From the NCBI GenBank assembly GCA_009869945.1, contig WIXG01000095.1, forward strand, positions 124,001 to 188,000: a stretch of 64,000 bases of DNA, in the 5' to 3' direction. A program made the translations under genes and the position numbers. Numbering within the stretch: the stretch's first letter is position 1; every line of letters begins with the position of its first letter. The notes beneath the pieces were generated by a model that was given only the letters and a program-made list of their open reading frames with translations, had not been told where the DNA came from and ran no database searches. Source of the stretch: Mesaphorura yosii (taxonomy: Eukaryota; Arthropoda; Collembola; Poduromorpha; Tullbergiidae). Positions 1 to 64,000 of this stretch are shown one piece after another.

Positions 1-713
1 GTTGTATTCGCGTATTCTTCACTTTATCAAGTCATGTTCATCACCACGCGCGAGGGCATGCACATAATAATAATTGAGCATAATTGCGAAATGTTTGACC
101 GCCAACAATAATCAATGCAATTACGAACGAATTGACCCTTCGAGAAGCGACTTGTGACCAACGAGTTATAAATGCGTTTTCCGTTTAAAAGTTTTAAATA
201 AAGTCATTATGACGCCACATCGTTTGAAAGCGTTGATTATGATTGAATTGAAAGAAGATATGGGATAGAAGAAATAGCGACAAGAAGTGCAATCAAATGC
301 AGCCAAAGTGCCTAATTATGATTATTGCAGTGTGCGGCAATAGTGTCAATTGCTTCTGAAGCTAATTAACTTGTTGCAATATATATTATCGCAACTAAAA
401 TCACACGGCTTGGACGCAGAATCCACTCCATTCGCAAATACTGCAAAACTAGGCACATCTTTTGACGTTGGTAAACTATTAATGATTACGATAAATGCTG
501 AGATTCTTCAATTAAAAAGCAAAGATTTTCGTTCGATTCGTGACTGCCTAAATATTTGCATTGACTAAGCAAAGAAAAGAAGACAATGGGGTTCGTTGAT
601 TAAATAATTGCTGTATTTGTTCAGAAAGGGATCAAAATCCAGTTGCTGCAAGTCGCTGAACTGTCAAGCATGGTTCTAAAGAATTTCTTTCCTCATATTG
701 CCGAAGAGAAAAT
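1..713. other. Region upstream of the receptor array, no gene seen
   Basis: No open frame here looks like a protein. A TATAAA lies at 167-172 and an AAATAAAG at about 197, so the stretch may include the 3' end of a gene to the left or the promoter and leader of the first receptor gene. Neither can be settled from sequence alone. Confidence 0.4.
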
Positions 714-1957
714 ATGCTGACGCGAAAAGAGCACCAGATTCTGGAGTTCTGTGGGTGGTTCGCATCCGTGACCGCGTTACTCTCATTTTCCTGGAATCGC
801 AAAACCTCCTTGAACCAGTTGTCCGAAATAAACTCAATTTGGAGGCGGGCCATCGGCTACATCAATATTGGAGTTGGTGGATTACATAGTGGTTACTTAC
901 TCGTCCGTTTTCTTCCCGGATTTGGCTACACAAGAGAAGATTGGCAGACATTCCCGTATCCCATTATGCTGCATCTGTTAATGACACTTGCGTACACCGT
1001 CACATTCATTATGCAAGTTCAAGCAGCTCCAAAAGTGAAAGACCTTACATACATCTTCAATCAACTGCTGAGCTTCAACAGAATCAATGGAAAGAAATAT
1101 TTGGCCATCGAATTTGCAGCCCGCACAAAACTAGACCGGTACTTAATCTGGTGTCCTGTGTGCTTCCTCCTCATGTGCACACCTTTCACGGCGCTGTCCA
1201 TCATAAAACCTTTGAACCAGCACAACGTTTATTCGATTCTACCCGATCAATGGCAAAATGGTTGGAGCCTTGCTGTTTGTGTTGGAATCGAGACTTGGAA
1301 CATGATGAAAGCAAGTTCAATGCTGTGGTTCACGTTCTACGTTGAATACGCGTACGTGAAAACGAGCATGTCTTGGATGAAGAAAATTCGGTAAGCACCA
1401 CGATATTAAATTGCAGATCCCAAAATTAGGCTTTGTAACCAATATTATGCTATTCATTTAGCTCAGACTGGCCAGTACCAAAACTGGACTACAAGCTCAG
1501 CTCAGTAAAAATGTACCGGTCTCTGAGTATATTAACAGCGTTGTACAACACTGGATTTTGTTTCACGCTCTTTCCAACTCTGAAAACAACGATGGAAATC
1601 GCAACAATCTTCTTTCTGTATGGAATCCTAAGATTTCATCACACAGCCGAGCTCTGGGTGTACATGATGTTCGTTTTCTTCGCTCCAACATTCATTTCCC
1701 TGCTTATCGGAGGAATTTCATGTATGACGTTCGTTAACGAGTTGTCACTGGAGCTGTTGCATGAATTCAAATTTGCAAGCATGAAAAATACTGAAGGGAC
1801 CGGAGTGGGTGGAAAAGTCCTGAGGAAGATGGTGGGCGCGTGTCAACCCATCTGCTGCAAGATTGCAGGACTCTTTTTCATGGAGAAGCGTACGAAGATA
1901 ATTTACATGTCCATGTTGTTTCAGTCGTTTATTTCTATTCTCATAGCAGTAGCTTGA
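714..1957 (+). CDS. Chemoreceptor-like multi-pass membrane protein R1 (tandem family)
   Basis: Two exons, 714-1390 and 1462-1957 (71-bp GT-AG intron, phase 2), encode about 390 aa. The protein starts MLTRKEHQILEF, the signature N terminus of the whole array, and has about six or seven hydrophobic segments. Its C terminus (GLFFMEKRTK, then IYMSMLFQS) resembles the TM7 motif of arthropod gustatory receptors (TY, five hydrophobic residues, QF) in spacing, including the conserved Gln. A chemoreceptor role is therefore inferred, not proven. Unlike R2-R7, the first family intron, after the FNxIxG codons, is absent here: coding runs on as FNRINGKKYL. A poly(A) signal AATAAA lies at 1997-2002. It could also be a Collembola-specific membrane family unrelated to receptors. 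Confidence 0.85.
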
Positions 1958-2199
1958 AATTGAACCAATTAAATTCACGTGCTGGCAATCGGCTTGAATA
2001 AATAGCAAGAAACAATTAACAATTTTATGAGTTAACTCAGATTATTATCGGCTACCGGAGCATGGAATTGCTAAGCAAAGAGAGAAATGGCTGAAAGTTA
2101 CCAATTTTCCCTGAGACCTTTCCTTAATTATCGGTCACGTACGAATGCTTGCGATTCTGTACCTAATTTCACCTCCAAATCACATCAGACAGAACCAAG

Positions 2200-3467
2200 A
2201 TGCTGACTCGGAGTGAACACAGACTTCTCGAATTCTACGGCTGGTGGGCGTCACGCTCGGCACTGTTTCCATTTTCATGGGATCCAAACTCTTTCTGCAC
2301 GCTGTCTGCTACAAAATCAATTTGGTGGAAAATCATTGGATATTTGAACCTGGCTCTTTCTGCCTTGCATGTGACTTACTTGTTTCTACGCTTCTTAGAC
2401 TACACGGACCAGGAGTACAAGGGATTTGATTATCAAATTGTAATTCAAGTGCTCATGGCGCTCACCAGTGTCCTGGTCCTCCTCATGCAGATCCAAGGCA
2501 CAAAAAACGCGGACACACTTGCAGTAATTATAAATCAGTTGCTGCATTTCAACAAAATTCAAGGTAAGGTCCACAACTTAATGTCTGGCAAAGAGACCCA
2601 TGACTCATGAGTCTTCATCGCAGGCAAAAAGTATTTGGGCAAGGAATTTGCAGAGCCCACGCGGTTGGAGAAAGTTTTTTGGATCCTACCCGGAGTCATG
2701 ACCTCTGGCTGTCTGCCCTTTCCAATTCTATTCATCATGAAGCCATACAACAAATACACTTTCTTTTCAATGGTCCCGGCTCCCTGGCAGACATGGTGGA
2801 TTCTCGGAATTTGTGTGGCATTGGAAATGTGGACACTTGTCAAAGGAATAACATGTAATTGGTTCACATTTTATGTTGGGTACGCGTACGTAGCTACTAA
2901 CAAGTTCTGGCTTCGAAGGCTTGGGTAAACATCCTAGAATTTAACTCGCTAGTCGCTATGAATTAATGGCTTTTACGGGGTAACAGTTCAGAATGGAATT
3001 CTGAAGGACTCGACAAGAAGGACAAGTATCTAAGGACTTATCGTTCTCTAACCATTTTGTCAACGCTTTACAACAACGGATTTTGCTCAACTCTCTTCCC
3101 GAGTCTGAAGACCTGTTGCGAAATATGCACGATTCTTTGCCTGTTTGGAACAATCAGACTGCATCATATTGAAATCTGGATCTATTTCATGTTCCCTCTG
3201 TTTGCGATGTTTGTTCTCTGGCAGCTCACAAGCACGATTTCGCATATGGCCCAGATTTCTGAACTGTCTCTTGAGCTGCTGCATAAATTCAAGTTCACAC
3301 GCGTTCAAACCAACGTAGAAAATCGCGTGGTGAAGAAAATGGTGGCTTCTTGTCAACCGATCTATTGCACAATTGGCAGGCTCTTCTTCATGGAGAAGTC
3401 TACCAAGATCATTTACATCTCAATGCTATTTCAGTCATTTATTTCGATTTTGGTAGGACTAGCTTGA
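2200..3467 (+). CDS. Chemoreceptor-like multi-pass membrane protein R2
   Basis: Three exons, 2200-2563, 2624-2924 and 2987-3467, give about 381 aa. Both family introns are present (60 and 62 bp, phases 1 and 2). The start MLTRSEHRLLEF matches the array signature. The motif WFTFYVGYAYV in the middle and GRLFFMEKSTKIIYIS at the end are shared with R1, R3 and R4. Predicted topology is six to seven transmembrane segments with a short N terminus before the FPFSW motif. This copy has the apparent ancestral intron layout. Gustatory-receptor-like function is inferred from topology and the C-terminal motif only. Confidence 0.85.
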
Positions 3468-3920
3468 ATCCGATAAGAATTTTGCATCAAAACGTGTGTA
3501 CAGTGTAGCCATTTTCAGTTGTTTCATCATCTCCTGAATTCTATTTCAGTTTTTTCAATTAGAAGACTTTTACTAAAATATTGTGTAATGTGTGTTATTT
3601 CAGAGTAAAACAACTTGAACATTTATACGAGAGCACTTTGCATTAATTTTTTCAGAATTGAGTAGATCTTAGAATTAACTTGAAGCAAAATATTTGACGT
3701 GTGTAAACAAGAAAGAAAGTAAATTCTTGTAGTTTGAAGTGATGTTGATCTCTCGTCCACGCAATTTCTTTCTATTTTATCAACAAATGTTAAAGCGATT
3801 GTCGTGATTAGTTATGAGTCTGTTTTGTATTTGCTTCTGGCAAACACAGACAATCTATTTTGGCGAGTGGTTACTTCGATAAGGTTGCGCCACGTCAAAT
3901 TACACCGCGCCATTTCCAAA
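3468..3920. other. Intergenic spacer R2-R3
   Basis: AT-rich spacer of 453 bp. A longer open frame reaches back to 3804, but every family member starts at MLT(R/K), which here is at 3921, so the extra codons are taken as 5' leader. No other feature is seen. Confidence 0.5.
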
Positions 3921-5147
3921 ATGCTGACCCGAAAAGAGCATCGTATGTTGGAATTCTGCTGTTCTTATTCATCCGCCATTTTGTTTCCGTTTTCCTGGAA
4001 CCCACACGCTTTCAACCAGCTGAGTGAAAGGAAGTCGCGTCGGTGGAAGCTTGTTGGATGGGGAAATGTGGCTCTCATGGGACTCAATGCAACGTCCATC
4101 ACGATTCGATTTATCCCTGGGCTTGGCTATACGAAGGAGGAATTTCATGACCTGCATTATTCAATTCTTTTACACACAGCAATGATAATCGGCTTCTGGA
4201 CAACGTTTATCATGCAAGTTCAGGCTACTGTTTATGCTAGTGAGCTGACCGCCTTCATAAATCAGTTGCTGCATTACAACGGAATACAAGGTACGTCTTT
4301 CTTTGGATTTCTTGCCGCAAGAGTACCCTACAACGTTTTAAAATTCCTTACGCGAACAGGTAAAAAATATCTAGGCGTGGAGTTTGCGCAGCCAAAGAAT
4401 TCAGAGAAAATGCTGATCGTGATGCCACTATACTTGCTGATGCTTTGCATGGTGATCCCTCTGCTATCAGCCATAAAACCCGGTCATAAATACGACTACT
4501 ACACAATGGTCCCTACTCGCTGGAGAAATAACTGGGTATTGGCATTTTGCGTTACGTACCAAGCGTGGCAAATGATAAAAGCTGTATCAATTAATTGGTT
4601 CACCTTTTACGTTGGCTACGCCTATGTCAAGACGAACAAGTGCTGGTTGCGGGAGCTCAGCTCTCAATGGACTCGCCAGACGCTTGAAGGCAAGAAAAAT
4701 ATTCTGCAAACCTACCGTTCTCTCACTTTGATGTCAACTTTATTCAATAATGGATACTGTTCAACTTTGTTCCCGGCTCTCAAGACCTGCTTGGAGGCGA
4801 TCGCGATCTTTTGCCTGTTCGGGGCGATTCGATTCCACCATATCGAGCTCTGGGTTTACATGATCTTTCCCCTGGGCGCACCCTTCGTGCTTATGCAAGT
4901 GATCAGTGCAATTTCAAGCATGGCGGACGTTTCCGAACTCTCAGTCCAACTCCTCTTCAAATTCAGGTTCATTAACACCGGAAGAGCAAATGAGGGACAA
5001 GGTCTCACATTGAAGAAAGCCGTAAATTCTTGCCAGCCAATTTATTGTAGGATTGGACGGCTGTTTTTCATGGAGAAGCGCACGAAGATCATTTACATGT
5101 CGATGCTGTTCCAATCATTTATTTCGATCTTGATAGGAATAGCTTGA
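3921..5147 (+). CDS. Chemoreceptor-like multi-pass membrane protein R3
   Basis: Two exons, 3921-4290 and 4360-5147, give about 385 aa. The start is set by the MLTRKEHRMLEF signature. Intron 1 (4291-4359) is 69 bp, a multiple of three, and has no in-frame stop, so a transcript keeping it would still be open with 23 extra residues (see findings). The second family intron is missing: coding runs straight through FWLRELSSQW-type sequence (WLRELSSQWTRQ). The hydrophobic profile and C-terminal motif are as in R4, its closest paralogue. Its last 126 bp include a 108-bp tract identical to R4. Possible poly(A) signal at 5309-5314. Receptor function is inferred. Confidence 0.87.
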   Translation: MLTRKEHRMLEFCCSYSSAILFPFSWNPHAFNQLSERKSRRWKLVGWGNVALMGLNATSITIRFIPGLGYTKEEFHDLHYSILLHTAMIIGFWTTFIMQVQATVYASELTAFINQLLHYNGIQGTSFFGFLAARVPYNVLKFLTRTGKKYLGVEFAQPKNSEKMLIVMPLYLLMLCMVIPLLSAIKPGHKYDYYTMVPTRWRNNWVLAFCVTYQAWQMIKAVSINWFTFYVGYAYVKTNKCWLRELSSQWTRQTLEGKKNILQTYRSLTLMSTLFNNGYCSTLFPALKTCLEAIAIFCLFGAIRFHHIELWVYMIFPLGAPFVLMQVISAISSMADVSELSVQLLFKFRFINTGRANEGQGLTLKKAVNSCQPIYCRIGRLFFMEKRTKIIYMSMLFQSFISILIGIA

Positions 5148-5482
5148 ATCTAAGAAGAATCTTACATAAAGAGCCATTTACGGTGATTTATTGATTTGGC
5201 TGCACAAACAACAATTTGGCCGCATCGTCTCGAATTCATTAGATAAATATAACGTGAGACGTGGTCAGATCTGTCTACACAATTTCGAAAAGTCTCTACC
5301 AATATTTGAATAAAAAATGTCTGTTCAATGTGGTCAGTTCTGTTTGTTTCTGAGAATATGAACTGCAGGTATTTACACTCCACTTTGGTAAGATTGCCGA
5401 CCGGATTTTGAAGTGAACTTTGGATTGGTGACGAAAAACCATATCGCATTTGAGTGCTATACTGAGTAGACGCAAGTACGAA
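5148..5482. other. Intergenic spacer R3-R4
   Basis: 335-bp spacer with the likely 3' UTR of R3 (AATAAA at 5309-5314) and the leader of R4. Nothing else seen. Confidence 0.5.
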
Positions 5483-6708
5483 ATGCTGACCCGAAAAGAA
5501 CACCGTATGTTGGAGTTCTGCTGCTACTATGCATCAGCCATTTTATTTCCATTCTCCTGGAATGCGTGTGCTTTCAACCAGCTGACAGAAAGAAAGTCAA
5601 TTTTTTGGAAAATTGTTGGTTGGGCAAATGTGACTTTCGTGGGACTTCATGCGACATTCATCACAGCTCGTTTCATTCCTGGACTTGGCTACACAAGGAA
5701 GGATTTCCACGACCTGCACTACCCAATAATCTTCCACACTGGAACAATGATTGGCTTTTGGACCACATTTATCATGCAAGTTCTGGCTACTGTTTACGCC
5801 AGTGAGTTGGCTGGTTTCATAAATCAGTTGCTTCGTTATAACAAAATACAAGGTGAGCTCCTTTACTTCGTGAATTACACACACCTTTGGCTTCTAAAAA
5901 TTCAATTTATCTCTGTGCAGGAAAGAAATATTTGGCAATGAAATTTTCACCACCCAAAAAGTCAGACAAGCTGCTAGTCGCGATGCCACTTTATTTCCTT
6001 GTGGTTTGCATGATGATTCCTCTGTTGTCAGCCATAAAACCTGGTCACAAGTACGACTACTATTCAATAATTCCTCTTCACTGGAGAAATGGCCGTGTGT
6101 TGGCGGCGTGTGTTGCGTACCAAGCGTGGCAGATGATAAAAGCTGTGGCAATTGATTGGTTCGCTTTCTACATCTTATATGCGTACGTGAAATCGAACAA
6201 ATTCTGGTTGCGGGAGCTCAGCTCCCGATGGACTTCTCGGACTTTCGATTGTAAGAAGAATGTCTTACGAACGTACAGATCTCTGACTTTGATGTCGACC
6301 CTGTACAACAATGGATTCTGCTCAACTCTGTTCCCAATTTTTAAAACCTGCTTGGAAGCAATTACGATCTTTTGCCTGTTTGGTTCTATTCGCTTTCGTC
6401 ACATCGAACTCTGGATTTACATGATTTTTCCTTTGGCCGTGCCCTTCATGCTTATGCAAGTGACCAGCGCAATCTCAACAATGGCAGATGTGTCCGAGCT
6501 CTCGCTACAGCTACTTTTCAAATTGAAATTTCTGAACAGCGGAAACACGGCCACGGGGCAGGGCCTCGCTCTGAGAAAATCTGTAAATTCTTGCCAGCCA
6601 ATTTATTGTAGGATTGGACGGCTGTTTTTCATGGAGAAGCGCACGAAGATCATTTACATGTCGATGCTGTTCCAATCATTTATTTCGATCCTGATTGCAG
6701 TGACTTAA
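5483..6708 (+). CDS. Chemoreceptor-like multi-pass membrane protein R4
   Basis: Two exons, 5483-5852 and 5921-6708, give about 385 aa, the same exon lengths as R3. The start MLTRKEHRMLEF is at 5483. By eye, hydrophobic segments lie near residues 42-64, 81-105, 139-160, 180-208, 255-275, 280-305 and 362-383, consistent with a seven-pass protein. The final segment carries GRLFFMEKRTK and IYMSMLFQS, similar to gustatory-receptor TM7. The second family intron is absent, as in R3, so that loss predates the R3-R4 duplication or was copied between them. AATAAA at 6782-6787. Ligand and cell type are unknown. Confidence 0.87.
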
Positions 6709-7153
6709 CGAGGAAATCGTTATTGGTCAATTGGTCGTGGAAGAATGTCAAAGAAACATCAGCTACAATTAAATTTTAAAAAATAAAATCGTTATGCTGG
6801 CTCCGACAATTGTATCTGAAAATGATTACCGTTGAGCTCTAAATCTCGATTGCTGACGTTTCTGGCTCATGACCGTGTAATTACGCCTTGTCGTAATTCT
6901 ACATTTTCATAGTTGGTTAAATGGGAACGGGACATGAGACATACAAGGCTTGACGATATCCAATATCGGAATCCATTATCCGATTATTAATCACCGACCA
7001 GAATTAGAAAATTTCGTCGGTTAGTACCAATTTATGTAAAAGTGAGACAGCATATTACGAAATATGTCGAGAAAACCGTCATTTGTTTTTTGAACCTCTC
7101 AGGGAGTTGCCATCACTAAATGCTGAGAGCCCTGCCGAGTCAGGCATGCCACC
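6709..7153. other. Intergenic spacer R4-R5
   Basis: 445 bp with the R4 poly(A) signal (6782-6787). The only notable site is the strong Kozak context GCCACCATG directly at the R5 start. Confidence 0.5.
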
Positions 7154-8434
7154 ATGCTGACCAGGAAGGAGCATCGAATGCTGGAACTGTGCGTCCTGTT
7201 CGCAGCAATCACGATCTTTCCCTTCTCTTGGAATTCGCACTCCTTCAATAAAGTACCTGTGGCTGTCACAAAATCAACTTGGTTGCGGTGGGTCCGCTTT
7301 ATAAATGCGGGGCTTACCGGAGCGCACGCTGTGTTCGTAATCGTGCGCCTGATTCCTGGATTTGGGTACACTCAACATGATTTTCAGACGCTGCACTATT
7401 CAGTCTTGCTGCAGGTGTTGATGGCGATCGCATTCTCAACAACGGCCATAATGCAACTTCAGACCGTGCTTAATCCCAGTGACCTCGTCACGGTTCTTAA
7501 CCAGTTGCTGCATTTCAATAAGACACAGGGTAAGTAAATATCTTGAGCACAAATCGAGAAAATGATGAATATTAAGAGCAAGGAATTGAACCATAGGGCG
7601 AAAGCACTTTAGCAAGGAATTCGCTGACCCATCCAAGCTTGACAAGTTGTTTTACATCTTGCCAGTGTATTGACCTTCTTTTGCATGATTGCCCCGGTGC
7701 TTTCTATCGTCAAACCCTTTCACAAGTTCAACTTTTATTCAATGCTACCGACTCAGTGGCAAAACTGCTGGACTCTTGGGGTTTGTGTTGGGCTTGAGAC
7801 TTGGACTATACTCAAAATGATGAATATTAACTGGTTCTCATTTTTTCTTGGCTACTCTTACTTAAAGACGAGCATATTCTGGTTGAAGGCTCTGAGGTAA
7901 GGCGAATTCCAAGATAAGCTATATTTACTCTTTGAAATGACGAGAACGTTCTATGTTTTTCTTATTTTAACTTCCAGGATTCAAGATCAGGAGGCAGACA
8001 CACTGGCGTTAGAAACGTACCGCTCTCTGAACATCTTGTCGACCATGTACAACAATGGATTTTGCTCCACGCTTTACGCAACGTTAAAGACGTGCTTGGA
8101 AGGGTGCGCATTCTTCTGTCTGTATTGCACCATCAGATTTCACCATGTTGCAGAGTTTTGGGTGTACATGCTCTTCCCGCTCGCTTCTCCGTTCATTTTA
8201 GGACAGTTGGTTAGCACAATCTCGTTTATGGCCGACGTGTCCGGTCTGTCCATTGAATTGATTCGCTCATTTAAGTTAGTTTGTCATGATCCTGTGCTCA
8301 AGAAACTCGCCAGTTCTTGCAAACCATTGCATTGTATCGTAGCTGGGATTTTTGCGATAGAGAAATCGACAAAGATTTTGTACATGTACATTCTGCTCCA
8401 GTCCTTCATCTCAATCTTGATCGCAATCGTTTGA
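7154..8434 (+). pseudogene. Chemoreceptor-like protein R5 with one frameshift
   Basis: Exons 7154-7529, 7597-7896 and 7978-8434 follow the R2 layout (introns 67 and 81 bp, phases 1 and 2). The start has a perfect Kozak context and MLTRKEHRMLEL. Exon 2 is 300 bp where R2 and R7 have 301. At about 7667-7670 the frame that reads KLFYILPVY meets TGA, and the family-like sequence (FFCMIAPVLSIVKPF) resumes in another frame, so one base of a T run appears to be missing. Everything else, including splice sites and the C terminus (YMYILLQSFIS), is intact. It is either a very young pseudogene or an intact gene with a one-base assembly error. AATAAA at 8676-8681. Confidence 0.75.
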
Positions 8435-8870
8435 ACGGGGTTAATTCGGTGAATTTATTAATTACATTAGATGTACTAAAGATTCCCGGCATTCATAAAC
8501 GTCCCTGTTTCTCATTGACACTTCAGTGAGCAACAACTATTTAATCATTCTGTTTGATCATTCTGTTGAGGCTGACGCCAATTAAAATTCATACTTTTCC
8601 TCACTCTATGAGACTGTATACTTATAAAGATTTAGGATTTACAAGATTTCGAAATGGATATGTTAGAGCGTGAATAATAAACTAACTCATGGAGCATTCG
8701 CGTTTCTCAAATTGTGCAGATGGAGGTTGAAGGACAAATTAATTTTTGAAGCACTCAATCTCACACAATATCACAGGCTTCTTTTCTTGTTCGCAAAGAA
8801 AGGCAAAAGATTCTCCATTCTCGTAAAATCTGAGTCAAGTTAGTGCACAATCAGCGCTCTCCTTCTCAAG
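8435..8870. other. Intergenic spacer between R5 and the BTB gene
   Basis: 436 bp with a poly(A) signal at 8676-8681 for R5 and the presumed leader of the BTB gene. No further feature is seen. Confidence 0.45.
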
Positions 8871-10009
8871 ATGAGTTACCAGCCAGAATTGTCCGACGAT
8901 GGCGAGGCCGAGATTGACTGGCAATCCAATCAAACTACAATCCAGGACGCCAACGCTTATCTGCTGGAAACGGAAACTTACTCGGACGTCACATTTATTG
9001 TCGGAGAGCAACGTGAGACTGTTCGAGCCCACAAATTCATACTTATGTCACGCTCCCTCGTGTTCGAGGCCATGTTTCAGCGCTGGGAAAAAGATTACGA
9101 CTGTGAAGTGGAAGTGAGTGAAGTCAGCGTCCCGGCTTTCAAAGCCTTTCTGAAGGTAAACGAATTGCAAGGCGATAATTAACTCCATTTTTAGTTGTCC
9201 TAATCTCGGCATTTGCTTTGAACTTGGCATGGCATTTTTAGTTCCTGTACACTAACGATTTCTCGAAAGTCGCACTGGACGCTGGACAAGTCTTGTACCT
9301 TGCACACAAGTACGACACCAAAGTGCTGGCTGCAATCTGCTCCAACCTGATGAACGATTCCATTTCATTGAACAACGCTCTACGAATTTACAAGCTGGCC
9401 AAGAGTCTGGAGCAGTCTGAACTGATGATCAAGGCGAAGAACTTCATCCTGCGGAATGCACGCGACATTTTTACACAGACACAATTCCTGAACACGGAGA
9501 TCGAATTGCTGTACGCGTTCGTGTCGTGTGATAACCTAATCATTGACGAACTCGAGCTTTTCCGTGCCATCATGCGTTGGGCTGAGAATCAGTGCCGTCT
9601 CAAGTGCATCGACAACACAGGCGAGAACAAAAGGATGGTTCTGGACCGACTTCTGACACTCATCCGGTTCCCAATAATGGATCCAAGGGATTTCACATCA
9701 GAAGTGGTGCATAAGCACAATGGAGTCCTCAACGATGATGAAATCATACAGCTGTACGTGTACTACAACTCCCGTAATGAAGTGCGCAATTCCCTGCCGC
9801 CAATGCCTTTCAGCTCGGCGAAGCGTGACCTTTCAAAATATGAAGAGCATCACACATTTCCGCCCCTCAAAACTTCCAGTACGGTGGGGCAACGCATTCA
9901 GACTTTGCCCACCTCTACGACTGGTGGCTTTGCAAAGTGCGTTGGAAAAGGAAGCAAGTCAAGCTCAAGACGTGCAAGCTCCAATTGGTTTCGAAAATAC
10001 ATTCATTAA
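8871..10009 (+). CDS. BTB-BACK domain protein, BTBD3/BTBD6-like, without PHR domain
   Basis: Exons 8871-9155 and 9242-10009 (86-bp intron, phase 0) give 350 aa. Residues about 30-125 form a BTB/POZ domain (YSDVTFIVGEQ, then VRAHKFILMSRSLVFEAMF, then FLYTNDF and VLYLAHKYD across the splice). Residues about 130-250 match the BACK domain of the BTBD1/2/3/6 group (AIMRWAENQC, LLTLIRFPIMDPRDF). Such proteins usually recruit CUL3 through BTB and continue into a PHR domain. Here the protein ends in a Ser/Thr-rich tail of roughly 90 residues instead, so the substrate-binding half is missing or replaced. It interrupts the receptor array between R5 and R6. AATAAA at 10060-10065. A role as CUL3 adaptor is inferred from family. 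Confidence 0.9.
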
Positions 10010-10648
10010 TGGGTCAATTGGTGCTTTGTAATCTCGTTTACGAGTCAGTAATCTAGGTCAATAAACATTTAGCTAGCCTATACAACGCTACATTTAACTT
10101 GTAATAACGTCGATTTAATATTAATTTTTTGTGATTCTTTTTAAGGCTCCGACTCGTCAATTCTGAGGTGGCTTGCAGCAGCGGCTGTCGCGAATCCGCA
10201 AATCGAGTGCTTGAACGGAAAATGTTCCTCTGGTGCTAATAGTAATCATGTTTAGTTTCTAAATTATTTAGATATTAGTATGGATTTTATCTGCTCTGGC
10301 CATTAAAGGGCCGTTGGTTGAAAGGTAGGAAAGCCATTTAAGATTTGACGGAAGCAGAATCGGATTTATGGTGGGCGCATTTGTTGATTCTTCCGACAAA
10401 AAAAATAGACTTTTGGGCAATCATTGACTGCTTATACCCGATTGACTTCAGACATAACTATTTTATATATCTTTTACCTTGAGTAGTATTTGCAACTGTC
10501 AAATAGCTATTCATTCAATTTCGCGTTCAAACGTACTTATTCGACATTTCAACTGACCGCGAACTTTTCTTGCCATTCGCCTTACGGAAATAGACAGCTA
10601 AACAGCCAAAACACTTTCAAGTGCCGGTTCAACTGCGACCCAATTAAG
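10010..10648. other. Intergenic spacer between BTB gene and R6
   Basis: 639 bp with the BTB poly(A) signal at 10060-10065. An open frame reaches from 10490 into R6, but the signature Met at 10649 is the likely former start. No other feature. Confidence 0.45.
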
Positions 10649-11978
10649 ATGCTGACCAAGAGAGAGCATAAACTACTAGAGCTTACAATAATAGTTTCAT
10701 CCGTCACGTTCACGTTTCCATTTTCATGGAACCCGCACTCCATCGCCAAAGTGAGCCCTAGAAGTTCAATCTACGCGTTGCTGCTCGACTACGGAAGCCT
10801 TCTCCTCGGGATAGCCTACGTAACATTCTTACTCGTAAGATTTGTTTCAGGATTTGACTATACCACGGAAGACTATGCTAATCTTCACTACTACATCATA
10901 CTCCACACCTTGTTCACGATAGCGGTCACAATGACAGTCGTGACACATATCCAGGGACTTGTAACAGTTCAAAAATTTGGCGTCGGTTGTAAATCAGCTT
11001 CTGGCATTCAATGGAAAGAACGATAAATTTGCATTTGATTTCACAAATTCAAGCAGTACCCCTTTAAATACCACCACAAAGAAATTTTAAATTGTGATAT
11101 ACTTTCAGATATTCGATATGTGGGCCACGAATTTCGACAACCCGATATTCGAGAGAAAATCATGTGGTTCACACCGATCTACATGTGCGTGGTCGCGATT
11201 TTCATCCTAGCCCTGAGTATCCTGTCCCCGAAGAACAAGTTCAATTACTACTCAATTGTACCGGAAGGTTGGGAAAGTCCTTGGCTGCATGGATCGCTGA
11301 TGCCCCTTGAATTCTACAGCTTCGTGAAACTTCTGAACCTGAAATGGTTCACTTGTATACGGCTACGTTTACATCACAAGTCTTTATGGCTGAAGAAAAT
11401 GCGGTAAGCCAAGCCAAGTCAGCGCTGCAAACTGTGCAAACTAAGTAAAATACATTTAGACAAGGAATTCTTTCTCCGCAGGGTCGAATGGACTTCGCGA
11501 CCAGAGCGGAAGGATGACATTGTGCAAATGTACCGATCTCTCACGTTGCTAAATACACTTTACAACAATGGATTCGCCAAGACCAACTCGGAACGTTGAG
11601 AATGATGTCGCCTGAATATTTTCTCTATTTTGAATGATTCGCCTGTACAATTCGGCAGCACTTCAAGTGTACGCATTGTTCCCCTGCGTCGGCTCCATTA
11701 CAATGTCTCAAGTCATCACGGCAATCATGCACATGGCTAATGTGTCCGAGTACTCTATCGATTTGCTGCACGAGCTAAACACGCTTCAGGTCAAGGCTAT
11801 ACACGAGGGAAAAAACCACCAAGGCCAAGCCTTTCTAGAGTTCAAGAAGAGAGTGACATCGTGTAAGAGGTTGAATTTCAAAATTGGCAATTTGTTCTTT
11901 GTGGAGAAATCGACAAAAGTGGTGTACGTATCATTATATCTACAATCCTTCATTTCTATTTTGCTAGCACTGACGTAA
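10649..11978 (+). pseudogene. Chemoreceptor-like pseudogene R6
   Basis: The copy begins MLTKREHKLLEL and keeps the three-exon plan: exon 1 from 10649 to about 11022, exon 2 at 11109-11403, exon 3 at 11482-11978. It carries several lesions. There is a one-base shift in an A run near 10975, after which NLASVVNQLL-like sequence continues in another frame. No GT donor is present after exon 1, where the paralogues have one. Two compensating shifts occur near 11350-11385 around the WFT...YVY region. In exon 3 about 40 codons after NNGF are scrambled and contain stops. The C-terminal part (11634-11978, ending VYVSLYLQSFIS) is still open. It was evidently a full gene of the family that has decayed. 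Confidence 0.85.
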
Positions 11979-12602
11979 CTCAGGTTTAATTACTGTAAAC
12001 TTGTAAACTGTTGCACAGCCATGTATTATTTACTGTTCCTGAGTAAAATTGAGAGCGCGCTTAAAGTAAATTGATTGGTTTTAGACGAGTAGCTATGAAT
12101 GGATCGAAAATTGGTATATTTCCCAATATTTCCAGATTAATTGTTAGTTGGGTAAGACGATAGGATCTTCGGGTTTGTTGTTCGTACGCATCGAAAGCGC
12201 ATGAATCGAATACTGTGGTATCAATTTTATCTCCGGAAATGGGAGATAAAATGAACTTGAAGCATTTTGCTATCGTAATCACAAAATTTAAGGCGTCACT
12301 AAGCACATACTTTGTACAGTCTGAGAATAACCAATTTTGAAAAGTAATTACTGTTTGGTATTTGATAAGTATTTTCACACGAGTTGTTCCTGTCATGTCA
12401 ACGCTTCTATCGATCACTCAACAAGGAAACAGAAAATATTTTCTAACCACGCAATTTATCGATTGTCGACACCTTCCTTACTTGATTGGAGCTCATTGAA
12501 GCGAAGGACGCAAGTCGGAAGTAAAACCGCTTGTCACAGAATCAAGTTCAGTTCAGTTCACTTATCGTCTTGCAACGTTTGTCAACGCAAAATGCAGGAG
12601 CC
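11979..12602. other. Intergenic spacer R6-R7
   Basis: 624 bp without a recognisable feature. A minus-strand open frame at 12061-12417 has no domain-like content. Confidence 0.45.
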
Positions 12603-13931
12603 ATGCTGACCAAAATCGAGCACCGTGCTCTCGAGTTTGTGAGCCAGCTTGCTTCCATCTCGCTGACGCTTCCTTTCTCATGGAGTGGCAAACGTTTCGC
12701 CAAGCTGAGTACGAAAAGGCCCCTCTGGTTTGCCGCTTCCGGTTACGCCAGCACATTTCTCACTGGCTTTCATCTTGGTTTCTTGCTTGTGTGTGCGATA
12801 CCAGGGTGTGGGTACACAAAAGAGGAGTTTGCTTCGTTACACTACTCCCTATTTCTTCATCTAACCCAGGTGATTTCTTACATCACTTTGTTCGGGATGC
12901 AGTTGCAAGCCATTTTTAATGCGAATGAGTTGGCATCAATCGTCCAGCAGCTTCTTTACTTCAATAAACTACGCGGTAAGAGTAATTGCATGTGATACAA
13001 CCGGCCGATCGTCAAATTTTGTATTTTAATCATTTTAAAATCTTTTAATTTTTAAATAGGAAAGCATTACTTCAACAAAGAATTCGGCGATCCGACCATT
13101 AAATCGAAGATAATCTTCTCGATGCTGCTTGGGCTCGTACCACTTGTATGGATCTTTTTTGCTCTGAATATCCTGATCCCATCGCAAAAGTTCAATTTAT
13201 ACTCAGCTCTGCCAGAACAATGGCAAAAGTGGTGGATGCTGGCTCTCTGCGTGTCAATTCAACTCTTTTCGATGGTGAAGGCCGTGATTGTGGACTGGTT
13301 CACATTCTACGTTGGCTACGCGTACGTCACAACTGCCCGCTTCTGGCTGAAGAAGATTCGGTAAGAACCAACAACTTGTATTCCTCTATCTCTTTACATG
13401 GCTTTCAAAATTTCATGATTCAGATCTGAATGTGGAAATCCCAGCGAATTCGACTTCAAGTCCGATGTGATTCAAATGTATCGTTCACTGACAGTTTTGA
13501 ACACGATGTACAACAACGGATTCTCATCAACACTTTTTCCTGCACTAAAATCAGGACTCGAAGCATGCGCCCTCACGTGTTTGTACGGCATTTTTCGTTT
13601 GTACGACTCAACAGTCATTTGGGTGTATGCAGTTTTCCCAATATTTGCACCATGTTGCATTGGGCAGCTTATGGGCACGATTATTTACATGGCCAGTGTT
13701 GCTGAATACTCTGAGGAGCTTTTGCGTAGCTGCAAAGTCGTGTGCGATGCTCCCACATCAAATGCAGTCGGTTCTGGGAGACGAATACAACAGCAGGAAT
13801 TGAAGATTCTGAAATCGTGCAAAACAATGTATTGCAGAATCGGATCGCTGTTTTTTGTAGAGAAGAGCACAAAATTAGCATACATTTCACTTCTGCTGCA
13901 CACCTTCATTTCGATGTTGGTAGCGTGGTAA
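12603..13931 (+). CDS. Chemoreceptor-like multi-pass membrane protein R7
   Basis: Exons 12603-12975, 13060-13360 and 13424-13931 give about 393 aa. Introns are 84 and 63 bp with the same phases (1 and 2) as R2 and R5, supporting this as the ancestral structure. The start is MLTKIEHRALEF. Family motifs seen include LPFSW, WFTFYVGYAYV, TMYNNGFSSTLFP and IGSLFFVEKSTK near the end. The last motif reads AYISLLLHTFIS, so the Gln conserved in the others (position of QS) is His here. It is one of the most diverged intact members. Receptor-type function is inferred from the family pattern. Confidence 0.86.
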
Positions 13932-14184
13932 TTAAATCTGTGATAATTGTAATACTTCTGCACGAGTACGAATTAGAATTGAAATATGTACATAATACAT
14001 GAATTCACTTCCTGAGTAGTAAGTTGATGTGCTTATACGTATGCTTGCTTCTGCTCCAGAAGAATTTCAAAATCATAATAGACTCGTGTACTTTTCTAAG
14101 GTTTATTTTCTTCCATGCTATTAGTATCTGGTGCTAAAATCTAGATTTAAATGTCGTTGCTCGCTGCCCCTAAGGATATATTTT

Positions 14185-15635
14185 TCACTTGTGTGTCTTC
14201 TTCCCAGCCTTCTTATTCTGTTGAGGTTGACTGTTACTTTCTTGAGAATCAATAGATTCAAGACTTCCCTTCTTGGATTTTCTTGCGTACTCTTTTGGAG
14301 GATTTTCCTGCGCCGCAGGAACCGCCTTGGTCTCAATGGTTGCACAACCAGAATATCTGCCGTGATCGCCCTTGATCAATAACAGAAGCGAATAGACTAT
14401 CAGATAGAAATCACAAGGACAGAGTCTGATTTTCTAGTAGAAATGGCACTCACCCCGCACTTTAAGCATTTTGACCACTTCTTGCAGAGTGGACAAAGAA
14501 AAAACGACCGACGAGATGCGACCTGGCAGTATCCTACACAACCGTTCGTTGTACACTCGTAGATCTTTTTCTGTGAACGTTTCCGTGATCTTTTCCCAAG
14601 TTCCGCAAGTTCTTCGAGTAATTCAGTGGATAATGTCTAGGATTGTCAATAACTCAACATCAGAAGCTGCCCAGTGATTTGAGTATGCCCTTGCCCATAC
14701 CACGTCAAGTTCTTTCTGGATAATCACTCCTGTACAAGGCCTCGAAACAACTTCACCATCATTATCATCGTCTTTCCACGCAGGACAAGGCACGCTGACA
14801 ATCAACTCAGATCCTACCCGTTGTACATGACGTAAGTGGACGGCCGAATATATTATGCATATTCTGTATGCAATTTTAGGCAAAATTAGCCTTGGTGAAT
14901 ATCATGAGATGCACGCAACTTACGAGCATATGGTGCAGTCACAAGACTGCAAGTTAATCATAATACTTTCACCATTCATATTGTCGCATGCCAAGCATGT
15001 CACGGGAGGTCCTTTTCTAGTATCAACTTGGCAGATACCCTCAAACTTTTCACCCTCCTCCATCCAGGTAGATTTGACCTCCACGTCCTCAGGCTTGCGC
15101 GCACGTTGTGCTTTTTTATCCTGCCCACAACAGAAAACAATCAGCGTAATTTCGCTTGTTCTTCCAGTACAGACTCTTGTGTTGACGTTAATTTCTACTT
15201 GGTTAAGAAAAAATTGCCTCGACTCTTCATCCACCAAACTCCAGAGCTCATGTCCACCTAAAGCCCTGAAATCAGTTTCCACGTCGTCCTGCATTGCAGG
15301 AACATTGGGATGAATGAACATTCAAGGCAACGCTCCACATTGTAGAAATCTTACCTTGATTACCATTCTGTAAAATTCTAAGACTTCCATCTTCTTTGCC
15401 ACGTTCTGTGGCAGTAATTACCACTCGCAGGGTAGTGTGAGTTCTGACCATCCAGATGTTGATGCTTCTGCCTAAAATGGTCACTGAATTTAGAAAAAGT
15501 CACGTCAAACTCACGAATTGAATCGAACTGTGAATATACCGAAGCCCCAACTGCAGTCGGCGCTACTTCAACCTCAGCTCCAAGATCCGAGTTTATCAGC
15601 GAGGCTGAGGCCTTTGCCACGTCATTGTCGCGATT
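14185..15635 (-). CDS. RBR (RING-IBR) E3-ligase-like protein, HOIL-1-related, no RING2; 5' end not found
   Basis: Six exons can be chained by phase on the minus strand: 15515-15635, 15355-15471, 14924-15257, 14701-14863, 14454-14636 and 14185-14370, with introns of 43, 97, 60, 64 and 83 bp. A RING1-like region spans exons 3-4 (TCLACDNMNGES, SCDCTICS, then VPCP and PCTGVI). Exon 5 encodes an IBR-like cluster (YECTTNGCVGYCQ, FLCPLCKKWSKCLKCG), closest to the HOIL-1/RBCK1 pattern. RBR ligases use a catalytic Cys in RING2. Here the protein instead ends about 60 residues after the IBR in a Lys/Ser/Gln-rich tail with stop at 14185-14187, so RING2 is absent. The upstream start exon was not identified: exon 1 as drawn begins at a splice acceptor. 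AATAAA (minus) at 14102-14107. Ubiquitin-related binding is inferred. Confidence 0.7.
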
Positions 15636-16281
15636 CTATAGCATAGCACAGGCAGCTCACAGGAAGAAACCAATATGAGTTATGTCGTCTCCGACTCCGT
15701 CTCCGTCGCGTCAAGCAAGTGGGATAAAAGCGCTGCCTGCTAACTTCTGACAAGCCGTTTCGTGTGAATTATTTATCGTCAGAAAGTCGTAAACAGCTCT
15801 CGTTTTACTGCTTTTGAGGGTACAATGCACAATCAATGCCCGACTAGCGTTAGAACTCATTCTCAAAGCGAAACCGATTTAACGAACCGCAAAGTATTTA
15901 AATTGGTGAATCACTCCGTAGTCGTAATAAGAAAGTGAGAACATGATCGGTTGAGGGTTAACAGACTTTCCAGACTTAGCGTCACAAATGCCAGTGCCGA
16001 ATTTGCTTGCGAGATTTGGCCGAACCTCGTGAAATTGTTGCAAAGAAAAGAGCTCAACTTAAAACAATCTTTATTCATGTGACTAATGTTTTGCCACAGT
16101 TTATACATGTGTCTAGTGAATCACAAGATAAGGAGATAAAAAATAAAGGGCTAAATTCAATTGCTCAGCAATAATTCGAAGGCTAACAAGGTAATACTAA
16201 TACTATTTCTATGCGTGAGTCGTCTCACAGAGACAAAAAAAAGTCGCACTACAATTTATTTGAAGACTAATGCAGTTTTAG
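15636..16281. other. Interval between RBR-like and ADTRP-like genes
   Basis: 646 bp that should contain the missing 5' exon and promoter of the RBR-like gene and the 3' UTR of the ADTRP-like gene (AATAAA on the minus strand at 16255-16260 and 16071-16076). An ATG-led minus frame near 15860 (MSSNASRALIVHC) is a possible first exon but has no convincing in-phase donor. Confidence 0.4.
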
Positions 16282-17383
16282 TTAATTGGCTTTACTTTTA
16301 TTCTTGTTCTTGCTCTCGTCATTATCATTGCCATCAGTGTGAATGCTGCCACCACCATTTTGCACCCGCGTGTAGAGAGCTTGTTCGCTGCCTGTGGAAA
16401 TAATCCAGGAAAAAGGTAAGTTCTCTTCTTGGAATGTTGAATAAAGTCTAACGAAGCTGAAGGACCTTACCCCAGCGCCAACGATTGAAAGTTTCTCCCA
16501 CGAAGAAGATTCCAAGAATAATTACACCTGAGCTAGATATGAATGCGACTCGTTGAGGCATCGTCATATCTGCCAGAATTGGGTACGGCCAGACTCCACT
16601 GTAGATGCTAACTGCAGTCACCCTAAAAATCATCAGATCATCATTACAGACCACGATGTCGGCATACAAAACAACGAAGAGCCACAAAGGTCGCCATGTC
16701 TTCTTACCATGAAGAATACGCAGCACTCAATGCAATGCTGCTCTTTACTGCCAAAGCTCGCTTCGGGTAGTTTCTGGGCACCACCCACTGACCCACGCAC
16801 ATGAAAATGACTGGAAATGTGTGTACAGCATGGTTCCACCAGCTGGGAAAGATGGCATCCAGCTTGGCTGGATAGACCAATTCCCGATCCAACCAGAAAA
16901 GGATCCAGAACGACCCGGAGACAAACTACTCCAAAGGTATTTGCGTTAGTTAATCGGGTAGTCTAATATATCATTGCAAGTTTAAACTGCTGCACTTACC
17001 GATCCGACTGGAAAAGCCCAGCTTGAAAACATCCAGTCCCTCAATTTCTGTAACCATGATTGTTGTTCTGGACTCATTTCATTTTTAGTTCCGACCACAT
17101 CATTTGCGATACCTACTGTGTGATAGACGGTTTGCAGCACCTGCAATGAGTGAGCGTGAATAATCAATGATACCACAATTTCACAAAAACTTTGACACGA
17201 CGCAATCTCTCTTACCAAATTCCAAATAGTCAGGTACTTCCATTTTCCAGGCCATGCGCTCACGGCTGCTGCAAGTCCAGTTCTTACGAGAGCCTTGGGC
17301 ATATGAGCAACAAAGAGGTCATAGTACAGGGCATATCCGAAAACGGCGACTCCAGACGAGTGCAGCAGAGTACTTAAAGACAT
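16282..17383 (-). CDS. AIG1/ADTRP-family membrane hydrolase (FAR-17a/AIG1-like)
   Basis: Five exons on the minus strand (17216-17383, 17000-17140, 16708-16925, 16471-16622, 16282-16391) encode 262 aa. The family comprises multi-pass membrane threonine hydrolases of branched fatty-acid esters (FAHFA), with a catalytic Thr and His. Both positions are present: Thr of GKWKYLTIWNL (about residue 52) and the first His of WWNHAVHTFP (about 135). Other family hallmarks are SWAFPVGSF, FWILFWLDRELVYP and, near the end, FVGETFNRWRWG. Intron 1 (17141-17215, 75 bp) is open in frame, so a transcript that retains it would still translate. The hydrophilic Lys/Asn-rich tail after the last membrane segment is typical. 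The start is the first Met of an ordinary MSLSTLLHS N terminus. Confidence 0.92.
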
Positions 17384-17430
17384 TTTGCTTCAGTAATTTG
17401 TAAACTGATCTTGATCTTTACACTTTAGTA

Positions 17431-17630
17431 ATGGAACCAGCCACGAGCACGAGGAATCACAGACTGCGAGTACGCGATATGATTAAAGAAGCTGAAGCTG
17501 ATGAGCGTAGTGCAGCGTTAAGCGTTTTCGGACTGCCGTAAGTCTGCAGCTGATTTATGAATTAAAGCTGGAATGTTGCAGTAGGCAGTTTGTAGTTACG
17601 TGGGACCAGCTGCAAAAAGTTAACAAGTGA
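17431..17630 (+). CDS. Possible small protein gene (51 aa), unrecognised
   Basis: Exon 17431-17537 has an ATG and a good donor (CC then gtaagt). It joins in phase to 17582-17630 after a 44-bp intron ending ttgcag, giving MEPATSTRNHRLRVRDMIKE and 31 more residues to a TGA. The composition is basic and acidic, with no membrane segment or known motif. The start lies 47 bp from the ADTRP-like start in head-to-head orientation, which would suit a bidirectional promoter. An AATAAA occurs at 17879-17884. Splice signals and phase agree, but the frame is short, so it could be chance or the 5' end of a longer transcript. No function is proposed. Confidence 0.35.
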
Positions 17631-18387
17631 CAAGAATTATCAGAGCCGACTCCATAATTAACTCGGGTTCATTAAAGCTTACCTCACGTAACTTAATTTT
17701 GGTTCGGTCACAATGCGGCGTACGCTGCCATACAAAACGGTGAAACAATAAGTTAATGGCAACGGAAAGCAATAAACTATGGCACTGAAGAGTTGTCAAA
17801 ACTTGCTCAACGGTACTATCGACTATCTGGTACGCAATACTAAAATCGCATGACTTGAACTCGTTTGAAAGACATGGCAATAAATGCGCCTTCCTTGTGT
17901 AGCCTAAACACATGTGGACTGTGGATTCGCTTCATCACGTCTCGTTTGTCTCACTCTTTGAGTGACAGGGAACCAGTTTTCGCCAAACTGGTTTTGATAT
18001 TCTCACCCATGCCATTTTTGCATTGCAGAATTGCAGTACCACCATCAAAAGCCGCAATGATGGCAAAAGCAACGGTAATAGGCTATGGTCAAAATCTCAC
18101 AATTAACTTTGACACTTGCCATCCACGTGACACGTTTACGCGTATGCATATACGATTCCTTCAACGATGTGAATTTATTGAATTGCAATGTGAAATAAAA
18201 TAAGGCAAGGTGCACATTTGCCCAGCCGTTGCGGTGGTCAATTTCTGTTTCTGTTTGTGGACTCCCGAAAAAGATTTTAATGAAGAATTAATAGTTCAAT
18301 GCCAATACAAGCTAGCACGGCAATAAAGTAAAGAACAAAATCTCATGTCAATTGTCAAGCTGGGTGCTTCTAATCCCAATCACAGTT
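17631..18387. other. Interval before the SPRY gene 3' end
   Basis: 757 bp with AATAAA on the plus strand (17879-17884, also about 18190 and 18309). A TTTATT near 18172 would be a minus-strand poly(A) signal for the SPRY gene. No coding exon is recognised. Confidence 0.4.
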
Positions 18388-19302
18388 TTAGAAAGGATTG
18401 CGTGTCACCGGTGACTTTTCCACTGCATACCGCTGCCACTTGCTTTCCATCGACGCGGTTGCGTTGGTCCAAACCAAGTTTGACCCCTCCAATTCGAACT
18501 TGGTCGTATTTGCATTCAGTGTCTGCATTTGCCCTTCCAGTTTCATGGCTTCGGGTGACCCCATCATCTTTGTACTCATACCGTCGAAACTTTTCCATGT
18601 CGATCCTTCTCGTTCCAGTTGAAAGTTGATGGTGTTGACAATTCTCATACTCACATGGAACTTGCCAGGCTCTCTTTCCAACACATTGATCGTAACTGGA
18701 GTCGGAAATTCTTGCGCGGCTCCGCTGACTTTCAATTCGTTCTTGACCAACTCCCAGTCGCCGTTAACGCCATCCCAAACGCGTGGAGGTCGAATTAAAC
18801 TGGCTGGTGTCCCGTCAACTTTTTTTACCTCGAGGGATCCGGCTCCGTAAAACTGTGCAACCGGATAAATGCCCTTCAACGTCGACTTTGGCAAATCATA
18901 CGCCACGCCAAGAGAGCGTCCGTTGACATCAAAGTAGACCTTGAGGTTGTCCTTGTCCTCGAAAGTTACAAAAATGCCGACTTCATCTCCAATACTCAGT
19001 TGAGGGCCAAAATCTTCGACAAGAAGGGCGGCTCCATTCGACAGGTTCCTGCCGTAAAGCAAAGCTTTCATTGCCCAACCAGCTTTGAATTTCTCCTTGT
19101 CAGTTACTCCGACAAAGATGGACGCATGCTCAACAAGGTCGGTCACTTTCAGTTTCCAGTAATGCTGTCCACTTGAAACTCCTTCAGCCGCATCTTCCCA
19201 AAGCCCGTTGCAAACGTCATTCGTGGTCGCTTTTGTGCATGTCAACTTGTTTTCAGACGCTTGAAGGTCGGTGGAGTCTCCTGTAAACCACTTTGGAGCC
19301 AT
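18388..19302 (-). CDS. SPRY-domain protein with an unrecognised C-terminal domain
   Basis: A single open exon encodes 304 aa from MAPKWFTGDS. Residues about 15-150 fit a SPRY fold: GQHYWKLKV, then a hydrophobic FVGVTD, then GDEVGIFVTFED and VYFDVNGRSLGVAYD, followed by YPVAQFYGAG. SPRY domains bind peptides and act as adaptors. Residues about 165-300 have no domain I recognise but look beta-rich (WELVKNELKVSG, FHVSMRIVNTINFQL, FELEGSNLVWTNA). The first Met lies just after a likely acceptor (ccttcacag then AAA ATG), so a noncoding 5' exon probably exists upstream. No signal peptide or membrane segment is visible, suggesting a cytosolic protein. Confidence 0.88.
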   Translation of the reverse strand: MAPKWFTGDSTDLQASENKLTCTKATTNDVCNGLWEDAAEGVSSGQHYWKLKVTDLVEHASIFVGVTDKEKFKAGWAMKALLYGRNLSNGAALLVEDFGPQLSIGDEVGIFVTFEDKDNLKVYFDVNGRSLGVAYDLPKSTLKGIYPVAQFYGAGSLEVKKVDGTPASLIRPPRVWDGVNGDWELVKNELKVSGAAQEFPTPVTINVLEREPGKFHVSMRIVNTINFQLEREGSTWKSFDGMSTKMMGSPEAMKLEGQMQTLNANTTKFELEGSNLVWTNATASMESKWQRYAVEKSPVTRNPF

Positions 19303-22020
19303 TTTCTGTGAAGGAGTAAGCAAATGCAGCTTTAGGATTTTAGAATTTTTTTAGTGAAATATTGCAGTACAAAAACTGCCGGCCTACCTTCTTGTCAAAA
19401 TTCGTTGCTAATTCAAGAGGAATGTGAATTTGGTTACACTTTCAACGAAATGTAGCAAGTAACTGACGAGTAAATGCAGAGTAAATAGCAAGTGTATATT
19501 TATGTAAAGCTTTTGCAGCAGTGAATCAGCACCATTAAAACCAAGACCAAACTCACTTGTGCAATTAAACTGCAACTAATTCGTAAAATTCTTTTCATGT
19601 ACAACACACACTTGAGCCGTATCAGAGGCGGCGATATGACTCACATGAGTAATGTCAATCCATAAATGAATGAATTATGAAGGCTTGCGTTTGCGTTCGC
19701 GAATACTGCGGAAGTTCTTTATTGGAAATTGGTTTCACTATCCAGCATAAAATGCATATGTAATGAGGAATTTGCAAATGAATATCTCTCAATCATTACT
19801 TGAAGTGCTGCAAGGGATTAATTCTTTTATCAGCAGGTGTTTTACATTAAATATAACCTTCTGCAAATTAGAGACAGGACGCGACAATGTCATAGCTTGT
19901 AAACAACTATGTGATAAGAATAATGGGTAGCTAAAGCATTTTTCTAATGCAAATATCCTGCAGCGGAAAGCACAGAAAACAGAGACACACTAAACAATTA
20001 TCTGCATTTTATTCTCTTCAAAGGGGTATCGATTACACAGTCAATCACACACATAAGGTTAACACATTTGTGCTAACAATGTCGTAATCAATATCGGCAA
20101 TGTATCAACTTTCAGCCATCGTCATTGCCATTCTGCGTTCAGTTTTCATTCCCTTGGTCGTGACCGTGACTCGGCGGTGAGTATGATTCAGTCAGAGCAG
20201 AATGCTTTGTACGTCATGAAATTGTTGGACATAAGATGAATGATTAATTGAGCGCAATTAAGATGATCAATACATCTGTGGCCGAGACTTGTTTACTGCA
20301 GAAATTTCCAAAGTGGGGGTGGTCGAGTATCTGTGTTTTGTCGTTTACAGAGGAAACATGCTCCTAGACTAATTTGCTGTTAATCTTAAAATTTCAAATC
20401 TTAAATAAAATGCATGGTTCCATTGCTAACATTTTGATGCTGACTTTCAATCTCTCTCGTGTCGTGTGTCAAGTAGAGAATGACAGGCCTCACAAATCAA
20501 GAATGCCAGCGCCACAACCACTCCTGTAGCAATGGAATGGAATCCGGAAGAAGCAAGTGTGAACCTCCTCCCGTGCAAGATTCTTGCATCCCAAAATTAC
20601 CCTGCCGCAAATTCTTTCCGCATAGTCGACGTCCAGGCAAATTGCTGCATGACTCATAACGTTGTAATGGCGATGCTCGAAACTCGATTTGCCCGATGCA
20701 CTGCACACTGCAGTGTGGAATATTTCTGAACAAAAATTTGGCACAGTACGAATTTCATTACGTTTCATTTCATTCGCATAAGCTTTCCACATAATTGAAC
20801 TCTACTCGAGACGCGACTGAACCACACGCTAAACGACTACGACGGTGACAAAGTGCGAATAACGAATAAGTGAATGCCAATTTCAAGTGCAGAGCAGGTT
20901 AAAGCTCGGTGAAGTACGAATGCGCGTGTTCGGTGTGGTGTCATTGTTATTTATATGGAAAAAGCGTCCCGCCTTCTAATTCTACTGCGGATTTTATCAC
21001 TTGATAGCGTAGGAGTTGATGCCAAAAGATAGTGCGACGACGGTCTATAATGAGTCTAGTGTTTTTAATCCTGTCGCCGGACTACGCTACTGCTATTACG
21101 CTTTATTTACATAAACAACGGAGACAACAACAAATATGAGTCGCGGCGTGACGAATCTGAATTAAAGATAAGGAATGAATAAAACTTGCATCAACAATGC
21201 AAAAGATCTATACTTTATTTTCTACAAATCTGAAGTTGAATGGGTCCGGCATTTTAGAAATGCGCTGCCGGTTGTTTCAAGGTTGGTCTTCCACTTGTTT
21301 TACTACTACAGTTGGGCTAATTTGGAAGGTGAGAGGCGACCACGTAACCACTGATGATGTATGGTAGTTAAAACAAGAATCTAAATATAGTTTCGTAGTA
21401 GTATTACTTGGAATCAAATAGCAAATAGCAACAAATTACACGTAGGAAAGGGAAATTTTGGAGCAGCGTGAAGCAAACTAGATTTACGAGCCTTTCTAAT
21501 GCCCGTGCTAAAAGCTCTATGCCATACGGACTTCGGGCTGCGGTGGCGCAGTTACGTCCACGTCAGGAAATCCACCTTTGCATGGAGCGTTGCACAGAAA
21601 ATGTTATATGGTCCGCCCTATCCCGAAAATGTTTCTTTAAAAGTAGACAACGATGTGCGATGCGATGCCAGTGTACCCCGCAAAATCTATTTTTAAAACT
21701 TAAAATATCGTCTTCGTCTTGTTTCTAAAACACAAATACCTCCTCGCAGAATCCGCTACACTGCCTCTCATTCTGTTTTACTGCATTATGATCATGATCC
21801 GATGATTCTCATCAGTTATTTTTCTAAACGCGATCTTGCAGACTTCAACAAATACTTCTCTATCTCCTTTCCTCGTAGAATGTCTTTTCAAGTGTGTGAC
21901 GCAATTTTTTGCAACCTCTAGAATTAATTTAGTTTTGTGCACGTAATCCGCTCGCTTCCATCTTCTAGTCATTTCTAAGCTTAGTACTTTTCATTTTCTT
22001 GCATTTAATAATTCTTAATA
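19303..22020. other. Intergenic region, SPRY gene to long Doa-type exon
   Basis: 2.7 kb between divergent genes, holding promoters and probably noncoding 5' exons of both. Open frames here (for example 20490-20792 minus and 21468-21728 plus) are short, overlap each other and show no family features. No repeat or RNA gene is recognised. Confidence 0.45.
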
Positions 22021-24495
22021 ATGAATTATAACAATTATAATTCAACAATCGATCAACGACCTCCTTTGTCGACTTCCTCACGCCGTCCGCAGCAGCGATA
22101 CGCGGCCCGGTCTGCGACAACAGCGAATCTAAGTCAATTATTAAGTGAGACTGACGTAGTTAGAAGTTGCAGCAACTTACTTTCAAAGTGGGGTGGAAAA
22201 CTGAGGACAGGCGTAGGAGCGGGCGGTGGCAGCAGCAGCAGCAATGGACCAAGCACAGTGGATAGTTCACCCAAGCCATCTCGAAGCATTCTTGGGAGCG
22301 GCAGCAGCAGTTTTCTTTCGAGGTTTGATTTCAGCAATCCGACATCGACGAAGCCACCGTCACACGAGAATTCGGTTCATAATAGTCAGGCCAATGACCA
22401 CGAGGAGCCTTCAATATTCTCACGGAGAAATTCGACCAACAGTGAAAGTGGAGCCACATCCTCGAGAAGGAGCAGCCTTCGCGGCGCCTATGATCCATTG
22501 TACTCATCAGAAGCTCTGGCCAGAAACAACAATTATAAGAAGCCACCGAAATTACCAACAAAACCAGGGCACACGAGTCATAATCACAATGAAATTGCAG
22601 CGCAGCACACAACCGGTGCTTCGAAGGAAAACCATAATTCGACGGCGCCCGCGCCAACGTCCTCGTATTACGGGTACTTCGGGAACGAAAGACTGAGGGA
22701 ACTTGAAGAAAAGCTCAGTTCCAAATATGGTAAATATTTTAAGAAAAACAACCACAGTGATAATGCAGCAAACCTAAATACCTCAAGTGCGACGAATAAT
22801 AATGACTACCACTCAGTAGCCGAGTCCAGGCTACCGCCAGATCGACCTTCGGCTCTTTCACCGTTGAGCAAGTCGACGAGCACGCATAGTTTCCTGAGTA
22901 GCAACCCGTATCTGAAAAAATATTCACGCATACTTGAGCCGTTAAATGAAAGGGCTTCCGGGTCAAGGCCTAAATATGATCACTACCAAGATCCATACTT
23001 GTACGGTCTGAGAGGAAGCAATTCCAGTTTGAATAATGCGTACAGAGACAGTGGAGCACCTTCAGGTCTGCAAGGATCCAAATCTTCAATGATCCTGAAC
23101 AATCTTCATCACAACAATTACGTGCCCTACAAAAGTTCAACAACTTCCCTGAAAGAAAATCAGAGCCCTCCGCCAGCGCTGCCGGCAAGATCCGGATTGT
23201 ATTCATCGGCAACTTCAGCATCAGGGTCAGGCCTCAATCGTTACCTTCACAGTCAGCAACTTTCGCCTTCGTCCTCGTCTGCCCTTTTGTACCACCACAA
23301 TCACCATCAGCCCAACAACTATCATTTGCTGCGAGATGACTCGACTCCGTCCACTTCGTCTTCCACGACAACTTCCTACAACACGCAACCTGCTTCGGTG
23401 AAGCAATCGCCTGCGCCTGGTTTTCACAACAAGAATGACAACGAAGACCCGAATGCAGCACATCCGAAGTCGAAGCTTCCGTCGAGGTATTATTATCGAC
23501 GGTACCGCCACCAGTCTTCAGCGTACAACAATCGGAACAGGGGAAGTGCGCTTGGTGGCGCAGTGACGTCACCCGAGTTGCCAAATGCCGCAGATCTGGA
23601 ATCGAAGACACCCAAGCAGCAAAGTCCGGAAGATCTGGCAGTGAAACAGACGTCAGTTGGACGAAGTCTGACATCTAATTTGTACAGCACCTCCTCTCAC
23701 GTCTTACCCTACAACGATAATGCTAACAAGCAGCAGCAGACTTCTCTAACTGGCAAAGGTCAGGGTAAAGAAAAACTGCTGCAGAATGGAGGCGACCGTG
23801 GTCACGGAACCGAACGTGAGGCTCTTGTTCTGGACGACGACGATGAAATTCTGCCAAGTCCAGAGGAGCTGATAAAAAAGAAAGAGATAGAAGAATTGAT
23901 CAAGAAATACTCAACGTTCGGCAGTGGTTTGATGAAATCGAGGAGCACGAAGAGCATTGGAGCCAGTGCATTGGCGACTGCAGAAACGACTGATTCAGCT
24001 GAAGCAGAGGCGGTGCAAGACGCAAACACGACAAAAGCAGTCGAGGTCCCCACGAGCGAAGTCAGCGCAGAAGCATCAAATGCTGCTGCCAACGCTGAGT
24101 TGCAATCAGAACTGCCTCCTTCAGCAACAAAAGCCATGGGCGAACAAAATCAACTAAATACACTTGTACCAAGCGCGTCCTCCACTAAACTGGCCAGTTC
24201 TACTGCCAATGCAGCCGTACCTGTCCAGCCTTCAGCATCGTCAATGTCCGTGTCCACATTCAAAGACCCACTGGACGAAGCAAGTCAGCAGCACCGACGA
24301 AGCCAGAAGCAGCACCATTACAGAAGTCGACACCGTCCGTTGCCAATTAACGATGGGTTACTTGATCGAAGCTACCTCCCAGGTACTGGCCCGTTGACGA
24401 TGATCGGTGGCGCTAGCAGCAGCAGATACGAGGCTGAAATCGACGACATGTACAGGAACCCCATTGCATCCACTGTGATTTGGAATAGGAATTAC
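22021..24495 (+). CDS. Long low-complexity coding exon, probable alternative N terminus of the downstream LAMMER kinase
   Basis: An uninterrupted frame of 825 codons from MNYNNYNSTIDQRP ends at a strong donor (AATTAC then gtaagt, phase 0). The protein is Ser/Asn/Gln/His-rich with poly-Ser and poly-Gly runs and many SP and RS sites. A charged stretch near residues 606-630 (SPEELIKKKEIEELIKK) is the only helical-looking part. There is no stop near the donor in the exon frame, so it must be spliced onward. The first downstream acceptor in phase 0 is exon 2 of the kinase gene (25442), and insect Doa genes are known to have very long N-terminal isoforms. Joining the two is therefore inferred. The alternative is a separate gene with undetected 3' exons. 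Confidence 0.7.
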
Positions 24496-25235
24496 GTAAG
24501 TAAAATACTATGGACAAAACTAATGCTTATGGATTAGTTGATGCATACGTAAAACGCACGCGTGCACTTTAATTGCACGATCAAGCCAACACGAATTCGA
24601 TGGGCAATAGGCAACTGCAACATAAATATTCTTATCAGGTAATGACTCAGCTTGGCCAGACGATTTGCTTTCGTAATCAGCGACGTGCAACAGCACTGTA
24701 AACAAAACAAAAGGAAGGGTTAAAGTTAAATAAACTTTTCATTCTGTAACGCAACGCAATTAAGCGTCACTTCTGGGAGACAGTTTCATCACGTCTATGG
24801 ATGAGGTTCATTGCATGGCAAACAACAAAATCGTCCCAAAAACAAATCGCCACTTGAATTTGATATTGATAATTGCATGCACCGAAAAGTCAATCTCCAA
24901 TGTTTACTCGAGAAATGTTTGTAAACAGTGAAAGCACAGTTTATTGACCAATCCAGCACTTCTTTTTGACTTCGGCCAAAAATAATGCATCAGTACAATT
25001 TTAGAGTCAGCAGAATTGATATCAGCATCACTAGCAGTTTGCTTTGGTTGTAGCTAACAAGTAAGAAGCGCGAAACGCCAGAACCCCAAAACTTAGTGCA
25101 AAAATACGTTCCCTCAGATGTACCGTACCATTGAATTAATTGTAGCACAATCGTTTCACAAATGAAGTTTTTGAAAATTCAGTGATTTGTGATAGTAGTA
25201 GCGCAGTAATAATTCAGTGAGTTGCCCATTCAGCC
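24496..25235. other. Putative intron / internal promoter region of the kinase gene
   Basis: 740 bp between the long exon donor and the short first exon of the kinase. It would be intronic for the long form and promoter plus leader for the short form. No coding exon is seen. Confidence 0.4.
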
Positions 25236-27336
25236 ATGAGCCCAACTCTGAAGGAGGAAATTCCGGAAGTCAGGGTTCAGACATTAGACGTGTTCCCGTT
25301 GTGGTCCAGGAAACTGAAGACGGTATTTTGCTTTTTTTGTAGCGTCCAGCTTAATTTATTATGCATTTCATGCGCCAACACTTAATTGTCCATCCAGCAT
25401 CCAGCATTGCATCATTAACCTGTCTCTCTTTCTCTCTTCAGAACTCAAAGCCAGTTCCGAGGATTGAGGACGACGAGGAAGGTCATTTGATTTATCGTAA
25501 TCATGATGTACTGCTCGATCGGTGTAAGTATCAAAGTCAACTCTTGATTTCGAATACATCGAACAAAGTAAAAGTAAGTCAATCATACCTCGGCTTGTCC
25601 TAGATAAAATAATGGACACACTTGGAGAAGGAACATTCGGAAAAGTAGTCAAAGTGAAGGACAGAGCAAAGTAAGTGCATATTAAAGGTTGCTCTAGATT
25701 TGCTTCTAACATTTCAAAACACTGAAGATTTGTATGCATTGTGTGCTACTTTCCAATATCGGAAGCTTAAGAGAGGTCCGCGTCTCGTCTGCACTCTACG
25801 CCCGCCGCCCGCGTCCTCTGCTTTACGTGTTAACCTTGGCATAAAATCAGATAGTGTGCGACTGCGACTAATGTATCAAATTCATGCTTTGTGTGTATTT
25901 CGAATTTCCTGCGATAATAATGGCGACTGGCATCTTGCCCAATTTTAATTCTTCAACGATGAATAACGTAATCATCACGCTGCCTGAATGGCCGGCCCAT
26001 GCGTGTGAGAATGAGAGAACGGAACCGTGTTAAATGTTGACGTAATCATGAGATTAAACCTGCGAATTTGTTTATTTACAGAGACCGAACCATTGCTCTG
26101 AAAATTATCAAGAATGTTGACAAATATCGTGAAGCAGCTAAACTTGAGATAAACGTCTTGAAGAAATTGGCTGAGAAAGATCCAAAAGGAAGATTGTAAG
26201 TGGCACGCTCAAGCTGAACTTGTCTCAAGAATTTGACACTCATTTTTGCTGTGGTTGCTTACAGTCTCTGCGTCAAAATGTTGGAGTGGTTTGATTACTA
26301 CGGGCATATCGTGATTTCCTTCGAAATGTTGGGACTGTCTGTCTTTGATTTCCTGGTAAGTTGCCTGCCTCAGGTCCGCGTGAAATCTCATGACTCATGA
26401 CGCATCACGCGTGCCTAGAAGTTGTAGTCTCACTTCGACATATATTGGTGCTTGCAGAAAGACAACAATTACGTACCTTACCCGATGGATCAAGTTCGTC
26501 ACATTTCGTACCAAATGTGCTACGCAGTTCATTTCCTCCATCAAAATGAGCTTACTCATACCGATCTGAAACCAGAGAATATACTGTTTATAAATGACGA
26601 TTACGATTTAGTCTACGAACACGGATCTGGATCTCGACGACCGTCTTCGGCTTCTGCAAAACCCTTTCGTGTCGTCAAGAATTCTGAAGTTCGCCTCATT
26701 GACTTTGGTTCAGCGACCTTTGACTACGAACATCATTCAACGATTGTGTCAACCCGACATTACCGTGCTCCTGAAGTGATACTAGAATTGGGGTGGTCAC
26801 AGCCATGCGACGTGTGGAGTATCGGATGCATTATGTTCGAGTTGTATTTAGGAATCACACTTTTTCAAACTCACGACAATAGAGAACATTTAGCAATGAT
26901 GGAGAGAATTTTAGGACCGATTCCTAGCAGGTAAGTGATAATGACTGAAGAAACATTGGTTAACATTTATTATTCAGTTTTAAGCTGGCACTGTCGCGTC
27001 CTCTATTGCAGACTCACTCGAAAGACGAAGACGAAATACTTCTATCATGGGAAATTAGACTGGGACGAACGATCATCAGCTGGGAGATATGTTCTGCAAA
27101 ATTGTCACCCACTGGCTCGATACATGAAGCAAAATGACGAAGACACAGCTCCACTTCTGGATTTGATTCGGCGGATGCTTGATTATGAACCTTCGCAGCG
27201 CATCACTTTATTTGAAGCTTTGCAGCATCCGTTCTTTGATAAGCTACCTGCTCAATACAGGCTTGCAATTGATGAGCCAGTGTCTCACTCAAATGGACTG
27301 GGGTTTTACAGGCCGCGACATTCGTTCTCCAGATGA
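25236..27336 (+). CDS. Doa: LAMMER dual-specificity kinase (Doa/CLK family)
   Basis: Seven exons chain in phase: 25236-25322, 25442-25523, 25604-25670, 26082-26195, 26265-26355, 26458-26930 and 27012-27336, giving about 412 aa from [14 protein letters not shown]. The kinase core shows the Gly loop [12 protein letters not shown], the catalytic Lys of IALKIIKN, the HTDLKPEN catalytic loop, DFGSATFD and the family signature [11 protein letters not shown]. The C terminus ends [11 protein letters not shown] and a short basic tail. CLK/Doa kinases phosphorylate SR splicing factors in the nucleus. Exon 1 supplies only 29 residues and would define a short isoform, whereas the 825-codon exon upstream could replace it, since exon 2 starts in phase 0. 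Exon 6 carries a Ser-rich insert ([13 protein letters not shown]) between the catalytic loop and DFG. AATAAA at 27563-27568. Confidence 0.95.
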
Positions 27337-28672
27337 TAACGTTGATAAATGTTTAATAGGAGTGACCGTGACACTTCTGCTTTCACTTTGACTTTGTAAC
27401 CTGAAACGTATTTTGTTAACGCAGTCACAAGAGTGAGACTTGCCAAGGACATTGATCAAGTGATCTAAGGTTGTATACGCTTAAGATAATAGAATTCTGT
27501 GTCATGCTTACTTGTGTCAGTTTTTTCTAGTCGCTTAAGAATATTTTATGACAAGACGAGACAATAAACTACGGCGGAACTGTGAATTAAGCATGTTTAG
27601 CGAATTTAGCATAACAATAATGGCGTTAATTTAAACAAACATCAAAGAAGTTTAATCAAGTGAATCATTTTCCAGCCGAAAAGATACTCACAAAGCCTTC
27701 AATGGCAGTTGATCCGAACCTCAGCCAACAAATCTTAAGTTTGGAAAGTTTGAAAGTTACAGGATTACAAAACTGAATTGCAATGATCGTGATCATGACC
27801 TGTCCTCATGGGCTAGAACTTGTGAATTTTCCCTGTTAACAAGTTACACAGTACATTGGCATTGTCATCTAAATTAGGATTGATGAGGAAAATCACAATA
27901 TCATTTTGATGCTATTGTTTAATTTCTCTCATAAAATGTTTTCCATAAATTATTCATTCTGGGCATTGTCAACTTACATGGGCAAATGAGTAAGACTTGT
28001 TATTCATAGCAATTATTTTCTTGGACTTGCCCTCACCAGGCAATCCGCCCGATCCCCGATGAAAGATTGCCACCTTCCAAATTCTAACGATGTTTCTTCA
28101 ATTTCAGTCCAGCTATTCCCCGAATCTAGACACTCTACCATCAAACCATGTTCAGCTGATATAACTAGAGAATGGCAAATCCTGCAATGACGTAAAAGAT
28201 TCTCAAGACCCCATCGCAATACCACAAAGTACAGTGTTTAGTGAGATAATGACCATTTAAAAAGTTAATTAGAATCTAAATCCTGCAGGCTTAAACTGCG
28301 TCAATAAATCTGCTCCAACCGTAAAAATATTAAGAAGTTAATCATAATTTCTGAAACTGGCAATTACTGCACGTTTTATGTATCTTTCAGTGGACGGGAG
28401 CTAAAATACAAGAGCAATCTTCCCTAATAGGCTCATTTACCTCATTACACACCCATGTTCATACAGTTGCTAAATTATTTGCCAATTAGGGTGAGGCTCA
28501 TTAACACGGGGCCCGGGCTAATTGTAGAACTGCATTTGCATGACCAAGTTCATAAAAAGGCGCGCACAAGGAGTCCACATCTTCATTCTCGCTTTCTCAC
28601 GCTAGAGTTAAAGGTCTTGTCTTAAATAGATTTAATTACTTTATTGGAACTCATCGAACTGTTCTGAGCAAG
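27337..28672. other. Intergenic region, kinase to urea transporter
   Basis: 1.3 kb. It holds the kinase 3' UTR (AATAAA 27563-27568), an orphan exon-like minus-strand block at about 28031-28182 (see findings) and the urea-transporter promoter at the right end. Nothing else is recognised. Confidence 0.4.
28551..28560 (+). promoter_or_regulatory. TATA-like element upstream of urea transporter
   Basis: CATAAAAAGG lies about 113 bp before the transporter ATG and some 30 bp before a pyrimidine-rich TTCATTCTCGC stretch that could hold the start site. It is a reasonable core-promoter candidate by position only. Confidence 0.3.
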
Positions 28673-31508
28673 ATGCTCCAGGAATTTCCTAGTTCTCAAG
28701 AGCACGATCAATTCAGCCAACGCCCAAATGGAACCTTTGACATGGACAAGGACATGGACACGTATCATCACATTCAGTTGCCGCTCAGCCGTCAAAGTTC
28801 ATCCGATCTTATGATTCAGAAGGATCCAGTCAAAGCTGAACCAAAAACGAAGCGAAAAGTATCCACCGACAGAAATGGACAAGCGCATGACGATGATTGT
28901 GACCACAAAGACGCAAATGGCTTAATGGTGAGTTATGTACGCGTAATTATAATCGTATGTGCATTTAAAGTAGCAGGGCCATGAACATGAATATGAATAA
29001 CGGCTAAGAAAATCAGATACTTAGTAGTGACCACCACTACTACCGTTAAAATTTACTCATTACAATAATTTACGCGCGCGGAGAGTGTCAAGCTGACGCA
29101 AAACGACGCACGTGTATGTGTACTGACGTAATTTGACACTTGCAGACCTCCTCATGGCTCAAGTATGCCGGACATTGCCCCGGGCTCGACTCCTTCCTCG
29201 GAACCAGACATGAAATCTGTTGGGCACCCGTGAAGTTCGTCGACGCTTTGTTCCGTGGAGTTTCACAGGTTAGCTGAAGTAGAATTCGTGCGAAGAGAAT
29301 GAATCACAGTGCTAGAATTCTTACCATTTAATAATCGTGTACCGTCTTTTGCCCGACTTTTCCCCCCAAAACTACCTTTTGCCATAATGTCCTCATTACC
29401 ATTATTTTTAAATTAAGTGCAGATAGACATGTACACATAAGACAGACACTGAAATGAGTCAGAAAATGCAGACTTCAGAAGTGTCAGACTTGGACACTAT
29501 GCATTAGTTGTGATTGTGGGACCGCAGCGATAGCTTCTCCTTTCAATAATCCAAATTCAGAATGAGTTTAGTTTCGTGCCAAGCACAAAAGGGAAGGAGG
29601 TACCCGTGCTGGACTAAATACTTTCGAACAAGGAAATGTATCCGAAGGGAATTAACCGAAAAATTAACGAGCAATTGCAAGAAATCTTAGGCACGTATAA
29701 CACCACCGCGCCAGATACCATATCTTATCTTCAGTCCGTGGCTACCTATGTTAAGTATTATCACATTACATATAATTTTTTATACATTTTTTGACTTTGG
29801 AAAATAATTAAGTGAATGCCCGACAGTTGTGGCAAAAAGAACAGTATGGAATTTGATCATTATGGGAAAAAAGTCGGGTAAAACGCATTGAAGAAGGCTT
29901 TCGGGCAAAAGACGTAAGACCTTTTTAATCAATAATCGCAGGTTGTATTCGCAAATAACCCCGTCACCGGGCTCCTGATCACTCTTGCTCTCTTCTGGTC
30001 AGACTGGGTGGTTGGTTCAGCTGCAGTGGGCGCTGCAAGCGTGGCAATTTTAACAGCATTCGTAAGGCTTCTTATTTGCATTTAGTAGAAGCTCTTGCAT
30101 TACAAGTGCAATTTGTGCTTTTTAAAATAGTTGATTGGCCAAGAAACGGCGAATATTCAAGCCGGACTGACGACGTACAGCGCCGTGCTCGTGGGATGTG
30201 TCACAGCCTCCATCTGGACGCCCGTGTACGGGGAGGCTGTTCCAGTGACATTGTGGGCTTTCGTTGCAATCGGGGCTATGTTAAGGTAAGGACAAATGAG
30301 TCCTCCTTTTGTACGACCCACGGCAGCCAGTGGCTATAATTTTAATGATTTATGTTTGCAGCGTCTTCTTGACATCCGCATTGGCCAACATGCTGTCGTC
30401 ATTCCGAATACCGCTCCCATGTCTCACAATGCCCTTCAACATTGTCAACCTCTTGCTCTTCACCTGCTTCATGCCTCCTCCGAGTAGTCCACTGGCTCGA
30501 CACTTAAATGACGCGAGCGCCATGAATTCTACGCCAACGCTTGAGCAGCAGCTTAATCCGAATTCGACCCCAGAAGAGCTCAATTACGCAAAGGTTCGTA
30601 TCCATTCAATTTACTGGCATTTCAGCGTAAAATTGCAGGATAAGCTAAAGGTGTACCTTTCTTTTGGTCTCGCAGTTGTTCACGGGCATAGTTTGCTCGA
30701 TGGGGCAAATTTACGGAGTGGAAAACATTTTTGCCAGCGTTCTGATGTACGTTGGAGTCATGATCTATTCACCGACATTATCTCTGATGGCTTTCATAGG
30801 TGCGAGTATCGGAACCCTTTGTGGTAAGGAATCGCTCTTGATTCTTGCAATGCAAAAATTTTCCGACTCGAATTTCGAAAAAAAAGCTTCGGAATAAAGA
30901 CGCAATACTAAACCTTAAAATGAGTCGTCTCTAACGACGTAAGGGACCTTGGACTCGCTGATGAAGAGTCCTGGCTTACTGAAAAACAAGCTAACAAGCT
31001 CTAATTTTACTTCAAGGACTCGTGTTCGTGGCCGGACCGACCTATACAACAATATACGCTGGTATCTGGGGCTACAACGCAATTCTATCAGCAACTGCAA
31101 TCGGTGGCTTCTTTATTGCGATAAATTGGCTCAGCTTTTGTACTGCGATTGCAAATGTGATTTTCGCAGTGATAATACAACAAGGACTTATCATTGCCTT
31201 TCATACTGTAAGTTGACCGCCCTTCCAAAACAGTTCATTTTCATGAGTGCGCGCTTAATTAGTAAAATTGTTGAAATTTTTTCTAGTTACGCCTTCCAGT
31301 ATTCACTCTCCCGTTTGTACTCAGCACGCTGCTCTTTTTATCAGTGAATTCCACGAGGGAAGGACTTGCGAGAGTGAAAAACATAACATTTCCAGAAATG
31401 CATTGGTTCGAATACGTCAGGAGACTAAAAGACAAGGCACAGAGTCGAGACAGGAATGCGAGCTTGGTCGAAGTTATTGTAGATAACACAGCTCAATCTA
31501 ATCTGTAG
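28673..31508 (+). CDS. Urea transporter (SLC14/UT family)
   Basis: Eight exons chain in phase (28673-28927, 29146-29268, 29942-30061, 30131-30285, 30362-30593, 30676-30823, 31017-31207, 31287-31508) and give 481 aa. The first 85 residues are hydrophilic and presumably cytosolic. The core has the two-repeat UT architecture: VVFANNPVTGLL in repeat 1, then the signature FRIPLPCLTMPFN; MGQIYGVENIFAS in repeat 2, then LRLPVFTLPFV. The UT signature L-P-x2-T-x-PF occurs twice as expected. The family forms trimeric channels that pass urea down its gradient across plasma membranes. Intron 2 is unusually long (673 bp) because of an inserted MITE-like element. AATAAA at 31587-31592. The pore residues look conserved, so it is probably functional. 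Confidence 0.93.
29342..29914. mobile_element. MITE-like element in urea-transporter intron 2
   Basis: A perfect 14-bp terminal inverted repeat, CGTCTTTTGCCCGA, is at 29343-29356 and its reverse complement at 29901-29914. Both ends have a TA dinucleotide just outside. Subterminal sequences are also partly inverted (cgacttttcccc at the left, gggaaaaaagtcggg at about 29864). The roughly 570-bp body has no complete frame. TA flanks would fit a Tc1/mariner-derived MITE, but the target duplication cannot be proven because one extra base sits between TA and repeat on the left. Confidence 0.6.
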
Positions 31509-31701
31509 TTTGATGTTATGCTAATTCTGTCTGACACTTTTTTATTTGTTGTACCTGAATTTGCGAATTTTCATTTCTAAGAAACGAATAAACGAACCTC
31601 TGAATTTTGACAATTTTGTAAAGAGCTGACCCGTGCACAACTAATTTACTCTTCTATATCTCAGGACCTTCGTCTATTTTGAAGCTTGGTTGACCCGGTG
31701 G

Positions 31702-32852
31702 CTAAACGGGCGACATTGGCGTCGGACGACTGTCGTGCTGAGCGCCTGAGGGATTGAATAGTCCAGCAACCACATTATCTCCAACCTTGAATTGCCGGTG
31801 CGTGGTGACAAATTCCGATTTGTAAACTACAAACGAGCAATTTGTAGTTGTTGCGTTCCTGCTGGAGAATGAACTTTGCTGTGGTTATGAACTTACCATA
31901 CGGATCGTAAGGCAATGGCTTGAAAAATGGCGGTCTCTGATTCACGGCTAAAAGTGCTGTGAGTTCATCGATATAAAAAAGCGACTTTTCGTCAGTCGTC
32001 CTTTCACTGAGAAATGAATCAGTTATGCTAACACTTCCGCCGAATTGTCCAATTACCAGGCGATGTCGAAAGTATTTGGAATACTTAGCGTGGAAAGACC
32101 AACCCACTGTTTATGTTTCTGATTGATGATGCCTTGAGCAAATTCAGCGTTTTTTTGGCACGCCACAGAATGCAAACTTATTTGGTGCATTGCCTTGTGG
32201 GATTTTGTATACGCGAAACCAGTCAACACTCGCTGCAATGAGTCCAGGGTAGATTTTGTCAATGTCCTCAACATCTGCGGCAATCAGAAACGAAACTGGT
32301 GAGTTAGCCAATCAAAGCCTGTGGCAATTACTTGTGGCAATGCCCCGTAATTGAAGCAGTATCCATGATACGGAAACACGTTTGGAATGAACTGAACTTG
32401 CCCATTCTTCGTATCCTGATGAATTGGGTTCAGGACTTCCGAGCGGCTCAGCTCCATCTTGGCGTTGCTCCATCGAGGGATCTCGACCAGCATGTTGAAC
32501 ACACTTCCACCGCCCACTCGTAACGGAATATCGTGAAGTGGTGAAAGGTATTTGTGATTTTCGTCACCTGCATGCGGTAAAGCCGTAGAGCACGGCAAAG
32601 GCAAAGTTTGATTGCAAAATTACGGAACTTCATTAAGTTATCATTATCATTACGTGCATTCATCATCGCGCAGTACACACGCAACTTACAGAAATAAATC
32701 CGATACGATTCCGTGTAGAGACCACCCCGAAGCTCGAGCGTGTAGCCTTTTGATGTCTTCGAATGGTAATTTCTGCGGCCAGCCGACTTAATTTTGTACT
32801 CGAGTGGCCAGTGGGCGAATTTTGCAGCAGTCTCGCAATCAGACGGCCGCAT
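31702..32852 (-). pseudogene. Inorganic pyrophosphatase-like gene lacking the active-site segment
   Basis: Exon 1 (32690-32852) carries YTLELRGGLYTESYRIYF. Exon 2 (32332-32567) carries SPLHDIPL, FNMLVEIPRWSNAKMEL, NPIHQDTKNG and FNYGALPQ, all typical of eukaryotic family-I pyrophosphatases. The next block, from 32274 downward, resumes at VEDIDKIYPGLIAASVDWFR and KFAFCG, about 60 residues further along the family. The missing part contains the metal-binding motif around CCGDNDPIDVCEIG. Exon 2 ends in phase 0 but the VEDIDK block needs phase 1, so the join shifts frame. A further shift falls in a 7-A run at about 32149-32155 and another follows KHKQW. Later sequence to a stop at 31702-31704 (KVGDNVVAGLFNPSG) may be former C-terminal exons. 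Catalysis is not credible. Confidence 0.75.
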
Positions 32853-35800
32853 TTAGTGGTGCTCATTTCTGTTCCTGATCCAGCTGGCCCTGTAATGAAA
32901 TGCAAAATGGCCTCGTAATTATATGCAACGTGCACGAAGCACTTACACGCTTGCTATTGAAGCGATTGCTTCAATAATTCTATTCTTGTAACGCAGTCGG
33001 ACGTGTAAACTTTAAGGAATTACATCTAAGTCGAACGCTTCATTTCTCATTCTCATTGCTCTTGCTATTTACAAAGTGTCTACCTGGCATATCAAATTAC
33101 AGTTATGACAAGCTGTTAAGCTGTATGCACAAAACAAGCGGGATGATAAATGAGACTTTTATTTTAGGTTTCGAGTCCCAATCGCCTCGCTTTTGCCTTT
33201 TGCCATTGTTGCTGCTGCGTTGTTGCATCAAGCGTACATCAATAATGCATGCAAAATACAAAATATGACAACAATCGTAATTGTTTCACTGCACCATCCA
33301 AGGATCCAAGAACCAAGCACCCAAGAAGACGCAACACGCCAGGTGAAACAATGACGCCTGGCAGTGGCAGTGAGTGGAAATCTTAATCTTTCGTTCAAAT
33401 CACAAAAATGGCAATTCAATGGCATAATAGCAGTACAGGTTTGGTTTATAGTTTATAGCTTTAGCACCTCGCCGCCTGTTCTTGCTGTCTGTGTTTAATC
33501 TGATCGTGTCACTAACCACAATTTACTAGGAAACTACAAAGTTCGATAACAGGTTCTCTCTTAAACTGCATTATATTTCTCAGCATGTGCCAAAGCTTAC
33601 AAGCTACAAACACAAGCAAAGTGTAGCGCAAAGAAATTAATTCATTCATCATTCTGTTCTGAAACTGAAAGAAGCCAAGCCAAGCTTGGCCGCACTTTAG
33701 TAAAATACGATGCAGCGTAATACAAATGTATTGACTTAAGTAGATTAGCATCTCAATTTCACATGTGCAGTGGATTGGCAGTTAAACTGGATCCCGCTAC
33801 ATAATAAAATAATGACAAAACCTGTATCTCATGAATCTGGCTGACTGACTGCGGTTTGATTCATGACTCGCCTGTATTACTTAATATTTTGGGAATGAGT
33901 GCAGTGTGCAGGTGAGCAAGTTCAAAACTCACACTCACGTCAGGAACAGATTACGGCACCGCAAACAGCAAACAGCAGCAGTATAATTAAAATCATTTGT
34001 GAGAACCTTCCCGCGAAGAAGGAGCAGCCTGAGACGAGCAACATATGCCATAATTTTCTCAAGATTTGAGCAAGTCGAAGCCTCCTGATTCCCGAACCTG
34101 GCAACCTGGCTCGGCTACTGTGTGAGAAAACAGCTTGCGTCGTGGCCGTGTTCTTGTTTGGTTTGAGTAGCGACTCCGATTCCGATTAGGATTTAAGATA
34201 TTACGCTTGCCTTATGCTCAAGTTCACAGGCAGGGACGATTCAGATTTGTTCCTGTCAATGCACAACACTTTTACAACAATCATACGAAGTAGTAGGTGG
34301 GAGCCTTACTTACTTTGTATGTCTACATGTAATAATACCCATATTTATTTTGGATGGAGGCAATAAAGAAAGACTACTCGACGCAGGCGCAGCCAGGAAA
34401 GAGGAGACACGAGAGGAAGGAAGTTGTTAAATGGTTCGCCGTATCTATGCCTTCAATCATCAAAAGTTTCAAGAAAAGTGTAAGACTGAGTTTCAAGACT
34501 CTGCTCAACAATGCAATACAATAGAACATAAACGCCTCACCTGCACATGAACAATAATTGTTGCAAAGGCGGAGGACACCACACGAGTGCGTGGCGACTA
34601 CGACGACACGAAATAAGCTTAAGCAAGGTGGAAAGGCTTTAATTACCTTCGGGCACGGCAAATGCGAGTTCACGCACAATCTATACGTAACACGCTTGGA
34701 AAATCACTTGCAAGTCCGTTCAACAATAAGACAATAATTCTTAGCCATCGCTGTCGCATTTCTTAATAGCCCTGAGTACTGAATACGGTTGCAGTCAGTG
34801 AGAGTGATGGATGAGCCCTTACACTTAACGATAGTTGAGAGCTTTTCGAACCACATTAAAATTAAGGTTTGCCCCACCCTGACTGTCAGTTTCAAGCCCG
34901 GCTTCATTTCTACGTTTTGAAATGACGAATGTTTATGATTCCCTAAATTCGGAAAACCGTGTAATGATAATATGCAACTTATTTCAATAACCCAATTTGG
35001 TATCATTGAACCAACCACGCTGACCGCAGCTGCAACGCAGTGGTCATTTTGGCGGGCAGCAGTCTTCCTACGCTGCAGTGCACCTCTTTGCACTTAATTG
35101 TATATACGATTTTGATTGTATTCATGCTGTTGTTGTCGGTAGAGAATGGTTATCGGTAGATCCTAAAACGCCGGGAGCTATAATAGCAATGTGGAAAATC
35201 TCATTTTACGAGTCTCATGTGTACATTTGTACCACATTTAAGACCAAGTTCAGTTCATACACGGACAGCCAAAGCCACGACCACGGTGCCACAAAAAAAA
35301 CCTGAATCTTTGCATGATTGCATTGTCAGCATGCAAGGTAATAAAACTCAATCTAGGTTCGCGTTTATCTCTTGCGTACTTGCGTTTGCCCATTAAACGC
35401 GGCTCATGGCTCACGCATGTTATTACCGACAACATTAAGCCGTAGCCAAGATTTTAACCAAGCCCAGGCCAGCGAGCCAGCAAGTCTTTAAACTCTTGCA
35501 AAGTAAAAAACGTGCCCTTGCATTGCATTAATGCAACTTCTATCATAGCTGCACTGCGAAGCCATGGCCAGTCTATCTGTCTAATGAATCAGAAGATTTT
35601 TCCCCCTTCAACAATCTCAGTCCTTTCTTTCATTTTACGTCCATGCATTCGTCTTGACTCTGAGCCCAGACTTAAGCAACAACTTTTTAAATCCATCTCC
35701 ATACACAGCCAGCACAGCGCAGGTAAATGTGGGCCCTAATCTTAATCTTCTCATACAATAACAAACAATAACAATCGCCGGAAGGTAGTTGTACTCTCGT

Positions 35801-36910
35801 AGTGGTTGTAGTAATTGTTGTATGGCCAACTCATAGCGCCGTGTACGAATGAACCCCTCGCTTTTTTCTACCACGCACGGTCACACTACGCTTGGCAGTC
35901 TAAAAATTGAGAGGAAATCTCAGACCGTGCAGGCGAGACACGGACGACACACGGGAAAAAAGTTACTGCACGATGTGCGATGCACGGCGATGATGACGCG
36001 AGATTGTAAGAAAAGGAAGGACAGGTGAGCGAGCGAGCCCGCTTGCCCGAGCGAAGCCGAGCCTGTGCAACAATGCAATAATAATAAATGAGTTTCTACC
36101 TGCACGAAATAAATTGTACTACATGATACGAGGTACACGTTTCCCATGCCAGGGGATGGAAAAGCAAAAAGGGATGTGGCTGAGCCAACGCTACGCTTAA
36201 AAGTAAAATGAAGCCTTGTCTCATCGCGTCTTCTTGTTGCATTGTATGAAAAGATTTTGCTTGTACTGTATTTTATGCATTTATGGCTTACCTGGTGCGT
36301 CGTGTTAGTGCTGGTCTTCTGCTGGGTCTGGTTGCGTTTGTCTTTTGGATCGGTCGTCGATCGTCTCTTTCCTTATTATTGTTGTGAGCTGTAGCTGTGA
36401 CTTTACAATCCCCGTTTTGCCAAGAAACCCAAGCCAAGATGCAGCGCAGCAGCACAGAAACACGATTATTGTAATATTGTTGGTCTGAGCGTCGAGCTGT
36501 GAGCTGGGCTATTATTGTGAGACTTTTCCAAGTCGAGAGACTCTTTCCTCTCTCTTTTTTGCCTGTGCCCACTATTTGTATTGTTGTGTTAATTATTGAA
36601 CTCTCCCTAAAGTCCGTCCATCCTCCGCTACATCGTCACTAATGCTAAGCTACACCTAAGGAAAGCCTTGCCAGTGCCTTCAGAGCATCTTTTAAGGAAA
36701 GGTTCAGAACTTCTGCTACTGCCGTGATTGCGCAATCGCAATTGTGCCTTTTTGTGGTCTGTGTCAATTGTGTGGTCGTCAAAGAGACAAGAAGAAGAGC
36801 AAAGACTCACAGGGAAAATGAGCATCTTCAGTAACTCGCCCAGTGTCTGTGCCTATTTGTGTCCCGCATAAGTGCAAGTGTGCAGAATCTAGGAAGTGAA
36901 AGCCATCGCA
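32853..36910. other. Gene-poor region upstream of the USP-like gene
   Basis: 4 kb without a recognisable exon. It probably holds the promoter and noncoding exons of the USP-like gene and the upstream part of the pyrophosphatase relic. Open frames (for example 34704-35093 and 36288-36572, both minus) lack domain features. Confidence 0.4.
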
Positions 36911-38988
36911 ATGGAGCTCATCCGTGAACTCATCCGCGCCCTTTACCATTTGGACCTCTTCCGACGCCATGTTCGGAATGGACAATCAATCAACCTCCAT
37001 TCAATCAAGGTAATTCACCAAAACACAGCCACCTTTTGTTTTTGCCGAAATCGATTGGATGATTGGGCGAATCGATTGTTGTTTTGCAACAATTAATGCA
37101 AATCGAAAATTGCAATCATGATGACCATGCACGAAAGCAAGAAGCGGTCGCAAATCGTGAGTTGTGAAACCTCAATTTCAATTATTCGAGTTCGATCGCG
37201 GCTTCACAGCTCACAGATGCAGCAACGCAGGGCACGCACGCAAATAAGCAAAAGCAATGAGCCGTGAATATTTGGGGTCAATCTGGGCATAAGTATAACT
37301 AACGCGATTATATCTGTCTGCCATGCCGCAGCGAAGATGAGAATCATGTAATAGGATTAACAATTTGCGTTAAATCTTCCACAGGAATTATTCTCTACGT
37401 TATCTGATGCAATGAGAAATCCCCTCGTGCAGCCGCACACCCTCACAAAAATCTTGCAAAATTCTGTCCTGCTTCATGAACTCGAGGATAAATCCCCTTC
37501 CGATGCTTATGTAAGTAAAATTGACCTGGTTTTAGCAGGCGAAACATTTTCAGCGCGTATGCTGATGATCGTGTCCTATGTTTTTAGAACATTGTCGCTT
37601 CGACCCTCCTTCAAGACTTTACCGTCCTCGCAACGAATTACAGCCTCACCAAAGTGTGTCTTTCCTGTTCTACATGCTCGCACGAGGAATCCGTGATCCA
37701 GGTAAAATACAACATACATGCAGTCTGAAATTACTTGCTGGAATCGGCCACGTCAGAATCTAATTTGCATTTCTTCCCGCAGTACACGCATCATGTCGAC
37801 TCCTCTCTTATCTCCTCCACCGACTATCCCTCCTTCGAATTCTCTCTGAAAACGAGTCTGAATACCAATGAATTCTGCCAGAAAATTAACTGTTTTGGAG
37901 AACTGAAGATATTTCGTGTGCTAAAGCAAGAGCCAGCGATCCTGGCGTTGGATTTCGAACCACAGACGCCATTGACGACGCTTCCTCCGTCTTTGAGACC
38001 ATATCTTGTGTTCAACTCAACGAGTTCCAGTGAACTGTTCTTGACTAGTGTGCTTCTCAGCAATCCGCCAGCGACGCTATTTTACCATACGAGACTCTTT
38101 ACGTGGATTTACACTAACGAAGAGACAATTATTCCTCTGAATACTAGTGAATGGAGCCAAGTGATCCAGGAGCCACTCTTGGCAGACAATACCATCGTGC
38201 TTGCATTCTATACCGCTTGCTATCCACTTGGAATCAGTAAAGTCATCACTCCGCCAGTCCCAGTCCACACAACGACGACAGTGGCCACAGTTCATCCGGT
38301 GCCAATTTCTGTGGCTCAACTTCAACCACATGGTATCCTCAGCCACCAAAGTTCTACAAGCAGTCTCTACAATGCAGTCACGCGGTGCAGCAGCAGTGTC
38401 TCAAGCATTACAAATGCATCATCCTCCATTGCAATTCCAACTTCACCAATCAGTGCCACGAGCAGTCCGAGCCCTGGACCGCAATTCCTGGAAAGAATTT
38501 ACGAGAACTGGCCGCTGGACAACGACTCTGGTCATGGGTCCATTGAACCGAATAATTCTATCGAAGACGGCAGTTGCAGTGGCAGCACAAGCAGTGGGAG
38601 CAGTCGGACTTCGGCCAGTACGGCGATTAGCAATAGAAACAACAGCAAAATTAGGAACAATGTAAATAGTAATTTGAACAATGGAATCTACTCGAGTCGC
38701 AAAGCCACGCCTGGCACAAGTTGTCCAACCACGACTTCACCACCTGGCATCATGAATTACGCCACCATCAAGCGTCGACGCAACAATCGGATTCATGGCC
38801 ATGGCATGGGAAACAGACTTCTGGCCAATGGACTCACTTCCGTCTCAGTTCCAGATCTTACGCTAGATTTTAAAAAGGCAGTTAGTTTTAACTGTAAAGT
38901 TACACTCGTCGATGATTGTAATGATGAAGAATACATTCCACATCCGATTTTTGAGAAAGTGCTGGAGAAATTGAGAAAACAAAGCTAG
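36911..38988 (+). CDS. Diverged USP53/54-like (inactive) ubiquitin hydrolase-type protein
   Basis: Four exons, all phase 0 (36911-37009, 37385-37510, 37588-37701, 37783-38988), give 514 aa. The order of motifs follows the USP53/USP54 (Drosophila echinus-like) domain: ALYHLDLFRRHV, then FSTLSDAMRNPLVQP, a zinc-site pair CLSCSTC (about 99-105), FCQKINCFGELKIFRVLKQ, and a C-terminal FTWIYTNEET and LLADNTIVLAFYTACY. The Cys box expected just before ALYHLD (NSCFLNSAxQ) is replaced by MELIRELIR, and the His-box His is not seen near LFYHTRLFTW. Catalytic activity is therefore unlikely. Residues about 240-380 are Ser/Thr/Asn-rich, and the last 60 residues form a conserved-looking tail (SVPDLTLDFKKAVSF). 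A TAG precedes the start Met in frame; the next ATG-less GTG upstream is not needed. AATAAA at 39216-39221. Confidence 0.75.
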
Positions 38989-40015
38989 GCGTCGATTTTC
39001 GTGTACATTTGTAATTAACCCAGTTGAATCTCAACTCTACAACAGACAAGTGTGCCTGAGCGATCCATACCTTCGTAAAATACTAACTTAATCATGTACT
39101 TAAATCATGTATCTCAAGCATCAACCTCAAACGCATACCCGTCACGACATTATTATTAGTATTTTATTAGAGGTTAGTATTATACAAAGATTGTAGATTT
39201 TTTACTTAAAACATCAATAAAAAGAAATTCTGGAGTACTCGTTGTTTGTGTGACAGTTCTCGTCAGTCACGTTTATGAAATCTCAAGACACCATCCTTCA
39301 TCTTTCATTCTTCATTGTCTCTCGATACCGAAACCAAAGCCCAAGTTATGAAGGTACAGGTTTTAATGAACCAATAATAGGCAGTAGGTAATCACAATTG
39401 GCATTGGGGAATTAATTATCCGGTCGCCCGTATTTCGTAATCCATCGCATCATAATGGACGTTTATGATTGAACGTGTCTATCCGGACTTTCCTGACGGA
39501 GTGGAGTAAAATTAGTTTAGGTAGGATCAAGTAAAGCCCGTTTGGGAAAATTGAGAAAAGTCGCCTTCAACCAAAGCACAAAACCAGGAAAAGTTGCACC
39601 GTGCGCGTGGCCACGAACGATGAATACGAATTGAGATGTGCGACATGACGTAGGTTCAAAATTCGCGAATCACAATTTATCGCAACTGTGCTGCGCTGTG
39701 CACTGTAGTTTTTGCGTATTTACATAGGTTTTGCGTTCGTGTTCATTTATAAGTCCTAATCCTATCCACACATCCAGTAGTGGTAAGTTGAATTTTGAAA
39801 TATCATGTGTCGATTGCACTGCTCTTTATAAAAGCGTACGTACGTGTCTGTAGAAAGTAAAAGTGACCTCCGTGATCTGGCTTACAATTTAGTACCAGTT
39901 AAAATTCAAAATTCATAATTTAACATCAGCAGGTTGACGTTGAACGCTTTTAAGAACAGAATTGGTCAGCTAATCGCAAAATTAGCTAACCGAAACTTCC
40001 GAAACCAATCCAGAG
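38989..40015. other. Intergenic region, USP-like gene to YME1L
   Basis: 1.0 kb with the USP-like 3' UTR (AATAAA 39216-39221) and the YME1L promoter and leader. No further feature is seen. Confidence 0.45.
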
Positions 40016-43351
<3,336 letters not shown>

Positions 43352-45340
43352 TTGAACTGCTTTACTGTTGTGATTAAACATTATATCGCGTTAGTCCGAA
43401 TCTGCACCTTCTTTAGTCGTACTGTTGTAGTCTGTGACATAAACCGAAACCGAGTTATTAATTTAAATTCTGTAGTCGGTTGTTTAACACTGCGTAATAA
43501 AATACGACATACTTCTTATTCCTTTCATTTTCCCTTGATTACTGCAGTGAATAGGAGGTCGAGACCGTGTAAAATGAGTCGTTTCTATCATGAAACACAC
43601 ACAAGTTAGTAAGTTTATGTGCGGTTGTAGAGCTAAAGGTCTGCATATATTCGTAGTGACATGATCCAATTAGCTCCAGGGGCTAATCCGGTTAGCCAGT
43701 TAGAAACTCTAAAAACCCATGCAGATTCTGGCTTCTTGGAGGATTCATGGTCCATGATTTTAAAAGATTTTGAACTCGACCATGACTACGGCCAGTCTTT
43801 ATTTCTTTGGGTCCAGAAATCAGATAATTCTGAATGAATTCATTTTGATATTTGCCTATCCTATCTAGACATAAAGAGCCGGCTCAACTCGCGTCGCGCC
43901 GTGCTTTACATTGGCAGACGTCGTAAACAATGAATAAGAACTTGTTTGGATAATAAACTATGAGTTGATTGATGAAGGGCGATAACAATGCATCAATGAA
44001 ACTGGTCTCACGAAGGTATTATAGTAGTAAAATGAAAATATAATGTTCTCTTGTAAAACAATTTAAAACTTTACGAGTTGGGTAGTAAAAGTTTTACACA
44101 AGACCAACAAAAAATTAAGAGCGTTTTAATGAGGACAAGCTGGTAATTTGTCGTAATTAGGTAGAGATAAGGGTCACAACTCGCAGCTCACAGTCATTGC
44201 AAAACGGACAAGGCAAAAGCAATGGAGAATGGACAAGGCCTGAAATCTTTGGAGCCTGCTCGCAATTCAGAAATCCTGCTCCTGACCCCGGCCAAGCGAT
44301 TCCTTGAAGAGAACTGCTCTGCTGCCTGTTTTGTTGTTCTGTTATGCAAAGCAGTTCAGTACCAGAACGGCTTAATCCGTCCAAACAATCTTTCAGATTT
44401 ATTAACCCCTGCATCGCGTGAATAATCCAAACGACCAAACGCCTTGGGAATCTTGCGCCTCCTGCATTCGCACTCCAATCGCATTGGTTGTATGCAACTC
44501 TTGTCAGACTCTTATGAATTTGAATAATTGACGTTGCGCGATACGCCACGCTAAGTCAGATCCCCAGACAACAACAGCAGCAGCGTTGAGGCTATACCCT
44601 CTGATTAACCTCAGTCACAGCGCGTTTTTCACGCAAAAACCACTGCTCATTGGGGCCACTCAACATCACATCGCCACCGTCATCGCATCGTCGCAAATAA
44701 ATTGTGCTCTAGTTTTTAATGCGATGAGCTGATGATAATGGCCTCAGAAAACAGTTTCTCATTAGAATTCAGAAGAAGGGCTCAGCTTAGCCTATCAGGT
44801 TGCGCATTTGTATTATGCTTGACATACAAACAATACGTGAATGCGTGGATAATGTTAATATTGTGCATTGATCATATTCGAAAAATTCGCATTGCAATTG
44901 CATGCAGTTGTCTTATTGTTTATTTTATTCAAGCATGCAAACTGAGAAAATACCGAGTGCATTATTATCGCAATCCAATGGGAACTCGCAAAAATCGCAA
45001 TTCGCAAAACAAGCCGAACTTTGCGTATTTGTTCTGTACTCCGTCTCTCGATGTAGGGTAACAATGGGAAGTAGTAACGGATGGTCAGCCAGGTTCATAA
45101 CCTGCCCACATTTTTATTGCTAGTGCAAGTGCAAGACGTGCAGTTAATCTAATAACTTTAATTAGAGATATGACGTGTAAAGGAGATTAATTCCTTATGA
45201 ATGGCGAGCAGAGTAGACAGGCAGCAACGGATCGCTGAATAGTTTAATTGAATGCGTATTACCTGTTTTTTGCTTTGACTGAGAGTACGTGAAAGGTAAG
45301 GCCCAGTCTCAGACTCACTTCTTGACAACTCAGTTTACTC
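43352..45340. other. Gene-free stretch after YME1L
   Basis: Begins with the YME1L 3' UTR (AATAAA 43496-43501). Open frames are short and overlap on both strands, for example 44157-44549 minus and 44222-44425 plus. Nothing recognisable. Confidence 0.4.
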
Positions 45341-45370
45341 GTGCCGTGCCGTGCCGTGCCGTGCCGTGCC
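45341..45370. repeat. (GTGCC)6 pentanucleotide array
   Basis: Six perfect tandem copies of GTGCC. It is G+C rich in an otherwise AT-rich neighbourhood and lies in no recognised gene. Confidence 0.95.
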
Positions 45371-47140
45371 AGACAAATATAAATTGAGATTAGGGTCCAG
45401 TGCGAAAAACGAAACTTCAGCAGTGGGAGTAATTCGCGAATACGTGCATGCACGACGCGCAAGCGGTTCCACATGAAGGGCCCGGTCTGCTCGCTACTCG
45501 CAGCAATCGGACTCGGTATAACAGACTTACTCCAATGGGCTAGGTAACTCATTATTTATAATCATAATCATGTGCGAACTTATTAAGGTATATTTAAGAA
45601 TTGTTTACATTACTGCCATCGGGTCGAGTATTAATTAATTTAATAGCAACGCTCCACGCGAGTGGCGTGTCTCGCATGGCTCAAGCTCCGACGGATACGG
45701 TGGGGTTCTTGTACAAAATTCCGATTACAAACCGCAAGTTGCGCTAAAATGTGCTTTTAGCGGTGAAATAAGAGGCAGAACTATCAACACTGTCAAAGAT
45801 TTATGAGTGGAGTAACAAGTTATATTCTCTTTCTTGTGCGCGAGTGCTCGTGTAGCTACGTCAATTGAATTGCTTCATTTGGTAGCCAAAAACTGAGACA
45901 GCATGACCAGCGACAAGTATGCATTGCGGAATTCTAAACGGCAAGTCAATTAAGCCAGCACGTATACAGAAAAGAAAGGATACGTTTGTGATCATGAATC
46001 TTCGACCTACAAGTTTGATCGGTCTAAACACCTTTACAAATGCGTCTTCAGTAGCCTGAAAATGCTGTAAGGTAAAGCTAGGGTTTTGGACATGTGAGTG
46101 CCTAATAAATTAATTAAGGTGGTTTTAATTTATTGCGACAATTTCCTTGAGAATGTTGCGCGTTGCACTTGTAGTTTAATTAAGCTGCTAATGCAATGTA
46201 TTTATGTATTTTTAAGCACAGCATAACAAATTGACGTCATTCAACGTAAAGCAATTCTATCAACAAACAGTAACGCGTTAACAGGTGCGTACTTTCCATA
46301 CAAGAGTGAAATGAATGAAGTCCAATACAAGCGACCAAGACGTACTGTTTTTGAAATAGTCATAAAACTTTATAACTTGTCACTGTCGCTTGAGCTATTA
46401 ATTTTAATTAGAAATTGACAATTGCACGTAGCGGCCATCACCCCTACACGAACTTCTGATAAGATAATTGATAATGAATCAGCAGTTATCATGAAACTTT
46501 CGCATGCGTAATGCCAGCCAATCGCAAATTAACATTAACTTGCATTTCTCTTCTTGTGTTTGAGCGAGTAAAAATGTATGAAGTTTAAGGAATGAGAGTG
46601 AGGTTGAGTATGTGGGCAGTGGACAGGCACAAAATTGCAATTTGACTTGGAAAATCGAGACCAGGTTCAGTCTCAGCAACCTCAATTGTCTATTTGTCAG
46701 AATTCCTGTCTGAAAAGCTGCAAGATCACTTCGGGACAGCCAAGCAAAGCAACACAATTTCGCAACAGGTTGGTTAGGATTTTAGGATTAGTATCCGTCA
46801 CCAGAGTACATTCACGCATTTCACATATTTGCTTTTTTGAGTGGATGAGCGGACCGGATCGGTTGTCACTTAATATGACGGCATGCACTCATTTACGGTG
46901 CTCTATGATTCGTTTTTAATTAAAGTGAGCTTTTCGCCTGCAAATTACGAAACAGCTAAATACGTACGGCTTCGCGGATGATGCAACTGCAATCTGTAAT
47001 AAGGCACGAGCACGACTGGGCAAGCCGACACAACAAACATGACATGACATGAAGCTCAAAAGTTGAATGATTTTACGAACTTTTCCATTTTACGTGAATT
47101 CGAATGTTTGCAAACAGTTTGGTATTTGACTGCATTGTCT
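45371..47140. other. Gene-free stretch
   Basis: No coding exon, RNA gene or repeat recognised. The 46479-46757 minus frame shows no domain features. Confidence 0.4.
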
Positions 47141-47212
47141 CCTGAAATTAAACTTGAATTCTCGGAATTTGTCACACCTGAAATTAAACTTGAATTCTCG
47201 GAATTTGTCACA
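47141..47212. repeat. Perfect 2 x 36-bp tandem duplication
   Basis: The 36-bp unit beginning CCTGAAATTAAACTTGAATT occurs twice without a mismatch (47141-47176 and 47177-47212). It keeps frame in a short open frame, but that frame is not otherwise gene-like. Confidence 0.95.
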
Positions 47213-50200
47213 ATGCAGGCGTGGGCTTACTTCGTATTCATACACAAACACGGACCCGCAATTTCAACTGTCATTTTCAATCTGTATATTCCTTCTTTAG
47301 CGGAATGTTCAAAAGGCACAAAATGTCACCAGAATTTAACACGACAAACTTTTGACTCTTGAGTCTGTCCACTTAAAAGTTAACGGATCAAAAGGCTTAG
47401 ATTAGGTTAGGTTAGTTGCTATTGAGGCTATTGAGTTAAATCCGAAGTCGAGGTGTTCCATGTCACAGCGTCGCAATTATGATTCATACGTTATCAAACT
47501 ATTTACGCGTCTAATTTCTAGGTGACTGCTTGTTAGCAGAACTTTTCGGCTCATACGCCTGAGTTGTGAGCCGTATTTCACTTTATATTTATGTTTTAAT
47601 GAACGACCACTCACACTTGCAAAGTTTATTTCCAGACAGAATTTACGTCAAATTGTGCCAAATTGTACTGGAAAATGACGCAGTAACTCGTTTCTGCTGG
47701 ACCAGAACAATCAGAAGTGCTTCATGATCCGTTATCCATATGCGACATTTTAACTTTACATTTATTGCAAAGTTTTCAGTACTTCGAACATTTTGTGGAA
47801 AGTGAGTGGAGATGTGAGAAATATATGAGTGGGTATGGAGACTTTTATAAATATGATTTCATGTCTTCGCATTTTTACTACTTTATCGGCGCACTGTAAT
47901 AAGCTCTTATTACAGTGGCGAGTTTTGTATGGTGTTCTTTGTGTGAAAATAGTAGTTACGATTTCAGTTATGTATTGTGAAAAACTAGAGTTCGGACATA
48001 AAGTAACTTGCCTCTTTTAGCTAAGTATAATTAACTATTCAGTGTTCTGATTCGAGGAAATAAAGATAAAGTTCAATAATAAGTGTTCATTTTCTCGTCT
48101 CGGAATTATTCTCGGTGGTTACTCCAGCCAGCAGCCATCGAATCATAAACACCTTCACTCCTGACAGTGAGAGAGCGTTCAGACGGGTAGTTTGGAAAGA
48201 GCATCTCAACATATTTCTTTCTGCTGAAACGAACATTCGCCCGCCCACGCGCTCGCCTGTGAGCCTGGCCGATTAATTAATACGTTTACAGGTACCTTAT
48301 GCGCAAATTTTTGCGTACAGGAATTCCACATTTCATTTTTCGACATTGTGCTGTGCTTTGAGCAGTTTACGATTTTGTTTTGAAAGTTTTCGCTACCTTG
48401 CATTGCATTGACACTAATACACATAATTAGAAAAAATGTTTCATTTTCGTCGTGTCGGTCGTTAAATTACTGCGAGCATAGCACAAGTACAAAGTTTGTA
48501 TGTATGTGTGTAATTTCGTTGATGTCTGGAGTGAAGCACCCTGAAATTCCCAAGCCCAAATTGTGTGCGCCATTAACGCGGACTACGCCGTAACCTGGAT
48601 CCCATTGCCATTGCCCTAAAAAGAGTCAGCTAGACTTGTAATTATTAGTCGTTAATCTCGTCTGCCGTGACAAGGGTCGTAAAACTTCGTCATTTGAGGA
48701 ATGGGCTGCTTATTAATATAAGCGCACTTGTTACGAGTGTTTTCAGTTAAAATTTTATTGCCAGAGCCAGTCGACGAGGTTGCAGTTATGGGGGATGTAA
48801 AAAGTAGGAAATAATGAGATGAGACACTAAAATTGTTTCGCGCGAGCGCAGTGCATCCATCTTCCCAGTCGGCCCTTAGCACAGTTTCATTGGCTCGTAT
48901 TTTATAGATTTGTTTTCGTACAAAAAGCATTAAAACTTGTTGTGATGGGTGGTTATTAAACTCGGTGGCGAGCTCCATTCAATTGTTCCATGTTTTGTCT
49001 CATTGTTCCATACTGCCACACTCTACTCCTTCTTGGACCTATTCGTCGCGTTGCGTTGCAATAAAAGGAACGTGAAACGAGATTAATAGCCAGTAGAAAT
49101 GCAGGATTCCCTATTTGCACTCTTACACGTGTTGCATATTAAGACGGGGATCCATTATCTCATAAATGTAACGAGAGAAATATGATCCTTATTAAGATAA
49201 GAGATAGGTGCAACAATTTGCACACCTGGAAATTGTAGACTAGATTTCCTGCTGCTACATAAGACGCAAAGCGCAGTGCAATAAGTGTTAAGCAGCGGAA
49301 GCCCAAACATTGATTATCACGTGATTCGTCGACACGAAGCATATTGCAATATATAACTCGTTCCCAAACGATTACTAAATGTTTGAGTAATTTGCGAATC
49401 GCATGTTGGAATTCCTTCTTGTCTTAAAATTAAAAGAGCCAAGCATAATGCATAATGAATTCACACACTCTGTCATCTCACTCAGCCTGGCATGGATTAG
49501 GTTTCATTTCTCGGTCGGTTTGCACGGTTGGCTGGTCCGACTGGAGGTGGCAATGGAATTTTTAAGCAAATTAAAATAATTGGCATGCTGAAACTCGTGC
49601 AAAAGATGTACATGAAACACTGCTCACAAGCCCAAGCGAAGTCAAGTTGAATGGCACTGGCAGCCATTTTGAATGCGTGGCTTTGTTTGTCTCGTCTCCG
49701 GTCGTAAAATGGGAAATTCGAATGTGCTTTCATCTCGGTTCCCTGTTTATAAACATCTGGCGAATGGGTCGCCATCATCCTCCTCTCCCGCTGCATGCAC
49801 TCGCATTCGTTCGGTCGTAGTAGTCGTTGTAAACAAGCCCGAGAGCCAAGTTTAAATGCGTAAATTCGTAATAGTCGAAATTTAAGCAAGCGAAGGGTTA
49901 CACCTTTCCCAATTACAATTCGCTAAACTTTATTTTATGTGTTTATCCGCTTCCTTTCCAAAAACTTCTCGACCAGACTCTACATGTTTTACCAGTTTTA
50001 ATTTTCGTCCTGCTTTCGGTCTCAAATCCCAACTGAGTTTCACCCCGAGCGTAGGAAATCGATGGTACACAAAGGCAAAGGAGAAACGGCTTACAATTTG
50101 CTTTGACCATTGTCGCAGGCGAGGTCTTGCGCAGTATCCAAGGCCAGAATGGCAATACACACGTCCTGAAAGAGCTACGAATCGGCAGGGACAGCATCGG

Positions 50201-50951
50201 AAGGAAAACCCCCCTGGCCATGTCTTTGCCCTGCTAGGGCTTATTTTCGCAAAGCAAAGCAAGCCAACTAAACGTGACGAAATTGATGAGTTTTTATTTT
50301 TTGCAAGTGTTATTACTTTGCTTTGGTCGGCTAGTTGCGAAACACGGAACATGAATCCAATCCACATCCACCCCTTTCTCTTTGCGTCGTAAAACTCAGA
50401 CGGAGAAGAGTTTCGCATTCGCAGTAGCCATCTCGTACCTTTATGGATCTATTAAACATGTTTTCAATTCCAAAGACCCCGAAACGGCAACGGCGCTACT
50501 ACCGAAACACTGCTGAGAGAAGTATGCAGTTAAAGTTAAAAGTATTGGCCAATAAGCGACGAGTGAGGGCCCAGACAGCATCCACAGAGCAGATGCGTGA
50601 AATTCGTTTTAGGATACAGTTACTGTTACAGGAAAAGAGTTTTTAGAGTAGCTGATGAAAGAGAAGAATCGCGACGGCCGGGTCGTAAAAATGTTTGCGA
50701 CGACGACGACGAATGTGCCAAATGCCAATGCCAGCGTACGCTTACGGTCTACTCAGGCTCAAGCCAAAACAACAACAATACGCAATTTTGTACGCAATAT
50801 ATGTACGAAAAATCTCGGGCCACGGGTAGGAAATAGACCATTGCACTCAGTCACTCAGGAATGATTGCACGGTAGACACGGTAGGGAAAATTATAGCATG
50901 GTGGATGATGCAACTACGCAGTTTCGTTCCCGAAAATCCATTTTATGGCCG
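47213..50951. other. Gene-free stretch
   Basis: About 3.7 kb without a recognisable gene. Longest frames such as 49930-50418 minus and 49937-50392 plus overlap each other on opposite strands and look like chance. Confidence 0.4.
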
Positions 50952-50969
50952 AATAATAATAATAATAAT
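50952..50969. repeat. (AAT)6 microsatellite
   Basis: Six perfect AAT copies in noncoding DNA. Confidence 0.9.
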
Positions 50970-53900
50970 AGCAATGGCAATGGTGAATGTTTCTATTTAG
51001 GAATAACTCTTTGCGAACAATGAACGTGCAGGCGAGTTCGTTTGTGTCCTGCGTCTATGATATGATTGGTCCGGCGACCATCTTTAATTTCTGTACACCC
51101 AAGCGATGCGTGGAAGAGTCATCATCACAGTTCGCAGTTACCTTCACATGCTTCATCTATTCATGGTTTTTAAAAACATGCACGCTGTGCCGTTTATTCG
51201 CATTCGAGGGGAAGAATGATGATGTTTTACGGCCTCTTTTACGATTTTGTTTTCGAGAAATTTCAAATCGTAATCACAATTACTGAAATTTCAAAGTTTA
51301 CGATTTGCAATTGACGTGAAAGTTCATGTACTCTGAATGTTGTGATTTGCTAAGTTTATTCTTGCTTGGCGTGCTTTATTTCAATGCGAGGCCACCGAAA
51401 TTTCTCGTACGCAGCACATATGAGTGCAAAATTTGCAAAAAATGGCTTCGAATATCGGAGAGTCTGTTTAATTTACGTTTTGTGGGTTTGCCAATTAATA
51501 TGCAGTCGGCACTTGCAGTATTTCCTAGCCTTTCTAAGTTTTAGGGTACGGGAAGTTCAAATATTCCTTTGAAATCAACCCAAATTGCAGATCAAGCGTC
51601 AAAGCTCTCAACGAGGCAGACAATTGTGGCGTTTTTCTCGAAGAAAGCAAATAACTTTCGTTTTTTGTTCTTTCACGTTCACGTTTAATAACACACACCG
51701 ATGAGACAGCTAAAGCATCAAGTAAACGCCAGAGCGAAACCCGAACAAGCGTTGAAACCTTTTACTCTTGCCTCAAGTCAAGAAAATATTTACTAGTTAC
51801 GTCAATCCAGTCAGAAAAGATAATTGCCTCTTTTTTCTTCTGTAGTGCCAGAGCCAGAGAATGAATACGAGCACCAGCACCGTCAACTATCAATTTAGTG
51901 ATCTTAGCCACGTATAAACTGGGGCAGTGCGAGTGCGAGATGCCGAACGAGTTTTCAGCGTAGACAGAATGAAAATGGTTGGAAATTGCAATTATCCACC
52001 GCTGACCGGACCCGACTGACTGTTGGCTGATATACGAAAGCAGTGTTTATATTTTTATGCAAGTCTGTGAGTGTATATTTACTATTTCTGTCGTTCTGTG
52101 AACTGACCAGTGGTATTGTGATTTAATGAAGAGCGACCTGAAATAAGTAGATTCAATAAGATCGTAGAATATCGCGTTTCAATTCAAGAAGAATCAAACG
52201 ATGGCGACGACGATGGACAAGAAGAATTTTAGTTAAACAAAGCCGGTACTGACGTAAGTTTTATTTTGTTGCTTTGGGGTCTGAGAGACATGAGGTAGTT
52301 CTGAGTTCATCAAATTGCGGACCACAAATATAAACAATGGCAATTCGCATGTCGCCTGCTCGCGTCAGTACTGATTCTTAATTCTATTCTTGTTCCGATT
52401 CTTCCTACGCATAGCTCTTGTTGGTGTCTAGAGATGTCTGTGACCGTCGTGTCGCAGAATCGCGTCGCAGTAACTCTGCTGTTCTACGAACACTGAACTG
52501 AATTGAACTAAATTTAATAATGTTCATCACGTACCGCAGATTATTAGGATCTTCTTGCATAATGCAGTGAGACTTGCACCATAGCATATGACGCAAATAC
52601 AAAGACTCCAGACAATTATTTCCAGTCCCAGCGTTCCGAAATAGTTCATTTTCTACTCTATTTGCTTAGAAGAACAGCGACAAAATCTGTGAGCTACGTC
52701 CCGTAGCTGGAGGTGAGAATCTCAAAGGCTTAGCAGAAATTGTGCGCTCAGTTGTGAAACAATTTATCCAGCCACTGCCAGACTTCTACTTTGACAGTAT
52801 CATCGCTGGAGCATCAGGAAAATCAGGATGTTGAGGAAGCAGTTGGATGCATCCAGCCTGAAAAGCTGGAAGTGTAGATTGAACCACGCTGGCTGCCGTG
52901 GCTGCTGGTGTTGAGCCTCAACCTGAGACAGCATCATATCATTCGCCGTTTCGCGTCCACCCATACTCCACGCAGTGGCTTGTTGTGGCTGCTGTGGTTC
53001 TGGTTTGAGTGCACCGCATGAGTATTTATTTTGCATACAAGATTCGTACTCGATTCAGTTACAGTTTAACGTTTCCCAAAGCGATACGTGCATCAAGAAA
53101 CCTCTGAGAACACGCGAGTCTGCATGCACTGAGCAGTGAGTGCGGCCCAGTGCGACTGCTTCGGTTTGCCAAACTTTGTACTTTACTCAAATCATTGATT
53201 ATGGTCTTGAAACATTTTATAGGACTGTCGTCGTGATAGTGCGAGTGCGAAAAGTGATAGCTGAATCAAAGCGTACGTTATAATCTGTCTCATACAATAA
53301 GATCACATCTGACTCTGACTCCTGCTTCTGCTGCATTTTGCATTCTTCATGTTCCCTGTGAATCGCGTCAGACCTAAATCTTTTTTTACACTTGCAAAAC
53401 TTACAATTTATTATTTATAACCAAACCGATCCAAGTTGCTCATGTCAATCAAGTGACGCAGTTGGTTTGCTTCTTCTTCTTCGGCTGCTTCCACTGCAAT
53501 TTGTCCATCGGGCATCGGGCAGGCGAAGATTTGGTGTGATACGGAAATGACAGTGCCAATGGCATATCAAACGCCGGACACAAAAGATGAGACGGTAGAA
53601 TAGAATTTGTTTTGCCTGTCTCACCATCACGGACATTGGACAGAAACGCGACAGTTGAAAGACTCAATAGTGTATTTTGCATTTTGCCTGCGAACGTAAT
53701 ACACACAGCACGTCTATCACAATAAGATTGGTGCAGTTGGGCGGTCATTGTCAATCCAAGTCAAGGAAAGACACTGGACTTAAACTCGAAGGAATTGCAA
53801 TTGGGCATTGGATTCACTGGCAGTAAGTTGGCTTGTTTTGCATTTATTTCCTGTCATGTCTCCCGGCACCGACGCTGCAGTTTGCTGACGACGTAAGACA

Positions 53901-56900
53901 ACTTGTCTCATTCATTATCGCAATTGCGATGGGTATCAAAACACAACACGCATGATAAGTTTCCGCAGCTCAGTCTCGATGTTTTGTTTTATCGCAAGGC
54001 TAATTGAAGCTGCGGCTACGGCTTTCAGGCCTCATCGTAGTAGTAGTTTGTCCTAAGACACATGGTCTCGACTGTGTGTTGAGTACTTTTTTAAACCCCA
54101 AAACAAGATTACTGCCACTGCGTAAATATCAGCATCAATTATTAAATGCCGGGTCATGACTTCACTCAATTACAAAAGTTACACAAAAGATAAGAGTTTG
54201 TCTTGTCTAGTCTTGAGGTTGTAAATCAACACTCAACAACACAACCCCATATTTTCTTTATGAGACATACTTTGATTAAGTGTATCACAAACATCAATAC
54301 GCGTATTATTGACAACGTATTCCATCTGATACTCGAAAGCATTGATGGCAGTCCAGGGGGTAAAATAGGAGTTTGTTCCACGTAATGAATAGTTGATATA
54401 TTGATTGGCACCGGCAAGCGGCAACCGACTATGGGCTATTGTCATCGCGACTCGCACAAATTCGGAAACAAACTTATAATTAAGTTACAGCGACTTTATC
54501 CTCTTCGTTGCATTTTGCTTATGTTGACATTTCCAATATACAATATTATATATACACATACTTACTGTTTGAGTAGCTCGAGTGAGTGTGTGTGATTGAA
54601 GTATCGAGCTGGACATCAAAGACGCTTTTGTTTTTGTTCCAACTCAACTCTTTTCATGAAAATGAAGTGAACTACACACGTTAGAACTCCGTGCAGGACA
54701 CGGCACAGGCGCAGCTAGTTTGAATCGTAAATAGTGAATCAAAGTTCGCAAATGCTGTTCCCATTTTGGACTTGTGTTTCTACCTCAGACTTTCAAGTTA
54801 CGCAAGACCTCTGCCTGCTAGAGCAAAAAAAAGGCATTTACACAAACGTCCTATTCTCCAATTTACGGATCCAGACAGACGCATGACGCAGCGAAGCGGT
54901 ATTGCAATTCAATATTTTCGTTATTGTGTTTTGCGCGTTGATTCATTCGTATACTAATAATATTGGTCTAGCGGACAGAAATAGAAGTATTGAGTAAGCG
55001 ACTACAATTTGGTGTGCAACCCGGACCTGCAACAATAAACGGAAGCAGATTATTGCGAGCTAGAATTAGAGGTAGGTTTCTCAATTTTTAATCTCAAAGA
55101 TGCATTTTTTATTTTACTGCGTCATTCCTGAAAGCGATGTTAATAAAGAGTGCACGCCAAAAATTTGTGTCTGATGAAGACCTTGAAGGAGAAAATTGTA
55201 ATACAAATATCGAAATGAGAAATAGTAGAAGCCACGCACGAACCAGACGAAAAGAGCATTATGTAATACCGGCATCGCATTACTCGCTCGAGTTCCTCAA
55301 TACGTGTGCAATGTCACAATCGAAATGCTACAATATTTCGTTTGATGTTGGTAAATGGTAATCCCAGTCCAGCATCAGCATAATAAGATGGCACATATTA
55401 TATTTATATATTAACGCGATACACCAGCTTTACAGCAAGCAAGATGTAATACGATAAGACGTAAGAAGGCTTAATGTTGATGAAAACTCGTGAAAATTAG
55501 CGAGATCAAGTCGGCGCGGCGCGCGGTGGCTGGAAGGACAACATATCATTTGCAATTTGCAATCTTGAATTGGCTTCTACTTCTACTTTCATACACGCGC
55601 ATTTCGTGCAGTATGCAAATTAAATGCTGTTCTAGCGCGCATTTTCAATTCCAGGTTGTATTCGCTGTTCACTGCAGGAGTCTGCTTCAACTTAATTAGA
55701 AAAACCATTGAGGAACGTGTTCATGTCTTGCCTCATACCTTATGCCTTCTGCAATTGCGGTGCGATTTATGGGCTCGCAAGTTCATTATACACGCAGGCA
55801 GCATTTACACTCTACATATTGCGATTGCGGCTGCAAATTCCAATTACCCCAGGAAAATTGAATGACAGGACGTAAATCAAAATTTGGTCGGGGATTATTT
55901 AACATTAATGTGTTTCGCACAAATTCAATTTAATGCACGGGTGCCTTTGTTCTGATATCTTGCTGTTTCTCCTTCATTTTCGTACGTGGCATTCTCGCCA
56001 GGTCGAATAAGTATTCGGCCTGATGACATGGCGCATGACTGTGACTGGCGCATGAGGCTCAGCACGATGTTTTGTGTCAGTTTCTTGTTCTTTCCTTTGT
56101 CGTCGTGCCCAACTGCAATTTATTTGCTACCTATCCCCTAATGAACCTTGCACTGAGGAATTTCTGAAGTCTTTATCGTACTATAATTTATTACGATGCG
56201 ATCAGCAGCAATTGAGTGATCCTTCGCTCGCGCTTGTGTGTTTTATAATATGAACTATTCTCAGTCCACTTTTTTGTGGTGCAACTGCAGCCCAAAGAAG
56301 ATGCTATATGCGAAATGCGCCTATGCGACAAAGGACAAAGTGCAAAAACGTGAAGCATAAATCGTAAAACGCTATGTGGCTGCGTAATACGCAAAACTTT
56401 GCGAACTTTTTTTCTGTAATGCATCGCCTCGGTGGCCGCGACAAATACCTTTGTGATTTGCGAAACCAATAACACAGTCCACGAGTCGAAAGACCTTCTG
56501 ACTTTCTGGAGCATCATTTTACTTTGCCGATGGAGCAGAGCACGCAATCGGTAATGGCAACGCAAAAGTTTAGGAATTTCGAAGTTGGGAAAACGCTTTG
56601 CTTGTATTCCTCGCATGTCAAAGAGATGAGAGAATGAGAGTGAAGTTGGGCATAATATGAGCAGCATTGTGTCGTGATTCAAACCCAGGCGAAAAAGAAG
56701 GAATGCTAATTTCAATCAAGATGCATGAAATCTGTATATTGACTAGACTGCCACGATATAATATGCACAAGGTCGGTCGTCCGCGTCCGGTACGGCACAC
56801 GCTAAAAAGAGACAAGAACGAGCAGTGACATTGGCAAGCGGCTGATAAGCCTCCACCGTCCATGCGACATGGTTTGAAAAGTGACGCTCACATTTTCTGA

Positions 56901-59900
56901 GCTCACTCACATAATCTGTATTACATGAATTCATTTAGAATTGAGTGCCCGACCAGAATTTCGCATTTAAATATCACCTCAGATTCTATCGAATGAATAA
57001 AAACCCACCTGCATTAACACAAGGGGAGATGTACGTTTTTATAAATTATATTACGACTTTTATATCTTACTGAGACCGTAGAGACAGAAGACTGTGCATG
57101 ATAAGCGGACAAAACCTTTCCCAGTTTTAGATAAGAATGGTTAGTGAAGAATATGAATGATTAATCAGTTTCAAACTGTGTGTGCGAACTTGACCACTTG
57201 AAAAGGTGCGTTTTTAAAATTGACGTTGTTAACGCGGCTTGATGATCAGGTTCACAGGCTGGGGTCACAAGGTTTCAAGATTATAACTCTGACGGATCAC
57301 TGACCAGTTACTGCTGACACCGACGGACAATGGCATCTACCATCACGAGCATGACGGACAGCCCGTCACGGGCAGCGTCATTTGCATATGTTGGTAGACA
57401 TTGATCAATAGAGGTTTTAGACTGACTTGCCCAGACACGCTAACGGTGGGGTATCTACTCTAAAATTCCGCAAGTTCTGGAGCGCAACGCAATTCGCATC
57501 GCAATTCGATACTCGTGCTCAAGTTGTAACGTAAGATTCTTGCAAACTTCTGCAAGCAAGCCCTTATCAGTGTTTACTGAATGCCTGAAGTTCGCATGTA
57601 CTGAATTTGCGTCACAGTCGGGCCTTGCCTTCAGATTTTTTACTTTTCTAAGCGTTTATTCTTTTCTTTGAGATTCCTCACCAGATGCATGGCACAAGCC
57701 GGCTGCTTAAAAGAGTCGCTACTGCTATTTTGTTAAAGTTTGTTTTAAACTGTTACACATAAACGCGTATCACACAAAGGCACCGCACGGCGCTTAGTTA
57801 AAGTTATTTAAGTCACACACTGCTGCATAAATGACACATTTATTCTGATGTGTTTGTTGCCCAGCTCGTTAGCGAATCCAGAACACATTATTCAGCATTC
57901 CATTCATAATCGATCAGTTGTACAAGTCATGGACATAAGGTTCATGTACGATTACAGCGCCAGAGCTCCAGAATTCTTAATTAACAGCTTTGAATTGGTA
58001 ATTTGACTGATTTATGTCTTCCTTTTGAGGAACATGGAGGACGACTCTGAGCTGCGATCTTGCAACTCTCGTAATCTTACGATTTTGCATTCAGACAAGT
58101 TCGCAAGCCGTACGTACGCGTACGCAGATGAGGAGAAGCCTTAGCCTTGGCGTGTTGAGAGAACATTATCACCATTCCTCGCACTCTGAAGGAGTCTAAT
58201 TAGCGGCCTGATTATTTAGTAGTAGCACTCTCGCATTCGCGATTTCCATTTATCACAGCACGAGCATAACGTACTTGCGGCCGCGTGTCGGTGTGTCCTG
58301 CAGTTCTGACCGGAACTCCCTTCACCATGCTGTCCCCGTTTTCAACCATAAATTTAATCTTTGGCTGAATAGTCTCAAATTACGGGAAGACTGAAACATG
58401 CAATTTTGTTCGCGCAAAGTCACTCTGTTAATTTGATTATATCAGCGTCAGGATTCTCTCAAGGAGGCTGGAAATGGGGCAAGTTTCTGGAAAACCAGTT
58501 TTGCACAAGCGTTTCTTTGCAATAATGCGTAGGGCAGTTAAGTGAGACTTTCAACTTTCTCCAGTTTAGTCTAGTTTTAAGTGTTTGTTTCATTCATTCA
58601 GACTCCAGTGAATGATAGCTAAACAAAAACGATAGTGATTACTCACAGCTGTACCGCAGATCCTTAAACTCGGAACAACCACTGCCAGGTGCACGGTAAG
58701 GTTTCAGACAGACAGGCAGAACTTTGCAACTAATGAGAAGAAAGCGTAAAAGCGCAGTGAGACAGAGTGCGAGTCCTTCACCATGTCGAATAACGCGTTC
58801 TGCGTAATTTGGCGTAAGTCACTTGAAGTGACTCAAGTTAAATGGGAAAACGAGAAACCAAATTAGTGCAGCTGTGTGGCTTAAGAGAAAAATCAAAGAC
58901 AAGGCAAACTGATTTAGCCACAGCCACAGCACATGGGGCTGATGTCTATAAATAATTAATGGCAAGAGCTAATTGAATGAAAGCTACTACTGAATTTATC
59001 CATGCTATAGGGCGCATATTACATAATAGTGATGGGTCTTGGAGCAAAAAGTGGTTTTCTGTGTAACGCAGTTATTCTGTGGTGATCTTAATATCTTCAA
59101 CAAGGCAGTGTGGGCGTGAGAGCAATGAGGGTTTTACTTTCTCCATATTAATTCCGTATGCGTTCTCTGCCGTGGCCGTGGCTGTAAGATGGATGGCCAT
59201 GTAAATGGGAAAATGACCCATCAAATGTCGAACTTGAGTTGTTGAACAATTTTCTCATGTCTCATGTTTGAAGCGGCAAGCAACATATTTCAGGTGAAAG
59301 AAACATCGGTTTATATTTCTCTGGCATTTCTCTTTGTTACACGGGCCTACAGTACAGGGCGAAAATTCTTTTCGCAGTAAGCTGGAATTATTCAATTTTC
59401 CATCTACGCGTCCATATAATGTTTTCGTCCACAGACGGCCTAACTCAACTCGGTTCTGATGATATGACGTAAAATATTATTTACGCTTTGCATTTCACTG
59501 TTCAAAGCACACTGAGAAAAAAAATACGGGCCTCCTCTGCCTGCACTCTGCGCCTCCGTCGTCGTCTGTCTCTCCACCTCGTCGTACGTCGCATCTTTAA
59601 CATTTACATTTGCATTGCAGTTTATTTCGTAATTTTTAACGCTCAACTTTAAAACTTAAACTTCTGGCTGGCCCTTGCATGCTTTAGCGTACCGCAGTGC
59701 AGTAAATAAAAGTTTACATATTGTCGAATGTCGATAAAATTAAATTATGGGGTTCTGAATTGCAATGCAATATTGCTCAAATTGCAACATCAATGAAGTC
59801 ATAAAGTAATACCAAACTATAAAGTTAGTCTGAGCCCATGAACTTTGACTTTCTTTGAGTCTGCAACAATTTAAACTTTTTCAATAAATTCGGGCAAAAT

Positions 59901-61323
59901 GGGGCTTCAATCAATATGCAGATGCTGCTGCGAAGGGTTCAATCAATTGATTTTGTAGTGTGGAGAGAATGAAGACGAGGGTTTTAGTACGAGAATGAGA
60001 ACATGTTATTTGCGTTTTTGCAATAAATGCAAAAAATTGTACACCATTTCGCAATCGTAGCGAAGCGTAGTGCGACTGGATCGTTGCCGTGTTTGGCCGA
60101 TGAAGGCATTTAATGGTTTGGCAAGAACGTGGAAAAAACTGGGGATTTAATTTTTTTAATTAAGGAATACCAAAACTTAAACCCACTCCAACCCCAATAC
60201 TTGTAGTTATAGTTAAGTTGTCGGCTGCCGGCCTGTAATTTGCATACTTGAGGAGGCACAGGCGCGCGGGTCGGTTTGGTTCGGCAAGTCAAGAGTGTAT
60301 TAAGTTTCGAGATGGGACGGGGTCAGAGTTGCTTGCCCAGTCCAGTAGTTGTTTAATTTATTTGTTGTGGTGGTTGGCGCTTGGAGCGGAGGTTGATTAC
60401 GGATGTGCTGACTGAAAAATTCGGTTGTACGAGGATTGAGGACGAGGCTCATGGTAAACATCCAGTAAACACTTGATTGAAAGCATTTCTTTCTCTGAGT
60501 ATCATTAATTCGTACAACGCTGAATAACAAGCACTTTAATTCATAAAATTTGCAATAATTGCAGGTTGCTGCTGCATGCATGTTACGCAAAACACAAACG
60601 TATGACAGGTTGGCCAGTCTCGGTATTACGGCTGTAGTGTAGAAGTGAGGAGGAAGGAACGACCTCCACAATGAAATTGCTTCCTTTCTTCTCCCGCAGC
60701 AACGTTTAGATTGCATCCTTTCATTCGAATTTGATTATAATAATGGTATTTACTATTCTGCAATAACATGCCACTATTTAGTTACATGTGCCGATACGCT
60801 CGAATTATGCAAGCTATCCTCGGTCGAATGTCTGATGACACTGATTCTGCAGTTGGCTGAGCTCTCGGTGATGACGTGCACGGGTTAATTTATGTAATTC
60901 AGTTGAATTTTTATCATTCCTTGACATCTCACGGTAATTGCGTGGACATTATTACGCGTATTATGCACAAAAGGCGAGTTGTAAGAGCTTTATTGACGTT
61001 ATCCAATGGCAAATCTTAAGCGTGGCTGTGTCAAGACAAAGCAAGCTTGAAGCTTAAAATTCGCGAATAGGTCTGCGAAAATTGAAATTCTTCACCTTCC
61101 AGACAACCAGTTTCAGCTCTGCATATGATTCAAGAATCAGGCTTTCATATGAAGTGAAATTTAAAGGTGTATCCGCGCAAGTGCCTGCGCTCTGCTCGTT
61201 ACGTAAGCGCATAGACTCTAGAGAGAACCTGGCCTTACTCGTGAAAAGAGTGTGAGCATGGCGTGGGTCAACATCTGAAATTTATATGCCGATTTGTTAG
61301 TGCCAGAATCGAAACGTGATAAT
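50970..61323. other. Large gene-poor region
   Basis: About 10.3 kb where I recognise no exon, RNA gene or complete element. Frames up to 174 codons (56191-56715 minus) show no domain, no membrane topology and no coding-like bias. It could be intergenic regulatory DNA or a large intron of a gene beyond the window. Confidence 0.4.
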
Positions 61324-61941
61324 TCACGACTTTAGAATATCAAATACAGGCCTCTCATTGTGTACGCCTTCCTCGTACACTAGTTGAGCTAGCTGGAACG
61401 CTGAATTGTAAGACCACAGTTGAAACCCAACCTCGCTGAAACGCTTGACGGATGTCCCCAACTCGCAGAAATGCCAGGAAGTTTCTGCACCTTGAGGTGG
61501 CGAGGAAGTCCTGCGCCAGAGCCACGGGTAGTTGATCACTACTGACGCCGTGCTCTGCTAGGACTGACGTTGTCTCTTCTGACCCCACGTTGACTGATGA
61601 CGAGCAGGACAATAGACTACATAAACGACAGCCTGGATGAAACCGATCCAAAGACACCACTCGACCAGAGATATTCTGCGATCTTGTGAACGAGTAAGAC
61701 AAGAGTGAAGTGCTTTGGACGCGGACAAACTTTACATCAAATTGCAAGAGTTTATTTCAAAGAGTCAGCAAAATGGTAAAAAAACAAGTGAACAATGACC
61801 AATGACCCAAAATCATGAAAATTTCCTTCCTTTTATAAGAAAAGTCTGAGTTCAAAACCTTGTCTAAAAATAGCATTAAAATGGACAGAAAGACAAAAAT
61901 TGACAAAGGTAGTCCCACCGAAAGCAGGAACCCCAAACACA
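61324..61941 (-). mobile_element. Possible LTR-retroelement fossil (LTR-like block)
   Basis: Read on the minus strand, the block opens with TGTGTTTGGGG at 61941. A TATAAAAGG box and an AATAAA poly(A) signal follow in the order expected within an LTR, and then a G+C-richer leader-like part unlike its surroundings. No coding part of an element is seen, so it would be a broken remnant or solo LTR. The family cannot be assigned, the left border is uncertain, and no target-site duplication was confirmed. Confidence 0.3.
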
Positions 61942-63473
61942 TTGTTTAGTCACGGCTTTTTGCTTTTTTATTTTTTGGGTTTCTATTGAGCCTCAGTTCA
62001 GTGCATAAATCTAGAATCCCGTGTCATCTCAGTCTGGACTCTTGATCCGTGGTTCCCGCCCAAACGATGTTCATGTTCACATTGCAACAGCTGTTCCATA
62101 AACTACACATTATTAATTACATCTTGTTAGCTTTGTTAGATTTTTATTGCAAGTATGGTGCCATTTGCTCTGTCCTCGTATTGTTCGTTTTATTTCCAGC
62201 GTGCAATTCATCCTTATTTTCTTATATTTGCGCCCTTTTTGAGCTCCGTTGATGACAATTTCAAATTATAAGAATCTTTTCATAACTAAATACCATTTAA
62301 TACCACCAAGAGTTCATTTGTTTTGTTGTTGGCGTGTAATTCTCAAAAACAACACATTCTCACGATTCGATGCGTTGAAAGCCATAGCCGAAGCACAGGC
62401 GAAGGCGACACAAAGACCATCATTTCCTTTTGCCTACTCATGGATTTTCCAATCAACGGAGAACACGAACGAAGAAAGAAATGGAAATGGGAATCGCAAT
62501 TTCTTGTACAGCTCGACAGTTAAGACATCGGTAAACAAGAGCTCAGCAAAACACGAGTTTCGATTTCAAGCTGTCAACAGTCTACTCATATTTCATGCTG
62601 ATAATAAGAGCGAGTAGAATTTTTAAACTTTATTAACTGTGGATTTGTCACGTATGCGTCTGCGTGTGCTTATTTGCAATGTGTCAGAAAATTGACAACA
62701 GCATCAACGAAAAAACAAGGGTCATGGGAATTCAAATCGCTGGATTCCTGTTGTGCTGTGTTTTCTGAATGAGCGAACAGAAGCAGAAATCTCAGAAATG
62801 TGACATAGCTCGAACTTTAGCCTTTAGGGCAAGAAGTGGGCATGAAAGTGCAGAAAGGTTTTGCATAATGCGTGCGTGATGCATGAGGCAGTTCTTAAGG
62901 TTCACGGCTGCAACCTGCAAGAAGTGAAGAAATAAGACTTCTTGAATCTTGAACTTGCAGACAATGACCAAAGTGGAAGAGCGTAATTACGTCTGGACTT
63001 TGTATTTCCTTGATAGCGATCAGATTAAGATATGCACAATGTGCTCCTCGGTTCTGTTGACAGAAGATGCACGCACGCGCATACGCGATCATGCCGGAAA
63101 TCTCATAACCATCAGCAGATAGATGCAAATCAGGTAAATGAAGGCAGTACAGCTTCAATTTATCACAGCCACAGCAATAGTCGCAGACGTAACTAAAATT
63201 ATAGCAAGATTCCATGAGAAGAGGCCATACATAAAATTTCCGGTTTAGTTATGGTTAAGGAAGAAATAACCGGCTCAGCATTTTGGTGCTGCAGCCAGCT
63301 CGTTATTCTCTAGCCTTATATACACCTACAAAGGATATTTCAGGGATACATATTAGTTTATGGGGCATGCTTTTGTATGAGGAAACATGCAAAAGAGCAT
63401 GAGAATGAAACCATGAATAAAATTGCCATTTTCAAAGCATGGACTTTAATGAAATCGTAATGTTATCTCATTT
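61942..63473. other. Gene-free stretch
   Basis: 1.5 kb with no recognised feature. The frame at 62249-62617 has no family resemblance. Confidence 0.4.
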
Positions 63474-64000
63474 TATAGAGGGTGATTTTTAGTTATTTTG
63501 GCCAGTAAAGGAAAACCGCGCATTTTATGCAATCTTTCTGAAACTTGAACACAAACGTTGTTCAAGTACTTCTCCCTGCACTGGTGAGGTTTTTCAAACT
63601 GTTTGTGTCCAAAATGCGGAAGAACTTGGGGCTGGAGGTGGATCACCTCGTTAAAGCATATTCCAGAGAAGGTCTTTCACAAAGAACTATCGTGACGAGA
63701 TTAAAGCGATCCGGATTCTCAATTTGTAAGTCAACAGTGGTCAACATACTCTACTACATTGGAAACAAGCGAAATCATAAGCTGGCCGGCCTGCCGTCCT
63801 CGAAAAAAGTCACACCACATAAGAAGAGATCTGAGGCACTGATAAGGAAGAGCAACACTTTAACATCAAAAGAAAACCCTGCGCGAGATCGTTAAGCGCT
63901 TGAAAGTAAGCCAGAGTACAGTGCACAGGGTTATTCGTGAAGATTTGAAGAAAAAAGCATGAGTGTGCACTTCACAAAGCAAATGCTCACATTTAATTGG
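63474..64000 (+). mobile_element. Tc1/mariner-like DNA transposon, 5' part, cut by window end
   Basis: After TA dinucleotides at 63474-63477 comes a terminal-repeat-like start (GAGGGTGATTTTTAG) typical of Tc1/mariner ends (xAGGGTG). About 140 bp further a transposase start follows. The right end lies outside the window, so the inverted repeat cannot be verified. Confidence 0.55.
63614..64000 (+). pseudogene. Damaged Tc1/mariner-type transposase, N-terminal paired HTH region
   Basis: From MRKNLGLEVDHLVKAY the frame shows a first helix-turn-helix (LSQRTIVTRLKRSGFSICKS) and a linker. Near 63885 it shifts: LREIVKRLKVSQSTVHRVI, a second helix-turn-helix, continues in another frame. A further shift appears at an A run near 63951, followed by a stop at 63957-63959 in the second frame. 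This bipartite DNA-binding region is typical of Tc1/mariner (IS630 superfamily) transposases. The DDE catalytic part would lie beyond the window. The copy is inactive. Confidence 0.7.

Follow-up and report, generated by a model that had tools for sequence, protein, structure and literature searches.

A tandem gene cluster in the collembolan Mesaphorura yosii that probably belongs to a large, divergent and motif-less branch of the Or/Gr superfamily

Proteins of the Or/Gr (7TMIC) superfamily are tetrameric ligand-gated cation channels with a pore on segment S7b and a cytosolic anchor. Among the gustatory receptors (Grs), extreme sequence divergence is normal. Gating has been described for BmGr9, in which L441 packs against S5 and Q443 turns into the pore upon opening, and substitution of the same glutamine by alanine or arginine in MhOr5 abolished agonist-activated calcium influx (PMC11100771). 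The described proteins nearest to those considered here are the Grl group of flies, which share the Or/Gr fold but almost no sequence similarity; Drosophila has ten such genes, for seven of which homologues were found in drosophilids only (PMC9998090, Benton and Himmel 2023). For another collembolan, Holacanthella, a Gr set without odorant receptors (ORs) was reported, and the 18 Grs in that set had to end in T/SXXXXXXQF (PMC5644144).

The window analyzed here is a stretch of 64,000 nucleotides of contig WIXG01000095.1 (C95:124001-188000) from M. yosii assembly GCA_009869945.1, and the genome searched comprised 93 Mb on 1127 contigs. Six-frame reading and inspection of the sequence itself revealed seven same-strand paralogues in tandem at positions 714-13931 (Table 1). 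An earlier note, made from the letters of the window, had proposed a seven-member tandem family at this place, and both end coordinates proved exact and the strand shared, with five genes intact and two broken. Splice models of R1, R2, R3, R4 and R7 encode proteins of 381-393 aa and use GT/AG introns of 60-84 bp. The frame breaks of R6, together with its early stop and the missing stretch of exon 3, identify it as a pseudogene, and R5 is either a recent pseudogene or the product of an assembly error. A genome search with R4 located three further copies on the minus strand directly upstream of the window (C95:118494-123214), which brings the cluster to ten copies. Given that R4 is 40-75% identical to the other four intact copies, likeness by chance is not an issue.

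Table 1. Positions and gene models of the seven tandem paralogues in the window
Gene	Position	Strand	Exons	State and remarks
R1	714..1957	+	714-1390, 1462-1957	Intact, 390 aa; intron 1 absent; GT/AG intron 1391-1461
R2	2200..3467	+	2200-2563, 2624-2924, 2987-3467	Intact, 381 aa
R3	3921..5147	+	3921-4290, 4360-5147	Intact, 385 aa; intron 2 absent
R4	5483..6708	+	5483-5852, 5921-6708	Intact, 385 aa; intron 2 absent
R5	7154..8434	+	7154-7529, 7597-7896, 7978-8434	Three exons; frame break in exon 2
R6	10649..11978	+		Each of the three exons has frame breaks; premature stop; exon 3 stretch missing; read by eye
R7	12603..13931	+	12603-12975, 13060-13360, 13424-13931	Intact, 393 aa

The lack of intron 1 in R1 and of intron 2 in R3 and R4 indicates precise intron loss inside the cluster, or gain in the other copies. 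An intronless relative on contig C171 (L011) is nested in the tree among the intron-bearing window genes; this copy and the intron absences in R1, R3 and R4 together suggest retrocopying or cDNA-mediated conversion. The remaining R3 intron (4291-4359) is open and in frame. A BTB-BACK gene (PF00651, PF07707) lies at window positions 8844-10009, between R5 and R6 and thus within the receptor cluster.

Sequence signatures that the earlier note had attributed to all members were counted by eye. The N-terminal MLT(R/K)xEH is indeed present in 7 of 7 members. The exact FPFSW motif is found in five of the seven (R1 has LSFSW and R7 LPFSW), LFFxEKxTK in six (R5 has IFAIEKSTK) and Y-x5-Q-S likewise in six (R7 has Y-x5-H-T), so that these exceptions in R1, R5 and R7 make the claim of universal sharing too strong for the latter three motifs. 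About seven hydrophobic segments per protein had also been described, and a 19-residue hydropathy scan of the five intact proteins returned seven in R2, R3 and R4, with eight in R1 and six in R7. The placement of lysine and arginine residues, assessed from counts, fits an internal N terminus and an external C terminus. Simple hydropathy, these counts and the model of R3 described below point to the same topology, namely seven helices with the N terminus inside and the C terminus outside. In a comparison of 10 gene pairs, dS was not computable for six and amounted to 2.8-3.0 for three of the remaining four; the sole usable pair, R3/R4, gave a dN of 0.139 and a dS of 1.11, a low ratio in favor of function for these two genes at least.

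Neither 7tm_7 (PF08395) nor 7tm_6 (PF02949) was matched by any of the five intact window proteins (R1-R4 and R7). Only 2 of 38 full-length relatives, which were picked for being single open frames, as many distant relatives are, matched 7tm_7, and they did so weakly (best E 0.0039). Pfam alone would therefore have yielded an "unknown family," a classification that was rejected. A genome search with 7tm_6 was also without a match, but it was equally silent in the control genomes and so does not show that ORs are absent.

Sequence bridges to Grs of the same genome were nevertheless found. A member on contig C99 (L041:4713-5216) scored 47.7 bits on family profile A1 and 28.7 bits on 7tm_7, above the cut-off of 26.6, and it fell inside the family in the tree. 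The second bridge is L084, a Gr that exceeds the Pfam cut-off (36.1 bits) and keeps a T-F-x5-Q ending; it was detected by A1 at 39.7 bits, whereas the best of 534 reversed ORFs reached 10.8. When a 43-member profile of the family was run against 15 own-genome Grs, L084 alone was strong, L081 scored 20.3 bits and the rest scored at most 11.0 or were not listed, with 14.6 bits for the best reversed control. The reverse search, with a Gr profile against the family, gave a weak best score of 17.0 bits (L061) versus 11.7 for the best reversed control. Profile-profile comparison of the 43 family members with the 15 Grs gave a probability of 57 (P 1e-4) across the C-terminal block and 0.2-0.3 with one side reversed; this hhalign link is not significant by itself and may be taken as suggestive only. 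Comparisons between smaller alignments gave probabilities of 0.2 (A1 with A2) and 49 (A3 with A2).

Two other leads were discarded. A distant relative, L040, had been considered as a bridge, but its 25.5 bits to 7tm_7 lay below the cut-off and were not repeated in hmmscan, and it was replaced by the C99 member and L084. A search of PDB sequences with the family profile returned only two matches, both to imine reductase, which were judged to be due to chance.

Among the checks put forward in the earlier note, the decisive one was comparison of a predicted structure with insect Orco/Gr structures. One target, R3, was modeled as a 408-residue read-through that includes 23 residues from its open intron, on an alignment of 17 rows, 16 of which were partial. 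Confidence was moderate (mean pLDDT 66.3, pTM 0.58), and from residue 251 onward pLDDT averaged over ten residues lay at 46-69. The model has long predicted S4-S6 helices and a split S7 (S7a/S7b), as in the Orco/Gr fold, and among the matches listed the full-length structural matches were OR/GR chains only, an outcome in favor of the proposal. Foldseek returned a best E value of 0.003, with none below 0.001, and rmsd values of 7.9-11.0 Å over 14 rows. The R3 model shows an Orco-like fold, while resemblance to Gr/Or in primary sequence is slight or absent, apart from the weak link described above; such a fold with scarcely any sequence resemblance characterizes the Grl group.

That R1-R7 might belong to an unrelated seven-helix membrane family, such as a GPCR or transporter, and resemble receptors by convergence would suit the moderate confidence of the R3 model and the Pfam search, which gave no meaningful match for the window proteins. 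No GPCR appeared among the structural matches listed, although families outside that list could also match; the exclusive recovery of OR/GR chains over the full length among those listed, the lysine and arginine placement and the sequence bridges to Grs all argue against convergence, which is thus highly improbable. We conclude instead, with a probability of roughly 80%, that R1-R7 are a local group of genes from a divergent, motif-less and very large branch of the Or/Gr superfamily, of the Grl kind; the hydrophobic segments, charge placement, predicted R3 fold, bridges to own-genome Grs and low R3/R4 dN/dS all support this reading. The receptor-like character suggested earlier is accordingly upheld by the predicted fold and by the bridges to Pfam-verified Grs in the same genome, but not by the spacing of the supposed TM7 motif, nor as a branch of seven members.

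The spacing argument had equated "Y, five residues, Q-S" with the TM7 motif of Grs. In profile and MAFFT alignments, the Gr motif TYhhhhhQF aligns instead, with an offset of one residue, to the last ten residues of the proteins (SFISILIGI in R3). The column of the motif glutamine holds Ala in 18, Asn in 10, Thr in 4, Gly in 4, Val in 2, Leu in 2, Ser in 1 and Met in 1 of the 43 members, and glutamine in none; the single gap belongs to L011, which is two residues short in the 43-member set and shows Ala in full length. In the neighboring register, Ile, Leu or Val is present in 43 of 43. By contrast, all 11 own-genome Grs that reach the C terminus in the reading frames analyzed keep the glutamine, the other 4 of the 15 being cut short. 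A leucine that precedes the final position of the motif by three residues, the counterpart of BmGr9 L441, is kept in 41 of 43 members. In the VIA rows for BmGr9, the R3 C terminus stood in matching register in 2 of 5 (model residue 407 or 408 against chain residue 444 or 445), at the place where the model is weakest. The family has a conserved C-terminal block of its own, P(L/I)-x-x-x-(V/I)G-x-(L)(Y/F)(F/Y)(M)E(K/R).

These alignments bear on whether the proteins are canonical Grs (7tm_7) that merely evolve fast, with nothing to set them apart from ordinary Grs and with an apparent motif loss that is a misalignment artefact. The normally extreme divergence of Grs and the sequence bridges to own-genome Grs are in keeping with that explanation. 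It is nonetheless quite unlikely, given that glutamine occupies the aligned position in 0 of 43 members, that an offset of one residue would bring I, L or V to this position in 43 of 43, and that the tree parts the family from the Grs at 97/97, albeit with midpoint rooting and long branches.

That tree comprised 44 family rows and 12 Grs, and relative to the Grs the five window genes grouped together and enclosed L011. Its terminal branches are long, with a median of 0.97, and C608, among the Grs included, lacks its C terminus; the deep branching order is therefore unsure.

The motif-less branch extends far beyond the cluster, and the "seven-member family" of the earlier note does not stand. 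Genome searches gave at least 115 exon-level matches with R4 as query and at least 110 with L040, the latter including R3 itself at E 3.5e-7. Merging of overlaps among the matches that reached the C-terminal end of the query (85 + 102) left 153 non-overlapping places on 110 contigs, a number that takes in broken copies and is a lower bound because scoring covered only 107 of 221 candidates in one search and 109 of 275 in the other. The genome also holds at least 61 exon-level matches to 7tm_7, which is not the same kind of count as the at least 153 places. If the proposed reading is true, the chemoreceptor repertoire of this lineage would exceed what is obtained from Pfam or motif counts.

Chemoreceptors, rather than housekeeping transporters, typically form large families with tandem arrays, pseudogenes and high divergence. 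The large size, tandem arrangement, pseudogenes and divergence observed here resemble the former and so weigh against the proposal that the fold serves no sensory role, the 7TMIC having been taken over for development or for ion or metabolite transport. Loss of the gate motif would accord with such a change, and precedents exist for 7TMICs with other or unknown roles (PMC9998090), among them a cnidarian Gr relative for which another role is reported (PMC5644144); PHTF may be a further case. On balance, a non-sensory role is unlikely.

If R1-R7 are members of the superfamily as proposed, they would be tetramers held together by a cytosolic anchor of S4-S6 and S7a, small molecules might be bound in a pocket formed by S1-S6, and S7b would line the pore for cations. 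As none of the members examined has the gate glutamine, the gate would be unlike that of known Grs, or else the proteins would work jointly with a motif-bearing Gr, for which the motif-bearing Grs of the same genome provide a candidate partner. A division of labor like that between ORs and Orco could then have arisen independently within the Gr family, the few motif-bearing Grs acting as co-receptors that supply the gate glutamine and the at least about 150 motif-less genes as tuning subunits. This proposal is decidedly tentative. Were it true, it would represent a route to a large chemical repertoire in a hexapod-like animal without detected ORs, and the branch would have escaped notice so far because annotators filter Grs by Pfam 7tm_7 or by the QF motif. 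Whether Gr-type channels can gate without the glutamine or need a partner, a question raised by its loss across a whole expanded branch, is directly testable.

Several other features were recorded in the window and elsewhere in the genome. A 320-aa open frame at window positions 18388-19350 (minus strand) has SPRY and META matches side by side, both weak and below cut-off, a pairing that looks unusual. An exon at 30300-30827 scores 26.1 bits against the urea transporter family (PF03253), for which the cut-off is 25. PBP_GOBP proteins are known from hexapods, and four partial matches to this family were found over the cut-off, at 26-31 bits, on contigs C21, C653, C7 and C872; taken with the 7tm_6 search that gave no receptor, they hint at a non-insect hexapod but are no proof of one. 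DIOX_N, considered as a springtail marker, gave 12 matches in the genome, the best being a 335-aa oxygenase-like frame (L086 874-1881, minus strand) that looks bacterial, either a contaminant or a horizontally acquired gene, and the marker was discarded.

Compared with canonical Grs (PF08395; BmGr9, DmGr43a), the modeled R3 protein has the same predicted fold with its helices in the same order, including the long S4-S6 helices and the split S7, and the C-terminal block of the family aligns with theirs around (F/Y)(F/Y)-x-(L/M)-x-(R/K). Unlike canonical Grs, the window proteins fail 7tm_7, are without TYhhhhhQF and have their own conserved C-terminal block; they are not classed as canonical because the 7tm_7 cut-off and the TYhhhhhQF motif are not attained in them. 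They also differ from insect odorant receptors and Orco (PF02949) in lacking a 7tm_6 match. Among the titles and openings of abstracts covered by our literature search, none reports the branch described here, which would fail the T/SXXXXXXQF filter applied to Holacanthella (PMC5644144). The Drosophila Grl genes offer the closest parallel, from which the M. yosii branch is set apart by its size, at least about 150 places in a single genome, and by a quantifiable sequence link to canonical Grs.
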